Part shown: positions 1-47,715 of the stretch, one piece after another
Numbering within the stretch: position 1 is the stretch's first letter
How the letters are laid out: each line of letters begins with the position of its first letter
Source of the DNA: a virus
DNA: 47,715 nt
Direction: 5' to 3' (one strand)
Virus record (IMG/VR): IMGVR_UViG_3300019360_000019
Location: 1 to 47,715 of that record
Program-made: the position numbers and the translations under genes
The notes under the pieces: generated by a model
Databases searched by the model: none
The model's input: the letters and a program-made list of their open reading frames with translations, nothing else
What the model was told of the DNA's origin: nothing

Positions 1-138
1 GCTCGCGCTCGAGGCGCTGGCGATCGCGCACGTCCTAGCGCGGCGGAAGGCTTGACCGTGTCCAGCGCGTCGGCCATGCTCCTCGCCACCCAGCGCCCGC
101 GCGAGCGGGCCATCTCGCTCCGTCGGGGGTGGCGACAC

Positions 139-1086
139 ATGACGCTCTCAACCGCCGTCGAGAAGTTTCTCCTCGAGAACCGGCCGCGGCTGTCGCGGCA
201 GACCTACGTCAACTATCAATCCGACCTCGGGCTGCTGACTTCGCTCGCCAAGGTGTACGCCTCCGACTCCGTGTTCTCGTTCACCCAGGACCTGGTGCGC
301 CGGTTCTTCGCGATGCTGTCGGAGAAGAACCTCTCGATGGCGACATTGCACCGACGCCGGGCCACGCTGAACGAGTTCGCGAAGTGGGGCCAGCGCGAGC
401 GGCTGTGGCACGAGAACCCGATGCTGGCGGCGCCGCGCATCAAGCGCCCGCGCACGCTGCCGCGGCCGTTCTCCGGCGCCGAGCGCAAGCGGCTCCTGGC
501 GCTGGACCTGCCGCTGCAGGAGCGCTGCGTGCGGGCGATTCTGTACTACACCGGCGTCCGTGTCGGGGAGCTCTGCGCGATCCGCGTCGAGGACTGCCTA
601 GCTGACGACCTCGGCCGGCTCCGGCAAATCCGCATCCACGGCAAGGGGCGAAAGGAGCGCGTGGTCTATGTGGTCCCGGAGCTGGCCGAGGTCCTGCGCG
701 ACTACCTGCTGACCACCGATCTCCGGGCGAAGACGTTCGTGTTCTCGCAGCACGAGGGCCGGCCGTGGACGCGGAAGATGGTGAACAAGCGGCTCCGCGC
801 GTGGGGCGAGACCGCGGGCGTCCCGACGTGCACGCCGCATCGGTGGCGTCACACCACGGCCACCGCGATGCTCGAGCGGGGCGGGGACATTCGGAAGATC
901 CAGAAGGTCATGGGGCACGCCGACTTGTCGACGACCGCGATCTACGCCGATGTCGTCGACCGCCAGGCGGAGGAGACGGCGATGCTGCTGTCAGATCGAC
1001 CCGCCGAAGATCTGCTGTGTAACCCGCCCAGCGGTGGGGAGGTTACAGGCCCGAGTTCTGTACCTCCCCCCGGGAGTGCTGCGTAA
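139..1086 (+). CDS. int: Tyrosine recombinase (phage integrase)
   Basis: Site-specific recombinase expected to integrate and excise the phage genome. From the ATG at 139 (315 residues) it has an N-terminal SAM-like core-binding domain (about 1-100) and a catalytic domain carrying the full set: R141 in TGVRVGEL, K169 in HGKGRKER, HRWRH with H234 and R237, H260 in VMGH, and Y269 in TAIYADV. The frame is open up to a TTG at 52, but GGGGGTGG lies at good distance before 139 and the domain starts right after this ATG. It lacks a lambda-type arm-binding domain. A tRNA-like att candidate lies just downstream, and the GTG of the next gene abuts its TAA. Function is secure from motifs. Confidence 0.93.
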   Translation: MTLSTAVEKFLLENRPRLSRQTYVNYQSDLGLLTSLAKVYASDSVFSFTQDLVRRFFAMLSEKNLSMATLHRRRATLNEFAKWGQRERLWHENPMLAAPRIKRPRTLPRPFSGAERKRLLALDLPLQERCVRAILYYTGVRVGELCAIRVEDCLADDLGRLRQIRIHGKGRKERVVYVVPELAEVLRDYLLTTDLRAKTFVFSQHEGRPWTRKMVNKRLRAWGETAGVPTCTPHRWRHTTATAMLERGGDIRKIQKVMGHADLSTTAIYADVVDRQAEETAMLLSDRPAEDLLCNPPSGGEVTGPSSVPPPGSAA

Positions 1087-1857
1087 GTGTATATCGCGCC
1101 AGAGAAGGCGTGTAAGCCGGGTTCGACTCTCGGCGCCGAAAACGCTGAGATTTCGAGGGGTCCACCGCCGGAAGTTCTGGTCCTCGCGCCGAACGCTGTA
1201 TGTCTCGCGCCTCCGAGAGGTAATCGTTCTGACTCACGCCGCGGTCGTGGGTCAGTCTACCAACGCGGTCACTCGTGGTGGATTCGCTACCGGTCGCTCG
1301 GCCGCGTGGTCCGCCAGTCGGCCGCGAAGGTGCTCGGGGCGCCTGTGCGGACTCGCGCAGAGGCCCTGGCTGTCCTTCGGAGCGTTCGTGGCGCCTCGCT
1401 GCCGGTCAGAGGTCTCGGACGTCCTCTGCTGGCCGCGCGTCCCGATGGCGCGCTCCCAGGGGTCCTGGCCGACGTGCTCCCGACGCCGGACTTCGACATC
1501 GCCGGGGTTGACGTCCAGCGCGCCAAGCAGCCGATCGTGTACTGCTGGGCCCGCGACGACCGAGTGCTCTACATCGGGCGCAGCATCGCCGGCATCGCTC
1601 GCCCATTCTCCGCGTACCACCATCGCCTTCGGATCGAGCCGACAGACCGGCTGCTGATCTGGGTGTTCGCCTCGGAGCAGGAGGCGGTACTCTCCGAGGG
1701 CAACCTGATCGCTCGCGTATGCCCTGAGTTCAACGCGGCCGGCAAGCCGGCGCCATCACTGCTCTCAATCGCCCGCGGTCCGGCTGATCCCCCCGATTCC
1801 GGGGGGCTCCGAGCACAGAAACTAGCACAGCCCGACCACCGCTGGGGGGCGCGATGA
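1087..1857 (+). CDS. Integrase-arm-type motif fused to GIY-YIG nuclease domain
   Basis: 256 residues from a GTG that directly follows the int stop, with GGGAG about 9 bases upstream. Residues 54-79 (GSVYQRGHSWWIRYRS and following) resemble the small N-terminal DNA-binding domain of tyrosine integrases. Residues 149-216 resemble a GIY-YIG domain: PIVYCW, then VLYIGRS, and a glutamate-containing helix SEGNLI before CPEFN. The expected role is a DNA-binding endonuclease, perhaps homing-like or acting at att sites. The first 45 residues read through the tRNA-like segment, so the true N-terminus is uncertain and no better start was found. Its ATGA overlap with the next gene shows it is part of the operon. 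The domain calls rest on motif recognition. Confidence 0.7.
   Translation: MYIAPEKACKPGSTLGAENAEISRGPPPEVLVLAPNAVCLAPPRGNRSDSRRGRGSVYQRGHSWWIRYRSLGRVVRQSAAKVLGAPVRTRAEALAVLRSVRGASLPVRGLGRPLLAARPDGALPGVLADVLPTPDFDIAGVDVQRAKQPIVYCWARDDRVLYIGRSIAGIARPFSAYHHRLRIEPTDRLLIWVFASEQEAVLSEGNLIARVCPEFNAAGKPAPSLLSIARGPADPPDSGGLRAQKLAQPDHRWGAR
1112..1141 (+). other. tRNA 3'-end-like segment, candidate attP core
   Basis: CCGGG-TTCGACT-CTCGG (1117-1133) folds as a tRNA T-arm with a 5-bp stem (one G:T pair) and a 7-base loop containing the TTC-A signature. It is followed by CGCCGAA as a possible acceptor 3' strand and an A discriminator. No matching TTCGGCG 5' strand or anticodon arm is seen upstream, so this is only a 3' fragment. 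Tyrosine integrases commonly use tRNA 3' ends, and the segment lies 26 bases after int, so an att role is a reasonable inference. No second copy was noticed in the window. Confidence 0.45.
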
Positions 1858-2357
1858 CCGACGCACATCAACTCGGGTGCCCCAAGTGCGACGCCCTCCT
1901 CCCTACACGTCGGGATCTCGCGGACCACCTGATCACCGCGCACCAGGCCAATCGGATCGACGCCGTGATCGCGGCCCGGCAGATCGAGGTGGCCGTCGAA
2001 GAGGAGGCCGAGCTCACGGCTGATCAGCATGCGGAGCCACCGTCCCCGGCTCCCGACCCACCCCCCGCTCAAGAGGAGGCCCCATCGATGGCGAGACCGT
2101 GCGGATTCTGCGGAGAGGTCGGGCACGGACGGAAGACGTGCCCGAACGGGAAGTCGGCAACGAAGCCGAAGCCCGCCAAGGCGAAGAAGCCCCGCCATGA
2201 GCGCCGCGCCGAACGGCGCCGATCCCGTGGCCGCGATCCGCGCGGCGCTCGAGCAGCTCGAGGCGGAGCTGGCGGGCCATCGTGCGTTCGAGCAAGCGCT
2301 CGCGGCTGCTTTCGGAAAAGAGGTGCGGCTGCTTTCGGAAAAGAGGTGACGCCATGA
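1854..2357 (+). CDS. C2H2 finger plus CCHC zinc-knuckle protein
   Basis: 167 residues, ATGA overlap with the GIY-YIG gene. Residues 9-30 form a classical C2H2 finger (C9-x2-C12-x12-H25-x4-H30). An acidic, proline-rich linker follows (about 45-78), then a CCHC knuckle C83-x2-C86-x4-H91-x4-C96 and a very basic lysine/arginine tail. The combination suggests a single-stranded nucleic-acid-binding protein. The last 50 or so residues overlap another small frame (2197-2349) and the 23-base repeats, so their coding value is doubtful. Exact function is not known. Confidence 0.65.
   Translation: MTDAHQLGCPKCDALLPTRRDLADHLITAHQANRIDAVIAARQIEVAVEEEAELTADQHAEPPSPAPDPPPAQEEAPSMARPCGFCGEVGHGRKTCPNGKSATKPKPAKAKKPRHERRAERRRSRGRDPRGARAARGGAGGPSCVRASARGCFRKRGAAAFGKEVTP
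2197..2349 (+). CDS. Small helical protein, overlapping frame
   Basis: A 50-residue frame starting at ATG 2197, with GAAGAAG a few bases upstream, inside the 3' part of the zinc-finger gene but in another frame. It reads as an amphipathic helix (AAIRAALEQLEAELAGH) and ends within the second copy of the 23-base repeat, five bases before the parB start. Such composition is more protein-like than the arginine-rich zinc-finger tail it overlaps. No family recognised; it may be a small coiled-coil partner. Confidence 0.4.
   Translation: MSAAPNGADPVAAIRAALEQLEAELAGHRAFEQALAAAFGKEVRLLSEKR
2302..2347 (+). repeat. Exact 23-bp tandem repeat before parB
   Basis: Two perfect copies (2302-2324 and 2325-2347) of a unit beginning GCGGCTGCTTTCGG and ending AAAAGAGGT. 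The second copy supplies the AAGAGG ribosome-binding site of parB (ATG 2354). As 23 is not a multiple of three, each copy is read in a different frame by the overlapping genes. It could be a recent slippage duplication or a regulatory pair of sites. Confidence 0.9.
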
Positions 2358-3784
2358 CGAACGCCACGCTCGGCTACCAGGTCCTGCAGCTCCGCAAGCT
2401 CCACGAAGCGAAGCTCAACCCACGGAAGCATTTCGACGCCGAGGCGCTGAAGGAGCTGGCCGCCAGCATCACGGCGAAAGGCGTGCTCACGCCGCTCCTC
2501 GTGCGGCCGAACGCGGCCGGCTTCGAGATCGCCGCCGGCCACCGGCGCTACCGCGCGGCCAAGCTCGCCGGCGTTGACGAGGTCCCGGCGATCGTCCGCG
2601 AGATGACCGACACCGAGTTCCTCGAGGTCCTCACGATCGAGAACCTCCAGCGTGAGGACGTCCACCCGCTCGAAGAGGCCGAGGGCTACCGGCTACTCCT
2701 CGACAAGGGCGGGTGCGACGTCGCGCGCATCTCGGAGCGCGTCGGCAAGTCGGTCAAGTACGTCTACGACCGGATGAAGCTGCTCTCGCTCACGAAAGAC
2801 GCGCAGCAGCTCTTCCTGGAGGACAAGATCACCGCGGGGCACGCGATCCTCCTGGCGCGGCTCAAGCCCGACGATCAGAAGCGGGCGATCGATCCCAACG
2901 AGCGCGGCGCTGTCTTCGAGGCGGAGGACTCGCTCTGGGATCCCGCCGAGTCGGACACGCGGCGAGCCGCGAAGAAGGCCGACCCCTACGCCGGGCTGAA
3001 GCCGGTCAGCGTGCGCGAGCTGCAGGGCTGGATCGACCAGCACGTGAAGTTCGACCGCGCGGTCGCGGATCCGATGCTGTTCCCGGATACCGTCGGCGCA
3101 ATCGCGGCCGCCACCGAGGCCGCCGAGAAGGTCGCGCAGATCACGCACAGCTACTACGTCCAGAAGGAGGCCCGTGATCCCAAGGAGCGGATCATCGGGC
3201 CGCGCTCGTGGAAGTCCGCCGACAAGAAGTCCTGCGAGCATGCGATCACGGGCGTCATCGTGGTCGGGCCCGGCCGGGGCGAGGCCTTCAAGATCTGCAT
3301 CGCGAAGGAGAAGTGCGCCAAGCATTGGGCGGCCGAGCAGAAGGAAAAGGTGCAGCGCGCGAAGGCGGCGGCCAAGGGCGGGCGCTCCGGGGAGGAGCGC
3401 TGGCAGATCGAGCAGCGCAAGCGGAAGGAACAGGAGGCTCGCCAGGAGGCCGAGCGCGCGCGGTGGAAGAAGGCCGCGCCGGCAATCCTGGAAGCGCTGG
3501 CGGCCGCCGTCAAGAAGGCGCCCACGAAAGCGACGGGGCTCCTGGCCCAGATCATCCTCGGGTCGATCCGCGAGTACGGCGAGGGTGTGCCCGACACCGT
3601 GCCGCTCGGCAAGACGGCCGAGGACCTGGTGCGGCACACGGCGTTCCGGATCCTGGCGCAAGAGGTCCGCGACGACTGGCGGGCCCCCCGTGAGTTCCCG
3701 AAGCGCGCGAAGGCCTTTGGCATCGACGTCAAGAAGATCGTCGACGAGATGGCGCCGGCACCCAGGCCCGAGGCGGCCGCGTGA
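2354..3784 (+). CDS. parB: ParB/Spo0J-family DNA-binding protein
   Basis: 476 residues from the ATG at 2354; the frame is open further upstream, but this ATG has AAGAGG and fits the family N-terminus. The ParB core is clear: LNPRKHFD near 21, GHRRYRA at 62-68 (CTP-binding box), ENLQRED at 96-102 and a helix-turn-helix around 121-144. The rest is lysine/arginine-rich helix with a cysteine-containing insert (KKSCEHAI, KICIAKEKC) that may bind metal, longer than plain chromosomal ParB. No ParA lies nearby, so partitioning in the usual sense is unproven; phage ParB-like proteins may act as nucleases, regulators or recombination helpers. GTGA overlap with the next gene. Confidence 0.88.
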   Translation: MTNATLGYQVLQLRKLHEAKLNPRKHFDAEALKELAASITAKGVLTPLLVRPNAAGFEIAAGHRRYRAAKLAGVDEVPAIVREMTDTEFLEVLTIENLQREDVHPLEEAEGYRLLLDKGGCDVARISERVGKSVKYVYDRMKLLSLTKDAQQLFLEDKITAGHAILLARLKPDDQKRAIDPNERGAVFEAEDSLWDPAESDTRRAAKKADPYAGLKPVSVRELQGWIDQHVKFDRAVADPMLFPDTVGAIAAATEAAEKVAQITHSYYVQKEARDPKERIIGPRSWKSADKKSCEHAITGVIVVGPGRGEAFKICIAKEKCAKHWAAEQKEKVQRAKAAAKGGRSGEERWQIEQRKRKEQEARQEAERARWKKAAPAILEALAAAVKKAPTKATGLLAQIILGSIREYGEGVPDTVPLGKTAEDLVRHTAFRILAQEVRDDWRAPREFPKRAKAFGIDVKKIVDEMAPAPRPEAAA

Positions 3785-4074
3785 CCTGCCTGTTCTGCAG
3801 CTGCACCGACGACGCCGCCTGCCCCGGCGGCTGCTCGTGGGTCCTCGAGGATCGGCGCGGGAAACAGGGCGTGTGCTCGAGCTGCGCCGGTATCCGGGTC
3901 ACCGGCTCAGTGAGCGAGCGATTCGACGCGGCCGCGGTCCTCCAGCTCGGGCCGATCGACCTGGCGTTGCCCGAGGCCCAGGCACGCCGGCTCCTCGGGG
4001 CCCTCCGACGGGCGCTGTCGCCGGCGCCGGCGCGCGGGCACGCGTCTGCACACGGCCGCCGCCGGCGCCGATGA
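3781..4074 (+). CDS. Cysteine-rich zinc-binding small protein
   Basis: 97 residues from GTG 3781, which overlaps the parB stop. Seven cysteines in a C-x2-C-x-C-x5-C-x3-C pattern (CLFCSCTDDAACPGGCSW), then CSSC at 32-35, point to a metal-stabilised fold. I recall this CTDD-ACPGGC-W signature from uncharacterised small phage proteins, but know no function. The C-terminal tail is arginine-rich. Confidence 0.7.
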   Translation: MTCLFCSCTDDAACPGGCSWVLEDRRGKQGVCSSCAGIRVTGSVSERFDAAAVLQLGPIDLALPEAQARRLLGALRRALSPAPARGHASAHGRRRRR

Positions 4075-4090
4075 CGCTTGGGTTTCCTCA

Positions 4091-4372
4091 ATGAGCGCCC
4101 AGAACGAGCGGCACGCCTGGCACCAGTTCCGCGAGGCGATGGCGCGCCGCCAAGTCGAGTACGACGGCCAGGTGCCGGTCGTGCTCCTGTGCGTCGCGGT
4201 CTGTCACGGAGGCGAGGCCTGCCACGGGCACGAGGCGCGCGGCGCCGTGCACATCGACTTCGAGGGCACGCTCGCGACGCTCCGTCCGGGCGGGCTCGGG
4301 ACCGACCAGGTGGCGAGATTGTTTGAACGCGCGGCCGCGGAGTTGCGATCGGGCCGGCTCCGGGCGTCGTGA
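4091..4372 (+). CDS. Hypothetical small protein
   Basis: 93 residues; ATG 4091 with no strong ribosome site. It has a His/Cys cluster (CHGGEACHGHEA) in the middle and a helical C-terminus. Its TGA overlaps the ATG of the Gp37/Gp68 gene (TGATG), so it is probably co-translated. No family recognised. Confidence 0.55.
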   Translation: MSAQNERHAWHQFREAMARRQVEYDGQVPVVLLCVAVCHGGEACHGHEARGAVHIDFEGTLATLRPGGLGTDQVARLFERAAAELRSGRLRAS

Positions 4373-5112
4373 TGGGCGAGACGACTGGCATCGCCTGGGC
4401 GCATCACACCTTCAACCCGTGGTGGGGGTGCGTCGAGGTCTCGGCGGCGTGCGACCACTGTTACGCGCGCGACTTCTCGAAACGCCTCGGGCTGGACGTC
4501 TGGGGGAAGGACGCGCCGCGCCGGTTCTTCGACGACAAGCATTGGGATCTCCCGATGCGATGGAACCGCAAGGCCGAGCGCGCGGGCGAGCGGCGCCGCG
4601 TGTTCTGCGCCTCGATGGCGGACGTGCTCGAGACGCGCGAAGACGTCGTCGGTCGCCAGCTAGCAGAGGCGCGTCAACGGCTCTGGTTCATCATCGCCCA
4701 CACCCCGGCGCTCGACTGGCTCTTGCTGACGAAGCGTCCTCAGAACTACGCGAGGGTGGTGCCCACGGACATTCTCTCTCTGCCGAACGTGTGGCCGGGG
4801 ACGACGGTGGAGCACGCGGACTATCTCTGGCGGGCCCAGGCACTGCTCGATCTCGCGTGCGCGGGGCCGCGCTGGATCAGCTATGAGCCCGTCCTCGGGC
4901 CGCTCCCTGCGACGCCCGGGATCGGCTGGTACATCGTCGGCGGGGAGTCGGGCCCGGTCCATCGGGCGCTCGAGCTGACGTGGCTCGCCGAGTTCGTCGG
5001 CGGGTGTCGCGCCCTCGGGATCCCGCTGTTCGTCAAGCAGGACTCGGGTCGGCGTCCTGGGCAGCAGGGGCGGATTCCGGACGAGCTGTGGGTGCAGGAG
5101 TTCCCGCGCTGA
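4372..5112 (+). CDS. Phage Gp37/Gp68-family three-cysteine protein (DUF5131)
   Basis: 246 residues. The N-terminal signature FNPWWGCVEVSAACDHCYAR (cysteines 20, 27 and 30; C-x6-C-x2-C) is diagnostic of the Gp37/Gp68 family, whose three cysteines resemble a radical-SAM-type iron-sulfur site. Further family-like blocks are FCASMADVLE, LLLTKRP, WPGTTVEH, ISYEPVLGP, GGESGP and FVKQDSG. The biochemical reaction is not established in my knowledge. Overlap at both ends (TGATG before, ATGA to the ASCH gene) suggests it works with its neighbours; length is typical. Confidence 0.88.
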   Translation: MGETTGIAWAHHTFNPWWGCVEVSAACDHCYARDFSKRLGLDVWGKDAPRRFFDDKHWDLPMRWNRKAERAGERRRVFCASMADVLETREDVVGRQLAEARQRLWFIIAHTPALDWLLLTKRPQNYARVVPTDILSLPNVWPGTTVEHADYLWRAQALLDLACAGPRWISYEPVLGPLPATPGIGWYIVGGESGPVHRALELTWLAEFVGGCRALGIPLFVKQDSGRRPGQQGRIPDELWVQEFPR

Positions 5113-5489
5113 TGGGTCTATACAACTTCAAGCCGCAATTCGTGCCGTTCATCCTCGACGGCTCGAAGTCGCACACGATCCGCGGGCCGCGCGTCCGACC
5201 CGACGAAGTCGGCAACACGATGTACCTCTACACCGGGCTCCGGACAAAGCGCGCGCGCCTGCTCCTGAAGGCCCCATGCATCCGCGTCGAGCGGATCCGC
5301 ATCGTCGGTCCCTCGTTGCACGAGGGTCTGCAGATTTTCGTTGACGACGAGCTGTTGACGCGCGATGAAGCCGAGGCCCTGGCGCATCGCGACGGGTTCC
5401 GCGACGTCCGGCCGCTCGGTCAGATGGCGAACTTCTGGCACGGGCGCCTGCCATTCACTGGCGCCATCTATCACTGGCGGTGGCGATGA
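5112..5489 (+). CDS. ASCH-like domain protein
   Basis: 125 residues starting at the ATGA overlap with the Gp37/Gp68 gene. FKPQFVPFILDGSKSHTIR near the N-terminus, followed by beta strands and ending in GAIYHW, matches the ASCH/PUA-like superfamily, in which a K-x-x-T-I-R motif close to the start is typical. Members bind RNA or modified nucleosides and several cleave modified cytidines. Coupling to a putative radical-SAM-like protein makes a shared RNA or nucleotide substrate plausible, but that is inference. Confidence 0.75.
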   Translation: MGLYNFKPQFVPFILDGSKSHTIRGPRVRPDEVGNTMYLYTGLRTKRARLLLKAPCIRVERIRIVGPSLHEGLQIFVDDELLTRDEAEALAHRDGFRDVRPLGQMANFWHGRLPFTGAIYHWRWR

Positions 5490-6316
5490 CGGCGCGCGAA
5501 GCCCTCGAGCGCAGCATCGTCGGCGCGTACCTCGATCTACCCGACGGCCGGCGCGCCCAGGCCTACCGGGGCCGCGGCGGCGCCGGCGAGGTCGTCCTGT
5601 ACGTCGAGCGCCCAGGCCTGGGCGTGCGGCGCGCCTCGGATGCCGACGGGATCGACGTCGACGCCCCAGGATGGCAACCAGCGCAACCCCGGAAGGAAAT
5701 CCCAATGAAAGATGATGAGCAGGAGCACGCGGGTTCTGGTCCGGGTGAGACTAGACGGCGACCCGATGATCCGGGAGTAAGAGAGCCGGGCCAGAATGGG
5801 GAGCCCGTCGAGCGTAGCGAACCGATCGACGCGGGAGCTGGAACGACCGTCGTCGTCGAGGGCGACGGCGCCCAGGCGTTCGCCGACCGACTCGCCGGCG
5901 CGCTGTCACTCCAGGTCCTGGCGCGCGAGCTGCGCGACCTCCCGGTCCGACTCACGGACACGGACCTGACGGCGGTTGCCCACAGGCTCGCCGACCTCAT
6001 CGACGACACCGAGCAGGAAGAGGCCGACCAGGCGAGCGCGAAAGCGTCCATGAAGGAGAAGCTCGCCGGCCTGAAGTCCGAGCAGCGACGCCTCGCGAGC
6101 ATCCTTCGGCGAGGGATCGAGACACGCCGGGTCGAGGTCGAGACGGTCGCCGACTATGCGGCCGGCCTGGCGCGCTCGCGGCGAACGGGCACGCTCGAGG
6201 AGCTGTCGACGCGACCGCTGACCGAGCGCGAACGCCAGCTCCCGCTCACGCCGGACACCGCGGCCGCGGCGGCCAGTGCGGCCGTCGTCCATTCCGACGA
6301 GGGCCGCGATGGCTGA
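5486..6316 (+). CDS. Hypothetical coiled-coil protein
   Basis: 276 residues from ATG 5486, overlapping the ASCH stop (ATGA). The first 70 residues form a small globular part (YLDLPDGRRAQAYRG); a low-complexity acidic linker follows (about 75-115), then a valine-rich strand, then a strongly charged helix around 180-215 (MKEKLAGLKSEQRRLASILR) ending in a strand with ETRRVEVE. The helical part resembles small phage proteins of unknown role. An internal start at ATG 5705 after GGAAGGAAA could yield a shorter product. Confidence 0.6.
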   Translation: MTAREALERSIVGAYLDLPDGRRAQAYRGRGGAGEVVLYVERPGLGVRRASDADGIDVDAPGWQPAQPRKEIPMKDDEQEHAGSGPGETRRRPDDPGVREPGQNGEPVERSEPIDAGAGTTVVVEGDGAQAFADRLAGALSLQVLARELRDLPVRLTDTDLTAVAHRLADLIDDTEQEEADQASAKASMKEKLAGLKSEQRRLASILRRGIETRRVEVETVADYAAGLARSRRTGTLEELSTRPLTERERQLPLTPDTAAAAASAAVVHSDEGRDG

Positions 6317-6434
6317 GCCAGATCCGATCGAGCGCGAAGGCTACTGCTGCGGTTGCCACACATTCGGGCGCCTGTTCCTCGTCGCACCGGGGCGCTCTCG
6401 TTGTAGCGCGTGCGCCGGGGCGCCGGGCACGTGA
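6309..6434 (+). CDS. 41-residue zinc-ribbon microprotein
   Basis: ATG 6309 overlaps the preceding gene by 8 bases, and its TGA overlaps the GTG of the RuvC-like gene (GTGA). It encodes C-x2-C (CCGC), about 20 residues, then C-x2-C (CSAC), a minimal zinc ribbon, in just 41 residues. The tight overlaps on both sides are the main evidence that it is translated; function unknown. Confidence 0.6.
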   Translation: MAEPDPIEREGYCCGCHTFGRLFLVAPGRSRCSACAGAPGT

Positions 6435-6943
6435 ACGTCCTCGCGCTCGACCTGGCCCTCGCGACCGGATGGGCCATTCGCGAGGGCGCGCGGACCGAAA
6501 GCGGAGTTCAGCTCTTCGAGACCAAGCGCGGGGAGTCGCCAGGGATGCGCTACATCCGATTCCGGCGCTGGCTCGCCGACGTCGGCGCTCGAACAGAGCT
6601 GATAGTTTACGAGCAGACGATTCCGGTGAAGAAGAAGTTCGCTGGCGCCTCGAGTCGAGAACTCGCCGCGGGATTCGCGACGCGCGTGCAGGAATTTTGC
6701 GCCGAGCGCGGGATCGAGCACACGGCCGTCTATCCGAGCGTCCTGAAAAAGTTCGCGACGGGCAAGGGCAACGCGGACAAGCTCGCCATGCTCGAGGCCG
6801 TGCGTCGGCGATGGAACCCCGACGTCGTCAACCACAACGAAGCAGACGCGATCGCGGCCCTCGAGTACGCGCTGGCCGAGATCGTGTTTCATGCGAGCAG
6901 CGGTCGCGCCGGGTACTGCGCGACGCCATCGAGATCCTCGTGA
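6431..6943 (+). CDS. RuvC-like Holliday-junction endonuclease
   Basis: 170 residues from GTG 6431. RNase-H-fold resolvase layout: first acidic residue in NVLALDLALATGWA, second in LIVYEQ, basic KKFATGKGNADK, and final acidic pair in HNEADAIAALEYAL. Length and order match phage RuvC-type crossover-junction nucleases that trim branched DNA before packaging or in recombination. A GTG at 6410 is possible, but 6431 is in GTGA overlap with the zinc-ribbon gene. Overlaps the next gene by GTGA. Confidence 0.82.
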   Translation: MNVLALDLALATGWAIREGARTESGVQLFETKRGESPGMRYIRFRRWLADVGARTELIVYEQTIPVKKKFAGASSRELAAGFATRVQEFCAERGIEHTAVYPSVLKKFATGKGNADKLAMLEAVRRRWNPDVVNHNEADAIAALEYALAEIVFHASSGRAGYCATPSRSS

Positions 6944-7227
6944 GCGCGGGCCTCCGTCGACTGAGTTCCCGGGCCGCCAAGCGATGCGAGGAGGCGACCG
7001 AACCTGTGTGTCGCTGCCGATGCAACGGCGCCCTGCATGGCGCCAGGCGCGGTCCAACCGACTCGTTGCCGCTCAACGACCCACACTCGACGAAGCGCGC
7101 GCGCTGTTCCCATGAGTTCCCCGGATTCCGACGGACGTACAGATGCCCGAGCGCCGCCGTCCTCGAGGTCGGCGGGAAGCCGTACTGTCAGCGACATGGC
7201 AGCGAGGCGAGCGGGGAGACGCATTGA
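6940..7227 (+). CDS. Cysteine/histidine motif small protein (CRCRCNGALHG)
   Basis: 95 residues from GTG 6940 in GTGA overlap with the RuvC-like gene. The motif CRCRCNGALHGA near residue 25 is one I recall from short uncharacterised phage proteins and probably binds metal; further cysteines near residues 57 and 69, then YCQRH near the end, add ligands. It ends in TTGA overlap with the next gene. Function unknown. Confidence 0.6.
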   Translation: MSAGLRRLSSRAAKRCEEATEPVCRCRCNGALHGARRGPTDSLPLNDPHSTKRARCSHEFPGFRRTYRCPSAAVLEVGGKPYCQRHGSEASGETH

Positions 7228-7433
7228 GGCGCGAGGACCGCGAGGACGCATTCGGCGACGCCTGCTATCGAGCCTGGCAGCGCGGGCTCGACCCGGACCA
7301 GGTCGACCGCGACCGGTTCGACCAGCGGTTCGACGACACCGACGACCGCGAGGTCGCGATCGAGGCCGAGCTGCGATACCTGGCGCGGCGGGAGCGTGGC
7401 GTGCGCGTGACCATCAGTCAGGAGAAGGGGTGA
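7224..7433 (+). CDS. Hypothetical acidic/basic helical protein
   Basis: 69 residues from TTG 7224, chosen because GGGGAG lies 7 bases upstream and it overlaps the previous stop (TTGA). The frame is open back to an ATG at 7143, but that part overlaps the preceding gene. Highly charged (DRDRFDQRFDDTDDREVAIE), probably all helix. No family recognised. Confidence 0.55.
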   Translation: MRREDREDAFGDACYRAWQRGLDPDQVDRDRFDQRFDDTDDREVAIEAELRYLARRERGVRVTISQEKG

Positions 7434-7435
7434 CC

Positions 7436-7579
7436 ATGTCGCGTGAGCAGTGTCGGGACGTCGTCGGGCGCCACGTGCGATTGCTTCGTGATATCAGCAC
7501 GCGCGGCGGCGAGACCTTCAAGGCGGGGCGGATCATGGTTTGCTACGGCACGTATCGTGGCCGATTCACCTTGCAGTGA
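7436..7579 (+). CDS. Small conserved-type phage protein, 47 residues
   Basis: ATG 7436 preceded by AGGAGAAGGGG. The sequence RHVRLLRDISTRGGETFKAG followed by CYGTYRGRFTLQ is typical of a compact beta-barrel small phage protein with a glycine-rich turn; I recall such short proteins without known function. It follows its upstream neighbour by two bases. Confidence 0.6.
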   Translation: MSREQCRDVVGRHVRLLRDISTRGGETFKAGRIMVCYGTYRGRFTLQ

Positions 7580-7680
7580 CCGAGACTGAGCCAGCCGGGC
7601 GCGTGGCGAGGCGTGAGCCAAGTCAACCGCGATGCCTTCGAGATCCTCCCTGATGAAAAGGCAGCGGAGGCGGGGCCCGC

Positions 7681-8245
7681 ATGAGCACACGCCCGGTGGT
7701 CACGCGCGACAACTACGCGGCCACGCTCGCCGGACTCTGGGCACTCGCCGCGCTCATCGAGCCGATGCCTTGCGCAAAGAGAACGACGAGCTGCGCCGGC
7801 AACTCGAGCAGCTCGAGCGGCGACCGGACCCTCGACCATCGGGACCGATCCCGCTGGTCGTCGACCAGGTGCCCCGTCCCGTGACCGGGCTCGACGAGGC
7901 GCTCTACCAGTCGCTCAAGGCGAGGAGCTGCCGCAGGAGCCGGCCGTGCTTCGCATCCTCGTGGAGCAACCTGAGCTCCGTATCGAGATTGAGCGCCAGA
8001 TCGTGACCGTCGATGGGGCGTCCGGTGATGGGTGGATCGGGCGACTCATCGCCAACGGGTTCTTCGATCAGGTGACGACCGGATACGCCGTCTTCATGGA
8101 ACTGCAGCGCCGTGGCGCCAAGCTGGCCAGGCCGACGGCGTACTCGTGGTGCGACAACATGGTGCGCCGCGGCTTCCTCACGAAGGAAGGCAAGGAAGGC
8201 TATCGAGCGGTCGCCGGTATGAAGGTCAACATCGTGGAGCGATGA
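7681..8245 (+). pseudogene. Frameshifted coiled-coil/winged-helix-like gene
   Basis: Three consecutive frames read as one protein. It starts at ATG 7681 (STRPVVTRDNYAATLAGLWA), passes near 7765-7770 into the frame with ALRKENDELRRQLEQLE (coiled coil) and a proline-rich linker to LDEALYQSLKA, then near 7920-7925 into EELPQEPAVLRILVEQPELR and a C-terminal helix-turn-helix-like part (IGRLIANGFF, TAYSWCDNMVRRGFLTKE). Both shifts equal a one-base deletion, giving about 187 residues if repaired. The last piece is also open from ATG 7946 (99 residues) and could be made alone. Either decayed, or an assembly error. Likely DNA-binding if intact. Confidence 0.6.
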
Positions 8246-8248
8246 CGA

Positions 8249-8527
8249 ATGCTCACGCTCAAGGTCCTCTTGATCGAGGGCGGCGTCGCCGGCGCCGACG
8301 ACCAGATCATCGCCAGCTCGGACATCCCGTTCGACGCGCTGCCCGAGGCGATGGACGCCTACAAGCGCGCGCTGGCCGCCGTCACATTGCTCTCGCAGTT
8401 CGGCGCGCTCATGAAGTGCACGGCCGTCTTCCACAAGCACGGCGTCGGCGCGATCCGGTGCACGCGCGACCGCGGCCACGAGGCGCGGAAGGAAAAGCAT
8501 GCCGGCGCCGATGGGAGTGAGTGGTGA
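8249..8527 (+). CDS. Hypothetical small protein
   Basis: 92 residues from ATG 8249, three bases after the previous stop. An N-terminal strand (MLTLKVLLIEGG), an acidic helix, and a C-terminal part with C...H...C...H spacing (CTAVFHKHGVGAIRCTRDRGHEA) that might bind metal. No family recognised. Confidence 0.55.
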   Translation: MLTLKVLLIEGGVAGADDQIIASSDIPFDALPEAMDAYKRALAAVTLLSQFGALMKCTAVFHKHGVGAIRCTRDRGHEARKEKHAGADGSEW

Positions 8528-8567
8528 GGGTGGGAGGAATTCCCATGTCGAGGGGTTAAAGGACGGC

Positions 8568-9167
8568 GTGCCGCGCATTCGATCGGTCAAACCCGAACAC
8601 CGACAGCATCGCAAGGTGGGGCCACTCTCCGACCGCTGCTACCGCCTCTGGATGAGCATGATCGCCGAGGCTGACGACGACGGCCGGCTCGTCTGTGATG
8701 CGAGCCAGCTTCGGGTGATCACGTGGAGCTACCACCCCAAGGTGACCGTCGGCCAGGTCGAGCACGCGATCCAGGAGATCGCGGCGACCGGCCTGATCAA
8801 GCTCTACACCGTCGATGGTATCCGCTATGCCTGGTTCCCGAGCTGGCGGGACCACCAGCGCCCGAAGTACCCGACGCCATCCAAGCTTCCTGAATTCCGG
8901 CCCTCCCCCAACGGTTCCCCAGGGGTGGAGAAGGATTCCCCCAGCGCTCCCCCAGGACTTCCGGAGGGTTCCGGGGTAATTCCCCCCGGGGTTGGATCTA
9001 GAGTTGTTGGATCTGATTTAGAGAGGTTTGATCGAGAGGGAAGGAGAGGGTTCGGGAGAGGAAACCCAGGACAGGATTTCAAGTTCGTTCTCGAACAGAT
9101 TCGACAGCGACATCCGGAACTGTCGGACGCTGAGGCCGAGGCGCAAGCCAAGGACGAAGTCACGTAG
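8568..9167 (+). CDS. Replication-initiator / replisome-organiser-like protein
   Basis: 199 residues from GTG 8568, chosen for the AAAGGA site just before it; an upstream ATG at 8499 would overlap the previous gene. The N-terminal domain (VPRIRSVKPEHRQHRKVG, LSDRCYRLWMSMIAEADDDG, then RYAWFPSWRDHQ) is a winged-helix type often found in phage replication proteins. A proline/serine-rich linker (about 108-150) and a short helical tail (FVLEQIRQRHPELSDAEAE) follow, like the helicase-loader contact region of such proteins. No helicase or loader lies next to it, so host proteins are probably recruited. The linker DNA has unusual codons and may hold the origin. Confidence 0.65.
   Translation: MPRIRSVKPEHRQHRKVGPLSDRCYRLWMSMIAEADDDGRLVCDASQLRVITWSYHPKVTVGQVEHAIQEIAATGLIKLYTVDGIRYAWFPSWRDHQRPKYPTPSKLPEFRPSPNGSPGVEKDSPSAPPGLPEGSGVIPPGVGSRVVGSDLERFDREGRRGFGRGNPGQDFKFVLEQIRQRHPELSDAEAEAQAKDEVT
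8985..9085 (+). other. Candidate replication origin inside the initiator gene
   Basis: A stretch visibly less GC-rich than its surroundings, strongly purine-biased on this strand, with a direct repeat GTTGGATCT at 8991-8999 and 9006-9014. Codons rare elsewhere here (AGA, AGG, TTA, GGA, GTT) cluster in it. Lambdoid phages often place the origin within the initiator gene's linker. The repeats are few, so this is only a candidate. Confidence 0.3.
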
Positions 9168-9205
9168 GTGTCGAACACCGCGGTCGAGTCGGGGGACCCT
9201 GGCGC

Positions 9206-9943
9206 ATGAGCGCGCGGAGCGGGTCGGCGACAGCGCGAAATTCACCCAGGTCCCGACGCGCCCCAGGGGTAAACAAATCGGGCAAGCAGAAGGGGGCCCG
9301 GAAGCCGCGTGGACGGCCGAAGGCAGGTCAGGACCCGTCCGGCGAGGTCGGCGCGCCACCAGCGCCTGCCGCGGGCGCTGACATCCCGGCCTGGCGCAAG
9401 GTCGGGCGCGTCGAAATGGCCGAGCTGCTCGGCGTCCACCCGGACACCGTGAGCCACTACACCCGGCGCGGGATGCCGGTGCTGCGCCTCGGCGTCGGCA
9501 AGGACCCGAGCATCTACGACGCCGTCACGTGTCTCGCCTGGTCGCGCGAGCAGCGGCCGGGCACGCTCGACGCCGAGAAGATTCGCACGCTCAAGGCCCA
9601 GGCCGACCTGGCCGACCTCCGGATCGGCGAGCGCAAGGGCGACCTGATCCGGGCCTCCGAGGCCGAGCGGGTGTGGACGAGCGCGGTGCTCGACACTCAG
9701 GCGGCCGCGCTCGAGCTGCCCGTCGCGGTCGCGCCCGATTGCGTGGCCGCGATGCTGCCGAGCCTCACGCTCTGCCCCGCGTGCCGCACGACCGCCACGG
9801 GCGGACCGGGCGTGCTCGCGGCGACTCGAGAGGTCCGGCGGGTGCTCGAGGCGGGCGTCCGCACCATGCTTCGAGCGCTGGCGCGGTGGGCGCCGAAGGC
9901 CCCGGTGGCGTCGGCGCTGGCGGAGGGAGAATCCGCCGCATGA
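9206..9943 (+). CDS. terS: Terminase small subunit (Nu1-like)
   Basis: 245 residues. A basic N-terminal tail rich in K/R/G/S (1-50) precedes a winged helix-turn-helix (MAELLGVHPDTVSHYTRRGM, residues about 71-90), as in lambda Nu1 and related small terminases, followed by a helical oligomerisation part (KIRTLKAQADLADLRIGERK). The C-terminus carries CPAC and alanine-rich helices. It should recognise the packaging site on phage DNA and recruit the large subunit, whose gene overlaps its stop (ATGA). The basic tail is long, so the real start could lie downstream, but no better ribosome site was found. Confidence 0.85.
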   Translation: MSARSGSATARNSPRSRRAPGVNKSGKQKGARKPRGRPKAGQDPSGEVGAPPAPAAGADIPAWRKVGRVEMAELLGVHPDTVSHYTRRGMPVLRLGVGKDPSIYDAVTCLAWSREQRPGTLDAEKIRTLKAQADLADLRIGERKGDLIRASEAERVWTSAVLDTQAAALELPVAVAPDCVAAMLPSLTLCPACRTTATGGPGVLAATREVRRVLEAGVRTMLRALARWAPKAPVASALAEGESAA

Positions 9944-11868
9944 GTGCCGCCGTGCAGGTCGTCCAGCGCTCGATGGCGGCGTACGAGCCGCCCGCCGACG
10001 TGCGCGTGAGCGAGTGGGCGACCCAAGAGCGCGTCGTCGCGCGCGGGACGAGCCACCGGCCCGGGCCGTGGCGCAGCGACCCCTACCAGGTCTTCGTGAT
10101 GGATGCCCAGCACGAGGACGCCGAGATCATCGTCGTGATGAAGTCCGCCCGGGTGGGCTCGACCGAGTTGCTCATGAACTCGATTGGCCACGGGATCACG
10201 TACGCGCCGGGCCCCGCGATGCTGCTCGAGCCCACCGAGGCCTTGTGTAAACGCATCAGCAAGCGACGGCTCGGCCCGATGATCGCGAGCGCGCCGTCGC
10301 TCGCCGCGCGGATCCACAGCGGCCGCGGGCGGCACTCGGCCAGTACGCTCCTGTACAAGGCATTTCCGGGTGGGGCGCTGATGCTGGTCGGGGCCAACAG
10401 CGCCACGCCGCTGGCCGAGGCCGCGGTCAAGTACCTCTACGCCGACGAGGTCGACAAGTATCCGCGCGATCTCGGCGAGGAGGGCGACCCGATGGCGCTC
10501 GCGATGAAACGCACGGCGACCTACGAGGGGCGCGGGCGCGTCGTGTGGATCACCTCGACGCCCACGGTAAAGGGCGCCTCGCGGATCGAGGACTGGTATG
10601 GGCTCTCGGATCAGCGTCGCTTCTACGTGCCCTGTCCGCGGTGCGGCCACGAGGACTACCTGACCTGGAACGAGCAAACGCATTTCTGGGTCCGCTTCAC
10701 GGATCGCGACCCGACGACCGCGCACTGGATCTGTCCGTCGTGCGAGGGGCGGATCGAGGATTACGAGCGGCCCGGGATGCTCGAGCAGGTCCGGCCGGTG
10801 GCGACGGCGCCGTTCACCGGGATCATCGGCTTTCACGTCTGGGAGGCCTACGCCTCGTGGTCAAGCCTCACGACGATGGTCGCGGAGTTCCTGCGCGCCA
10901 AGCACCTCGGCCTCGAGAAGCTCCGCGAGTGGGTGAACCAGACGCGCGGGGAGACGTGGGAGCAGCCGGGCACGACCGTCAAGGCCCACACGCTGCTCGA
11001 GCGTCGTGAGCCATACCCGAACGCGCGCGAGGGGTACGTCGGCGACGTGCCCGCGCCGGTGTGCGCGCTCGTGTGCGGCGTCGACACGCAGGACGATTGG
11101 CTCGAGGCCCACGTCTGGGGCTACGCGCCGAGCCTCGAGGGCTGGCTGATCGACGTCCAGATCTTCCCCGGCGATCCGGCCGGGCCGGGGCCCTGGCAGG
11201 CCCTCGACCGCCTGCTCACGACGGCGTATCGCCACGCGCTCGGCGTGCCGATCATGATCCTGGCCACGTGCATCGATTCGGCCGGCCACAAGACGACGCA
11301 CGTCTACGACTACTGCGCGCGGCCGGCGTCGCTGGCGCGCCGGGTCTACTGCATCATCGGGCGGAGCACGCCGAACCTGCCGCTGGTCGGCAAACCGGCG
11401 CCGGCGCGCTACGGACGCGACGAGCGCCAGGTCGATCTCTACACGGTCGGCACGAACGCGGCGAACCAGACCGTCACGAGCCGCCTGCTGCTCAGCGCAC
11501 CCGGGCCCGGCTACGTCCACCTGCCGCTCGGCCATTCCCGCATCGGCGAGGAGTACGTCGCGCAGCTCGCCGGCATGAAGCTCCTCCCGGTGCACAAGCA
11601 GGGCCGCCCCACCACGTACGAGTGGGTGGCGACGCGCCCGCGCGTCGAGGCGCGGGACTGCGCCAACTACGCGCTCGCCGCGCTGATGCAGCTCGATCCC
11701 GGCGGGCATCAGCTCCCGGCGATGGCGGAGCGCATCCGCCAGGCCGCGCAGGCTCCGGCGCCGCCGCCCGTCGCCCCTCCGACCGCCGCCGCGGTGGCCC
11801 CGTCTGGCGCGCGCCAGGTCGGCCGCTCGTCCTACCTCGCGTCTCAGCACCGCGGAACCGGGTGGTGA
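9940..11868 (+). CDS. terL: Terminase large subunit, GpA family
   Basis: 642 residues from ATG 9940. The packaging ATPase has the variant Walker A KSARVGST (68-75) seen in lambda gpA, and Walker B YLYADEVD (165-172). A zinc-binding pair CPRC (232-235) and CPSC (265-268) sits between ATPase and nuclease domains. The nuclease domain starts at CGVDTQDDW (379-387), and ATCIDSAGHKT should supply another acidic residue. The motor pumps DNA into the prohead and cuts it, probably at cos sites given the gpA family. Frame is open far upstream, but the ATG in overlap with terS fits family length. Confidence 0.95.
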   Translation: MSAAVQVVQRSMAAYEPPADVRVSEWATQERVVARGTSHRPGPWRSDPYQVFVMDAQHEDAEIIVVMKSARVGSTELLMNSIGHGITYAPGPAMLLEPTEALCKRISKRRLGPMIASAPSLAARIHSGRGRHSASTLLYKAFPGGALMLVGANSATPLAEAAVKYLYADEVDKYPRDLGEEGDPMALAMKRTATYEGRGRVVWITSTPTVKGASRIEDWYGLSDQRRFYVPCPRCGHEDYLTWNEQTHFWVRFTDRDPTTAHWICPSCEGRIEDYERPGMLEQVRPVATAPFTGIIGFHVWEAYASWSSLTTMVAEFLRAKHLGLEKLREWVNQTRGETWEQPGTTVKAHTLLERREPYPNAREGYVGDVPAPVCALVCGVDTQDDWLEAHVWGYAPSLEGWLIDVQIFPGDPAGPGPWQALDRLLTTAYRHALGVPIMILATCIDSAGHKTTHVYDYCARPASLARRVYCIIGRSTPNLPLVGKPAPARYGRDERQVDLYTVGTNAANQTVTSRLLLSAPGPGYVHLPLGHSRIGEEYVAQLAGMKLLPVHKQGRPTTYEWVATRPRVEARDCANYALAALMQLDPGGHQLPAMAERIRQAAQAPAPPPVAPPTAAAVAPSGARQVGRSSYLASQHRGTGW

Positions 11869-12092
11869 CGCCCACATCACCACCGCCGGAGGAAGTCTGG
11901 CTGACCACCGCCGAGACGGCGAAGCTACTTCGCCGCGCGCCGAAGACGATCCGGAACCTCGTGGCTCGTCATGAACTCCCGCGTCGCATCATCCGCGTCG
12001 GCCGCGTGAGGCGTCGCGTGATGGTGCTCTCCCCGCGGACCCGAGAGATGCTCCGGCTCATCTGCTGGGGGTCCGACCCCCCCTCCAAGTAG
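11865..12092 (+). CDS. Excisionase/MerR-type helix-turn-helix protein
   Basis: 75 residues from GTG 11865 overlapping the terL stop. WLTTAETAKLLRRAPKTIRN then RHELPRRIIRVGR is the helix-turn-helix plus wing layout of AlpA/excisionase-like DNA-binding proteins. Sitting between terL and the gpW-like gene rather than near int, it may be a regulator or packaging accessory rather than a true excisionase. An inverted repeat (12107-12113 with 12129-12135) lies just downstream without a T-run. Confidence 0.65.
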   Translation: MTPTSPPPEEVWLTTAETAKLLRRAPKTIRNLVARHELPRRIIRVGRVRRRVMVLSPRTREMLRLICWGSDPPSK

Positions 12093-12204
12093 CGTTTTTC
12101 CACCTGTCCCTCGCAGGAGCCCACGCTACGAGGGAGAAAATGCCCGCGCAGGGGCCCATGGCGGCCCGATAGCCCGCTCGGCGGTGCCCTATCCTGCGGC
12201 CAGC

Positions 12205-12429
12205 ATGGCGGAGACCCTGGCTGATCTCGAAGCGCAGCTCGCCGACATCCGCGCCCAGAAGGCGCTGCCGAAGGTCTCGACGTTCGGCCAGCACAGCACA
12301 ACCGCACGCGATCTCGAGGAACTCGACGCGATCGAGGCCCAGCTTCTGGCGCGGATCGCGACGCTCACGCCTCCCGCGACCCCGGAGCCCCGGATGTTCT
12401 ACGCCTACGCGAACGGCAAGGGCACATGA
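12205..12429 (+). CDS. GpW-like head-completion protein
   Basis: 74 residues from ATG 12205 (a GTG at 12184 is an alternative; neither has a strong ribosome site). A helix (LADLEAQLADIRAQKA), a short hairpin (VSTFGQHSTTA) and a second helix (DLEELDAIEAQLLARIATL) match the layout of lambda gpW, which stabilises packaged heads and makes the platform for tail attachment. Position between terL and portal is the same as in lambda, and the ATGA overlap with portal supports it. Confidence 0.7.
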   Translation: MAETLADLEAQLADIRAQKALPKVSTFGQHSTTARDLEELDAIEAQLLARIATLTPPATPEPRMFYAYANGKGT

Positions 12430-13991
12430 GGCTGCTCGAGCGCGCGGCGTTCGCGGCTGGTCGACTGGCCCACGCCTTGACCGCGCCCGCCGTCCCGCGC
12501 GTCCGCGCGCAGGCCGCGGGTCCGGCCTACGAGAGCGCCGGCACGGGTCGGCGCACGCTCGGCTGGCGCACGTCCACGATCGGCCCGAACGCCTCGACGC
12601 TGCCGCATCTGCGGCGGCTTCGGGAGCAGGCGCGGGATCGCTACCGCAACGACCCCTACGGCGGCGGCGCGATCGACTACCGGACCGCGCAGCTCGTCGG
12701 CTGCGGGATCTGGCCGAAGTCGCGCGCCTCGGACAAGGCATTCCGCGCCCGCGTGGATGTGCTCTTCTCGCGGTGGGCGCCGCAATGCGACGCCGACGGG
12801 CTCTTTGACTTCGCCGGGCTCGAGACGCTGGCGACACGGACATGGCAGGAGGCGGGGGAAATCTTCGTCCGGTTCCGCCCGCGCCGACCCGAGGACGGGC
12901 TCGCCGTGCCGCTGCAGCTCCAGGCCCTCGAGCCCGAACTGCTCCCGCTCGACGACGAGCGCGCCCTGCCGAACGGCAACCAGGTCCGCGCCGGCATCGA
13001 GCGGAGCCGGATCGGCACGCGGGCCGCGTACCACTTCCATCGGGCGCACCCGTCGGATGGGGAGACGCGCGTCGACGTGAGCCAACTCGTCCGCGTCCCC
13101 GCCGACGAGGTCGCGCATGTCTACCTCGCCCTTCGCGCGGGCCAGCTCCGTGGCCTGCCCCACGAGTTCCGCGCGCTGCTGGCGATGCGCGACCTGGACC
13201 TCGGCGACGACGCCACGCTCGTGCGTTGGCAGATGTCGAACATGTTCATGGGCTGGCTCAAGCGGTCCGCGCCCGGCGTGAACGTCGACCTCGACCCGAT
13301 CACCGGCCAGCCGATCCAGCGCGACACGAACGACCAGGCTATGTTCGGCATGGAGCCCGGTGCGCTGCCGGTCCTGCAGCACGGCGAGGACCTCGAGTTC
13401 AACGAACCGCCGGAGGCCGGGAACACGTACGAGGCCTTCATGCGCCAGCAGCTGCGCAAGCTGGCCATCGCGATCAACACGCCGTATCACGCGCTCACCG
13501 GCGACATGGCCCAGGTCAACGACCGGACCATCCGCGTCATCCTGCAGGACTTTCGGCGCTCGCTCGAGGCGCTCCAGGAGCAGGTGGTGATCCATCGCTT
13601 CTGCCGGCCGACGTGGGTCGCGTGGTTCGAATCGGCGGTGCTGAGCGGCGCGCTCGAGGTATCCACGGAGTTCTTCTCCGATCCCGCGCGCCAGGCCGAC
13701 ATGATGGCGGTCGAGTGGAATGCCCATCGCTTCCAACACGTCCACCCAGTCCAGGATGTCGAGGCCGACCGGAACGAGATCCGCGCTGGCTTGTCGAGCC
13801 GCCAGCAAAAGGTCGCGGAGCGCGGCTACGACGTCGAGGAGATCGACCGCCAGCGGGCCGAGGACAACACGCGCGAGGACCAGCTGGGCCTGGTGAGTGA
13901 CTCCGACGCGCGGAGGACCGCGCAGACCGGGGCGGCCCAGAAGTTCGACGACGCCGCGGCGACGGAATCCGCGGGCACGGTCATGTCATGA
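12426..13991 (+). CDS. Portal protein, lambda gpB family
   Basis: 521 residues, typical for this family. It shows AIDYRTAQLVGCGIWPKS near the N-terminus, a central region ending in AINTPYHALTGDMAQVND (the ring's wing/stem region in relatives) and a C-terminal helix with SRQQKVAERGYDVEEID, all portal hallmarks. Twelve copies should form the DNA entry channel and the docking site for terminase and gpW. It overlaps gpW-like and protease genes by ATGA. Confidence 0.93.
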   Translation: MRLLERAAFAAGRLAHALTAPAVPRVRAQAAGPAYESAGTGRRTLGWRTSTIGPNASTLPHLRRLREQARDRYRNDPYGGGAIDYRTAQLVGCGIWPKSRASDKAFRARVDVLFSRWAPQCDADGLFDFAGLETLATRTWQEAGEIFVRFRPRRPEDGLAVPLQLQALEPELLPLDDERALPNGNQVRAGIERSRIGTRAAYHFHRAHPSDGETRVDVSQLVRVPADEVAHVYLALRAGQLRGLPHEFRALLAMRDLDLGDDATLVRWQMSNMFMGWLKRSAPGVNVDLDPITGQPIQRDTNDQAMFGMEPGALPVLQHGEDLEFNEPPEAGNTYEAFMRQQLRKLAIAINTPYHALTGDMAQVNDRTIRVILQDFRRSLEALQEQVVIHRFCRPTWVAWFESAVLSGALEVSTEFFSDPARQADMMAVEWNAHRFQHVHPVQDVEADRNEIRAGLSSRQQKVAERGYDVEEIDRQRAEDNTREDQLGLVSDSDARRTAQTGAAQKFDDAAATESAGTVMS

Positions 13992-15376
13992 GCGCGCCCG
14001 AGTCCTATCGCCGCGTCGCTGCCTTCGTCCGCGAGCATCCGTGGGCGATTCTCCCCGAGACGCTGGCGACGATCGTCGAGGTCGTGCGCTTGCGCGTCGC
14101 CGGGACGCCGCTCAGCGATGCGGACATCCGAACGCGTCTCGTGGCGCAGCCGGCGCGCGTCGAGCATCCCGCGGCGCCGGCGGGCATCGCGGTCATTCCG
14201 GTCTTCGGCGTCATGGGCCACCGGATGGGGATGATGACGGAGATCAGCGGTGGCACGTCGACGGAGCGCGTGCAGGCCGAGGTGCGCAAGGCCGCGGCCG
14301 ATCCCGCGATCGGGGCCATCGCCCTCGATATCGATAGCCCCGGGGGGTCAGTGTTCGGCGTCGCGGAGCTCGCCGACACCGTGTTCGAGGCGCGCCAGCA
14401 AAAGCCGGTGGTGGCGATCGCCAACGCGCGGATGGCCAGCGCCGCGTACTGGATCGGCAGTCAGGCCACCGAGCTGATCGTCACGCCCTCGGGCGAGGTA
14501 GGCAGCATCGGCGTGCTGGCGATCCACGAGGACGTCTCGAGGGCTGCGGAGGAGGACGGGCTCAAGGTGACCTACATCACCTCGCGCTCGGCCCCGCGCA
14601 AGACTGACGGCAATCCCTTCGAGCCCCTGAGCGACCAGGCCCGCGCGATGCTGCAGGGCCGCGTCGACACCTACGAGGATCTCTTCACCGCGGCCATCGC
14701 GCGCGGGCGGAAGATGCCGCAGCGCCGCATTCAGGGCCAGTTCGGCGCGGGGCTGATGATTGGGGCCGAGGAGGCCGTCGAGTTGGGCATGGCCGACCGT
14801 GTCGAGCCGATGGAGACCGCGCTCGCCAGGCTCGCCACGCAACTCTCCGATCGCCGAGGAGGCCGAAGCATGACCGGACAAGCCGCCGCCACGCCACGGG
14901 TCACTGTCGAACTGTTGGAACCCGATCAGGAGGGCCGGTGCCCGGAGGGCTACGAGAAGGGCGAGGACGGCAAGTGTCATCTCGCCAAGACCGACAGCCA
15001 GGAGCCGGGCGACCCCAAGGCGATCGCCGCGGCCTGCGTCGATGCCGGCTTCCCCGAAGCCGCCAAGGAGCTGATCGGCCTGCCGATGAGCCAGGTCGAG
15101 GCGCAGCTCAAGGAACGGCAGCGGGTCAAGGCCGCCGCCGACGCGAAGGCGGCGGAAGTCCGTCAGCTCTGCGCGATGGCCACGGTGCCCGAGATCGCCG
15201 GCGACCTGATCGCCGGCGATCTGAAGGCGGCGCTGACGCGCCTCAAGGCCCGGCTCGCGAGCACGGAGATCGATACCGCCCAGCGGGGCGATGGCGTCGA
15301 CCGGAGCCGGCCGGCCCTCAACACGACGGAGATCTACCGCGAGCGCAATGCGCGCCCGGCGATGAAAGGAGCGTAG
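13988..15376 (+). CDS. S49 head maturation protease with scaffold tail (gpC-like)
   Basis: 462 residues. The protease domain (about 60-280) has DIDSPGGSV (oxyanion region), the nucleophile S151 in ARMASAAYW and the likely catalytic lysine K205 in APRKTDGNPF, as in SppA/gpC serine-lysine peptidases. The C-terminal 168 residues form a separate, helical, charged scaffold-like region that can also start on its own at 14870. The architecture equals lambda C with nested Nu3: the protease trims portal and scaffold in the prohead. The segment GRCPEGYEKGEDGKCHLAK, with two cysteines, is an unusual small loop at the junction. Confidence 0.92.
   Translation: MSAPESYRRVAAFVREHPWAILPETLATIVEVVRLRVAGTPLSDADIRTRLVAQPARVEHPAAPAGIAVIPVFGVMGHRMGMMTEISGGTSTERVQAEVRKAAADPAIGAIALDIDSPGGSVFGVAELADTVFEARQQKPVVAIANARMASAAYWIGSQATELIVTPSGEVGSIGVLAIHEDVSRAAEEDGLKVTYITSRSAPRKTDGNPFEPLSDQARAMLQGRVDTYEDLFTAAIARGRKMPQRRIQGQFGAGLMIGAEEAVELGMADRVEPMETALARLATQLSDRRGGRSMTGQAAATPRVTVELLEPDQEGRCPEGYEKGEDGKCHLAKTDSQEPGDPKAIAAACVDAGFPEAAKELIGLPMSQVEAQLKERQRVKAAADAKAAEVRQLCAMATVPEIAGDLIAGDLKAALTRLKARLASTEIDTAQRGDGVDRSRPALNTTEIYRERNARPAMKGA
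14870..15376 (+). CDS. Nested scaffold protein (Nu3-like internal start)
   Basis: In-frame ATG 14870 within the protease gene, preceded by a strong GAGGAGG seven bases upstream. The 168-residue product would contain only the helical region (KELIGLPMSQVEAQLKERQ and following) without the protease domain. This is the arrangement of lambda C/Nu3, where the free scaffold guides capsid assembly and is then removed. Product not demonstrated, but such a good ribosome site in mid-gene at the domain border is hard to explain otherwise. Confidence 0.7.
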   Translation: MTGQAAATPRVTVELLEPDQEGRCPEGYEKGEDGKCHLAKTDSQEPGDPKAIAAACVDAGFPEAAKELIGLPMSQVEAQLKERQRVKAAADAKAAEVRQLCAMATVPEIAGDLIAGDLKAALTRLKARLASTEIDTAQRGDGVDRSRPALNTTEIYRERNARPAMKGA

Positions 15377-15380
15377 AGCC

Positions 15381-16499
15381 ATGAAGCGATTCAGCGGGTG
15401 GAGCCTGCTCCCCGGCCTGGCCGTGCTCGCGGCCCTGTTCGCGCACGTGCACATCGCGACCAAGATCCTCTACGAGCGCTGGCGTCGGGTCCGTGAGATC
15501 CACGCGCTCGAGGGCCTGAGCTGGCTCGCGGCGTTCCGACTCTCCGCTGTCCGGCTCTGCGGCGGCGCCACGATCACGGAGGGCCAGCACGCGGGCGAGT
15601 TCCTGATCTACGAGTCGGATCCTGGCCTGCGCGAGACCATCACCGTCCTGTCGGGCCAGAACCTCAAGGCGGGCGCGGTCGTCGGCCGCGTCAACAAGGG
15701 CGCGGGCCGGGTGAGCGTCCCGACCGTCGTCGGGACCGGCAACGGCACCGTGACGCTCGTCTACGGCGGGCCCGAGACGATGGTCGGCAACTACGTGGCC
15801 ACGTGCATCACGGCGGCCACGAATGGCGGCACCTTCTCGGTCGTCAATCCCGCCGGCAAGGCGCTGCCCAACGCGGTCGTCGGCACCCCGTATCGCTCGC
15901 GCGAGATCAACTTCACGCTCAACGATGGGTCGACCGACTTCATCGTCGGCGACAGCTTCACGTTCGTCGTGTCGACGACGGCCCCGACGGTGGTCGGGAC
16001 CGGCAATGGCACGGTCTCCGCGATCAGCCTCGGCCCCGACGCCAAGCCGGGCAACTACCGCCTGGAGATCACCGCCGCGATCACGAACGGCGGGGAGTTC
16101 AAGCTCACCGGCCCGAGCGGGGACATCACCGAGCAGGGCTTCATCGTCGCCGGCGCCGGCGGGACCTTCGTGGGCGCCAACAAGAGGCAGATCAACTTCA
16201 CGCTGACCGAAGGCTCGACGGACTTCGCGGTCGGCGATGCATTCAACCTCCTCGTCTTCAACGAGCTGGCGGGCGGGAAGGTCGTCGCCTGGGATCCGAC
16301 CACGTTCGACGGCCGCGACGACGTCGCCGGGATCCTCTACGACAACGTGGATGCGTCGGCCGGCGACAAGGCTGGCGTCATCGTCTGCCGGAGCGCGCGC
16401 GTCGACAAGGCCTCGCTCCAATGGGCCGCGGCCGTGACGGCCGCTCAGAAGGAATCGGCGTATCTCGACCTCGCCGCGCGCGGGGTCATCGCCCGGTAG
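15381..16499 (+). CDS. Head decoration protein with two inserted repeat domains
   Basis: 372 residues, ATG 15381 with AAGGAG. A decoration-protein (gpD-like) body is split: ITEGQHAGEFLIYESDPG to GAVVGRV (65-103), then two tandem copies of about 88 residues (114-198 and 202-293), each starting PTVVGTGNGTV and ending near INFTL-x-GSTDF-VGD-F, then KVVAWDPTTFDGRDDVAGIL to the end. The repeats look like beta-sandwich domains that would project from the capsid surface. An extra 60-residue N-terminus with a hydrophobic stretch (LLPGLAVLAALFAHV) is unusual. Located between protease and capsid genes, as in lambda. Confidence 0.82.
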   Translation: MKRFSGWSLLPGLAVLAALFAHVHIATKILYERWRRVREIHALEGLSWLAAFRLSAVRLCGGATITEGQHAGEFLIYESDPGLRETITVLSGQNLKAGAVVGRVNKGAGRVSVPTVVGTGNGTVTLVYGGPETMVGNYVATCITAATNGGTFSVVNPAGKALPNAVVGTPYRSREINFTLNDGSTDFIVGDSFTFVVSTTAPTVVGTGNGTVSAISLGPDAKPGNYRLEITAAITNGGEFKLTGPSGDITEQGFIVAGAGGTFVGANKRQINFTLTEGSTDFAVGDAFNLLVFNELAGGKVVAWDPTTFDGRDDVAGILYDNVDASAGDKAGVIVCRSARVDKASLQWAAAVTAAQKESAYLDLAARGVIAR

Positions 16500-16523
16500 C
16501 GGGCTGAGGGGAGGGCACACGCG

Positions 16524-17540
16524 ATGCCGCTCTTGGACGTATTCAACAGCGACGCCTGGAAATGGGACACGCTCACGGCCAGCTTCATCAAGCGCCCCTA
16601 TCAGCCGATGCGCATCGGGCAGCTCCGCCTCTTCCAGGAGGCGGGCGTCCGCACCACGTTCGTCGACGTGGACGAGAAGGATGGGCGCCTCTCGCTGATC
16701 CAGACCACCCCGCGCGGCGGCCCCGGCTCCGTGCTCGGCGCCAGGAAGGGCAAGACGCGGCAGTTCAAGTGCTACCACCTCGAGCGCGACAGCCACGTCT
16801 ATGCGGACGAGGTGCAGAACGTCCGCGCGTTCGGCTCCGAGACCGAGATGCAACAGCTCGAGGCGCTCGTGAACGAGCGGCTGGACGAGATCCGGCCGAT
16901 GCACGAGGTCACCCTCGAGTACCACCGGATCAACGCCATCCAGGGCACGTTGCTCGACGCCGACGGCTCGACGCTCCTGAACCTGTTCACGGAGTTCGGC
17001 GTCTCGCAGCAGACGCACGACTTCGCGTTCAGCAACGCGGCGACCGAGGTCCGCAACGAGATCGTCGCGGCGAAGCGCAAGGCCGAGGACGAGCTGGGCG
17101 GCACCGTCATCACCGGGTGGCGGGGCATCTGCTCCGCTGGCTGGTTCGACAGCTTCATCGCGCACGCCAAGGTGGCGGAGTCGCTGAAGTACCAGGAGTC
17201 GGTGGTGCTGCGGACCGACGTCCGCACCGGCTACGAGTACGGCGGCGTCATCTGGGAGGAGTACCGCGGGAGCGTGCCCAAGCCGGACGGGAGCGGCTCG
17301 GCCGCCTTCATCCCGGCCAACGTGGCGTTCCTCATCCCGGAGAGCACGCCCGCGATCTTCATCACCCGGTTCGCGCCCGCGGACTACGAGGACACGGTCA
17401 ACACGCTCGGCCTGCCCCTCTACGCGAAGCAGGTGCCGGACCCGAGCGGGCTCAACAAGTTCCGACTCATCAACACGCAGTCGAATCCGCTCTGCCTCTG
17501 CCTGCGACCTCGGGCGGTCATCAAGCTGACCAAGAGCTGA
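16524..17540 (+). CDS. Major capsid protein, gpE family
   Basis: 338 residues, the usual length. It has the family's N-terminal pattern (IKRPYQPMRIGQLRLFQEAG, then VDVDEKDGRLSLI), a middle region with HRINAIQGTLLDADGSTLLN, and C-terminal YEDTVNTLGLPLYAKQ. It should form the HK97-fold shell. GGGGAGGG supplies ribosome binding, and the start context GGAGGGCACACGCGATG is nearly the same as the start-site sequence repeated in the leftward operon. Overlaps the next gene by TGATG. Confidence 0.95.
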   Translation: MPLLDVFNSDAWKWDTLTASFIKRPYQPMRIGQLRLFQEAGVRTTFVDVDEKDGRLSLIQTTPRGGPGSVLGARKGKTRQFKCYHLERDSHVYADEVQNVRAFGSETEMQQLEALVNERLDEIRPMHEVTLEYHRINAIQGTLLDADGSTLLNLFTEFGVSQQTHDFAFSNAATEVRNEIVAAKRKAEDELGGTVITGWRGICSAGWFDSFIAHAKVAESLKYQESVVLRTDVRTGYEYGGVIWEEYRGSVPKPDGSGSAAFIPANVAFLIPESTPAIFITRFAPADYEDTVNTLGLPLYAKQVPDPSGLNKFRLINTQSNPLCLCLRPRAVIKLTKS

Positions 17541-17863
17541 TGCTCGCCACGGCCGCCGCGACCCGTCGCCGCCTCGCCGCCCGCGCCCACGGCGTCGACG
17601 CCACCGTCACGCCGCTGGGCGGATCGGCCGTGGTGACGATCGTGATTCCCGACGAGGGCGGGCCGCTCGCGATCGAAGCCGACACCGAGGTCACGCGGCC
17701 CGCCCCGACGTTCGCCGTCCCGCGGGCCGATGTCCCGACCCTGCGCGTGGCCAGCACGATCCTCGCGCCGCGCCTCGTCGGCCAGGCGCCGACGCTCTGG
17801 CGCGTGATCCGTGTCGACGACCTGCATCCCGAGTACCTCACCGCGGTCGTGGAGCCGGCCTGA
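17540..17863 (+). CDS. Head-tail joining protein (gpFII-like)
   Basis: 107 residues from ATG 17540, directly after capsid. A basic N-terminus, beta strands with IVIPDEGGPLAIEADTE, and a C-terminal PTLWRVIRVDDLHPEYLTAVV fit the small barrel of lambda gpFII-type connectors that bind the tail to the head. Assignment relies on position, length and secondary-structure pattern more than on strict motifs. Confidence 0.65.
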   Translation: MLATAAATRRRLAARAHGVDATVTPLGGSAVVTIVIPDEGGPLAIEADTEVTRPAPTFAVPRADVPTLRVASTILAPRLVGQAPTLWRVIRVDDLHPEYLTAVVEPA

Positions 17864-18492
17864 TGGGCGCCTTCATCGAAGTCCGGGGCACCGAGGCGTT
17901 GGTCCGACGCTTCCTCGAGCTCGGCGCCGATGCGCCCAAGGCCATGATGCGGGCCGTCAACCGGACGCTCGCGACGGTCAAGACGCACACCGTGCGAGCG
18001 CTCGCGCAGGAGGTCGGCCTGCGCAACCGCGACGTCGAGCTCTCGATCGCGATCACTCGCGCCACGGCGCGGATTCTCATCGGAGTCCTGCGCGTGACGG
18101 GCCGGCGGTTGCCGATCGGGGCGTTCGCGCCGCGCCAGACCCGGATCGGCGTGAGCTATCGCTTGCCGAAGGGCCGCGGACTCATCCCGAGCGGCTTCAT
18201 CGCGACGATGAAGAGCGGCCACCGCGGCGTGTTCCGTCGGGCGGAGGCGGCCGGACCACTCCGAGTGCGGCGGTCCGGCGCGCGTCGGCCACCGGCGGCC
18301 GGCATCCTGATGGTTCCGCGCCTGCCGATCATCGAGCAGTTCGGCCCCTCGCTCCCCCATGCCTTCGTGAGCGCCGGCATCAGCGCGCAGATGGAGCGAC
18401 TGGCCACGGCCGAGCTCGAGAAGCACGGGCACCACGAGATCGACTGGATTACGCGCCAGCGCGTCCAGGCAGGGGACGGCCTTGCCGCCTAG
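17863..18492 (+). CDS. Minor tail protein Z-like
   Basis: 209 residues. Helical N-terminus (AVNRTLATVKTHTVRALAQE) then beta-rich part GRRLPIGAFAPRQTRIGVSY and the C-terminal RLPIIEQFGPSLPHAF, which are typical of lambda gpZ/prophage minor tail protein Z. gpZ acts in the last step of tail completion near the terminator. Order after FII-like matches lambda. The next gene starts inside its last codons. Confidence 0.85.
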   Translation: MGAFIEVRGTEALVRRFLELGADAPKAMMRAVNRTLATVKTHTVRALAQEVGLRNRDVELSIAITRATARILIGVLRVTGRRLPIGAFAPRQTRIGVSYRLPKGRGLIPSGFIATMKSGHRGVFRRAEAAGPLRVRRSGARRPPAAGILMVPRLPIIEQFGPSLPHAFVSAGISAQMERLATAELEKHGHHEIDWITRQRVQAGDGLAA

Positions 18493-18991
18493 CCTCGAGC
18501 CGATCCGGGAACGGATCCTCGCGGCGATCGCGGCGCGCCTCGGCACCATCGCTGGTGGCGACGACTATTTCACAACGCCCGCCATCACACGCGCGCTCCT
18601 CGAGATCGATCAGTACAAGGACGCCGAGCTCCTTGTCGGCGTGCTCGGCGTGATGCGATCGGAGGGCAGCACCCTCACTCCGGAATCCCACGTCGACGAC
18701 AGTGGCCGCGTGACCTTCCAGCATCTCTTCAAGGTGGCCGTGTACGGCTACGTGATCGGAGACCCGGACGGGACCCCCAATGCGGTTCCCGCTGGCACCA
18801 GGCTCGAGCGCCTCTGGGAAGACCACGTGAAGTGCCTTCTGCTCGACGACGAGCTGGGCGGTCTCGTCATCGATCTGAGCCCCGACCCCGAGCCCACTTC
18901 CTATCGAACCGATCGCGGCGGCAAAGAGCCGCGTGCCTGGTTCGAGCAACGCTGGGTCGCGAAGGCCCACGAACCATTCGCCGTCGCGTAG
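18482..18991 (+). CDS. Tail terminator (gpU-like)
   Basis: 169 residues from TTG 18482, overlapping the gpZ-like stop by 11 bases. The N-terminal helix (EPIRERILAAIAARLGTI) and alternating strands (FQHLFKVAVYGYVIGD, LGGLVIDLSPDPEP) fit the ferredoxin-like fold of tail terminators, which cap the tail tube at its final length. Identified by position between gpZ and tube genes and by pattern. Confidence 0.68.
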   Translation: MPPSLEPIRERILAAIAARLGTIAGGDDYFTTPAITRALLEIDQYKDAELLVGVLGVMRSEGSTLTPESHVDDSGRVTFQHLFKVAVYGYVIGDPDGTPNAVPAGTRLERLWEDHVKCLLLDDELGGLVIDLSPDPEPTSYRTDRGGKEPRAWFEQRWVAKAHEPFAVA

Positions 18992-19014
18992 CGACCACGA
19001 AAGGAGCCTGAGTC

Positions 19015-19515
19015 ATGGGGATCACCGGCAAGGTTGGGATCGACGTCCAGCTCACCGACACGCGGTCGGGAGACCTCGAGAGCGGCAGCCTCAAGACGGT
19101 CATGCAGCAGTCGTGGAACCTCGCGACCGCCGGCGTCGGCGCCGACCAGGCCGATCTGCTCTGGTCGGACAAGCGCACGCTCGCCTCGGGCGCGAACGAG
19201 GACATCGACGTCGCCGGCTCACTCGCGTCGCTTTTCGGGGCCGCAGTGTTCGCCAAGGTCAAGGCGATCGTCGTCGTGTCGTTCGCCAACAACACGACGA
19301 ACCTGACCGTGATCCGGCAGGCGCCGACCGGCCTCCCGTTCCTCCTGGCCGACGCCGACGGATTCATTCTCGGGCCGGGCGACATGTTCCTGATCACCCG
19401 ACGCGGCGCGGCGGGGATCGCGGTGGCGGCCGGCGCCGACGACGTCATCAACATCGCGAACGCCGCTGGCAACTCCGCCGACTACTACATCCTCGTCCTC
19501 GGGACGGCGTCGTAA
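19015..19515 (+). CDS. Virion-associated structural protein
   Basis: 166 residues, AAGGAG before ATG 19015. Beta-rich, with GVGADQADLLWSDKRTLASG, ANEDIDVAGSLASLFGA and a glycine-rich strand near GPGDMFLITRRGAAG. I recall similar proteins in tail modules of phages without a firm name. Position beside the tube gene suggests a tail or capsid surface component; exact role unknown. Confidence 0.65.
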   Translation: MGITGKVGIDVQLTDTRSGDLESGSLKTVMQQSWNLATAGVGADQADLLWSDKRTLASGANEDIDVAGSLASLFGAAVFAKVKAIVVVSFANNTTNLTVIRQAPTGLPFLLADADGFILGPGDMFLITRRGAAGIAVAAGADDVINIANAAGNSADYYILVLGTAS

Positions 19516-19550
19516 GCGGGCCCTGACAGAGGAGGAAGGGGGAGACTCCG

Positions 19551-19970
19551 ATGAGCCAAGCCAAGCACTCCAAGGGGACCAAGCTGCAGGTCGAGATGAC
19601 GGCGGGCGCCGGGGACTACGTCGACATCCCCGAGCAGGGCGATCATCAGGGCCCGTCGGCGACCTCGACCGAGCACAAGGTCAGCTCGCACGACACGGTC
19701 GGCAACGTCGACGAGTTCCTCGTCGGCATGGTCGACCCGGGCTCCATCCGGTTCCCGATCAACATCATCGCCGGGAACAACATCCACAAGCAGTTGCGCA
19801 ACGACAAGTTCTCGCTCACGACGCGGAACTACAAGCTGCTGCAGAACACCGGCGAGTTCGAGACGTTCCCCGGCATGGTCAAGATGTTCGACCGGAGCGC
19901 GCCCGTCGACGGCGTGCGCCGCGCGGACGTCGAGATCCGGCGCCTGGGCGCGGCCACGTTCTCGGACTAG
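19551..19970 (+). CDS. Major tail tube protein
   Basis: 139 residues with a GAGGAAGGGGGAG ribosome region. KGTKLQVEMTAGAGDYVDIP then TSTEHKVSSHDTVGNVDEF and a last strand DGVRRADVEIRRLGA match gpV-type tail tube proteins that stack as rings around the tape measure. Position between terminator and assembly chaperones agrees with siphoviruses. Confidence 0.85.
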   Translation: MSQAKHSKGTKLQVEMTAGAGDYVDIPEQGDHQGPSATSTEHKVSSHDTVGNVDEFLVGMVDPGSIRFPINIIAGNNIHKQLRNDKFSLTTRNYKLLQNTGEFETFPGMVKMFDRSAPVDGVRRADVEIRRLGAATFSD

Positions 19971-20003
19971 GGGTCATCGCGCACGCGGCCTGCCGGCGCG
20001 CTG

Positions 20004-20115
20004 GCCCTGGTCGTTCCCAGGGCGCTGAACGTGATTGGCCGGCTAGCGCGGCGCGCTGGAACCCCGGCCCAGGCCGCGCGCTCCACACACTGCAACCGGA
20101 CCCTTCAGCGGGTCC
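20004..20115 (+). terminator. Two hairpins between tail tube and chaperone genes
   Basis: In the 166-base gap after the tube gene, GCCCTGG/CCAGGGC (20004-20010 with 20017-20023, loop of 6) and GGACCC/GGGTCC (20098-20103 with 20110-20115, loop of 6) form perfect stems. Neither is followed by a T-run, so they are more likely partial attenuators or RNA-processing/stability elements that lower downstream expression than strong terminators. The gap holds no gene that I can see. Confidence 0.4.
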
Positions 20116-20136
20116 AAGAGAGGGAACGACGACATC

Positions 20137-20613
20137 ATGAGCAAGACCATTACGATCGAGGTCGGCGGCAAGGAGCGGAAGCTCAAGTTCGGCCATGGCG
20201 CCGCGCAGGCCGCGACCGACGAGTGCAACCGGAACATCCCCTTCTCGATCACGCGACTGCAGATCGCCGACGTGTGCAACCTGGCGCTGAAAGGTGACAC
20301 CGGTGCTGTTCAGGTCCTTCTCCGTCATGGCGTCCTCGACGCGTCGGGCAAGCCCGACCGGACGCTCACCGCAGAGAAGGTCTATCGCTGGATCGATGAG
20401 CGCCTCGACCCCGACGGCTATGCAGGCGACCTCTCCTACTTCTCGATCCCGATCGCGCAGGCGCTCATCGCCGCCGGCGTCGTCAAGGCCGAAGCCGTGG
20501 TGCTGCCCGAGGCCTCCGACGAAGCGCTGACGCAGGAGGCGGGATCGAACGGGGGCCGCCCTCCGCTGGCGGCCGTGCCGAGCGGCTCGGCCGCATCGTC
20601 GGCTACGAGCTGA
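20137..20613 (+). CDS. Tail assembly chaperone G
   Basis: 158 residues. It starts with a beta hairpin (KTITIEVGGKERKLKFGHG) and continues helical, like siphovirus gpG proteins. It precedes the tape measure and overlaps a frame shifted by -1 that continues to 20984, the classical G/GT arrangement. The chaperone coats the tape measure during tail assembly and is absent from the finished virion. AGAGAGGGAA precedes the start. Confidence 0.82.
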   Translation: MSKTITIEVGGKERKLKFGHGAAQAATDECNRNIPFSITRLQIADVCNLALKGDTGAVQVLLRHGVLDASGKPDRTLTAEKVYRWIDERLDPDGYAGDLSYFSIPIAQALIAAGVVKAEAVVLPEASDEALTQEAGSNGGRPPLAAVPSGSAASSATS

Positions 20614-20984
20614 TCGGGGGCATCGACCTCGAGGCCTGGCGCGAGGAGACCGAGCCCGTCGTCCTGGGGTTCGGTCTCCCACCAGAGGAGTTCGAGTTGC
20701 GCACGGTGGCGGAGATCGAGCAGCTGATCGCGGGCAAGCTGCGGGAGCGCGAGCTCCAGCGCGATCTCTTCGTCGAGCAGGACCTCCGCACGACCGAGTT
20801 CAAGTCAGGCGTCACCTTCCAGCGTCTGGTCGGCCGCGAGCCCATCCGCCTCGACCCGCGCTTTCAGATCGTCGTGGATCCCGAGGAGGACGCCGACGAC
20901 GAGGCGCTCTGGGCGAAGGAAGAGGCCGAAGCGCGCCGGCATGCCGAGGCGATCCGCCGCGGGGAGATTCCCGGAGACGCCTGA
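20556..20984 (+). CDS. T domain of chaperone GT (via -1 frameshift)
   Basis: Frame -1 relative to G is open through the end of G and reads as protein (RLGRIVGYELIGGIDLEAW, VLGFGLPPEEFELRTVAEIE, ending RRGEIPGDA). It has no good start of its own beyond a TTG at 20697. The likely slip region is C-GGG-GGC at 20550-20556 in the G frame; slipping there gives a fusion of about 282 residues. In lambda, GT recruits tube subunits to the tape measure. The slip site is a proposal; the overlap and order are directly visible. Confidence 0.72.
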   Translation, partial: PPSAGGRAERLGRIVGYELIGGIDLEAWREETEPVVLGFGLPPEEFELRTVAEIEQLIAGKLRERELQRDLFVEQDLRTTEFKSGVTFQRLVGREPIRLDPRFQIVVDPEEDADDEALWAKEEAEARRHAEAIRRGEIPGDA

Positions 20985-23900
20985 TGCCGCAAGTCGAGCT
21001 TCGGGTCGTCGTCAACAACGCGGACACGGCCATCCGGGTCATGCAGAACCTCTCCAAAGAGGGCGCGCAGATCGGCTCCGTCATTCCCGCCAGCACCGCG
21101 AAAGCCGACCAGGCGCTGGGTGGGCTCGCCAGCCGCGTCCAGCACGTCGCCGGCGTCATGTCCCAGGCCGGCGTCAACACGGGCGTCCTCGGCCAGGCCG
21201 TCGGCGCGCTCTCCTCGCCGTTCGGGGTCGCGGCGGCCGGCGCGGTCGCCTTCGGGCTCGCGATCAAGGGCGTGACCGACTTCATGCTCCAGAACTACGA
21301 GCAACTCCGCAAGCTCACGGCCGTGTCGGGCCTCGGCGCTGAGGAAGCCGACAGACTCGCCGATGCGTTCGAGTTGTTGGGCGTCAATACGGAAGGGCTG
21401 CATGGTGCGCTCTTCAAGATGTCCGCTGAGATCGATTCCGGGGGTCAGGCCATCAGGCGCCTCGGGGTCGATCTGCGCGATAGCGAGGGGGCCCTGAAGG
21501 TCGAGGGGCAGCTCTTTCTTGAGCTTCGGGACGAAATCTCGAAGCTCGGCACGGCCTCAGAGCGTAACGCCGCGCTGATGGATATCTTCGGCCGCTCGGC
21601 TCGTGACATGGCCACGATCTTCGCCATGTCGGAGGAGAAGTTCCGTGAGTGGCTCGAGACGGCCGGAAAGATGGGGCCATCGGCCGAGGAATCGATGCGG
21701 GTTACCGAAGCGTATCGGGCCGAAGTCGCCAAGCTGACCAAATCCTGGCAGGGCTTTATCGAGGCCGTGGGGATCGGTGTGCTGCCGGCCCTGACCTCCG
21801 TCATCGAGAAGATGAACGAGGCAAGGATCGCCTCCTCAAACTTCTTCGTCGAGGCCGATAAGTGGATCGAGGGGCTGTATCAGAAGTGGAATCGCTTCCA
21901 GCAATCCTTCGGGCCCGGGAGTGGATGGTTTCCGGGCAAGCTCTCGGACGAGCAACTCGCGCTCGCCGGGGGAATAGGCACGTCGGATATCGTCCGGAGT
22001 CGCGAGTCCACAGGGAGAAGCGGTCTCCTGAAGGCCGAAATCGACGCCCTCACGAAGCTCAATGAGATCGCGCGGATGGCCGCGCTGCCAGAAGGCGAGC
22101 GGAACATCGCCAAACTGCGGAAGGAACTGGAGGACTTGGCGGAGAGAACGGGGCCGGCCGAGCAGGCGGCGCGGGCCTTGGTCGACACCATTCTTCGATT
22201 CGCCGGAGTCGATCAGGCCATCGACAAGGTCGGGCGATCGTTCGGACTGATCAATGCTCAACTCGCCGCTGGAGTCATTACCAACGCGGCATATAAGGCC
22301 GGGCTCGAAGCCCAGATCGCCAGTCTGCAAGCCATGGGCAAGGCGCTCGATGAGAGCGGCACGCTCAAGCTCCTGCAGCTACAAGCAGCGCTCCAGAAGT
22401 TCGACCCGGGGCCGCAGCTCGACGCGATGGTCGACTCGTGGAATGAGTTCCTCGAGGTCCAGCGGGCCATCGAGCAGAACAACGCCGGGCTCGTGGCCGC
22501 CATCGACGCCCAAACCGAGGCCTATGAAAACGAGCTGCGGGTGCTCGCGGCCCTGAACGACGCCCGCGCGGCCGAAGAACAGCGTCTAGAGGAGATCAAC
22601 AACGCCGGGATCGTCGCCGCGATCGAGGCGCGGGCCGCAGAGTACGAGGACGAGCTGCGTGTCCTCGCGGCGCTTGGCGATCCAGCCCGTCAATACCAGA
22701 ACGCCCTTGAGTCGCTCCGCGTCGAGGCCGCCATCTTCGGCGACCGCTTCGACGCGGTCGGCGCCACCATCAGCGCGATGGAGAATCGACTCCGCGAGCT
22801 GGCGCGCACGAGTGGCGGCCAGGTCACGCCCGCGATGATCGAGCTGCGCCAGGAACTGGAGGGCTTCTATCAGTTCCGCGATCTGCGCGACATGTTCACC
22901 GGCATCTTCGACCAGGTCCATGCCGGCATCGCGCGCGTGGCCGAGGGGCTCGCGCTCGGCACGCGCACGTGGAAGGAGTGGGGCCAGACCGCGCTCGACG
23001 TGATCCGGTCGGTCGCGCTCAGCATCCTGAACGATCTGCTGAAGCAGGCGCTCACGCCGCTCTATCGCCAGCTCGCGACGGTGGCGGCGACGGCCATCTC
23101 GGGAGGGACACCCGCCGTCGCCCCCGCGGCGGGCACCGGGACCACGCTTGGCCCGTTCGGCTCGGGATCGGGCCAGACACCCGGCAACGGGTTCTCCTTC
23201 GGAGTCCCGACCAGCATCTTCGACTCCGGGACCCTGTCGACGATCGGCTCCTCCGTTCAAGGGGCCTACGCCTATCTCACCGGCGCCCTCGGCCAGGGCA
23301 GCGAGTTTCTCGGCGCCGTGAGCGAGGTGGGCATCGATCTCGCCCAGCTCGGTGCGGGCGCGAGCAGCCTGACGGTGGTGCTGGCCGGTGTCGGCGCCGC
23401 GCTCGCGGTGTTCGGGACCATCATGGATTTCGTCAACGGCAACGTCGGCGCGGGCGTCGGTGGGGTCGTGGGCGGCACGGTCGGCGCGATTGCCGGCGGC
23501 ATCATCGGGACGTACGTCCTTCCTGGCGTCGGAACCGTGCTCGGGGCCCTCGCAGGCGGCGCGCTCGGCGACTTCCTCGGAAGCATCATCGGCGGCCTCT
23601 TCGGCGGCCCGTCCGAGTACGATCTCAAGCGACTGAAGGCTGCCGACGAGGCCAACGCCGCCCTCGGCCAAGTCGCCGGCGGCTACCAGGCCGCCGTCTA
23701 CGGCACGCCGGCCGACGTGCTCGCGGCCCTCACGGGCGGCGGGGGCGGCGCCGCCAGCAATAGCGTGCGCTCGGAGCTCGTGCTCAGCTCGGGCCTCGCC
23801 AACCAGCTCGGCATCACGGGCCAGCAGATCGGCGACCAGATCGTCGCGCAGTGGATCGCGCTCACGCAGGAGCAGTTCGCGGGGGTCCTCACCGCGTTCC

Positions 23901-26368
23901 GCGAGAGTCCCGCGCTCATCGCCTCATCCGTGCGCGGCTCCGGCGACGTGCCCTACCTCTCGCAGGGCGACGCCGAGGCCATCGCCGAGCAGATTCGGCA
24001 AGGCGCGGTCGCGCTGCTCGAAGCCTTCACGAAACTCGACGAGGTCAAGGATCGCATCCGGGAGATGGCGCCGAAACTCGTGGACGCGGCGGAGCAAATC
24101 TTGCCGCCCGAGGCCATCCCGGCGGTCGAGGCTCGCGTCAACGACTTTCGTGACCGGCTCCTCGCGGTGGTGTCCGAGGGCCTCCCCGCCGAGGAGATGC
24201 AGAAGCAGCTCGACGTGATCGGGGCCGAAATGCAAACGTACCTCGCCACGATCACGCTGTTCGGCACGCTCACCCAGGACATCGCGCGCCTGTCGGGCGA
24301 CGTCGCGACCCAGACCCAGGGCGCCATCGTCGGGATCCGCGCCATGGTGGACGCCGCGGCCGACGCCGTCGAGGATGCGCAGACGCGCGCCGATCGCGCC
24401 GTCGGGGTCGAGGAAGTGCTGGCCGCGAACACGGCGCTGCGCGAAGCCGTCCTCGCCCGGTACGAGCTGGAGATGCAGCTCGTGAGGGACATTCAGGCTG
24501 CGATGCAGCAGCTGCTCGCCGAGCGAAAGCAGGTCGACGACACCCTCATCGGACTGGCCGTCGCCGATGTGGCCAAGGGGACCACGGCCGCCTTCGACGA
24601 GCTGTACATGTCCCTGGCGCAGATGGCGATGACGGCGCCGACCGTCGCCCAGCGGCTGTACGCGATCGCACAGGGGCTCGCCGCGGTGATCGCGCTGGCA
24701 CAGGTCAACGCGGCCAACTTCGTCAACGGCTCGAGCATCTACGGCCCGGGCGTGAACCCGGCCACTGTCGGATTGCAGCCGCCCCCGCCGGGCGGCTACA
24801 CGATCCCCGAGCAGATCGTCTCGACGCTCGCCCAGCAGGCCGCGCCGTTCCTCGGGGCGCTCGCGGATCTCATCGACCAGGCGCGCGATGCCGGCGACCT
24901 CCGGGGCACGCTGAGCCTGCTCCAGCAGCAGGCCGAGGCGATCCGGGCCCTCGGGGCGGCCGCCGAGCAAGCGGTCCGCCAGTGGGCCACCGCGGCGCTC
25001 GCCCAACTCGAGAAGGACGCGGCCGACAAGGTCAAGGACGCCACCAAGAATTGGGACGCCCTCGAGAAGTTCATCAACACGACGGCCGACGCCGAGCGTC
25101 TTCGGATCGAAGAGGCGCGCGACACGCGCATCGCGGGGCTCGAGTCCGAAATCTCGAAGATCCAGGAGGCCACGAAGGCCCGCCAGGAGGCGATCGCCCT
25201 CGAGGTCAAGGGCCTCGAGGCGCAGCAGCAGGCGCTCTCGGAGCGACTCGCGGCGACCCGCGAGTGGGAGGGCGTCGTCAAGAACGTCGATGGCGCGCTC
25301 CGCTCGCTGAGGCTCGGCAACCAGGCGCCGCTCAACCCGGCCGACCAGCTCGCCCTCGCGGAAGGGAACCTCGATCGACTCTTCGCGGCGTTCCAATCCG
25401 GGCCGTCGGCGGCGCTCGCGGGCGACGTGCAGGCCGCCGTCCAGGAGTTCCTCCAGGCGGAGCAGGGTGTCAACCAGCGGCCGAGCGCGGAGTACCAGGC
25501 GGCGTTCGTCAAGGCGACCGGGATTCTCGAGGCGGTCAAGGGGATCGCGATCGGCGAAGCGGGCCCGGTCTCCTCGGCTGATCTCGAAGCGCAGACGAAG
25601 GCGATCGGCGAGCGCATCGCGGAGCTGCGCGAGGAGAGCCAGCGGATCGGCGACGCGGCCGCCAAGCAAGTCGAGATCCTCCGCGACCAGATCGAAGAGG
25701 CGCGGAAGAACGCCGAGGACCAGATCAAGGCGATCGAGCAGTGGCGGACGTCCGAGCTCGAGATCGCGCGTCTGGGCCGCGAGAACGACCTCGAGCTGAT
25801 CGAGGACTGGAAGGAAGCCCAGAAGACAGTCATCGAAGACACCGCCCAGGCTGAGATCAACCGGATTCGGGACGGCGTGGCCGAGGCCCTCCGGGCCAAC
25901 GCCGTCGAGCAATACCGGATCCTCGACCTCCTCGAAGGGCAGCAGCTCGAACAGCTCCGGGCGATCATCGGCGACCAGCCCCTGCAGGAGTTCACGGCCC
26001 AGAAGGCCGCCGAGACCGCGCAATACCTCAAAGAGATCCGCGACGGCCTCGGGCTCCTCCCGGTGCACGCCGAGGGCACGACGTTCGCCCGCGGCGGCCT
26101 CGCCGTCCTCGACGCCGGCGAGATCGTGGTCCCGCCCGGGCCGTCGGCGCGGTTGCGCCGCGGCGGCATCGCCACGACGACGGCCGCGCAGCTCGAGCGC
26201 AGCGGCGGACCGTCGATCACCTTTGCGCCGACCTTCCACGTGTCCGGTGTCAACGACCCGGCCTTGGTCAAGCGGGCGATGCGCGAGCAGTGGGAGGAGT
26301 TCAAGCGCGAGCTCGTCACGGACTCGACCCTCAACCGGAAGCTCCGCCGGAGCTTGCAGGAAGTATGA
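20984..26368 (+). CDS. Tape measure protein
   Basis: 1794 residues, the largest gene. N-terminal helical region, a 40-residue tandem duplication (NNAGLVAAIDAQTEAYENEL and NNAGIVAAIEARAAEYEDEL, residues about 499-575), a very hydrophobic glycine-rich stretch near 800-870 (likely membrane-inserting on DNA ejection), and long C-terminal coiled coils with KDATKNWDALEKF and QKAAETAQYLKEIR. At the usual 1.5 angstrom per residue this predicts a tail of roughly 270 nm. It overlaps GT (TGATG) and the next tail gene. The part from about 21350 to 22600 uses visibly different codons, suggesting a recombined segment. Confidence 0.96.
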   Translation: MPQVELRVVVNNADTAIRVMQNLSKEGAQIGSVIPASTAKADQALGGLASRVQHVAGVMSQAGVNTGVLGQAVGALSSPFGVAAAGAVAFGLAIKGVTDFMLQNYEQLRKLTAVSGLGAEEADRLADAFELLGVNTEGLHGALFKMSAEIDSGGQAIRRLGVDLRDSEGALKVEGQLFLELRDEISKLGTASERNAALMDIFGRSARDMATIFAMSEEKFREWLETAGKMGPSAEESMRVTEAYRAEVAKLTKSWQGFIEAVGIGVLPALTSVIEKMNEARIASSNFFVEADKWIEGLYQKWNRFQQSFGPGSGWFPGKLSDEQLALAGGIGTSDIVRSRESTGRSGLLKAEIDALTKLNEIARMAALPEGERNIAKLRKELEDLAERTGPAEQAARALVDTILRFAGVDQAIDKVGRSFGLINAQLAAGVITNAAYKAGLEAQIASLQAMGKALDESGTLKLLQLQAALQKFDPGPQLDAMVDSWNEFLEVQRAIEQNNAGLVAAIDAQTEAYENELRVLAALNDARAAEEQRLEEINNAGIVAAIEARAAEYEDELRVLAALGDPARQYQNALESLRVEAAIFGDRFDAVGATISAMENRLRELARTSGGQVTPAMIELRQELEGFYQFRDLRDMFTGIFDQVHAGIARVAEGLALGTRTWKEWGQTALDVIRSVALSILNDLLKQALTPLYRQLATVAATAISGGTPAVAPAAGTGTTLGPFGSGSGQTPGNGFSFGVPTSIFDSGTLSTIGSSVQGAYAYLTGALGQGSEFLGAVSEVGIDLAQLGAGASSLTVVLAGVGAALAVFGTIMDFVNGNVGAGVGGVVGGTVGAIAGGIIGTYVLPGVGTVLGALAGGALGDFLGSIIGGLFGGPSEYDLKRLKAADEANAALGQVAGGYQAAVYGTPADVLAALTGGGGGAASNSVRSELVLSSGLANQLGITGQQIGDQIVAQWIALTQEQFAGVLTAFRESPALIASSVRGSGDVPYLSQGDAEAIAEQIRQGAVALLEAFTKLDEVKDRIREMAPKLVDAAEQILPPEAIPAVEARVNDFRDRLLAVVSEGLPAEEMQKQLDVIGAEMQTYLATITLFGTLTQDIARLSGDVATQTQGAIVGIRAMVDAAADAVEDAQTRADRAVGVEEVLAANTALREAVLARYELEMQLVRDIQAAMQQLLAERKQVDDTLIGLAVADVAKGTTAAFDELYMSLAQMAMTAPTVAQRLYAIAQGLAAVIALAQVNAANFVNGSSIYGPGVNPATVGLQPPPPGGYTIPEQIVSTLAQQAAPFLGALADLIDQARDAGDLRGTLSLLQQQAEAIRALGAAAEQAVRQWATAALAQLEKDAADKVKDATKNWDALEKFINTTADAERLRIEEARDTRIAGLESEISKIQEATKARQEAIALEVKGLEAQQQALSERLAATREWEGVVKNVDGALRSLRLGNQAPLNPADQLALAEGNLDRLFAAFQSGPSAALAGDVQAAVQEFLQAEQGVNQRPSAEYQAAFVKATGILEAVKGIAIGEAGPVSSADLEAQTKAIGERIAELREESQRIGDAAAKQVEILRDQIEEARKNAEDQIKAIEQWRTSELEIARLGRENDLELIEDWKEAQKTVIEDTAQAEINRIRDGVAEALRANAVEQYRILDLLEGQQLEQLRAIIGDQPLQEFTAQKAAETAQYLKEIRDGLGLLPVHAEGTTFARGGLAVLDAGEIVVPPGPSARLRRGGIATTTAAQLERSGGPSITFAPTFHVSGVNDPALVKRAMREQWEEFKRELVTDSTLNRKLRRSLQEV

Positions 26369-27129
26369 GCGTCCGATTCTCGCCGACGAACCTCGCCCGC
26401 ACGGCCGCGTCGATCACCGCGTCCTCGTCGGACGGGCAGTATCCGGTCGCGAACGTGAAGAGCGCCAACAAGCCGCATCAACCCTGGAAGTCGACGGCGC
26501 TCGGCGACCAGTGGATCCTCATCGACCACGGGTCAGCGAAGGCCGTCGACGTGTTCGCCCTGATCAATGGCAACGTCACGTCGGTCCGATGCCAGGCGAA
26601 CGCCACCGACTCCTGGGGCGGCGCGCTCGGCTACGACCAGCTCGTGACGGTCGGGCAAAGCCCGTCCGACATGTACCAGCACGGGCACCGGGCCGCGTCG
26701 CCGCAGTTCTTCCGCTACAACCGCATCTTCATCCCGTCGCAGGCGACGACTGACGGCGCGAGCCAGTACAAGGTCGGCGCCCTCTGGCTCGGGGCCGTGA
26801 CCACGCCGCCGCAGGACCTCCTCGTCGAGCCTGACGAAGAAACGCCGGAGCCCTTTCACGAGGAACGCCCTGGTCACGGCGGATGGGTCGAGCGGACCGC
26901 CATGGGCTACAAGCGGTTTCTGCTCTCGGCGATCCGCTACGCCAGGAGCGAGGGCGACCTCGCCGCGTGGCGGGCGATCGAGCAGGCCTGGCCAGCTGCC
27001 GGCTACGCGCTCGTCCTGCTCCGCGATGCGTACCCGGCCGAGACCTTCGTGATGCAGCGGCAGCCGGCGACGTGGCGTCACGGCCGCGTCTACATGGAAT
27101 CGCCCCTCGAGGCGGAGGAACTCGTATGA
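26365..27129 (+). CDS. Distal tail protein with discoidin-like N-terminus
   Basis: 254 residues from ATG 26365, overlapping the tape-measure stop. The N-terminal part (ARTAASITASSSDGQYPVAN, then DQWILIDHGSAKAVDVFALI) resembles the galactose-binding/discoidin jelly-roll used by phage tail-tip proteins. The C-terminal region with HGGWVERTAMGYKRFLLSAI is typical of proteins that follow the tape measure in this phage type. Likely forms part of the baseplate hub. Function inferred from position and fold pattern. Confidence 0.65.
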   Translation: MSVRFSPTNLARTAASITASSSDGQYPVANVKSANKPHQPWKSTALGDQWILIDHGSAKAVDVFALINGNVTSVRCQANATDSWGGALGYDQLVTVGQSPSDMYQHGHRAASPQFFRYNRIFIPSQATTDGASQYKVGALWLGAVTTPPQDLLVEPDEETPEPFHEERPGHGGWVERTAMGYKRFLLSAIRYARSEGDLAAWRAIEQAWPAAGYALVLLRDAYPAETFVMQRQPATWRHGRVYMESPLEAEELV

Positions 27130-27398
27130 CCGAGCGCGAGGCCCTCATCATGCTCTCGAGCGGCTACGTCGAGCGCGGGGCGGATGGCTGGTGGGCGGTC
27201 CTCGCTCACGACGAGCGAGGGATCTTCTCGACCTGGCGGCCCGCCGAACCCGGTGAAGCCGCGGGCCTCGACGCCGCGCTCGCGACCTACCCGGCCGTCG
27301 CCCAGCTCCACGAGAACCTGATGGCTCAGACGCAAGGGCACCGGGCCAACTGCGAGGCGCTGAGGCCGAATGCCTGTAGCTGTCGGAGGTCCGCGTGA
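27126..27398 (+). CDS. Hypothetical small tail-module protein
   Basis: 90 residues, ATGA overlap with the distal-tail gene. Helix, then beta (GADGWWAVLAHDERGIFSTW), then helix, with CEALRPNACSCRRS at the C-terminus. Not recognised; translational coupling on both sides suggests a structural or assembly role. Confidence 0.6.
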   Translation: MTEREALIMLSSGYVERGADGWWAVLAHDERGIFSTWRPAEPGEAAGLDAALATYPAVAQLHENLMAQTQGHRANCEALRPNACSCRRSA

Positions 27399-28138
27399 GC
27401 CTCGGCACGCCGACGCAGAAGACCTTCGTCGCCGACCCGAACAATCTCGCCATCTATGGCCCCTCGGCGAGCGTGTCGGCGAATGCGGGCGACCTCATCC
27501 TCGTCGCCGCGTATAGCTGGTCGAACGCCGGCAACGTGGCCGCCCCGAGCCTCGTGGCCGAGAGCACGAACACGCTGCGCCTGGTCAGGCTCGCCGCGAC
27601 CGTGGCCGCCTCCGCAAACAGGCCGAGCCTCGCGCTCTGGGCCGCGCAGTGCCGCGCCGCCTTCACCGGGACGTTTACGGTCACCTATCCGGCGGGGACC
27701 CAGCGCGGGTGCATCTTCCAGGTGACGGTGATTCCGGGCGCCTCGCTCGCCGCGGCCGTGCGGCCCGACAACCTCGTCACGAGCGCGGGGACGGGCACGT
27801 CGAACACGTCGACGCTGCCCAAAGCGCTGGCCGGCGCCGCCCACTATCACTTCCTCATCCACGCGCACCAGAAGAGCGAGAACCTCTCTGGGATCGACGG
27901 CTTCACGCGCGTCACCGGCGCGGGCGACCTCAGCGTCGTCGACAGCGGCAATACGACCGAGGCGACCCTGGCCGTGCTCTGGAAGGCCAATGCCACGAGC
28001 GGGGCGTTCACATGGGCGTCCTCGGTCGCCTGGGCGGCGCTCTCGGTGGAGATTCAGGCGCCGGTCTTCGCTGCCGTCGTCGACGTGGATCGCCCGAAAC
28101 CCGTCTGGTTGGTGAACATCACCCCGGCGCTGGCCTAG
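27395..28138 (+). CDS. Beta-rich tail adhesin component
   Basis: 247 residues from GTG 27395 (GTGA overlap). All-beta appearance with alternating hydrophobic strands and many S/T/G residues (ANAGDLILVAAYSW, TGTFTVTYPAGTQ, AHYHFLIHAHQKSENL). Such proteins are common among tail-tip/adhesion genes after the tape measure. No enzyme motif seen; specific role unknown. Confidence 0.6.
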   Translation: MSLGTPTQKTFVADPNNLAIYGPSASVSANAGDLILVAAYSWSNAGNVAAPSLVAESTNTLRLVRLAATVAASANRPSLALWAAQCRAAFTGTFTVTYPAGTQRGCIFQVTVIPGASLAAAVRPDNLVTSAGTGTSNTSTLPKALAGAAHYHFLIHAHQKSENLSGIDGFTRVTGAGDLSVVDSGNTTEATLAVLWKANATSGAFTWASSVAWAALSVEIQAPVFAAVVDVDRPKPVWLVNITPALA

Positions 28139-28146
28139 GAGACGAC

Positions 28147-29364
28147 ATGCCCAATCTCACGCCCGGTCCCATCCTGTTCGACCTCGGCGCCGACCACGTC
28201 CAGCTCTGGGCGCGCACCGACGGCCCGGCCGCGCTGCACGTCGTGTGCACGCCGCTCGACGTCGGCGAGCCGGTGATATTCCCGGCGGTCACGACGGACG
28301 CCGCGAGCGACTACACGGCGGCGATCCTGATCGCCGGGCTGACGCCCGGGACGGTCTACCAGGCGGAGCTCTCCGTCGACGGCGTCGCCGCGGGGCTGCG
28401 CCAATTCACCACGCTGCCGGCCGAGGGCGATCCGGCGGAGCTGCGCCTCGCGTTCGTCTCTGACACCTTCCGCGCCTATCCGGCGCCGGCGCTTGGCGCG
28501 CTCCGGGCCCTCTGGCCGATGGGCGTCTTCGTCATCGGCGACCACGATCACACGAACTATCTGAGCAACACGTCAACGGCGACGGGCGCGCTGATGAAGG
28601 CGCGCAACGCGCACCGATGCCTCCGCGACGACAGCACGGAGCTCGGGGCCGACGTCTGCGAGTTCATCATCGACGCCGGCGTGCCGATCCTCGGGCACAT
28701 CGCGGACGATCACGACTGCGGCGCCGACAATCGCAACAAGAGCGGCAAGTGGTGGCCCGAGGTCCTGCAGGCCATGCGGGAATACTGGCCGGTCTCCGCC
28801 GATCACGGCTACCTCGAGGGGTACATGTACTCGAGCGTACGAATCGGGCGGACGATCGTCGCGCTGCTCGACACCCGCACGCACCGCGACACGCCGGGCA
28901 CGCACAAGAAGCTCCTGGGCGACGAGCAGTGGGAGTGGCTCGGTGGGGTCGTCGACGAGGTCGGCGCCGGCCAGACGTTCGATCGCCTGGTCCTCGTGAG
29001 CCCGGTTCCGGTTAATCCCCTCCAGCACAAGCTCGATAGCTGGTTCGGCTACACCGACGAGCGCGTGCGGCTGGTTGAGATGCTCGCGCCAATCGTGGGC
29101 CGGGTGGTCGTCGTCTCCGGCGACTGCCATTGGGGCAGCATCGCGCTGCCGCCGATCGTGGCGCTGCCCGAGATCAACATTCCGAAGCTGCAAGAGCAGG
29201 GCTTCGCGAATACGTGCAACAACGCCGCGCCGCAGTGGACGCTCAATTCCCTGACGCCCGGCGGCGGTTTCGGTCTGCTGACGATCAATCCGGCTGCGGT
29301 CCTCGTGGAGATCTACAACGCCGATGGCTCGCTCCGGCTGAGCGCCACGGTGCCGCTGGTCTAG
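28147..29364 (+). CDS. PhoD-family metallophosphodiesterase in the tail module
   Basis: 405 residues from ATG 28147 with AGGAG. Residues 1-92 form an N-terminal beta domain of the fibronectin type often preceding PhoD. The catalytic part shows the PhoD motif series: VIGDHDHTNY (129-138), ADDHDCGADN (186-195), LDTRTHRD (241-248), LGDEQWEWL (257-265), DSWFGYTDERVRLV (297-310) and VVSGDCHWG (322-330), which bind the metal centre. PhoD enzymes cleave phosphodiesters and monophosphates, including teichoic acids. No signal peptide is present, so it is probably virion-bound, acting on a host surface polymer. It lies between adhesin genes. Confidence 0.88.
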   Translation: MPNLTPGPILFDLGADHVQLWARTDGPAALHVVCTPLDVGEPVIFPAVTTDAASDYTAAILIAGLTPGTVYQAELSVDGVAAGLRQFTTLPAEGDPAELRLAFVSDTFRAYPAPALGALRALWPMGVFVIGDHDHTNYLSNTSTATGALMKARNAHRCLRDDSTELGADVCEFIIDAGVPILGHIADDHDCGADNRNKSGKWWPEVLQAMREYWPVSADHGYLEGYMYSSVRIGRTIVALLDTRTHRDTPGTHKKLLGDEQWEWLGGVVDEVGAGQTFDRLVLVSPVPVNPLQHKLDSWFGYTDERVRLVEMLAPIVGRVVVVSGDCHWGSIALPPIVALPEINIPKLQEQGFANTCNNAAPQWTLNSLTPGGGFGLLTINPAAVLVEIYNADGSLRLSATVPLV

Positions 29365-29366
29365 CA

Positions 29367-30029
29367 ATGTCGACCGTCGGACAGGACACCTTCACCGAGG
29401 GCAGCAACACCGCCCTCCAGTCGCATACCCCGGACATCGGGAGCGGCTGGACGAACGAAGCCAACCAGTTCACCGTGCTCGCCGCCTCGGACGATCTGCG
29501 GCACGACACCACCGCGCTCCAGCGCACTCGAAAGGGCGACGACATTGGTGACGACAACATGGTCGTCACCGCCGAGGTCAAGGTCGCCAACACGGCGAAC
29601 CGTGTCGCCGGCGTGTGCGCGCGGATGTCCACCGACGGATTCGCCGACCAGTACGAGGCATATCTGCTGCGCAACAGCGGCACTCAGCAGGACGTGGTGC
29701 TGTTCAAGAACGTCGGGGGGGCCCGGACCCAGCTCGGCTCGACGGCGACGATCACGCTGAACTCTTCGACGTACATCTGGCTCCGCCTCACCATCGGGGC
29801 GGGCACGCAGCTCGTCGAGACCTCGCCCGATGGATCCGCGTGGACGACGCGGGTCTCCACGACCGAGGCGGACACGACGCTGCAGGGCCGGCAATACGCC
29901 GGCCTCATCATGAACGGCAACAACAACAACGGCACGGGCGCCGACGAGTTTCTGAGCGAGAGCGTCGCTGTCGCGACTCAGCCGCCCTACACGCCATGGC
30001 CGCAACTGGCGCCGATCCTGGCGCAGTAA
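29367..30029 (+). CDS. Concanavalin/LamG-like beta-sandwich adhesin
   Basis: 220 residues. The strand pattern with DDNMVVTAEVKVANTANRVA, YEAYLLRNSGTQQDVVLFKN, TYIWLRLTIGAGTQ and RQYAGLIMNGNNNNGTGADE is characteristic of carbohydrate-binding concanavalin-like jelly-rolls found in phage tail proteins. It follows the PhoD gene by two bases, so the two may sit side by side on the tail tip and combine glycan binding with polymer cleavage. No catalytic residues could be assigned. Confidence 0.65.
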   Translation: MSTVGQDTFTEGSNTALQSHTPDIGSGWTNEANQFTVLAASDDLRHDTTALQRTRKGDDIGDDNMVVTAEVKVANTANRVAGVCARMSTDGFADQYEAYLLRNSGTQQDVVLFKNVGGARTQLGSTATITLNSSTYIWLRLTIGAGTQLVETSPDGSAWTTRVSTTEADTTLQGRQYAGLIMNGNNNNGTGADEFLSESVAVATQPPYTPWPQLAPILAQ

Positions 30030-30050
30030 CCCCACACAAGGAGGAGTCCC

Positions 30051-30536
30051 ATGTCCAGAGAGTACGTGCTGTCAGACGGCGGTCTCACGCTCGCCAACCA
30101 GGCCGTGACGCTCGGCTTCATCAACCCGGGCACGACGGCGTCCCTGGAAATTCTCCGATGCTGGGCCTCCCAGTCGGCGAACGCCACCAGTGCCCAGCAA
30201 CGCGTCCAGACGAACACCCAGGTGAGCGCGTTCCCGACGGTGGTCTCGAAGACGCCGAGCAAGCTGAAGCTGTCCGACCCGGCCTCGGTCATCACCGGCG
30301 CGACGAACGGCGCGGCCGGGACGTGCGGCATCAACGCGTCGGCCGAGGGCGCGGGCGCCAAGACGGTGCAGCATGCCGATGCCTTCAACGTGCTGAACGG
30401 CCATCTCTGGGTCCCGACGCCGCCCGAGACAATCATCATGAACGCCGGCGCCTCATCGGGATTCGGCTACCACTTCCCGGTGGCCCCCGCGACCCTGACC
30501 AACTGGGCGTTCGGCATCGTGTACCGCGAGTTGTAG
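30051..30536 (+). CDS. Beta-rich tail-tip protein, unknown
   Basis: 161 residues, strong AAGGAGGAG before ATG 30051. S/T/A-rich with regularly spaced strands (LTLANQAVTLGFINPGTTAS, SGFGYHFPVAPATLTNWAFG). Likely a virion protein of the tip; no family recognised. Confidence 0.6.
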   Translation: MSREYVLSDGGLTLANQAVTLGFINPGTTASLEILRCWASQSANATSAQQRVQTNTQVSAFPTVVSKTPSKLKLSDPASVITGATNGAAGTCGINASAEGAGAKTVQHADAFNVLNGHLWVPTPPETIIMNAGASSGFGYHFPVAPATLTNWAFGIVYREL

Positions 30537-30539
30537 ACG

Positions 30540-30761
30540 ATGCCGGCGAAGGGGATCGTCCTCGGCAAGCCGGCCGAGTACGCGCAGGTCACGGATCTGC
30601 TCGATGCGTACTTCGCGGCGCTCCGCGCCTACAACCGCGAGCTGGGCGCCTACGAGATGACCGCCGCGCAGCTCCGTGACGCGCGGGAGCGTGAGGCCCT
30701 GAGCTACGCCCGGGTGCGGAGGCTCAAGGAGCAGCTCATCGAGCGGAGCATCGCCGTCTAG
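30540..30761 (+). CDS. Small helical tail-module protein
   Basis: 73 residues from ATG 30540, three bases after the previous stop. Nearly all helix (LLDAYFAALRAYNRELGAYE, then LRDAREREALSYARVRRLKE), so it probably forms a coiled coil. No family recognised. It may be an assembly helper or an adaptor for the following large fibre. Confidence 0.55.
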   Translation: MPAKGIVLGKPAEYAQVTDLLDAYFAALRAYNRELGAYEMTAAQLRDAREREALSYARVRRLKEQLIERSIAV

Positions 30762-30770
30762 CGCGACCCG

Positions 30771-33700
30771 ATGCCGATCTTCTACCCACCGCCACCGCCG
30801 CAGCCGCCGACGCCCCACCTCGTCCAGGGGGCGCCGGCGGCGCCGTCGGACAATCCTCCGTTCGCGCGCCGGACCGTCGTCGCCGTCTTGGCGGCGGTGG
30901 CGGTCGCGTGGCAACCCGGCCCGCTGCCCATCCAAGCGGCCGGCAAGCTCCCGGTCTCGGTCACCGCCGTCCCCGCCGATCAGCTCCCATTCGATGCGCG
31001 AGCCGCCGCCACCCGGGCGGCGATTCTGAGCACGTGGCAGCCGACGCCGCTCTCGCCACAGGCACGTTCGCCGCAGCAGGCGCCCAAGCTGGTCCCCATC
31101 ACGGCCGCGGCCGCCGACGCACCGCCTCCGACGAACGCGGCGGGCCTCCTGGCTGCGATCCGCGGCGCGTGGGAGGCGCCGCCCCCGCGCCCACAGGTCG
31201 GCGCGCATCTGCCGTCCTCGCTCGCGGCCGTGGCGGTCAGCAACCCGCCATTCGCCGTCCGGGCGTGGCGGTCCACGATCCTCGCCGCATGGGAACCGCC
31301 CCCACCGGCCTGGGTCGCGCGGCCGCCGAACCTCCGCAAGATCCCACAGGGCGGGACGTGGGTCTTCGTCGAGCCCGCGGCCAGCTCCTACCACGCGAGC
31401 TACGACCTCGACGAGCTGCCGACCCAGTATTTCGGCGACCTCATCGGCGAGCCGGTGATCACGCGCCGGATCCACGATGCGACCTTCGGGCCGGTCGAGG
31501 TCGAGGACGTCACGATCGAACTCAACAATACGAGCGGCAAGTTCACGGCCGCGTACCTGGCCGGGCGGATCAAGGGCAGCCGGCCGACGACGATCCAGCG
31601 CTACGACCGGCAGTCCGGCGCCCTCGCGACCGTGTGGACCGGGACGATCACGCGGCCGCGCCTCGGCCGCCACCGACTGGTGCTCGAGGGGAGCAACCTC
31701 AACACGGCGATCTTCGATCAGCCGGTGCCCGAGCCGGTGGTCGACACGGCCACCTGGCCGAACGCCGTCGATGTCGGCGCGACGATCCCCGTCGTGTTCG
31801 GCAACGTCCCGAGGTTGCCGCTCCTCTACGTCAACGACAACGTGGCCGGCAGCCAGTTCGACCGCACCGTCGGGTGGGGCGCGCTCACCGTGACGGCCGT
31901 CTCCCGCGGTGGCCCGAACGACACGCTCTACCTCCTGGCGTTCAGCGACTTCGAGAAGGTGGGCGGCGGCGCCGCGACGAGCTGGGCCGAGGTCGCGCGC
32001 TACGACATCACGCCGGGAACGACGATCGTTCGGACCCTCCAGCGGCAGGTCGATTTCAACAACGCCCATCACAAGCTCTTCGCCGACGTCGTCGGCCCGC
32101 AGGACACCCGGAACCCCGCTCGAGCGGCCCGCTGCTTCTTCCAGGACGCCTCCTGGGGCATGAACCGGGCGATCAATGCGGAGAGCTTCAACGCCGCCGA
32201 GCAGGCGGTCGGCCTGGTCGAGTCGACGAAGCCCTACGCGGCGGCGATGCTCGCGCTCGCCCCGACCGTCTACTACCGCCACGGCGAGGCCTCCGGGACG
32301 CAGATGACGGACGCGAGCGGCAACGGGCGCCACGGGACGTACACCGGCGGGCCGACGCTCGGCGCGCGCGGCCTCCTCATGAACGACGACGACACAGCCG
32401 TCTCGTTCGAGGGCGACCCCGCGAAGTTCGGATCGCTCGCGGCCGCCACGGCGGCGGCGCTCAACCACGCGACGGCGGGGACGCTCGTCTACGTGTACAA
32501 GCCGGACCTGTTCGACACGCGCTCCGGCATCGCCGAGAAGACCATCGGCGGGGTGGTCAACACGCAGTGGGTGCTCTACCACGGCGACGGCGGGCAGATC
32601 GTGTGGCGGGTCGTCGTCGGGAGCGTGGGCAAGGACGCCATGTTCCAGATGACGACTGCGGATGTTGGCCGGCCCATGCACCTGATCGCCACCTACAACG
32701 CGGGGACGTCGAAGCTCTATGTCAATGGCCGGCTCGTGGCGACCACCACGTACGCCGGGTCCATCGACACCGGCAGCGGCGACTTCCTCGTCGGCAAGCT
32801 CGGCACGGGCGCCGCGGACTACGACTGCCAGGGCGACCTCGACGAGGGCGCCTTCATCGCTGGGACCGCCGTCACCGACGCGCAGGCGCTCACGTTGTAC
32901 CAGGCGGCCGTGACGTCCGGTCTGATGTGCGACGGGGCGCTTCTCGAGCCGCGCAAGGCCTCGGACTGGCTGGGCGAGCTCTTCAAGTTCCGCGGCATGC
33001 GGCCGGGCATCAACGCCGCCGGCGAGGTCACGCTGAGCGTCGATCAGCTCGTCAACATGAGCTGGCCGACCGCCTTCGATCAGGGCGAGGAGGCGGGCGA
33101 GCGGAGCCTCCTCGACGTCGAGGAGCGCGCACCGGTCGACGTGACCGAGCAGATCCGGAAGGTCGTCGTGAAGTACCGGATCGATTACGCCTCGAGCGAC
33201 CGCCGGCCGCTCTTCCGCGCGGTCCGCGTGATCAGCACTGACGCCGAGGCCAGCGTCGATCGCGCCACCTATCCGCTGGTCCGCGAGCACCTGACGGCCG
33301 ACATCATGGCCCACTACCGGGCCGAGAAGATTCTCGCGAGCCAGGAGCGCGTCACGGGCGTCGTTCTCGGCCAGGCCTACCAGCAGCTCCGCGAGGGCGA
33401 TCGCCTGCCGATCATCGAGCCGCTCCTCGGCATGGCCGGCGAACTCTGGGAGGTCCGCGAGGTCTCGGTCGAATTGCCCCGCGTGACGGCCCAGCTTCAC
33501 CGCTGGTCGTGGACCCCATACCTCTACACGCCGGCCGCGCTGCCGACCGACAACGTCCTGGGCACCGCGTCGGACTTCTCGAAGACGCCGCCGACGGCCG
33601 TCAGCGTGTTCACGCGCTCCGGCTCCGGCAGCACCACGGTCGCCAACGACGGCCGCGTCTCCGCGAGCGAGACGTTCAACGTCACGACGCCCACGTCCAA

Positions 33701-34637
33701 CTTCAAGTGCGTGCACATCCGCTACAAACTGAGCGGCACGACCGCCTGGATCGAGGGCGCGCAGTCGGAGACGGCCGGAGCGCACACCGTGCGGCTCGAG
33801 GGCTTGCTCCCGGGCACGAGCTATGACTTCCGCGCCATCGTGGAGAACACCTTCGGGTTGTTCTCCTCGCCGGTCGACCTGACGGCGGTCACGACGGCGA
33901 CCGACGCGACCGTGCCGAGCGCGCCCTCCGCGCCCACCGTCACGAATCCGAAGCCGGGCCTGTTCCTCGTCGTGGACTCGACGGTCCGCCCGCTCGACTA
34001 CGCCGAGACCATCGTCTACGCCAACACCGCGAACTCCTCGTCGAGCCCGACGCCCACCGAGGTCGCGCGCGGGCGAGCGCGCTACTTCGTCATCAGTAAT
34101 CAGGCGTACGCGTCCCAGCGCTGGTTCTTCCTGAAGCAGGCCGATCTCAGCGGCAACGTGTCGGGTTTCTCGTCGTCTGGCACCAGCGGGGCGAGCGGGG
34201 CGGCGAAGGCGACAGGTGGGTCGAGCGGCGATATCGCGACGACAACGGTTGACACCGTCAACGTCGTCGCAAATGCCATCAGTAACTATGACGACGCGGC
34301 CGATGACACCTATTCATCAGCGGAACTGAACGAACAGGTCGTCATCACGGTGAGCGTTCCAACAGATGGCGGGATCGTGGCTGTACAGGCGAAGGCCACG
34401 CTCGTCGCGGACGCCGGATTCCCGGCGATCTTCCGACTTCGCAAGACGAACGTCAGCGGGGCTATACTGGATACCGTCACGCTACGGGCGGCTAGCAATA
34501 GCGTTCCAGTGAGCGGATCTCTCCTCGGGTTCGACGCGAGCCCATCCGGCACGCAAGACTACGTCCTCACGGTCGAGCCAACGGTGACCTGCACCGTGAA
34601 CGACGCCAGGATGCTCGGCGTGAATCTCAAGAAGTAG
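30771..34637 (+). CDS. Tail-tip/host-specificity protein with LamG and FN3 domains
   Basis: 1288 residues. N-terminus is proline-rich with four degenerate repeats (about 28-192) of about 41-45 residues, each with PPF-x-R, a hydrophobic helix and a W-x-P-x-P element. Residues 200-480 resemble hub-type domains (QYFGDLIGEPVITRRIHDAT). A LamG-like lectin domain lies at about 495-715 (DASGNGRHGTYTGG, LYVNGRLVATT, DLDEGAFIAG), hub sequence resumes at 720-920, and a fibronectin type III domain follows (about 936-1045). The last 140 residues (from base 34190) are less GC-rich and probably are the receptor-binding tip. It replaces lambda gpJ by position. Confidence 0.82.
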   Translation: MPIFYPPPPPQPPTPHLVQGAPAAPSDNPPFARRTVVAVLAAVAVAWQPGPLPIQAAGKLPVSVTAVPADQLPFDARAAATRAAILSTWQPTPLSPQARSPQQAPKLVPITAAAADAPPPTNAAGLLAAIRGAWEAPPPRPQVGAHLPSSLAAVAVSNPPFAVRAWRSTILAAWEPPPPAWVARPPNLRKIPQGGTWVFVEPAASSYHASYDLDELPTQYFGDLIGEPVITRRIHDATFGPVEVEDVTIELNNTSGKFTAAYLAGRIKGSRPTTIQRYDRQSGALATVWTGTITRPRLGRHRLVLEGSNLNTAIFDQPVPEPVVDTATWPNAVDVGATIPVVFGNVPRLPLLYVNDNVAGSQFDRTVGWGALTVTAVSRGGPNDTLYLLAFSDFEKVGGGAATSWAEVARYDITPGTTIVRTLQRQVDFNNAHHKLFADVVGPQDTRNPARAARCFFQDASWGMNRAINAESFNAAEQAVGLVESTKPYAAAMLALAPTVYYRHGEASGTQMTDASGNGRHGTYTGGPTLGARGLLMNDDDTAVSFEGDPAKFGSLAAATAAALNHATAGTLVYVYKPDLFDTRSGIAEKTIGGVVNTQWVLYHGDGGQIVWRVVVGSVGKDAMFQMTTADVGRPMHLIATYNAGTSKLYVNGRLVATTTYAGSIDTGSGDFLVGKLGTGAADYDCQGDLDEGAFIAGTAVTDAQALTLYQAAVTSGLMCDGALLEPRKASDWLGELFKFRGMRPGINAAGEVTLSVDQLVNMSWPTAFDQGEEAGERSLLDVEERAPVDVTEQIRKVVVKYRIDYASSDRRPLFRAVRVISTDAEASVDRATYPLVREHLTADIMAHYRAEKILASQERVTGVVLGQAYQQLREGDRLPIIEPLLGMAGELWEVREVSVELPRVTAQLHRWSWTPYLYTPAALPTDNVLGTASDFSKTPPTAVSVFTRSGSGSTTVANDGRVSASETFNVTTPTSNFKCVHIRYKLSGTTAWIEGAQSETAGAHTVRLEGLLPGTSYDFRAIVENTFGLFSSPVDLTAVTTATDATVPSAPSAPTVTNPKPGLFLVVDSTVRPLDYAETIVYANTANSSSSPTPTEVARGRARYFVISNQAYASQRWFFLKQADLSGNVSGFSSSGTSGASGAAKATGGSSGDIATTTVDTVNVVANAISNYDDAADDTYSSAELNEQVVITVSVPTDGGIVAVQAKATLVADAGFPAIFRLRKTNVSGAILDTVTLRAASNSVPVSGSLLGFDASPSGTQDYVLTVEPTVTCTVNDARMLGVNLKK

Positions 34638-34878
34638 GAGGTGGCGATTGCGTCTCAAAGCACGGCCCGAACCGGCTGAGGAAATTGGCCGGCAGCGGCT
34701 CGCGGTGCGGGTGGATCGGCTCGTAAATAGCCTCCTCGCTCAAGAGCACGGCCCACGTGCGGAAGTACGTACACGTGTCGGGATGATTGAAGGGTCCGAC
34801 TGTACTGACCTGATCCGAGTTCCGCGAGAAGACGATGAAGTACCACGCCAGCATTGCCATTGTCAGCGCCTTACGCAT
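34627..34878 (-). CDS. Leftward small membrane/secreted protein
   Basis: 83 residues read leftward from ATG 34878, with a perfect AAGGAG seven bases upstream. It starts MRKALTMAMLAWYFIVFS (a basic start plus hydrophobic segment: signal anchor or signal peptide) followed by a short polar domain with two cysteines. Its stop overlaps the 3' end of the rightward fibre gene on the other strand. Orientation opposite to the tail and lysis genes suggests an accessory gene expressed in the prophage, perhaps for superinfection exclusion; that role is inference. Confidence 0.65.
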   Translation of the reverse strand: MRKALTMAMLAWYFIVFSRNSDQVSTVGPFNHPDTCTYFRTWAVLLSEEAIYEPIHPHREPLPANFLSRFGPCFETQSPPPTS

Positions 34879-34905
34879 AGTCGGTCTCCTTGGGTCCAGT
34901 GTTCT

Positions 34906-35049
34906 TCACTTCTTGCCCCACCGTGCCCGCGCCGCCTTCCGGGCGCTGGCGCTCCGCTGCTCCGGCGTCGTGCTCTTCCTCCGTGCCCTCCCGCCCTTGC
35001 GGCCGAGGGCCACGGCTGCCGGATTCTTCCGGCGCTCGCGCGTGCCCAT
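34906..35049 (-). CDS. 47-residue basic GRKGG/ARKAARARWG protein
   Basis: ATG 35049 read leftward, stop at 34906. It contains AVALGRKGGRARRKSTTPEQ and ends SARKAARARWGKK. This short arginine/lysine-rich pattern with RKGG and ARKAA-RWG is one I know from small bacterial and phage DNA-binding-like proteins of unknown role. It lies between a putative leftward promoter and the membrane-protein gene, so the two probably form one accessory transcript. Too short for most gene finders. Confidence 0.65.
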   Translation of the reverse strand: MGTRERRKNPAAVALGRKGGRARRKSTTPEQRSASARKAARARWGKK

Positions 35050-35056
35050 GTGCTGG

Positions 35057-35086
35057 AGCGTAGCGCTACGCATATCCGCATGTCAA
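35057..35086 (-). promoter_or_regulatory. Leftward promoter with 14-bp palindrome
   Basis: On the minus strand a perfect TTGACA (35086-35081) is followed after 18 bases by TACGCT (35062-35057). The perfect palindrome GCGTAGCGCTACGC (35058-35071) covers the -10 region, the classical place for a repressor operator. The preceding GGGCTTGACA is identical to that of the leftward promoter near 39976. It would drive the two leftward genes. Confidence 0.6.
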
Positions 35087-35109
35087 GCCCCATTTCATAG
35101 GAGGACCCT

Positions 35110-35370
35110 ATGCTCACCCCAGAACTCCGCGCCTCACTCGTCCGCGGCCTCTTCCACGCCCTCGTCGTCGCGGCCACCGCGTTCTTCACCGCGTGGACCG
35201 ACCCGAGCATCCCGACGCGCACCCTGGTGTCCGTCTCCGTGCTCCCGGCCCTCGCCGTGTTGGGCAGCCGGTTCATCGGCGAGGGCTGGAAGGATTCTGC
35301 CGCCGCCGCCAAGCCCGGCACGCCGGAGCACGCGGCCCGCGTGGCGCGCTCCACGGGAACAGGCACGTGA
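35110..35370 (+). CDS. Putative holin-like membrane protein
   Basis: 86 residues, AGGAGG before ATG 35110. Two hydrophobic segments (LFHALVVAATAFFTAW and LVSVSVLPALAVLGSRF) separated by a short polar turn, and a polar C-terminus. Size and topology, and position at the start of the lysis block, fit a holin that would perforate the inner membrane, but holins lack conserved motifs. GTGA overlap with the lipoprotein gene. Confidence 0.55.
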   Translation: MLTPELRASLVRGLFHALVVAATAFFTAWTDPSIPTRTLVSVSVLPALAVLGSRFIGEGWKDSAAAAKPGTPEHAARVARSTGTGT

Positions 35371-35750
35371 CCGCCGTGTGGCTCGCCCTCGCGGTCACGC
35401 TCGCCTCGGCCCTGCTCGTGGGCTGCGGCTCCCAGGCCACGGCGCCCGGCGGGACGCTCAGCGTGATGAAGGAGCCGGACACCATCGCGGTGCCGCTGCA
35501 GCCGGCGCGCGACCTCTACGCGACGATTCGCCTGACCGTCAAGGACCGGTTCGCCCACGCCGAGTCCCTCTGTCTCACCGGCAAGCTGCCCGCGGCCACC
35601 TGCCGCCAGGTCGCGCTCGATCGCCAGGCGGCGCAACAGCTCGACTTCGAGATCAATCGATCGCTCACCTCGCCCAAGGCCACGCTGGACGTGGAGAAGA
35701 TCAAGCGCGTTCTCGAGCTATCGGCCAAGCTCATCGGCGCGGCGCTCTGA
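35367..35750 (+). CDS. Lipoprotein (possible outer-membrane spanin)
   Basis: 127 residues from GTG 35367. The N-terminus VTAVWLALAVTLASALLVGC is a lipoprotein signal with an LVGC lipobox; the mature part is helical with RDLYATIRLTVKDRFAHAE and a cysteine pair (ESLCLTGKLPAATC). In a lysis block such a protein could be an o-spanin, though it is longer than most and no clear i-spanin partner is identified; the next gene's transmembrane helix plus long coiled coil is one candidate. Confidence 0.6.
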   Translation: MTAVWLALAVTLASALLVGCGSQATAPGGTLSVMKEPDTIAVPLQPARDLYATIRLTVKDRFAHAESLCLTGKLPAATCRQVALDRQAAQQLDFEINRSLTSPKATLDVEKIKRVLELSAKLIGAAL

Positions 35751-35751
35751 C

Positions 35752-36438
35752 ATGACACCGCCCCTCTCGCCCGACGCGCGCGCCGCCCTCCTGGCCCTCG
35801 GCCAGGCGCGGGCGGTCGCCGAGGCGCGCGTGACGCTGCTCGAAGAGCGTCTCCGGGCCCTCGGCGAGCTGGAGCGCTACTGGCGAGAGCGCGCCAACTA
35901 CTGGCACGTCGAGTGGCTCCGGCTCCACGGACCCCGCCGGCAGTCGGCGCCACATGCGCGGCACCCGGTGGCCCCGCTCGCAGCGGCCTCACGGCGGCTG
36001 GCGGCGATGGGGCGCGCTGCGGTGGCGATGGAGGATGCGAATCTGACCATGCCCGATGCGCCGGTCCTCGACGCGCTGTATCGGCTGCTGGGCCACCCGG
36101 CCTTCGCGTGGTTCGCCGCCCTCGTCGTGTCGGTGGCCGTCATCTGGGTGAGCCTCCGGCTGATCGCCCACGTCGTGGCGCGGCGCGAGGAGACGCTGAT
36201 CGAGGGCAACAAGGTCCTCGAGCAGATCCAGGTCGGGCTCGCGGTGAATACCGCGCACCAGGCCGCCAACGTCGAGGCGCAGCGCTCGGTGACGTCCGTG
36301 CTCGAGCGGATCCGGGAGCGGCTCGACGCGCACGACACGAACGAGGAACGTCGGCACGGGAGCAGCGGTGCCAAGCTCGATCGCCTCCTCGATCTCACGC
36401 GCGAGATCCGCGAGCGCCGGGAGCGGAATCAGGAATGA
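35752..36438 (+). CDS. Single-TM coiled-coil membrane protein
   Basis: 228 residues, ATG 35752. N-terminal helix (EARVTLLEERLRALGELERY), a basic middle, one clear transmembrane segment near 120-142 (FAWFAALVVSVAVIWVSLRL) and a charged coiled-coil C-terminus (SVTSVLERIRERLDAHD). It could anchor lysis components or serve as an inner-membrane spanin-like partner of the lipoprotein; no family recognised. Overlaps the next gene by ATGA. Confidence 0.6.
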   Translation: MTPPLSPDARAALLALGQARAVAEARVTLLEERLRALGELERYWRERANYWHVEWLRLHGPRRQSAPHARHPVAPLAAASRRLAAMGRAAVAMEDANLTMPDAPVLDALYRLLGHPAFAWFAALVVSVAVIWVSLRLIAHVVARREETLIEGNKVLEQIQVGLAVNTAHQAANVEAQRSVTSVLERIRERLDAHDTNEERRHGSSGAKLDRLLDLTREIRERRERNQE

Positions 36439-36701
36439 GCGTAGGAAGGAGAAACGACGACGCATTGCCTGCCTTCATCTGTCCAACGCTCGCTTCCATC
36501 TGTCCCGGCTGCCATCCCGAGGCCGACCTGACGGGCCGCTACGTCGTGGTGGAGCGGTGCAGCGAGCATCCCATCCGCGACGACCTCGCCGGCAGCGAGG
36601 ACGGGCTGGCGACGGTCAGGGGTGATATCTGGGGCTCGGCGGAGGCGGGCGGCGACGGGAACCGGCGGTGGTGCGAGTGGCTGCACCGAGACGCCCGATG
36701 A
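36435..36701 (+). CDS. Hypothetical cysteine-containing protein
   Basis: 88 residues from ATG 36435 (ATGA overlap). Cysteines at CPTLASICPGC and ERCSEH suggest a small zinc site. Ends with GNRRWCEWLHRDAR and overlaps the following 32-residue membrane peptide by ATGA. Function unknown. Confidence 0.55.
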   Translation: MSVGRRNDDALPAFICPTLASICPGCHPEADLTGRYVVVERCSEHPIRDDLAGSEDGLATVRGDIWGSAEAGGDGNRRWCEWLHRDAR

Positions 36702-36796
36702 GCGAATCGGTCACGGCCGCGCTGCTGCTCGCGACGCTCGCGGGCCTCTGCGTGCTCGGCGCGTTCCTCGCGATCCGCGCGACGTGCTGGGGATGA
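36698..36796 (+). CDS. 32-residue membrane peptide
   Basis: ATG 36698 to TGA 36796, in ATGA overlaps with both neighbours. Nearly the whole peptide is one transmembrane helix (VTAALLLATLAGLCVLGAFL). In a lysis block it may be a small holin/antiholin-type or regulatory peptide. Very short, so the call rests on overlaps and hydrophobicity. Confidence 0.5.
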   Translation: MSESVTAALLLATLAGLCVLGAFLAIRATCWG

Positions 36797-36921
36797 ACGT
36801 CTTCCCCCTGCCGCCGCTGCACCTCGACCCACGGATGTGGCCCGAGATGACGCTCTACGCCACGACAGTCCTCCTCGAAGCCGAGAGCGAGCCTGAGCGT
36901 GGCCAGCTCGCGGTCGCGTGA
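36793..36921 (+). CDS. SleB-type endolysin, N-terminal fragment
   Basis: 42 residues from ATG 36793, ending at TGA 36919-36921. MTLYATTVLLEAESEPERGQ and then LAVA correspond to the first helix of SleB/Hydrolase_2 cell-wall hydrolases, including the likely catalytic glutamate in LEAESEP. Relatives continue as AVAWVIRNR; here the tryptophan position is TGA and the frame then continues as VIRNRMD. It is therefore the first part of a gene broken, or recoded, by one nonsense codon. Confidence 0.7.
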   Translation: MNVFPLPPLHLDPRMWPEMTLYATTVLLEAESEPERGQLAVA

Positions 36922-37248
36922 GTGATCCGGAACCGGATGGACCGGAGCGGCGACGACGGCATCGCCGAGGTGATCCTGAAGCCCTGGCAGTTCTCCTGCT
37001 TCAATGACGACTACGCCCTCGCGCGGAAGGCGCGCCTCACAGGGATCGACGCGATCCGGTGGGAGCGGGCCTGGCGCTGCGCCTGCTCGGCCTACTGGAA
37101 GCTCGTCGACGACCCGACGCAGGGAGCGACGTTCTACCTCAATCCAGAGCTGACGCGGCAGATTCGGCCGGGCGGGACGCTGCCGAGCTGGTACGACGCG
37201 CGGCGGGTGACGCTGCGCGAAGGGAAACACGAGTTCCTGACGGCGTGA
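36922..37248 (+). CDS. SleB-type endolysin, main part
   Basis: 108 residues from GTG 36922, immediately after the TGA and in the same frame as the fragment before it. VIRNRMDRSGDDGIAEVILKP continues into KPWQFSCFND, DDPTQGATFYLNPEL and PSWYDARRVTLREGKHEF, the conserved blocks of the SleB cell-wall hydrolase domain, which cleaves peptidoglycan. Without the upstream 42 residues it lacks the first catalytic helix. It may be made by restart on TGAGTG, by readthrough as a 151-residue enzyme, or not at all. It is the last rightward lysis gene, facing the leftward operon. Confidence 0.8.
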   Translation: MIRNRMDRSGDDGIAEVILKPWQFSCFNDDYALARKARLTGIDAIRWERAWRCACSAYWKLVDDPTQGATFYLNPELTRQIRPGGTLPSWYDARRVTLREGKHEFLTA

Positions 37249-37270
37249 AGGTCGACCGCTCGAGCCCGGG

Positions 37271-37930
37271 TCACAGCAACCCCTCCAGCAACGTGCGGCA
37301 CCGCTCGAGCTGCCGCGAGCGGAACGTGTGTCGCGTCTGGCCGAGCAGGTCCACGACCTCGCGCACCGTCCGCCTCCACGCCGGCTCGCCCGCCGCCGCG
37401 GGTTCCGGCTGCTCCTCCGGCCACGCCTCGCGCAGCTCGGCCGCCGTCTGCTCGATCTGCTCCCAGTCGCGCGCGATGACGAGCGTGGCGAGGACCGACT
37501 CCCACTGCCCGGCGCGCGTCGGTGTCCATTCCGCGGCCGCGCGCCAGTCGCCATCGACCCCGACCGTGTCGAGTCGGATCGTATCTGCGAGCGTCACCCA
37601 GAGCTCGCGGCGCTCGGGGACGAGGCCCTCGGGCGCTGTGAGCGTCGCGCCCGGCGGCAGGCCCATGAGCCCGGCGCCGCGGCGCAGGATCGTGCGGATG
37701 GCCGCCGCGCGCGCGTCCGTGCACGTCGCTAGCGCGTGCGTGATCTGCGCGAGCGCCTGGTCCGCGCGGAGCCTCGCCGGCGGCAGCTCCGCGTCCAGCT
37801 CCGCGGAGCGGAGCGCGTCGCGCACGGCGAGGAGCCCCCGACCCGCGGACTCCAGGTCAGGGGGCTCGGACTGCAGCGACGCGAGCGCGTCGTCGAGCGC
37901 GCGGAGGGCCGAGGTGAGAGGCTCGCGCAT
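37271..37930 (-). CDS. Hypothetical helical protein, end of leftward operon
   Basis: 219 residues, minus strand, ATG 37930 overlapping the stop of its upstream neighbour (TGATG). Almost all helix (LTSALRALDDALASLQSEPP, then REVVDLLGQTRHTFRSRQLE). It is the largest product of the operon and its last gene, 23 bases from the convergent endolysin. No family recognised. Confidence 0.65.
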   Translation of the reverse strand: MREPLTSALRALDDALASLQSEPPDLESAGRGLLAVRDALRSAELDAELPPARLRADQALAQITHALATCTDARAAAIRTILRRGAGLMGLPPGATLTAPEGLVPERRELWVTLADTIRLDTVGVDGDWRAAAEWTPTRAGQWESVLATLVIARDWEQIEQTAAELREAWPEEQPEPAAAGEPAWRRTVREVVDLLGQTRHTFRSRQLERCRTLLEGLL

Positions 37931-38127
37931 CAGTCGTCCACGCGGACGACGCGGTAGGTGCCGGCCGCCGGGTGGCTCACGAGCAGCTCGTGCGCCCCGT
38001 CATCGCCGGGGCGTGTCATCGCCCGCGGCCGCGGCGTGGCGGTCACCCCGATGGCCCGCGCGGCGGCTGTCCACGAGCGATACTCCGTGATTCGCGAATG
38101 TGGATCGACGACGTGATAGGTGGTCAT
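37930..38127 (-). CDS. Hypothetical small protein with operon-type start site
   Basis: 65 residues from ATG 38127, behind GGAGGAGGGGACGCG. MTTYHVVDPHSRITEYRSWT, then a short helix and a C-terminal strand (GTYRVVRVDD): a small alpha/beta protein. Unlike the genes before it, it does not overlap its upstream neighbour (31-base gap). Function unknown. Confidence 0.6.
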   Translation of the reverse strand: MTTYHVVDPHSRITEYRSWTAAARAIGVTATPRPRAMTRPGDDGAHELLVSHPAAGTYRVVRVDD

Positions 38128-38158
38128 CGCGTCCCCTCCTCCTTGTCCCACCACCCGA

Positions 38159-38404
38159 TCACAGCCCAACGCATCGCACGCACCGCAGCAGGCCCGGCTC
38201 GACGCGGACCCGGCAGACCTGACAGGAGGCGAACGGCTCGCCGACCGCCGCACACCACTGGCGCGCTTCCGTCCTGGACTCAAGGACGATGTGCTCGTCC
38301 CACTCGTACCGACTCGCCGCCCGCGCCATCCACCCCTCCCATGCGGGCCCGTTGGCGATCCGCTTGATCGTCCGCGTTTCTCCGTCGCGCGTGATAGTGG
38401 TCAT
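38159..38404 (-). CDS. Zinc-ribbon small protein of the leftward operon
   Basis: 81 residues from ATG 38404, start context AAGGAGGGCACGCGATGA, ATGA overlap with its upstream neighbour. TTITRDGETRTIKRIANGP begins a beta part; the C-terminus has CQVC and CVRC ten residues apart, a typical rubredoxin-like zinc knuckle pair. Probably nucleic-acid or protein binding; unknown role. Confidence 0.65.
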   Translation of the reverse strand: MTTITRDGETRTIKRIANGPAWEGWMARAASRYEWDEHIVLESRTEARQWCAAVGEPFASCQVCRVRVEPGLLRCVRCVGL

Positions 38405-38658
38405 CGCGTGCCCTCCTTGTCGAGCGCGGCCACGCACTGCCGGGCGCCCATCTGCACGATCGCCGACTGCGGTGCCACATCGTGCCACTCGCCGCACTCC
38501 TCGCAGCGCTCGACGAACCACGCCGCGTAGCGATTGCCCGCATGGGCTCGCGGCCGGATGCGGTTCCACTCCCGCCGCGCGAGCCGGTAGTTGTTGGTCT
38601 CAAACGACCGGCCGTCGTAGTCGGTGTTGTTGCCCACGGCATAGCGCTTCGTGCTCAT
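38401..38658 (-). CDS. Small CxxC protein of the leftward operon
   Basis: 85 residues from ATG 38658, start context GAGGAGGGCACGCGATGA. MSTKRYAVGNNTDYDGRSFE is followed by a basic helix and RCEECGEWHDV, a CxxC with nearby histidine. The C-terminus KEGTR is encoded by the next gene's ribosome-binding sequence. Function unknown. Confidence 0.65.
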   Translation of the reverse strand: MSTKRYAVGNNTDYDGRSFETNNYRLARREWNRIRPRAHAGNRYAAWFVERCEECGEWHDVAPQSAIVQMGARQCVAALDKEGTR

Positions 38659-38933
38659 CGCGTGCCCTCCTCGTCGATCGCGAAGCTCCCAGTCTCCCCA
38701 GCGGCCCCGCGTCGCGCCGCGTCCTCGAGGTCGCCGTACTCGACATGCTCTGGCGCGTAGCCCGCCAGCGGGCCCAGCCAGCACTCGGGGCCATCGCCCT
38801 CCGGGGGGATAATCTCGCCCAGCTCCACAGTGCGGCCAGCCGCGTCGATCAGGACAACATAGGCCCCCGCCACCGTTCCGCGCTCGTCGGCGACGGGCAC
38901 CTGGCAGGGCTGGTACGAGATGCACACGATCAT
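38655..38933 (-). CDS. Small alpha/beta protein of the leftward operon
   Basis: 92 residues from ATG 38933, start context GAGGAGGACACGCAATGA. Beta strands (AGAYVVLIDAAGRTVELGEI) and a short helix with GYAPEHVEYGDLEDAARR; ends DEEGTR, again supplied by the downstream start region. No family recognised. Confidence 0.65.
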   Translation of the reverse strand: MIVCISYQPCQVPVADERGTVAGAYVVLIDAAGRTVELGEIIPPEGDGPECWLGPLAGYAPEHVEYGDLEDAARRGAAGETGSFAIDEEGTR

Positions 38934-39388
38934 TGCGTGTCCTCCTCGGCACCATCCCCATACGCCCGCACGCCCGGCGTCGCATCCGCCGCTGCCGCGA
39001 TCCGCTCGAGCGTGTCCGGGCTCGCCGTCACCGCGAGCGCCCATTCGCTCTCCCACTCCTCGGGCGCCCCGTGCGCGAGCGCATAGTCGACGGCTACGGG
39101 GTCGTGGTCCACCACCTCGCCGTCCAGATCGCCGCGCCGGATGTCGTCCAGCAGCGACGCGAACGCACTGCACGACGTGTCGTCATCACCCCAGATCAGC
39201 AGCGTTCTCGTCTTCACCTCGTCGAGCGCGGCCACCAGGGCGCGCAATCGTGTGAGACCAAGCGCGATGAGATCCCCCAGGGGGCGGTTGTACTCCGGGT
39301 CGCCGCTCCCTTGCAGCCGCTCCGCCAGCTCCCGCACCAGCTCCCTCCGCGTCGCACTCGCTCTCCGCATCTTCTCTCGGTTCGTCAT
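38930..39388 (-). CDS. Hypothetical protein of the leftward operon
   Basis: 152 residues from ATG 39388, start context GAGGAGGGCACGCGATGA. N-terminal basic helices (NREKMRRASATRRELVRELA), middle LLIWGDDDTSCSAFASLLDD with an acidic cluster, and a C-terminal helical part ending AEEDTQ. The acidic run could bind metal, but no known catalytic pattern is recognised. ATGA overlaps on both sides. Confidence 0.65.
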   Translation of the reverse strand: MTNREKMRRASATRRELVRELAERLQGSGDPEYNRPLGDLIALGLTRLRALVAALDEVKTRTLLIWGDDDTSCSAFASLLDDIRRGDLDGEVVDHDPVAVDYALAHGAPEEWESEWALAVTASPDTLERIAAAADATPGVRAYGDGAEEDTQ

Positions 39389-39598
39389 CGCGTGCCCTCC
39401 TCGGCGCAGTCCTCGCAGAAGTCGAGATGCAGTTCGCGGCCGTCGGACCGGCCCCGCCGCGATCGGCCTCGGCTGGGCCATGTGGCCACAATCGAGGATG
39501 AGCGCCGTGGCGTCACACTGCGAGCACGTCCGCTCCTGCGCGCGCTCGGCGCAGCTCGCGCGCCCGCACGACTCGGGATCGTCCGGGATGTATGTCAT
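39385..39598 (-). pseudogene. Frameshifted zinc-binding small gene
   Basis: Starts at ATG 39598 (MTYIPDDPESCGRASC, then CSQCDATALILDCGHMAQP). After about 45 residues the sensible reading moves to another frame giving GRSDGRELHLDFCEDCAEEG and the operon-typical TR stop at 39385. One extra G in the GCGGGGCC run near 39450 explains it. Unshifted, the frame stays open and fuses in frame to the next gene. Repaired length is about 70 residues with CxxC pairs. Sequencing error or real mutation cannot be separated here. Confidence 0.6.
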
Positions 39599-39858
39599 CG
39601 CCTGCCCCCCGTCGATTCGCACGCCGCGACGATCGACGCGACGATCGATGCGTCCGCGCTCGGCGCGCGGTCGTATGACCAGCGTCGCTCGGTCGTGGAG
39701 TAGGACCACGTGCTCTTGCGCGCGCTCACGCGCACCCAGCCATTCCGCTCCCGCGCGAAGCTGAGGACGAGGGTATACGTATACCCAGTATGGTCGGGGC
39801 CGACTACGATCCGGTCCTTGCTGATGTGCCCCTTGATCTCGAGGTGGGCCTCGTTCAT
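39595..39858 (-). CDS. First gene of the leftward operon, small beta protein
   Basis: 87 residues from ATG 39858, with AGGAGG in the context CAGGAGGATGCGATGA. Beta-rich (AHLEIKGHISKDRIVVGPDH, TYTLVLSFARERNGWVRVSA), resembling small DNA- or protein-binding barrels. It is about 90 bases from the putative promoter and thus the first translated gene. Function unknown. Confidence 0.65.
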   Translation of the reverse strand: MNEAHLEIKGHISKDRIVVGPDHTGYTYTLVLSFARERNGWVRVSARKSTWSYSTTERRWSYDRAPSADASIVASIVAACESTGGRR

Positions 39859-39940
39859 CGCATCCTCCTGGCCTGGCGGCCACGCCCGATGCTGGCTCCC
39901 CGGGCCGTCGGGCTCGCGCGCCCGGGGGCGACTCCTGATT

Positions 39941-39976
39941 ACACGTGTAGTCTAGCACTACACGTGTGCGTGTCAA
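39941..39976 (-). promoter_or_regulatory. Leftward operon promoter with perfect inverted repeat
   Basis: Minus strand: TTGACA (39976-39971), 16-base spacer, TAGACT (39954-39949). A perfect inverted repeat ACACGTGTAGT (39941-39951) and ACTACACGTGT (39957-39967), separated by 5 bases, covers the spacer and -10 box; each arm also contains the self-complementary ACACGTGT. This is an operator layout. The XRE protein encoded just upstream (40007-40261) is the natural candidate binder. Confidence 0.7.
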
Positions 39977-40006
39977 GCCCCCGGCGACAAGTAGTAGTGC
40001 AGTGCG

Positions 40007-40261
40007 TCATGTGGCGGGCGCCGGCAGGCGAGCGCCGAGCCCGCGCAGCGCGAGCCGACGCTGTCGCGCCCGGAGCCGTCGGCGCTCGCGGACACGGAGT
40101 GCCTCGATCGCGAGCGCCACGATACGAGGGATCGGCGGTCCATCGGTGCGCTCCCGCTCCCACTCGGCGACTGTCACACGATGCACGTCGAGCGCGTCGG
40201 CGAGCTGCTGCTGCGTGAGCCCGAGGCGCCGTCGCGCGGCGCGTAGGTGAGCGGGCGTCAT
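40007..40261 (-). CDS. XRE-family helix-turn-helix regulator
   Basis: 84 residues, minus strand. LRAARRRLGLTQQQLADALD then VHRVTVAEWERER is a full XRE/Cro-CI helix-turn-helix (residues about 6-45), followed by a very basic tail (RVRERRRLRARQRR). It ends about 30 bases before the operator-bearing promoter of the leftward operon, so it is likely its regulator. Start ATG 40261 lacks a strong ribosome site. Confidence 0.8.
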   Translation of the reverse strand: MTPAHLRAARRRLGLTQQQLADALDVHRVTVAEWERERTDGPPIPRIVALAIEALRVRERRRLRARQRRLALRGLGARLPAPAT

Positions 40262-40313
40262 GGCGATGGTGGCGGCATCCTACCACACCGCCGCCCACCC
40301 GAGCGCTGCCGCG

Positions 40314-40511
40314 TCACCGCATGTCCCAGCGCAGCACGGCGCGCCGGCGCCGCCAGCACACCAGGTGAAAGACCACTCCGCCAGAGGTCACGAGGCCGAC
40401 CGTGATCCGGCGGCCGCACCAGGCGCACCAGGCCGACGCGGTCGTCATCGCCGACGTTGGCGGCCGCGCACGCACCTCGGGGCCACCGTGTCGGGTGCCA
40501 TCGCTCGCCAT
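40314..40511 (-). CDS. Small zinc-ribbon protein
   Basis: 65 residues from ATG 40511 (GAGGG five bases upstream), or 44 residues from ATG 40448. WCAWCGRRITVGLVTSGGVV then FHLVCWRRRR gives CxxC plus a distal H/C pair, a minimal zinc ribbon with a basic C-terminus. Divergent from the membrane-protein gene 26 bases away. Unknown role. Confidence 0.5.
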   Translation of the reverse strand: MASDGTRHGGPEVRARPPTSAMTTASAWCAWCGRRITVGLVTSGGVVFHLVCWRRRRAVLRWDMR

Positions 40512-40537
40512 GCTACCCTCGGGCCAGGAGGCGGGAC

Positions 40538-40936
40538 ATGGTCACTCTTGAAGACACAATCAGGGATCGGGATTGGCTCAGCGACAAGCTGAGCACGCAG
40601 GCCCGGTGGTTCGCGGGCGCCGTCGTCCTCTTGCTCTGGGGCCTCATCTCAGCGCCGGCTCCTCCCGTTCGGTTGTCGGCCACCGCGCTCGTCTTCGTCG
40701 GGCTCCTGGCGATCACGGTGCTCTTCATCGACTTCCTGCAGTACGCAGCCGGCTACATCGCGACCGAGCGCCTAGCGCGCGAGATTCTCCGGCTCGAGGA
40801 TCGGCGCATCGACGGCTACGATCGCCGCGAGCCCTTCTACCGGGCCCGCCGCTGGTGCTTCTGGGGCAAGCAGATCGCGGCCGCCGTCACGTTCGTCGCG
40901 CTCCTCGTCGTGCTCGTGCCCGCGCTGGTCCGATAG
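40538..40936 (+). CDS. Three-TM inner-membrane protein
   Basis: 132 residues, ATG 40538 with AGGAGG. Short cytosolic N-terminus (LEDTIRDRDWLSDKLSTQ), then hydrophobic segments WFAGAVVLLLWGLIS, ALVFVGLLAITVLFIDFL and TFVALLVVLVPALV. The loop carries charged residues (LRLEDRRIDGYDRREPFY). It stands alone on this strand between leftward regulator genes, so it is a candidate prophage-expressed exclusion or immunity membrane protein; that role is inference. Confidence 0.65.
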   Translation: MVTLEDTIRDRDWLSDKLSTQARWFAGAVVLLLWGLISAPAPPVRLSATALVFVGLLAITVLFIDFLQYAAGYIATERLAREILRLEDRRIDGYDRREPFYRARRWCFWGKQIAAAVTFVALLVVLVPALVR

Positions 40937-41162
40937 TTTCGTCGCCGCGGGCCCGGGTAGGGATCGCGCGAGGGAGCCGGGCGCGCGGGTGGATCGTTGC
41001 GCTTCGGCGTCGGTCCCGGCGAGGGCGGGCGCGGGTCCGGGCGCGGCGGTGATGGCCGCGGTGGCGCAGGGCCGCGGCGACCTCTGGTCGGATGGTTCAC
41101 AGATCGTCCTTGCCCTCTTGAGGGCCTTCTCGCGGGCAGCACGGCGGCGGCGGCGAGGATCA

Positions 41163-41621
41163 TTAGCAGCCCGAGACCCCGAGGCGTGCAGCTGCCGAGC
41201 ACCGCATCGCCGCGAGCTCGCCGGCAATCATACTGACCCGGTATGCCTCGCCGTTGGAGCAGGTCGCGCGGATCGAGCCGTCGCTGAGCAGGGTCGCGGA
41301 GGTAATCGTGCCGCAGGGGTGCCCAGCCTTCCGAATCGCTGTGCTGGCGATCTCCTCGGCTCGATTCGAGGGAGAAGAGATCGTCATGCTCTGAGGCGGG
41401 CCGGTGACGAGACGCCAGATAAAGAGCCAGGCGATGAGGCCACCGGCGACAGCAAGCGTGACCCGCCAGGCAACCCGTCGTCGCTTGGCCGCGCGCTCTG
41501 GATCGAACGGCCGCACCGTGCGCCATCCTGTCGCGTCCCCGATGAGCACCCACGCCACGTAGGCAATAGCTCCGATCCCGAGAGCGATGAAGCCGAAGAT
41601 GATCAGTACGGCCGGTTCCAT
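41163..41621 (-). CDS. Two-TM membrane protein with exported domain
   Basis: 152 residues from ATG 41621, minus strand. Two membrane segments (PAVLIIFGFIALGIGAIAYV and VTLAVAGGLIAWLFIWRLV) separated by a basic loop; the C-terminal part (about 85-152), with paired cysteines and the strand pattern TITSATLLSDGSIRATCSNG, would lie outside the cytoplasm. A TATAGA box lies 13 bases before the start. Resembles small bacterial membrane proteins of unknown role; a lysogeny-phase gene next to the repressor is plausible. Confidence 0.6.
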   Translation of the reverse strand: MEPAVLIIFGFIALGIGAIAYVAWVLIGDATGWRTVRPFDPERAAKRRRVAWRVTLAVAGGLIAWLFIWRLVTGPPQSMTISSPSNRAEEIASTAIRKAGHPCGTITSATLLSDGSIRATCSNGEAYRVSMIAGELAAMRCSAAARLGVSGC

Positions 41622-41748
41622 GCGCCGCTCTATACCACGCGCCCGGTCACGACCGCACGACGCCGCGCGTTCAACGCGGGACGAGTGTGCGTATTGCGGA
41701 GCCGCGGAGCCGAGCGACAAAAATTGTCGAGCGGGGCCGCAAATTGCG

Positions 41749-42312
41749 TCACTTGTCGGGGTTCGTCACTTGGCGCCGACCTTCGCCACTCGGCGGCGAT
41801 GTTGACCGGCCGGCCTGCCGGTCGACGAGGTTCAGTAGGTCGAGGAAGCTCTTCCATCGCTCGTTCTGGTTGCGTTCGCGGTACATCTCCACCACGCGGT
41901 TCCAGGTCGAGGTGAATTGAGGATCGGCCAATTCGTCCTCCGTCGCGTAGAGAATGAGCGAGGTTCGCGAACGGGGGTGCAAGGACCGGACCTTTGACGC
42001 GGTGAGGCTGGCTAGTTCGGCGCGCAGCTCGTCATCCTCGACTTGGCTCGCCGCAAGTAGAACGCGCGCCTGGCGGCGCTGCGTCGGGGTGGCGTCCAGC
42101 TTCTCAAGAAATCCTGTGAGTGCCGCGTAGCTCGGCCTGTTCTTGCCTTTGGCGATCATCCCGAAATACTGTTTGCTCGAGACGACCGACGTCGAAAGCT
42201 TATCCTTGGTGAAGCCCTTCCCCTCGCGGCGTTGCTTCGCGAGGAATAGCCTCGCGAGGATCTCCCCTAGGCTCTCCCGTAGTTCCGTCTGAGACGGCAG
42301 CCCCTGGGCCAT
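41749..42312 (-). CDS. Putative phage repressor (leftward)
   Basis: 187 residues from ATG 42312; the frame is open to a GTG at 42369, but that would place the start inside the operator. LGEILARLFLAKQRREGKGF then TKDKLSTSVVSSKQYFGMIA and NRPSYAALTGFLEKL look like a helix-turn-helix domain with long helices (residues about 10-75), followed by helical regions (QRRQARVLLAASQVEDDELR). It is divergent to an XRE Cro-like gene across a short palindromic region, the arrangement of a lysis-lysogeny switch. No LexA-type protease motif is seen. Confidence 0.6.
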   Translation of the reverse strand: MAQGLPSQTELRESLGEILARLFLAKQRREGKGFTKDKLSTSVVSSKQYFGMIAKGKNRPSYAALTGFLEKLDATPTQRRQARVLLAASQVEDDELRAELASLTASKVRSLHPRSRTSLILYATEDELADPQFTSTWNRVVEMYRERNQNERWKSFLDLLNLVDRQAGRSTSPPSGEGRRQVTNPDK

Positions 42313-42346
42313 GGTCAAGGCCGAGGATGGCGCCTTGAAATAATCC

Positions 42347-42376
42347 TTGACAAGCGAGTGAGTGCTCACTCACTAT
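42347..42376 (+). promoter_or_regulatory. Rightward switch promoter and operator
   Basis: TTGACA (42347-42352), 18 bases, then CACTAT (42371-42376) on the plus strand. The inverted repeat GAGTGAG-TG-CTCACTC (42356-42371) fills the spacer. The Cro-like ATG at 42386 is only about ten bases past the -10 box and has no ribosome site, so its mRNA should be leaderless or nearly so. On the other strand the same repeat faces the repressor gene. Confidence 0.6.
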
Positions 42377-42385
42377 CTCTCCACG

Positions 42386-42604
42386 ATGCCTACGCTGATC
42401 TTCCGAAACGAGCAATTGAAGGCCCTACGCGAGGGCCTCGGGCTGTCCCAGGAGGAGTTTGGGCGTCGGCTCGGGGTAACCAAGCAGGCCGTCTCGCAGT
42501 GGGAGACCGGGCAGACCGAGCCGACCATCGAGTCCCTCCTAAAGATCGTCAACGCGACCGGCGCCAAGCTGGATAGCTTCTTTGCCGAGGGCGCGGGCCG
42601 CTAG
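42386..42604 (+). CDS. XRE-family Cro/CI-like regulator
   Basis: 72 residues from ATG 42386 (a GTG at 42362 lies within the promoter). KALREGLGLSQEEFGRRLGV then TKQAVSQWETGQTEPTIESL is a complete XRE helix-turn-helix, with a short C-terminal helix. Divergent from the putative repressor, it probably represses that promoter and commits to lytic growth, or is itself the lysogenic repressor. Starts a rightward run of small genes. Confidence 0.8.
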   Translation: MPTLIFRNEQLKALREGLGLSQEEFGRRLGVTKQAVSQWETGQTEPTIESLLKIVNATGAKLDSFFAEGAGR

Positions 42605-42606
42605 CC

Positions 42607-42804
42607 ATGCCCTCGCGTCTGACCTTCCACTTCTCGGTTGTCCGCGATGCCCTGGTGGTGGAGACCGCGGACGACCCGGCCCACTGGCGGGAGGCCTTCG
42701 GGGACTACTCGCAAGACGGCCGCGCCACGATCACTGACAGCCGGGGCCACGTGTTCCACGTGAACCTGGAGCACTGCGCCTACGTGGAGGTCGAGGCGGC
42801 CTGA
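42607..42804 (+). CDS. Hypothetical small beta protein
   Basis: 65 residues, ATG 42607, two bases after the Cro-like stop. RLTFHFSVVRDALVVETADD and ITDSRGHVFHVNLEHCAYVE suggest a small beta sheet. The stop overlaps the next ATG (TGATG). Unknown function, probably an early gene. Confidence 0.55.
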   Translation: MPSRLTFHFSVVRDALVVETADDPAHWREAFGDYSQDGRATITDSRGHVFHVNLEHCAYVEVEAA

Positions 42805-42983
42805 TGCCGATCATGGTCACGCTCACGGTCGAGTTCCCGGATGCCGCCGACCAGTCCGATCTCGCGCGCCGGGTCGAGACGATCTGCCTCCAGGCGCTCG
42901 AAGCGGCGGGGCTGGACCCGGTCTCGGCGGGCACCGTCGCATGGCGACGCGGCGACCGCCCGCCGGGCGAGAGCGTGCGGTGA
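42804..42983 (+). CDS. Hypothetical 59-residue protein
   Basis: ATG 42804 to TGA 42983, TGATG-coupled at both ends. Ferredoxin-like beginning (MVTLTVEFPDAADQSDLARR) and an alpha helix (VETICLQALEAAGLDPV). Coupling to its neighbours is the main support. No family recognised. Confidence 0.5.
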   Translation: MPIMVTLTVEFPDAADQSDLARRVETICLQALEAAGLDPVSAGTVAWRRGDRPPGESVR

Positions 42984-43096
42984 TGGACCCGCTCGGCGTG
43001 GCCCCGCCCACGAAGCAACGGCTCGGCGCCATCCTGCTCGTCGCCGCACTGGTGGCCGGGATGCTCATCGGCCTGTACCTCGGATGCCCGTCCTGA
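42983..43096 (+). CDS. 37-residue single-TM peptide
   Basis: ATG 42983 to TGA 43096, TGATG-coupled on both sides. A short polar N-terminus, then one transmembrane helix (AILLVAALVAGMLIGLYLG) and CPS at the end. Role unknown; a small membrane peptide among early genes could act on host membrane proteins. Confidence 0.5.
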   Translation: MDPLGVAPPTKQRLGAILLVAALVAGMLIGLYLGCPS

Positions 43097-43419
43097 TGAA
43101 CGCCTTCACCGAGGAGTCCCGCGACGCGCGCCTCGCGCTGAATCTGGAGGGCTTCATCGAGAAGCTCCGCGCGCCGGAGAGCATCCACAAGCTCGTGATG
43201 CTGGCGAAGCCCGCGACGCAGTCGGTCGGCGACTTCGCCCTCGCCGCAATGCTCAATTCCTGTCTCATCGCGGCCATTTTGCGCGGGGACTATCGCTGGG
43301 CCTACGGCACACTCGGCACTTTGTTTCCGGCCGAGGTGACAGATGGCACCTCGGCGATCTCGGCGGTGCCAGACGGAACCAAGCGGTACGCGAAGGTGCC
43401 CGCACGGAGCGGCGGATGA
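43096..43419 (+). CDS. Hypothetical helical protein
   Basis: 107 residues from ATG 43096 (alternative ATG 43084). NAFTEESRDARLALNLEGFI, IHKLVMLAKPATQSVGDFAL and AAMLNSCLIAAILRGDYRWA are well-formed helices, one quite hydrophobic. No family recognised. Confidence 0.55.
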   Translation: MNAFTEESRDARLALNLEGFIEKLRAPESIHKLVMLAKPATQSVGDFALAAMLNSCLIAAILRGDYRWAYGTLGTLFPAEVTDGTSAISAVPDGTKRYAKVPARSGG

Positions 43420-43586
43420 GCACCGGCACGCAGCCGCGCGCCGGTTGTCCGGTCTGCAAGCGCGACGTCGTCGTCGGCAAGAGCGGGCGGATGCGAATGC
43501 ATCCGCAGAAGCTGCGGGTATCCGATCGGTACTGCGCCGGCTCTGGGAAGAAGGCGCCGATGCCCGCCGAGGCGCAGGCGCGATGA
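43416..43586 (+). CDS. 56-residue zinc-binding microprotein
   Basis: ATG 43416 overlaps the previous stop (ATGA); TGA 43586 overlaps the next ATG. CPVCKRDVVVGKSGRMRMHP with a later YCAGSGKK gives CxxC-H-C ligands of a compact zinc finger. Short, but overlaps and motif both support it. Confidence 0.6.
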   Translation: MSTGTQPRAGCPVCKRDVVVGKSGRMRMHPQKLRVSDRYCAGSGKKAPMPAEAQAR

Positions 43587-43972
43587 CCATGGGCGCGGCG
43601 GCCGCGGCCCGCTGGACCGAAGGCATGGTGACGCTCACGCGCCGCGTCACCCGCACGCGCGTGCCGGCGATGCTACGGGGAGGACCCGGACGATCCGACG
43701 TTTTACATCAGGCGGGCCGCTGGTTCGTGGTCCACGTCGAGAGCGGGTATCACGTCCTTTGCTTCGCCGTCGAGTCCGAGGCGCTGGCGGCCGCCGAGAC
43801 CTTGCTCGCGGAGCCGCTCGCGTGGACGGAGGGGCCTCGGACTCTAGAGGACTGGCAGCAGCCATATGTGAACGCCGTTCGCTCGCTCTTCGCCGGGCGC
43901 TTGGCGTGCTGCAAGGCCCGGCCCGAGCCGATGCCGACGCTCTATGTCGATGAAATGGGGGCGGCGCGATGA
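43583..43972 (+). CDS. Hypothetical protein
   Basis: 129 residues, ATGA-coupled. A beta part (GRWFVVHVESGYHVLCFAVE) followed by a helix (SEALAAAETLLAEP) and a C-terminal region with CCKARPEPMPTLYVDE. The first 40 residues are basic and may be a leader or the result of a wrong start; ATG 43625 is an alternative. Unknown function. Confidence 0.55.
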   Translation: MTMGAAAAARWTEGMVTLTRRVTRTRVPAMLRGGPGRSDVLHQAGRWFVVHVESGYHVLCFAVESEALAAAETLLAEPLAWTEGPRTLEDWQQPYVNAVRSLFAGRLACCKARPEPMPTLYVDEMGAAR

Positions 43973-44106
43973 TCTGGCGCCGCGTCCTCTGGCCACCCGA
44001 CATGCCGCTCTCGTGGTTCATTGTCTCGGCGGTCGTCGTCGGGTACGCCATCCTCTTCGTCATCATCCTCGTCCTGCTGTTGATCGGCATCCGGTGGGCA
44101 GCATGA
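43969..44106 (+). CDS. 45-residue single-TM peptide
   Basis: ATG 43969 to TGA 44106, ATGA overlaps with both neighbours. After MIWRRVLWPPDMPLSWF one long membrane helix runs IVSAVVVGYAILFVIILVLL to the end. A second tiny membrane peptide in this early region; unknown role. Confidence 0.55.
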   Translation: MIWRRVLWPPDMPLSWFIVSAVVVGYAILFVIILVLLLIGIRWAA

Positions 44107-44228
44107 CTTCGCGTCGTCGGCAGCGGCGAGGACTGGCCCGGGTCGAGTGGGAGCGCGTGCGGCGTTTCTGGTTCATGGCTGGATTCTTCGATGCGTTCTA
44201 CCGCGATGCGCGCGCGCAGGACAACTGA
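44103..44228 (+). CDS. 41-residue basic peptide
   Basis: ATG 44103 in ATGA overlap. Arginine-rich N-terminus (TSRRRQRRGLARVEWERVRR) then aromatic FWFMAGFFDAFYRDA. Could bind nucleic acid; no family. Support is the coupling only. Confidence 0.45.
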   Translation: MTSRRRQRRGLARVEWERVRRFWFMAGFFDAFYRDARAQDN

Positions 44229-44230
44229 AG

Positions 44231-44428
44231 ATGACCAAGTACGCCGAGGTCGTTCACGCGTTCAAACGCGATCTGATCGCCCGCACGCTGGCCGACTGCG
44301 CCGGCAACCGCTCGGAAGCGGCGCGGCGGCTCGGACTCGAGCGGCAGTACCTCTGCCGGCTCATCAAGGCCTATGGCGTCGAGGATGCGCGGCGCGGGAC
44401 GCACGGGCGCCCGAGGAAGGTGGCGTGA
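44231..44428 (+). CDS. Fis-type helix-turn-helix protein
   Basis: 65 residues, ATG 44231. FKRDLIARTLADCAGNRSEA then ARRLGLERQYLCRLIKAYGV is the Fis/NtrC C-terminal helix-turn-helix (HTH_8), here almost the whole protein. Such stand-alone domains bind DNA as dimers and can bend it, acting in transcription or recombination. Basic tail GTHGRPRKVA. Likely a small regulator of the surrounding early genes. Confidence 0.75.
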   Translation: MTKYAEVVHAFKRDLIARTLADCAGNRSEAARRLGLERQYLCRLIKAYGVEDARRGTHGRPRKVA

Positions 44429-44439
44429 AGGAGACCACG

Positions 44440-44749
44440 ATGACTGCACGCGAAATCCTGGAAGCCGCGGCGGACAAGATCGAGGAGGCAGGCGTGTTCT
44501 GGCGGGGGGATGTCAGCGAGTTCGAGCCGAAGCGGCTCTGCGCGGTCATGGCCATCGCCTATGTCGCCCAGCGCGGTGGCGTCACCAGCGACGCGCCGGA
44601 GTTCAGCCGCCGTCAAGGACGCCCTCACGAGGGAACTCGGGCTCGAGTCGTTCACCCGCATCCTCGGCTGGAACGCCCGGAGCACCGCCGCCGAGGTCGC
44701 GGCCACGATGCGCAACGCGACGAGGTGGGTCAAGGAGGAGGTCGCCTGA
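44440..44749 (+). pseudogene. Frameshifted small gene of phage DUF type
   Basis: Starts at ATG 44440 (AAGGAG seven bases before): MTAREILEAAADKIEEAGVF, then KRLCAVMAIAYVAQRGGVTS. Near 44600 the sensible reading moves one base on to AAVKDALTRELGLESFTRIL, then TAAEVAATMRNATRWVKEEV, ending at TGA 44749 in TGATG with the next gene. One surplus base in AGCCGCCG would explain it. Repaired, it is about 102 residues and resembles small phage proteins with this helix and ILGWNAR-type end. The unshifted frame fuses in frame into the next gene. Confidence 0.6.
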
Positions 44750-45027
44750 TGTGCAACGACTACGACTTCATGCTGGCGAGCCCGGAACCGGCGACGCCAG
44801 TCCCGACACCCGAACAGATTCGCGTGTGGCACGACGAGCAGAACCGTGACGGCTACGTCGACCGCTGCACGCTGACCGACCTCGCCGACTGGTGCGAGAG
44901 CATCATGGCCCGCTGCCTGCGCGAGCGGATCGCTTGCCATACCGACCTCGCCCGGACGGCCATCAAGATTCGCGAGGTGGCCGAGATGCGCGAGCGCTGC
45001 GAGGCGGTAGGAGACGGCCGTCGATGA
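44749..45027 (+). CDS. Hypothetical helical protein
   Basis: 92 residues from ATG 44749. CNDYDFMLASPEPATPVPTP leads into helices (LTDLADWCESIMARCLRERI, TAIKIREVAEMRERCEAVGD). No family recognised. ATGA overlap with the next gene. Confidence 0.55.
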   Translation: MCNDYDFMLASPEPATPVPTPEQIRVWHDEQNRDGYVDRCTLTDLADWCESIMARCLRERIACHTDLARTAIKIREVAEMRERCEAVGDGRR

Positions 45028-45212
45028 GCGCGATCCCGATGATCGCCCGATGCGCGGAGCACCAGTACCCGCATCTCTTCGGCCGCAAGCAGATCCACGT
45101 GCCGCACATCCCGGATTCGCTCCGCGCCGGTCGCGAGACGGCCGACGACCAGGCCTGGATCAAGGCCGAGACCTCGAAGCCGATCCCCGCCGAGTACTTC
45201 GGCGCGGAGTGA
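45024..45212 (+). CDS. 62-residue small protein
   Basis: ATG 45024 in ATGA overlap. MIARCAEHQYPHLFGRKQIH with several histidines and one cysteine near the start, then a charged helix and IPAEYFGAE. Possible metal binding; unknown role. Confidence 0.5.
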   Translation: MSAIPMIARCAEHQYPHLFGRKQIHVPHIPDSLRAGRETADDQAWIKAETSKPIPAEYFGAE

Positions 45213-45243
45213 CCGACCACCTTTCACCGAGGAGGCGTGACCC

Positions 45244-45507
45244 ATGGTCAAGTTCAAGCAGCTCACGAAGGGCGAGCCCACCGACGGACAGGGGCGCTGC
45301 TACTTCATCGCGGGCACCCCGGCCGAGATCAAGTCGATCTCGGAGGGGCCGGCAACCGCGCACGACCCGCAGACCAATCTCCCGATCGTCGCGAAGGCGA
45401 AGGTCGTCGCCAACGGCTACCGCCTCGGCGGCACCTACGGCTTCGCCGACAAGGTCGCCGACCCCGTCACGGCCCTCGTCGACGCCGACGCGCTGATCGA
45501 GGCGTAG
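45244..45507 (+). CDS. Hypothetical small protein
   Basis: 87 residues, GAGGAGG ten bases before ATG 45244. VKFKQLTKGEPTDGQGRCYF, AHDPQTNLPIVAKAKVVANG and YRLGGTYGFADKV suggest a beta protein. Directly precedes the tRNA gene. No family recognised. Confidence 0.55.
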   Translation: MVKFKQLTKGEPTDGQGRCYFIAGTPAEIKSISEGPATAHDPQTNLPIVAKAKVVANGYRLGGTYGFADKVADPVTALVDADALIEA

Positions 45508-45515
45508 CAGTATGA

Positions 45516-45586
45516 TGCAGGGCGGGCGGTCTCGGCCTAGGGCTCATAACCCTGGAGACCCGGTTCAACTCCGGGCCCTGCTACCA
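45516..45586 (+). tRNA. tRNA with CAT anticodon, initiator-like, short D-arm
   Basis: Acceptor TGCAGGG (45516-45522) pairs with CCCTGCT (45576-45582) except for a T:T at 1-72. Anticodon stem TAGGG/CCCTG with loop CTCATAA (45543-45549) gives CAT; T-arm CCCGG-TTCAACT-CCGGG (45559-45575) is perfect, followed by A and an encoded CCA. Three G:C pairs next to the anticodon loop and the unpaired 1-72 are initiator tRNA hallmarks. The D-arm is short: only 15 bases lie between acceptor and anticodon stems (3-bp stem, no clear GG loop motif), so it may be degenerate. Confidence 0.72.
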
Positions 45587-45634
45587 GCTTCCCCGGGGCC
45601 CCGCACTCGGGCGGGCGCGCAGCGCCGGCACACC

Positions 45635-45886
45635 GTGACAGGTGCGCGGCATCCTGCGCGCGAGCCGAAGCAACGGCTGGCCCTGCTCTCTTCTCCCGCC
45701 GACACGAGGCAGCGGCTCATTCCCTTCGCCGGCCAGCGGCCCCGGATGTATCGCGGTCGCGCCACTGCGGCCGCGCCGAGCTGGCCCACCGGGCGTGACT
45801 GGCTCGCGGTGGCCGCCACGATTGCCGCGATCATCGCCTGGTCGTTCGCCGCGCCCGCGATCGCCGCGTTCGTCCACGGGGGCTAG
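45635..45886 (+). CDS. Basic protein with C-terminal TM helix
   Basis: 83 residues from GTG 45635, just after the tRNA; the open frame back to 45512 runs through the tRNA and is not counted. Basic cytosolic part, then a membrane helix near the end (WLAVAATIAAIIAWSFAAPA). ATG 45747 would leave mainly the membrane part. Unknown function. Confidence 0.4.
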   Translation: MTGARHPAREPKQRLALLSSPADTRQRLIPFAGQRPRMYRGRATAAAPSWPTGRDWLAVAATIAAIIAWSFAAPAIAAFVHGG

Positions 45887-45893
45887 GTCGAAA

Positions 45894-46103
45894 ATGTCAC
45901 TGCTCGAGCGAATCAATGCGCAGCTCGTCTCGACCTCTGAGGAACAACATCGGCTGGCATGCCAGGCCGCCGCGCTCCGCAGGGCGCGCACGCTGCTCCA
46001 TGTCGGCGTGCCCGAGGCCGAGGTCATTTCCTCTCTTGAGCGCGAGCTGCTACGGCAGGCCGGCCGAGAGCAGGCCGTCGCGCGCGAGGAGAGCGCCGCG
46101 TGA
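45894..46103 (+). CDS. Hypothetical helical protein
   Basis: 69 residues from ATG 45894. A continuous amphipathic helix (LLERINAQLVSTSEEQHRLA, VISSLERELLRQAGREQAVA), probably a coiled coil. GTGA overlap with the next gene. No family recognised. Confidence 0.55.
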   Translation: MSLLERINAQLVSTSEEQHRLACQAAALRRARTLLHVGVPEAEVISSLERELLRQAGREQAVAREESAA

Positions 46104-46507
46104 AAGCACGGACACCGCAGGCCGAAGGCCACGTCTCCATCAAGCGCATGGCCTCGGGGGCAGACGACAAGCGCGACGAGAGGGGACTGACCATGCAAAC
46201 CCATGATGACTATGACGGGTCCGCAGCGTTCGCGGATCTCCGCAAGCTCGCCGAAGAGATGACGGCTCGTGGTGAGAACCTCATCACGGCGGGCGCACCG
46301 TTCGAGCGGATGGTGATGGAGCAGCAGCGCGGCGGGTTCCTCGTCCGGCAGCTCCCGGATGATCCTCTGGCGTTCCGAATCTCGATCGGCGCCGCGCACG
46401 ACAAGCGTCTCGGCGAGTCAGCCTATCTCGTCTTTCGGGGCGATCCCGCGACCGTGCGCCGGCTCTTGGAGCGCGCCCTCGCCGCGATGACGGCGGTCGC
46501 CGAGTGA
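46100..46507 (+). CDS. Hypothetical protein
   Basis: 135 residues from GTG 46100; ATG 46193 (MQTHDDYDGSAAFADLRKLA) is a likely shorter start of 104 residues, with GAGGGGA upstream. Helix, then strands (GGFLVRQLPDDPLAFRISIG, SAYLVFRGDPATVRRLLERA): a small alpha/beta protein. TGATG to the next gene. Confidence 0.5.
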   Translation: MKARTPQAEGHVSIKRMASGADDKRDERGLTMQTHDDYDGSAAFADLRKLAEEMTARGENLITAGAPFERMVMEQQRGGFLVRQLPDDPLAFRISIGAAHDKRLGESAYLVFRGDPATVRRLLERALAAMTAVAE

Positions 46508-46767
46508 TGTGCGCGCACGGGACGAGCATTCCGGTGCAAGTGAAGATCCCCGCCGACCTTGCCGCTGAGGGCAGGGAGAAGTGGAAAGAAGCGCCGATCG
46601 ACGCCTGTATCGCGCCGCTTGTCGCTGCTCTCCAGGTGGCCGGAATCGACATGCGCGGCTCGTGCTGTGGCCACGGCCGGGGCGACGGACACATCGACCT
46701 TCAGGATGGTCGGGGGCTGCTGATTCTGTCGCCCGAGCGCAACGCCGAGTATTTCGCGCGCCGATGA
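46507..46767 (+). CDS. SCCGHG-motif small phage protein
   Basis: 86 residues from ATG 46507. IDACIAPLVAALQVAGIDMR then GSCCGHGRGDGHIDLQDGRG is a pattern I recall from small phage and plasmid proteins: a helix, the conserved cysteine pair with histidines, and a strand. The CCGHG cluster may bind metal. Role unknown; ATGA to the next gene. Confidence 0.65.
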   Translation: MCAHGTSIPVQVKIPADLAAEGREKWKEAPIDACIAPLVAALQVAGIDMRGSCCGHGRGDGHIDLQDGRGLLILSPERNAEYFARR

Positions 46768-46979
46768 CCCGCCCCAAGGGTCGCGCCGAGAGCCGCCGCA
46801 ATGCCATGAGTCACGACCGCATCGCCGGCCCCCCGTGGACGCCGAAAGCACCGAAACCGCCGGCACCGGAGTGCGAGGGCTGCGCCAAGGGATGGGAGAC
46901 GGTACCGTATCCGAGCGCCCCGGCGGGACAGTATCACCTGCTGAGCGGCGGCCCGGAGCCGTGCACGCGCCGACGATGA
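46764..46979 (+). CDS. Small basic CxxC protein
   Basis: 71 residues, ATG 46764 (ATGA overlap). Basic N-terminus (RPKGRAESRRNAMSHDR), proline-rich PPWTPKAPKPPAPEC, then CEGCAKGWE and a final cysteine: a possible zinc site. Unknown function. Confidence 0.5.
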   Translation: MTRPKGRAESRRNAMSHDRIAGPPWTPKAPKPPAPECEGCAKGWETVPYPSAPAGQYHLLSGGPEPCTRRR

Positions 46980-47602
46980 CGACGCTGCGACGCTGGAGGT
47001 CTGCGCGCATCGCGCGACCGACCATCCCGACTCGGCGCTGGCCGTGTTCGGAGGAACGTCATGAGACATGTGCCCGTCTGGGAATTTCGACTGCGGGTCA
47101 TGCACGCGATCTCCATGTGCCGCTACCAGGATTCCCGGGCGGCGCATGGGAGTGTCAGGGAGACGACGAGTGCGAGTGCGGCCGATTCCGAGAGCGGTTC
47201 ATTCGACTAATGACCGACCATCCCGAGCGGGCGCTGGAGGTGTTTCGCGTGATGCTCTCCGTCAAAGTCTATCCACACCGTCCCGGAATCGCCATGGGCA
47301 ATATCCTGTGGCCGGGCAAGTTCCCGGCTCGCTACAACCTCTTCCCACCGGATCATCCCTGCGCGCCGAGGTCGCAGGTCTTCAACGACGATAACCCCGG
47401 CCAGTATGGCAATGGCGGCGCTCTCGCCGCTTTCCGCGCGCGCGGCTATTGGGCCTCGTGCTTCCCGGAGGGCGACGGCATCACGTGGAAGCAGTTGAAG
47501 GACCAGAGCGACGCGCAGTGCCTAGAGGACATCCGCGAGTGCTTCACCTCATGGAACGCGCAGTGGGCGGGCCCTAAGCGCGGCCGGGGAGCGATCCCAT
47601 GA
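46976..47602 (+). CDS. Hypothetical cysteine-containing protein, start uncertain
   Basis: 208 residues from ATG 46976. The first 45-60 residues are arginine-rich and doubtful. From about residue 55 (GAWECQGDDECECGRFRERF) it reads well, through VMLSVKVYPHRPGIAMGNIL, WPGKFPARYNLFPPDHP and GYWASCFPEGDGITWKQLK. In other frames near 47065-47120, cysteine-rich text (CPSGNFDCGSC) also looks protein-like, so another start or small frame errors are possible; ATG 47211 gives a safe 130-residue core. No family recognised. Confidence 0.5.
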   Translation: MTTLRRWRSARIARPTIPTRRWPCSEERHETCARLGISTAGHARDLHVPLPGFPGGAWECQGDDECECGRFRERFIRLMTDHPERALEVFRVMLSVKVYPHRPGIAMGNILWPGKFPARYNLFPPDHPCAPRSQVFNDDNPGQYGNGGALAAFRARGYWASCFPEGDGITWKQLKDQSDAQCLEDIRECFTSWNAQWAGPKRGRGAIP

Positions 47603-47627
47603 AGCGGCAGATGGCGGTGTTCGCGTG

Positions 47628-47715
47628 ATGAGAACGTGTCAACGGTGCGGCGGGACCGGCAAGGAACTCGATCACCGCGAGATCGGAGCCCAGATGCGGG
47701 CGCTGAGAGAGAAGC
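47628..47715 (+). CDS. Partial gene: zinc motif plus start of an XRE-like regulator
   Basis: ATG 47628, cut by the window end after 29 residues. MRTCQRCGGTGKELDHREIG followed by AQMRALREK matches phage regulators that begin with CxxCxGTG and continue into an XRE helix-turn-helix (IGAQMRALRE is its first helix). The type is inferred from this short start only. Confidence 0.5.
   Translation, partial: MRTCQRCGGTGKELDHREIGAQMRALREK

Follow-up and report, generated by a model that had tools for sequence, protein, structure and literature searches.

Most known virion depolymerases cut glycosidic bonds or remove acetyl groups. The idea that a phage PhoD protein acts on host-surface phosphodiesters is not new, since cleavage of teichoic-acid phosphodiesters or DNA was proposed in 2015 for ORF22 of phage P1312 by its authors (PMC4569894). 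The same report detected 24 of the phage's 93 proteins in particle preparations that had been purified, and its Table 1 (particle LC-MS) gives no coverage value for either the PhoD protein ORF22 or the tail protein ORF21. A signal peptide was also predicted there for ORF22 (L100:7992-11282); as the purple-acid-phosphatase N-domain match in this protein (weak, E 0.014) starts at residue 2, the predicted peptide may correspond to the first strand of that domain.

In cyanophage YongM, the PhoD protein (MT426122.1, 5778-7736) ranked 7th of 32 proteins by LC-MS score (1132), with a lysozyme and a tail protein as its neighbours and the tail fibre lower down in Table 4 of PMC8875764, whose authors classed it under DNA anabolism. 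The sample was amplified and concentrated phage, and contamination is possible because the printed extraction protocol is one for algal cells, so that the virion association is not watertight. A cyanophage mutant, UV3, was considered as evidence that PhoD is dispensable, as it carries a one-base deletion at 6196 in the PhoD ORF (PMC11356776), and was rejected because the deletion would fall near codon 513, after the PhoD domain, assuming the YongM gene (5778-7736, minus strand). No test of virion PhoD activity was found in the literature searches made, as judged by titles and abstract starts. For B. subtilis PhoD, the ligands C180, D207, D265, D266, N271, N272 and D436 have been mutated, a tyrosine is bound to the iron, and two subfamilies with either Cys or Asp as an iron ligand were described (PMC4223295).

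The record and its tail operon

The window analysed here is the entire IMG/VR virus record IMGVR_UViG_3300019360_000019 (47,715 bases, 69% GC). Judging by its gene families, the phage is temperate (Table 1). Families of the large terminase, portal, head protease, lambda-type decoration protein, major capsid, neck, major tail protein and tape measure were recognised; since no sheath gene was recognised among the gene families of the 47,715-base record, we read the phage as a siphovirus. The profile match of the decoration protein is spread so widely that about 190 extra residues are implied, and its hydrophobic N-terminus is odd for a head protein.

Table 1. Features of the record discussed in the text
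Feature	Position	Strand	Basis or remark
Integrase	58-1086		gene family match
ParB-like protein	2354-3784		gene family match
Lambda gpD-type decoration protein, 372 aa	15381-16499		all 116 profile positions matched across residues 64-369
Tail tape-measure protein, 1794 aa	20984-26368	+	PHROG 8462/167, tail length tape measure
Gene after tape measure, 254 aa, no function assigned	26365-27129	+	phrog_8610; 4-nt overlap with tape-measure gene
Small gene, 90 aa	27126-27398	+	without family match
Gene directly upstream of PhoD, 247 aa	27395-28138	+	without detectable family
AGGAG ribosome-binding site	28137-28141	+	read from sequence; overlaps upstream stop codon
PhoD-like phosphodiesterase, 405 aa	28147-29364	+	Pfam, PHROG, AlphaFold2 model, alignment
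ConA/lectin-like partner gene, 220 aa	29367-30029	+	GH43_C2 below cut-off; resembles L012 C-terminal domain
Tail-tip operon gene, 161 aa, without assigned family	30051-30536	+
Small operon gene, 73 aa, without assigned family	30540-30761	+
Large tail protein, 1288 aa	30771-34637	+	Laminin_G_3 at residues 597-693; Fn3-like stretch below cut-off
Small protein with lipobox-like (LVGC) N-terminus	35367-35750		3' of holin-like gene
tRNA-Met (CAT) gene	45516-45586		near right end of record

The initial annotation had located the PhoD gene in a tail-tip cluster, and this is borne out by a continuous operon: the genes form an unbroken run from the tape measure (20984) to the end of the 1288-aa tail protein (34637), spaced at -4 to +21 nt, and GC3 in this run is 0.87-0.95. 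The PhoD gene lies inside this module as an intact ORF with an ATG start five nt after the AGGAG, the previous stop codon being 8 nt upstream. Its placement between beta-sandwich adhesin genes stands in part: the downstream gene resembles a ConA-like domain, with a score just below the cut-off, while the upstream half of the claim is unproven because that gene has no detectable family. By eye, the 1288-aa protein has the look of a tail hub, with Laminin_G_3 in mid-protein and a proline-rich N-terminus.

A comparable slot was sought in viral contigs, where no relatives of the upstream gene, the tape measure and PhoD alone were found; the search with the lectin-like gene gave one short match. 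Among annotated phages, the tape measure had weak partial matches only in four Butyrivibrio phage records. It had no match in 369 genomes of the class of G003, an outcome that carries no weight as to its absence there. PF09423 was detected in none of seven records with a related capsid gene (L093-L099), five of which are fragments of less than 19 kb. The two long ones have tails that look unlike that of the present record and that we take, judging from start sequences alone, for contractile and P2-like, so they give no comparable PhoD slot.

Identity, metal site and relatives of the PhoD-like protein

Sequence and model comparisons indicate that the product of 28147-29364 (hereafter P0001) is PhoD-like, as proposed in the initial annotation. 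It scores 39.4 bits against PF09423 (cut-off 27, E 5.2e-10) and 28.9 bits against DUF7800 (cut-off 27) and matches PHROG 24476 'phosphodiesterase' (E 8e-12), with no match at 0.01 to any NCBIfam model. A PDB search with the single sequence found 9uya (E 9.7e-5) and, weakly, 2yeq; with the 72-row profile, 2yeq was matched at E 2.8e-54, a value that mainly tests the alignment because the profile holds many cellular PhoDs. Structure prediction and comparison with PhoD, suggested earlier as a check, point the same way. The AlphaFold2 model (72-row alignment; pLDDT 85.4, pTM 0.89, low confidence at 345-358) is predicted to have the PhoD fold, including an N-terminal beta-sandwich domain (residues 1 to ~90) followed by the metallophosphatase core. 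When the top chains from Foldseek were aligned with VIA-align, B. subtilis PhoD (2yeq) ranked first (Z 35.6, rmsd 2.7), the alignment covering 385 of 405 residues across the model span 1-405, followed by plant purple acid phosphatases (Z 33.8 and below), animal purple acid phosphatases (~23), GpdQ and Rv0805 (~19) and Mre11 (15.6).

The N-terminal fibronectin-like domain of the initial annotation is thus present, but rather than a phage adhesin module it appears to be the usual N-domain of PhoD and purple acid phosphatases, as it aligns from residue 1 with 2yeq and the plant enzymes. Since the first strand of this domain (residues 9-11 of the model) already stands at the start of the protein, there is no room for an export signal, in agreement with the reported lack of a signal peptide: the 14-residue hydropathy mean peaks at 1.36 within residues 1-45, and the Tat export signal of B. 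subtilis-type PhoD was not found. By a crude measure, a hydrophobic N-terminal stretch is present in 60 of the 82 complete cellular homologues scored, among the matches listed, and by the same crude test in two (L007 and L011) of seven PhoD ORFs from IMG/VR phages or Dfl-JY23.

Ligand positions in P0001 are D106, D132, H135, D187, D188, D194/N195, D326 and H328. D132, D187, D188 and D326 are the equivalents of D207, D265, D266 and D436, and H328 is the His of GDxH, which we take to be a metal ligand as in purple acid phosphatases. The position of the iron ligand C180 is occupied by Asp106, consistent with the Asp-type subfamily; among the matches listed, 73 of 92 aligned sequences (P0001 and 91 loci) have Cys and 14 have Asp at this position. 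The tyrosinate motif GDxxY is absent, the iron-site Tyr being replaced by His135: across the same 92 sequences, Tyr occurs in 88, His in three (P0001, L013 and L014) and a gap in one. The profile pairs N271/N272 (the Asn pair at CaB) with A193/D194, followed by N195; since most homologues have [AR]-N-D here, this class of PhoD may coordinate CaB differently.

These comparisons drew on a cellular genome scan from which the best 80 of at least 370 confirmed matches were used, and the alignment for folding contained 71 of the 92 loci plus P0001 (72 rows), after removal of L001 (the same window), L002-L006, L044 and L089 (<280 core residues) and 13 near-duplicates or sequences with poor ends. Overall identity is 19-28%, yet of the 21 columns with a conservation of 90% or more among the 71 homologues kept, P0001 retains 18 (among the matches listed). 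The conserved columns lost are Tyr135, Trp186 and Leu269; the near-invariant Trp of WDDH is Ala, while R244, Q261 and W264 are kept. The "full PhoD motif series" of the initial annotation is therefore accurate in that all five quoted motifs are present, but not as regards the iron-site Tyr and Cys. A loss of metal-binding residues on alignment with solved PhoD, which had been named as an argument against the reading, is, leaving aside the Asn pair at CaB, confined to these two replacements.

In other metallophosphatases, this metal is bound by His. As His135 is thus a plausible ligand, an active but metal-altered site is favoured by our analysis, in which a divalent ion may take the place of Fe3+ at the first metal site; the change from Tyr to His could also mean altered or lost activity. 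This subtype raises the question of which metal is used by a PhoD-like site without the purple tyrosinate iron.

In a FastTree tree of the 72 rows, P0001, whose branch is long, groups with L013 and L014 (support 0.94), and its sister is a clade of six phage contigs and an Ilumatobacter MAG, the 10 leaves together having a support of 0.91. L013 (Planctomycetota), L014 and L113 (both Chloroflexota) have GDxDH in common with P0001 and are the most similar sequences to it among the matches listed (31-32%). They are located in cellular contigs and look exported, with hydrophobic or lipoprotein-like N-termini, whereas P0001 has no leader; since these relatives share the His, the replacement of Tyr is not private phage decay. 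A profile of the three GDxDH rows, searched against 301 genomes of the phylum of L014, recovered only the genome of L014 itself (two copies, E <= 1e-60), and one match each was obtained in 369 genomes (class of L086) and 385 genomes (class of L069) at E <= 1e-40, both of the GDNIY type and not GDxDH. The GDxDH type thus looks rare, at E cut-offs that would hide weaker members.

PhoD genes in other phages and the lectin-like neighbour

When P0001 was used as a query against annotated phages, one match (Dfl-JY23) was obtained. With the Dfl-JY23 protein as query, 63 of 50,697 records were recovered, comprising phages of Streptomyces (31), Microbacterium (28) and, one each, Dolichospermum, Nostoc, Anabaena and Thermobifida. 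The annotation given to phage PhoD genes is 'hydrolase' or 'purple acid phosphatase'.

Gene surroundings were surveyed at 12 loci (P1312, Hortus1, L007, L009, L012, Dfl-JY23, Elbi, Targaryen, A3Wally, Pumpernickel, L010 and L011), with L008, a 4.8-kb contig, left out. Structural genes adjoin or closely flank PhoD in five of them: it is the second gene after the tape measure in P1312 and L012, has a head gene on one side and a tail gene on the other in L007, follows tail-fibre-like genes in L009 and is located between capsid and head-tail stopper genes in Hortus1. The neighbour in Dfl-JY23 is named capsid fiber protein, and the layout is alike in Elbi, where the neighbours are unannotated; the surroundings of L010 and L011 point in neither direction. 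Phage PhoDs are not always virion parts, given that Streptomyces phage Targaryen and Microbacterium phages A3Wally and Pumpernickel (3/12) carry the gene outside structural modules.

The gene directly downstream of PhoD (29367-30029) reached 21.1 bits for GH43_C2, a ConA-like family with a cut-off of 22.7. Its product also aligns with residues 678-859 of L012 (BLASTP E 0.006), an 896-aa actinophage protein with a PhoD match at residues 141-343 that, from about residue 430, matches Streptomyces phage proteins, several of which are annotated as minor tail protein. The local score against the L012 C-terminus is 78 and was reached by none of 500 shuffles (mean 39, sd 5.9). In control comparisons, the score was reached by 477 of 500 shuffles for the PhoD part of L012, 50 for its middle, 34 for the P1312 C-terminus, 154 for the Dfl-JY23 C-terminus, 314 for the L009 C-terminus, 321 for the gene upstream of PhoD, and 139 and 379 for the first and second parts of 30771-34637. 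In hhalign, the probability was 37% (E 3.5e-4) for the L012 C-terminal domain and 0.3% for the control, the gene upstream of PhoD; folding from one sequence gave a pLDDT of 33.5. The alignments make the link to a lectin moderate in strength, and a fusion relationship, with neighbouring genes here and a single chain in L012, is suggestive.

Possible role and comparison with known systems

The head module (TerL, MCP, gpD) is of lambda type, and its best matches come mainly from phages of proteobacteria, cyanobacteria and Wolbachia; capsid matches are mostly to Pseudomonas, Escherichia, Rheinheimera and Vibrio phages. Together with the lipoprotein-like gene of the lysis region (35367-35750), whose product is possibly an outer-membrane lysis lipoprotein, these genes suggest that the host is probably diderm, although head genes do not settle the host because heads and tails recombine. 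Wall teichoic acid would fit such a host poorly, and the substrate would then have to be a diderm-surface phosphodiester polymer, phospholipid or extracellular DNA. The tail phosphodiesterase of the initial annotation is partly supported, by the PhoD fold, the tail-tip operon, the lack of an export signal and the nearly complete set of ligands, but teichoic acid as its substrate is weakened by the lambda-like head. That it stands in for the usual glycanase tailspike is no more than a possibility, given that several neighbouring genes have no known family.

Our preferred explanation, to which we assign a probability of about 0.6, is that this PhoD-like metallophosphodiesterase becomes part of the tail tip in a temperate siphovirus and cuts host-surface phosphodiesters at adsorption, beside its lectin-like neighbour; virion presence, catalysis, substrate and the pairing of the two proteins are what we infer here. 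The protein would be made along with the tail genes and, lacking a leader, could gain access to the cell surface only as part of the virion or once the cell has lysed, and the tail operon, the L012 fusion and the YongM LC-MS list favour the virion. Most likely docked through or beside the lectin-like product, which would hold a surface glycan at adsorption, the PhoD centre would cut phosphodiester bonds nearby and open the way of the tail to its final receptor or to the membrane. Candidate substrates are a phosphodiester-linked glycopolymer, surface phospholipid or extracellular DNA of the probably diderm host. A more specific version is put forward tentatively, in which a metal-switched GDxDH subtype (His for Tyr, Asp for Cys) serves as a leaderless tail-tip depolymerase of a diderm phosphodiester polymer and forms a two-gene unit with a lectin-like protein that is fused to it in an actinophage.

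A catalytically silent PhoD domain could instead serve as a receptor-binding adhesin fold that binds a phosphorylated surface ligand without cutting it. The His at the iron site, the Ala in WDDH, the long branch and the tail-tip place near lectin-like genes would all suit such a protein; however, the four Asp ligands, the GDxH His, R244, Q261 and W264 are kept and the exported-looking cellular relatives L013, L014 and L113 share the His, and we regard this reading as unlikely. Considering that cellular PhoD proteins serve phosphate acquisition (PMC4223295) and that in Targaryen, A3Wally and Pumpernickel PhoD lies away from structural modules, the gene might alternatively encode a non-virion phosphatase, acting at lysis or in auxiliary metabolism, that frees phosphate from organic phosphate and is placed in the late operon for convenience. 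Such a role is quite doubtful for a protein without an export signal whose gene is embedded in a tail-tip operon, with spacings of -4 to +21 nt, and not among metabolic genes. An enzyme directed at nucleic acid inside the infected cell, or at DNA of competitors as it enters (a block to superinfection), appears very improbable: the metallophosphatase superfamily includes nucleases and DNA was one option of the P1312 authors (PMC4569894), but by fold the protein is nearest to PhoD (Z 35.6) and to plant purple acid phosphatases (Z 33.8), with Mre11 only at 15.6, and the gene belongs to a late tail operon.

If the tail-tip enzyme reading is true, such a phosphodiesterase would widen the surface chemistries that phages can open and offer a lead for enzymes against phosphate-linked capsules. 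Moving some phage PhoDs to the surface enzymes of the virion is an annotation correction that would cost little and could be tested. What is new here is the Tyr-to-His subtype, the setting with a lambda-type head and the possible two-gene split of an actinophage fusion.

Among known systems, P1312 ORF22 (ALA06393.1) shares with P0001 a place in the tail operon, being the second rather than the fourth gene after the tape measure, but it has 1096 aa with a CBM_4_9-like region below cut-off, whereas P0001 is a stand-alone protein of 405 aa with His for Tyr; the host of P1312 is actinobacterial (Thermobifida), while the present phage has a lambda-type head. The 'alkaline phosphatase D' proteins of YongM, Elbi and Dfl-JY23 are encoded beside a capsid fiber protein gene, and that of Dfl-JY23 lacks a leader like P0001; in contrast, they have 650 aa with a C-terminal extension and belong to contractile-tail cyanophages, and Dfl-JY23 keeps the Tyr (GDIHY). 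Tail-module phosphodiesterase domains thought to cut wall teichoic acid are also found in enterococcal phages, but those GDPD proteins represent another family (PF03009) in phages of Gram-positive hosts (PMC10194240), whereas P0001 belongs to PF09423. B. subtilis PhoD (2YEQ) has the whole-length fold in common with P0001 (Z 35.6), although it is Tat-exported with Cys and Tyr as iron ligands (PMC4223295), compared to Asp and His and no export signal in P0001; the alignment ends at residue 480, and the C-terminal cap helix (Arg-562 and His-566, precursor numbering) has no counterpart in the phage protein.

Follow-up and report, generated by a model that had tools for sequence, protein, structure and literature searches.

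The window analysed here is the whole of the virus record IMGVR_UViG_3300019360_000019 (47,715 bases, about 69% GC), in which no end repeats were found. It carries genes for an integrase, a repressor-like HTH protein and a ParB-like protein, structural genes (lambda-type terminase, portal, head protease, decoration and major head proteins), and tail genes including a tape measure of 1794 residues, after which comes the probable lysis cassette. Of these genes, the first two show the phage to be temperate. It is a lambda-like temperate siphophage, and the endolysin gene ends its late/lysis operon. No close sibling of the phage was found, the best viral-contig match of the head protein being 43% identical, and no host or host flank was identified for the record.

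Some other features of the record are given here for completeness. A gene for a PhoD-like phosphatase/phosphodiesterase (28147-29361; PF09423, 5e-10) lies within the tail module. At 20137-20984, upstream of the tape measure gene, a tail-protein gene continues into the following ORF by a change of frame, with no start codon in between; the lambda-type G/GT programmed frameshift usually occurs at this place and is putative here. A small basic antisense ORF (34906-35073, minus strand; RKGGRARR...TPEQRSASARKAARARW) without a Pfam match occupies a gap otherwise poor in genes. At 45516-45586, ARAGORN calls a tRNA-Met(CAT) which stays under the Rfam tRNA threshold and may be a degenerate tRNA or the remnant of an attachment site.

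The endolysin gene, its two pieces, its neighbours in the cassette and the interrupted genes elsewhere in the record are collected in Table 1.

Table 1 Coordinates of the endolysin gene, the neighbouring ORFs and further interrupted genes
Feature	Position	Strand	Basis
SleB-type (Hydrolase_2) endolysin gene, single frame with TGA interruption	36793..37248	+	Pfam, PHROGs, model
In-frame TGA; TGG (Trp) in the closest relative	36919..36921	+	Sequence, alignment
N-terminal piece, 42 residues, holds invariant Glu29	36793..36921	+	No family match alone
C-terminal piece of 108 residues, read from the GTG behind the stop, without Glu29	36922..37248	+	PF07486 1.4e-8 alone
32-residue ORF, one membrane span, stop overlaps endolysin start (ATGA)	36698..36796	+	Sequence, ORF call; function predicted
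88-residue ORF overlapping both neighbours	36435..36701	+	Sequence; no family match
228-residue ORF, one hydrophobic span; probable lysis-cassette or membrane protein	35752..36438	+	Predicted; no family match
127-residue ORF, lipoprotein-like signal (LLVGC); spanin candidate	35367..35750	+	ORF call, prediction
86-residue membrane ORF; holin candidate	35110..35370	+	Predicted
Small ORF reading as one gene across in-frame TGA 7577-7579	7436..7684	+	Codon signal on both sides, sequence
Gene distributed over three frames; frame apparently shifts near 7761 and 7922	7681..8245	+	L125 homologue is one open frame; scan
Gene broken by apparent frameshift near 44606	44425..44750	+	One homologue and phrog_762 span both pieces

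The endolysin frame starts with ATG at 36793, a start that overlaps the stop of the previous ORF in the same way as at many other gene joints of this phage. A SleB/Hydrolase_2 endolysin gene should be one uninterrupted open frame. This one is interrupted once, by the TGA at 36919-36921, which is followed directly by a GTG (36922) and 108 open codons up to the final TGA at 37246-37248. Coordinates, phase and sequence of the interrupted frame are as described in a first-pass annotation of this DNA. That annotation had also read the two adjacent frames of the same phase as one SleB/Hydrolase_2 enzyme, and the profile searches bear this out. The read-through product matches Pfam PF07486 with 56.8 bits (3.7e-15; curated cut-off 27) and is annotated by PHROGs as endolysin (1.1e-13), while the downstream piece alone still reaches 35.7 bits. 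Both sides of the TGA are thus parts of one Hydrolase_2 domain, and an intact homologue with 64% identity aligns across the break. An open stretch of 108 codons would arise by chance in DNA of such composition with P of about 0.11, which is not significant alone; the endolysin identity is real rather than a chance effect because of the homology and not because of the length of the open frame. Codon usage downstream of the TGA is normal.

An alignment-based AlphaFold model of the read-through protein has a pLDDT of 94.8, and its sole significant Foldseek matches in the PDB are the SleB catalytic domains 4f55 (2.1e-4, probability 1.00) and 4fet. The model thereby predicts a SleB-type fold with the conserved glutamate, a fold of the lytic-transglycosylase type. 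The lytic transglycosylase activity of SleB requires a catalytic glutamate (PMC12331253). Glu29 is invariant in an alignment of 26 rows and aligns with a SleB glutamate, and is predicted from this alignment to be the counterpart of the essential catalytic residue. In the model, the TGA position is located after Glu29 in the middle of helix 2 (residues 35-52). The stop splits this helix and parts Glu29 from the remaining domain, and therefore neither fragment is predicted to be active alone; by the same reasoning, neither should fold on its own.

Next to the break, the closest relative (L002, 64% identical) is intact and has TGG in place of the TGA and GTC as the next codon, so neither the stop nor the GTG is conserved. 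The position was compared in 34 viral and 80 bacterial loci, and a stop occurs there in none of the 114. The viral loci have Trp in 23 cases, Ser in 10 and Glu in 1; they include some repeat fetches or near-identical records and come from two search patterns, one of which favoured Trp or Ser at the site and biases these proportions, while the other left the site untouched. The bacterial loci have Glu (39), Ser (38), Trp (2) or Ala (1) and contain no stop anywhere in the aligned stretch. With Trp, Ser or Glu in most relatives, the position is a variable, tolerant helix site and not a catalytic one. The first-pass annotation had expected Trp in the relatives, which is correct for the closer ones including L002 but does not extend to the wider family. 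It had also proposed a search of the relatives for the same TGA, and this stop was absent from all the viral and bacterial loci. A DNA pattern accepting TGA or TGG retrieved no second copy of the phage from the viral contigs, although near-identical records may be hidden there.

The GTG adjoins the stop as had been noted, and coupled starts are common in this phage; termination followed by restart could in principle yield two pieces that assemble into a split enzyme. We regard this as extremely unlikely. The cut would fall within the modelled helix 35-52, the closest relative has GTC in place of the GTG, and the ribosome-site energy at 36922 (-2.4) equals the random median. Moreover, no split version of the gene was found among the 34 viral and 80 bacterial loci. 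The proposed use of the GTG as a restart codon consequently did not hold up.

A change of the genetic code was considered as well. TGA ends 33 of 49 confidently called genes, structural genes among them (TAG ends 13 and TAA 3), and no structural or late gene other than the endolysin gene has an internal TGA. A global recoding of TGA to Trp was therefore rejected, in agreement with the earlier view that TGA is the normal stop in this phage. No suppressor tRNA with a UCA anticodon reading UGA was found in the standard scan, where the tRNA-Met was the only call, and a very relaxed ARAGORN run returned only noise. Since a matching suppressor tRNA is present in only 35-40% of recoded genomes (PMC10136315), its absence is weak evidence; the lack of other in-frame TGA codons in late genes is the stronger argument against recoding. 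Selenocysteine at the TGA was rejected, too, as the relatives have Trp, Ser or Glu and not Cys, and the special hairpin after the stop is absent.

The first-pass annotation had offered a timing device for lysis as one option. With such a programmed stop, lysis would be delayed by regulated readthrough or by a suppressor specific to one stage, as has been proposed for the recoded lysis genes of crAss-like phages. The type and position of the gene suit this idea. In some gut phages, lysis genes are enriched in recoded stops, many of these phages having no known suppressor tRNA, and in crAss-like phages these stops belong to a wider recoding of late genes (PMC10136315). Here, however, TGA terminates the late genes and interrupts none of the others, and no relative shares the stop. 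Programmed readthrough would be recognized by a conserved stop together with a leaky context or a stimulating RNA structure, and neither was found: the RNA 3' of the stop has a folding energy average for coding sequence in this phage and forms no unusual hairpin, and the base right after the TGA is G. With no positive support, a programmed stop is very improbable, and the designed mechanisms remain improbable even when all are taken together.

A simpler form of readthrough would need no evolved signal. If the TGA is real, misreading by the tRNA-Trp of the host at a low rate could restore the ancestral residue, and the phage would still lyse its host, but later. UGA is the leakiest stop, and tRNA-Trp misreads it in E. 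coli and B. subtilis (PMC5289835); the close relatives have Trp at this position, and the frame after the stop has no further interruption and a normal codon usage. In bacteria, however, the leaky contexts are UGA-A for misreading by tRNA-Trp and UGA-C for weak termination (PMC5289835), and not UGA-G as found here. A recent change or an error would leave the downstream frame just as open, and the other lesions of the record differ in type. We thus consider leaky natural nonsense rather unlikely. Its extended version, in which a retained TGA yields just enough late endolysin so that one leaky codon times lysis without a suppressor tRNA, is highly doubtful; were the TGA real and retained, it would be a means of slowing lysis that needs no suppressor.

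Other lesions of the record were looked for with a frame-aware scan and by visual reading, and the endolysin gene proved not to be the only one that is broken. A two-strand scan with comparison contigs replaced a single-strand scan, which had given many antisense false positives. The scan flagged 6 frame jumps in the 48-kb record (one of them, at 20577, normal), compared with 4 in total in eight comparison sequences of 64-72% GC that amount to about 150 kb and partly overlap. The jump at 20577 was discarded as a lesion: it precedes the tape measure gene and was taken for the frameshift site that is usual for tail chaperones. Likewise, the TGA at 8243 is the natural C-terminus of its family, and the TAG codons at 30534 and 30759 are ordinary gene ends with new starts immediately after.

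For two of the frameshifts, near 7922 and near 44606, homologues provide support. A shift of frame near 7922 is needed to align the gene that ends at 8245 with the single open frame of L125. The gene starting near 44425 can be aligned over almost its entire length to phrog_762 and to a protein of Caulobacter phage CcrPW, but only if the frame is changed near 44606. In the former gene, the C-terminal part is similar to the terminal portion of a P-loop protein of 525 residues in L125. The TGA at 7577 is likely a second in-frame interruption, in a gene for which no homologues were found. Additional frameshifts are suspected near 7761, 39444 (minus strand), 43674, 43709 and 47.1 kb, on the grounds of codon usage and inspection by eye. 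Apparent single-base frameshifts mark the small accessory genes at 43580-43972, 47060-47602 and 39390-39622 (minus strand); among these and the gene at 44425-44750, homologue support was found for the latter only. The 27-kb structural module (9.4 to 36.4 kb) contained no other lesions in this search, in which about half of simulated deletions were detected in that module and fewer (8/40) in the right-hand part.

Such a pattern could arise if the endolysin gene and several small genes had been truly inactivated in a defective integrated element. The integrase and repressor-like genes of a temperate phage and the several broken small genes fit a decaying prophage. Under neutral decay, however, it would be unexpected that the terminase, portal, protease, major head and tape-measure genes are all open at full length, and the record lacks a recognizable host or host flank. 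Hence, prophage decay is unlikely, too.

The evidence is best explained by an ordinary SleB-type endolysin gene in which one base is defective, be it through an error of the consensus or through a true nonsense mutation, and we consider this very probable. The change of this base would have made TGA out of an ancestral sense codon, which in the close relatives encodes Trp. If translated as written, the gene would give a 42-residue fragment with the glutamate at the catalytic position and perhaps a C-terminal restart piece, and we infer that endolysin activity is lost. The options of a dead endolysin or one wrong base, both named in the first-pass annotation, are favoured because no relative has the stop, neither a suppressor tRNA nor a recoding signal was found, the restart codon is not conserved, and other genes of the record are broken. 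The occurrence of several lesions in one record favours a consensus error, to which we give about an even chance. That the structural module is clean points to an uneven depth of reads or to true mutations in genes that the phage can do without. A nonsense mutation actually present in the sampled phage or prophage, whether or not it is slightly leaky, is quite possible at somewhat less than an even chance. At most, a background level of UGA misreading by the tRNA-Trp of the host would soften its effect. Since leaky nonsense and prophage decay both count as real mutations, the likelihoods we assign to them overlap with that of the one-base defect. The preferred explanation is weakened by the uneven spread of the errors or decay, with the structural module clean, and by the fact that codon usage and visual reading are the basis for several of the other lesions.

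A striking in-frame stop in one gene of a metagenomic phage should be weighed together with the whole record, in which other small genes are broken as well. The SleB/Hydrolase_2 (PF07486) endolysins of IMGVR_UViG_3300009177_000034 (64% identity) and of the Agrobacterium phages Atu_ph02 and Atu_ph03 (about 33%) have the same domain and share the conserved Glu, QFS and C-terminal motifs with the present gene but are uninterrupted at the TGA position. The crAss-like and other gut phages using genetic codes 4 and 15 resemble our case in having an in-frame stop in a lysis gene. Unlike the present phage, in which TGA is a normal terminator and a suppressor tRNA was not found, they have many recoded late genes and, in some cases, suppressor tRNAs. 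In metagenomic phage contigs, nonsense mutations and consensus errors are likewise single-base, unique to the record and accompanied by frameshifts in other genes; the difference is that the lesions here are unevenly spread and spare the structural module.
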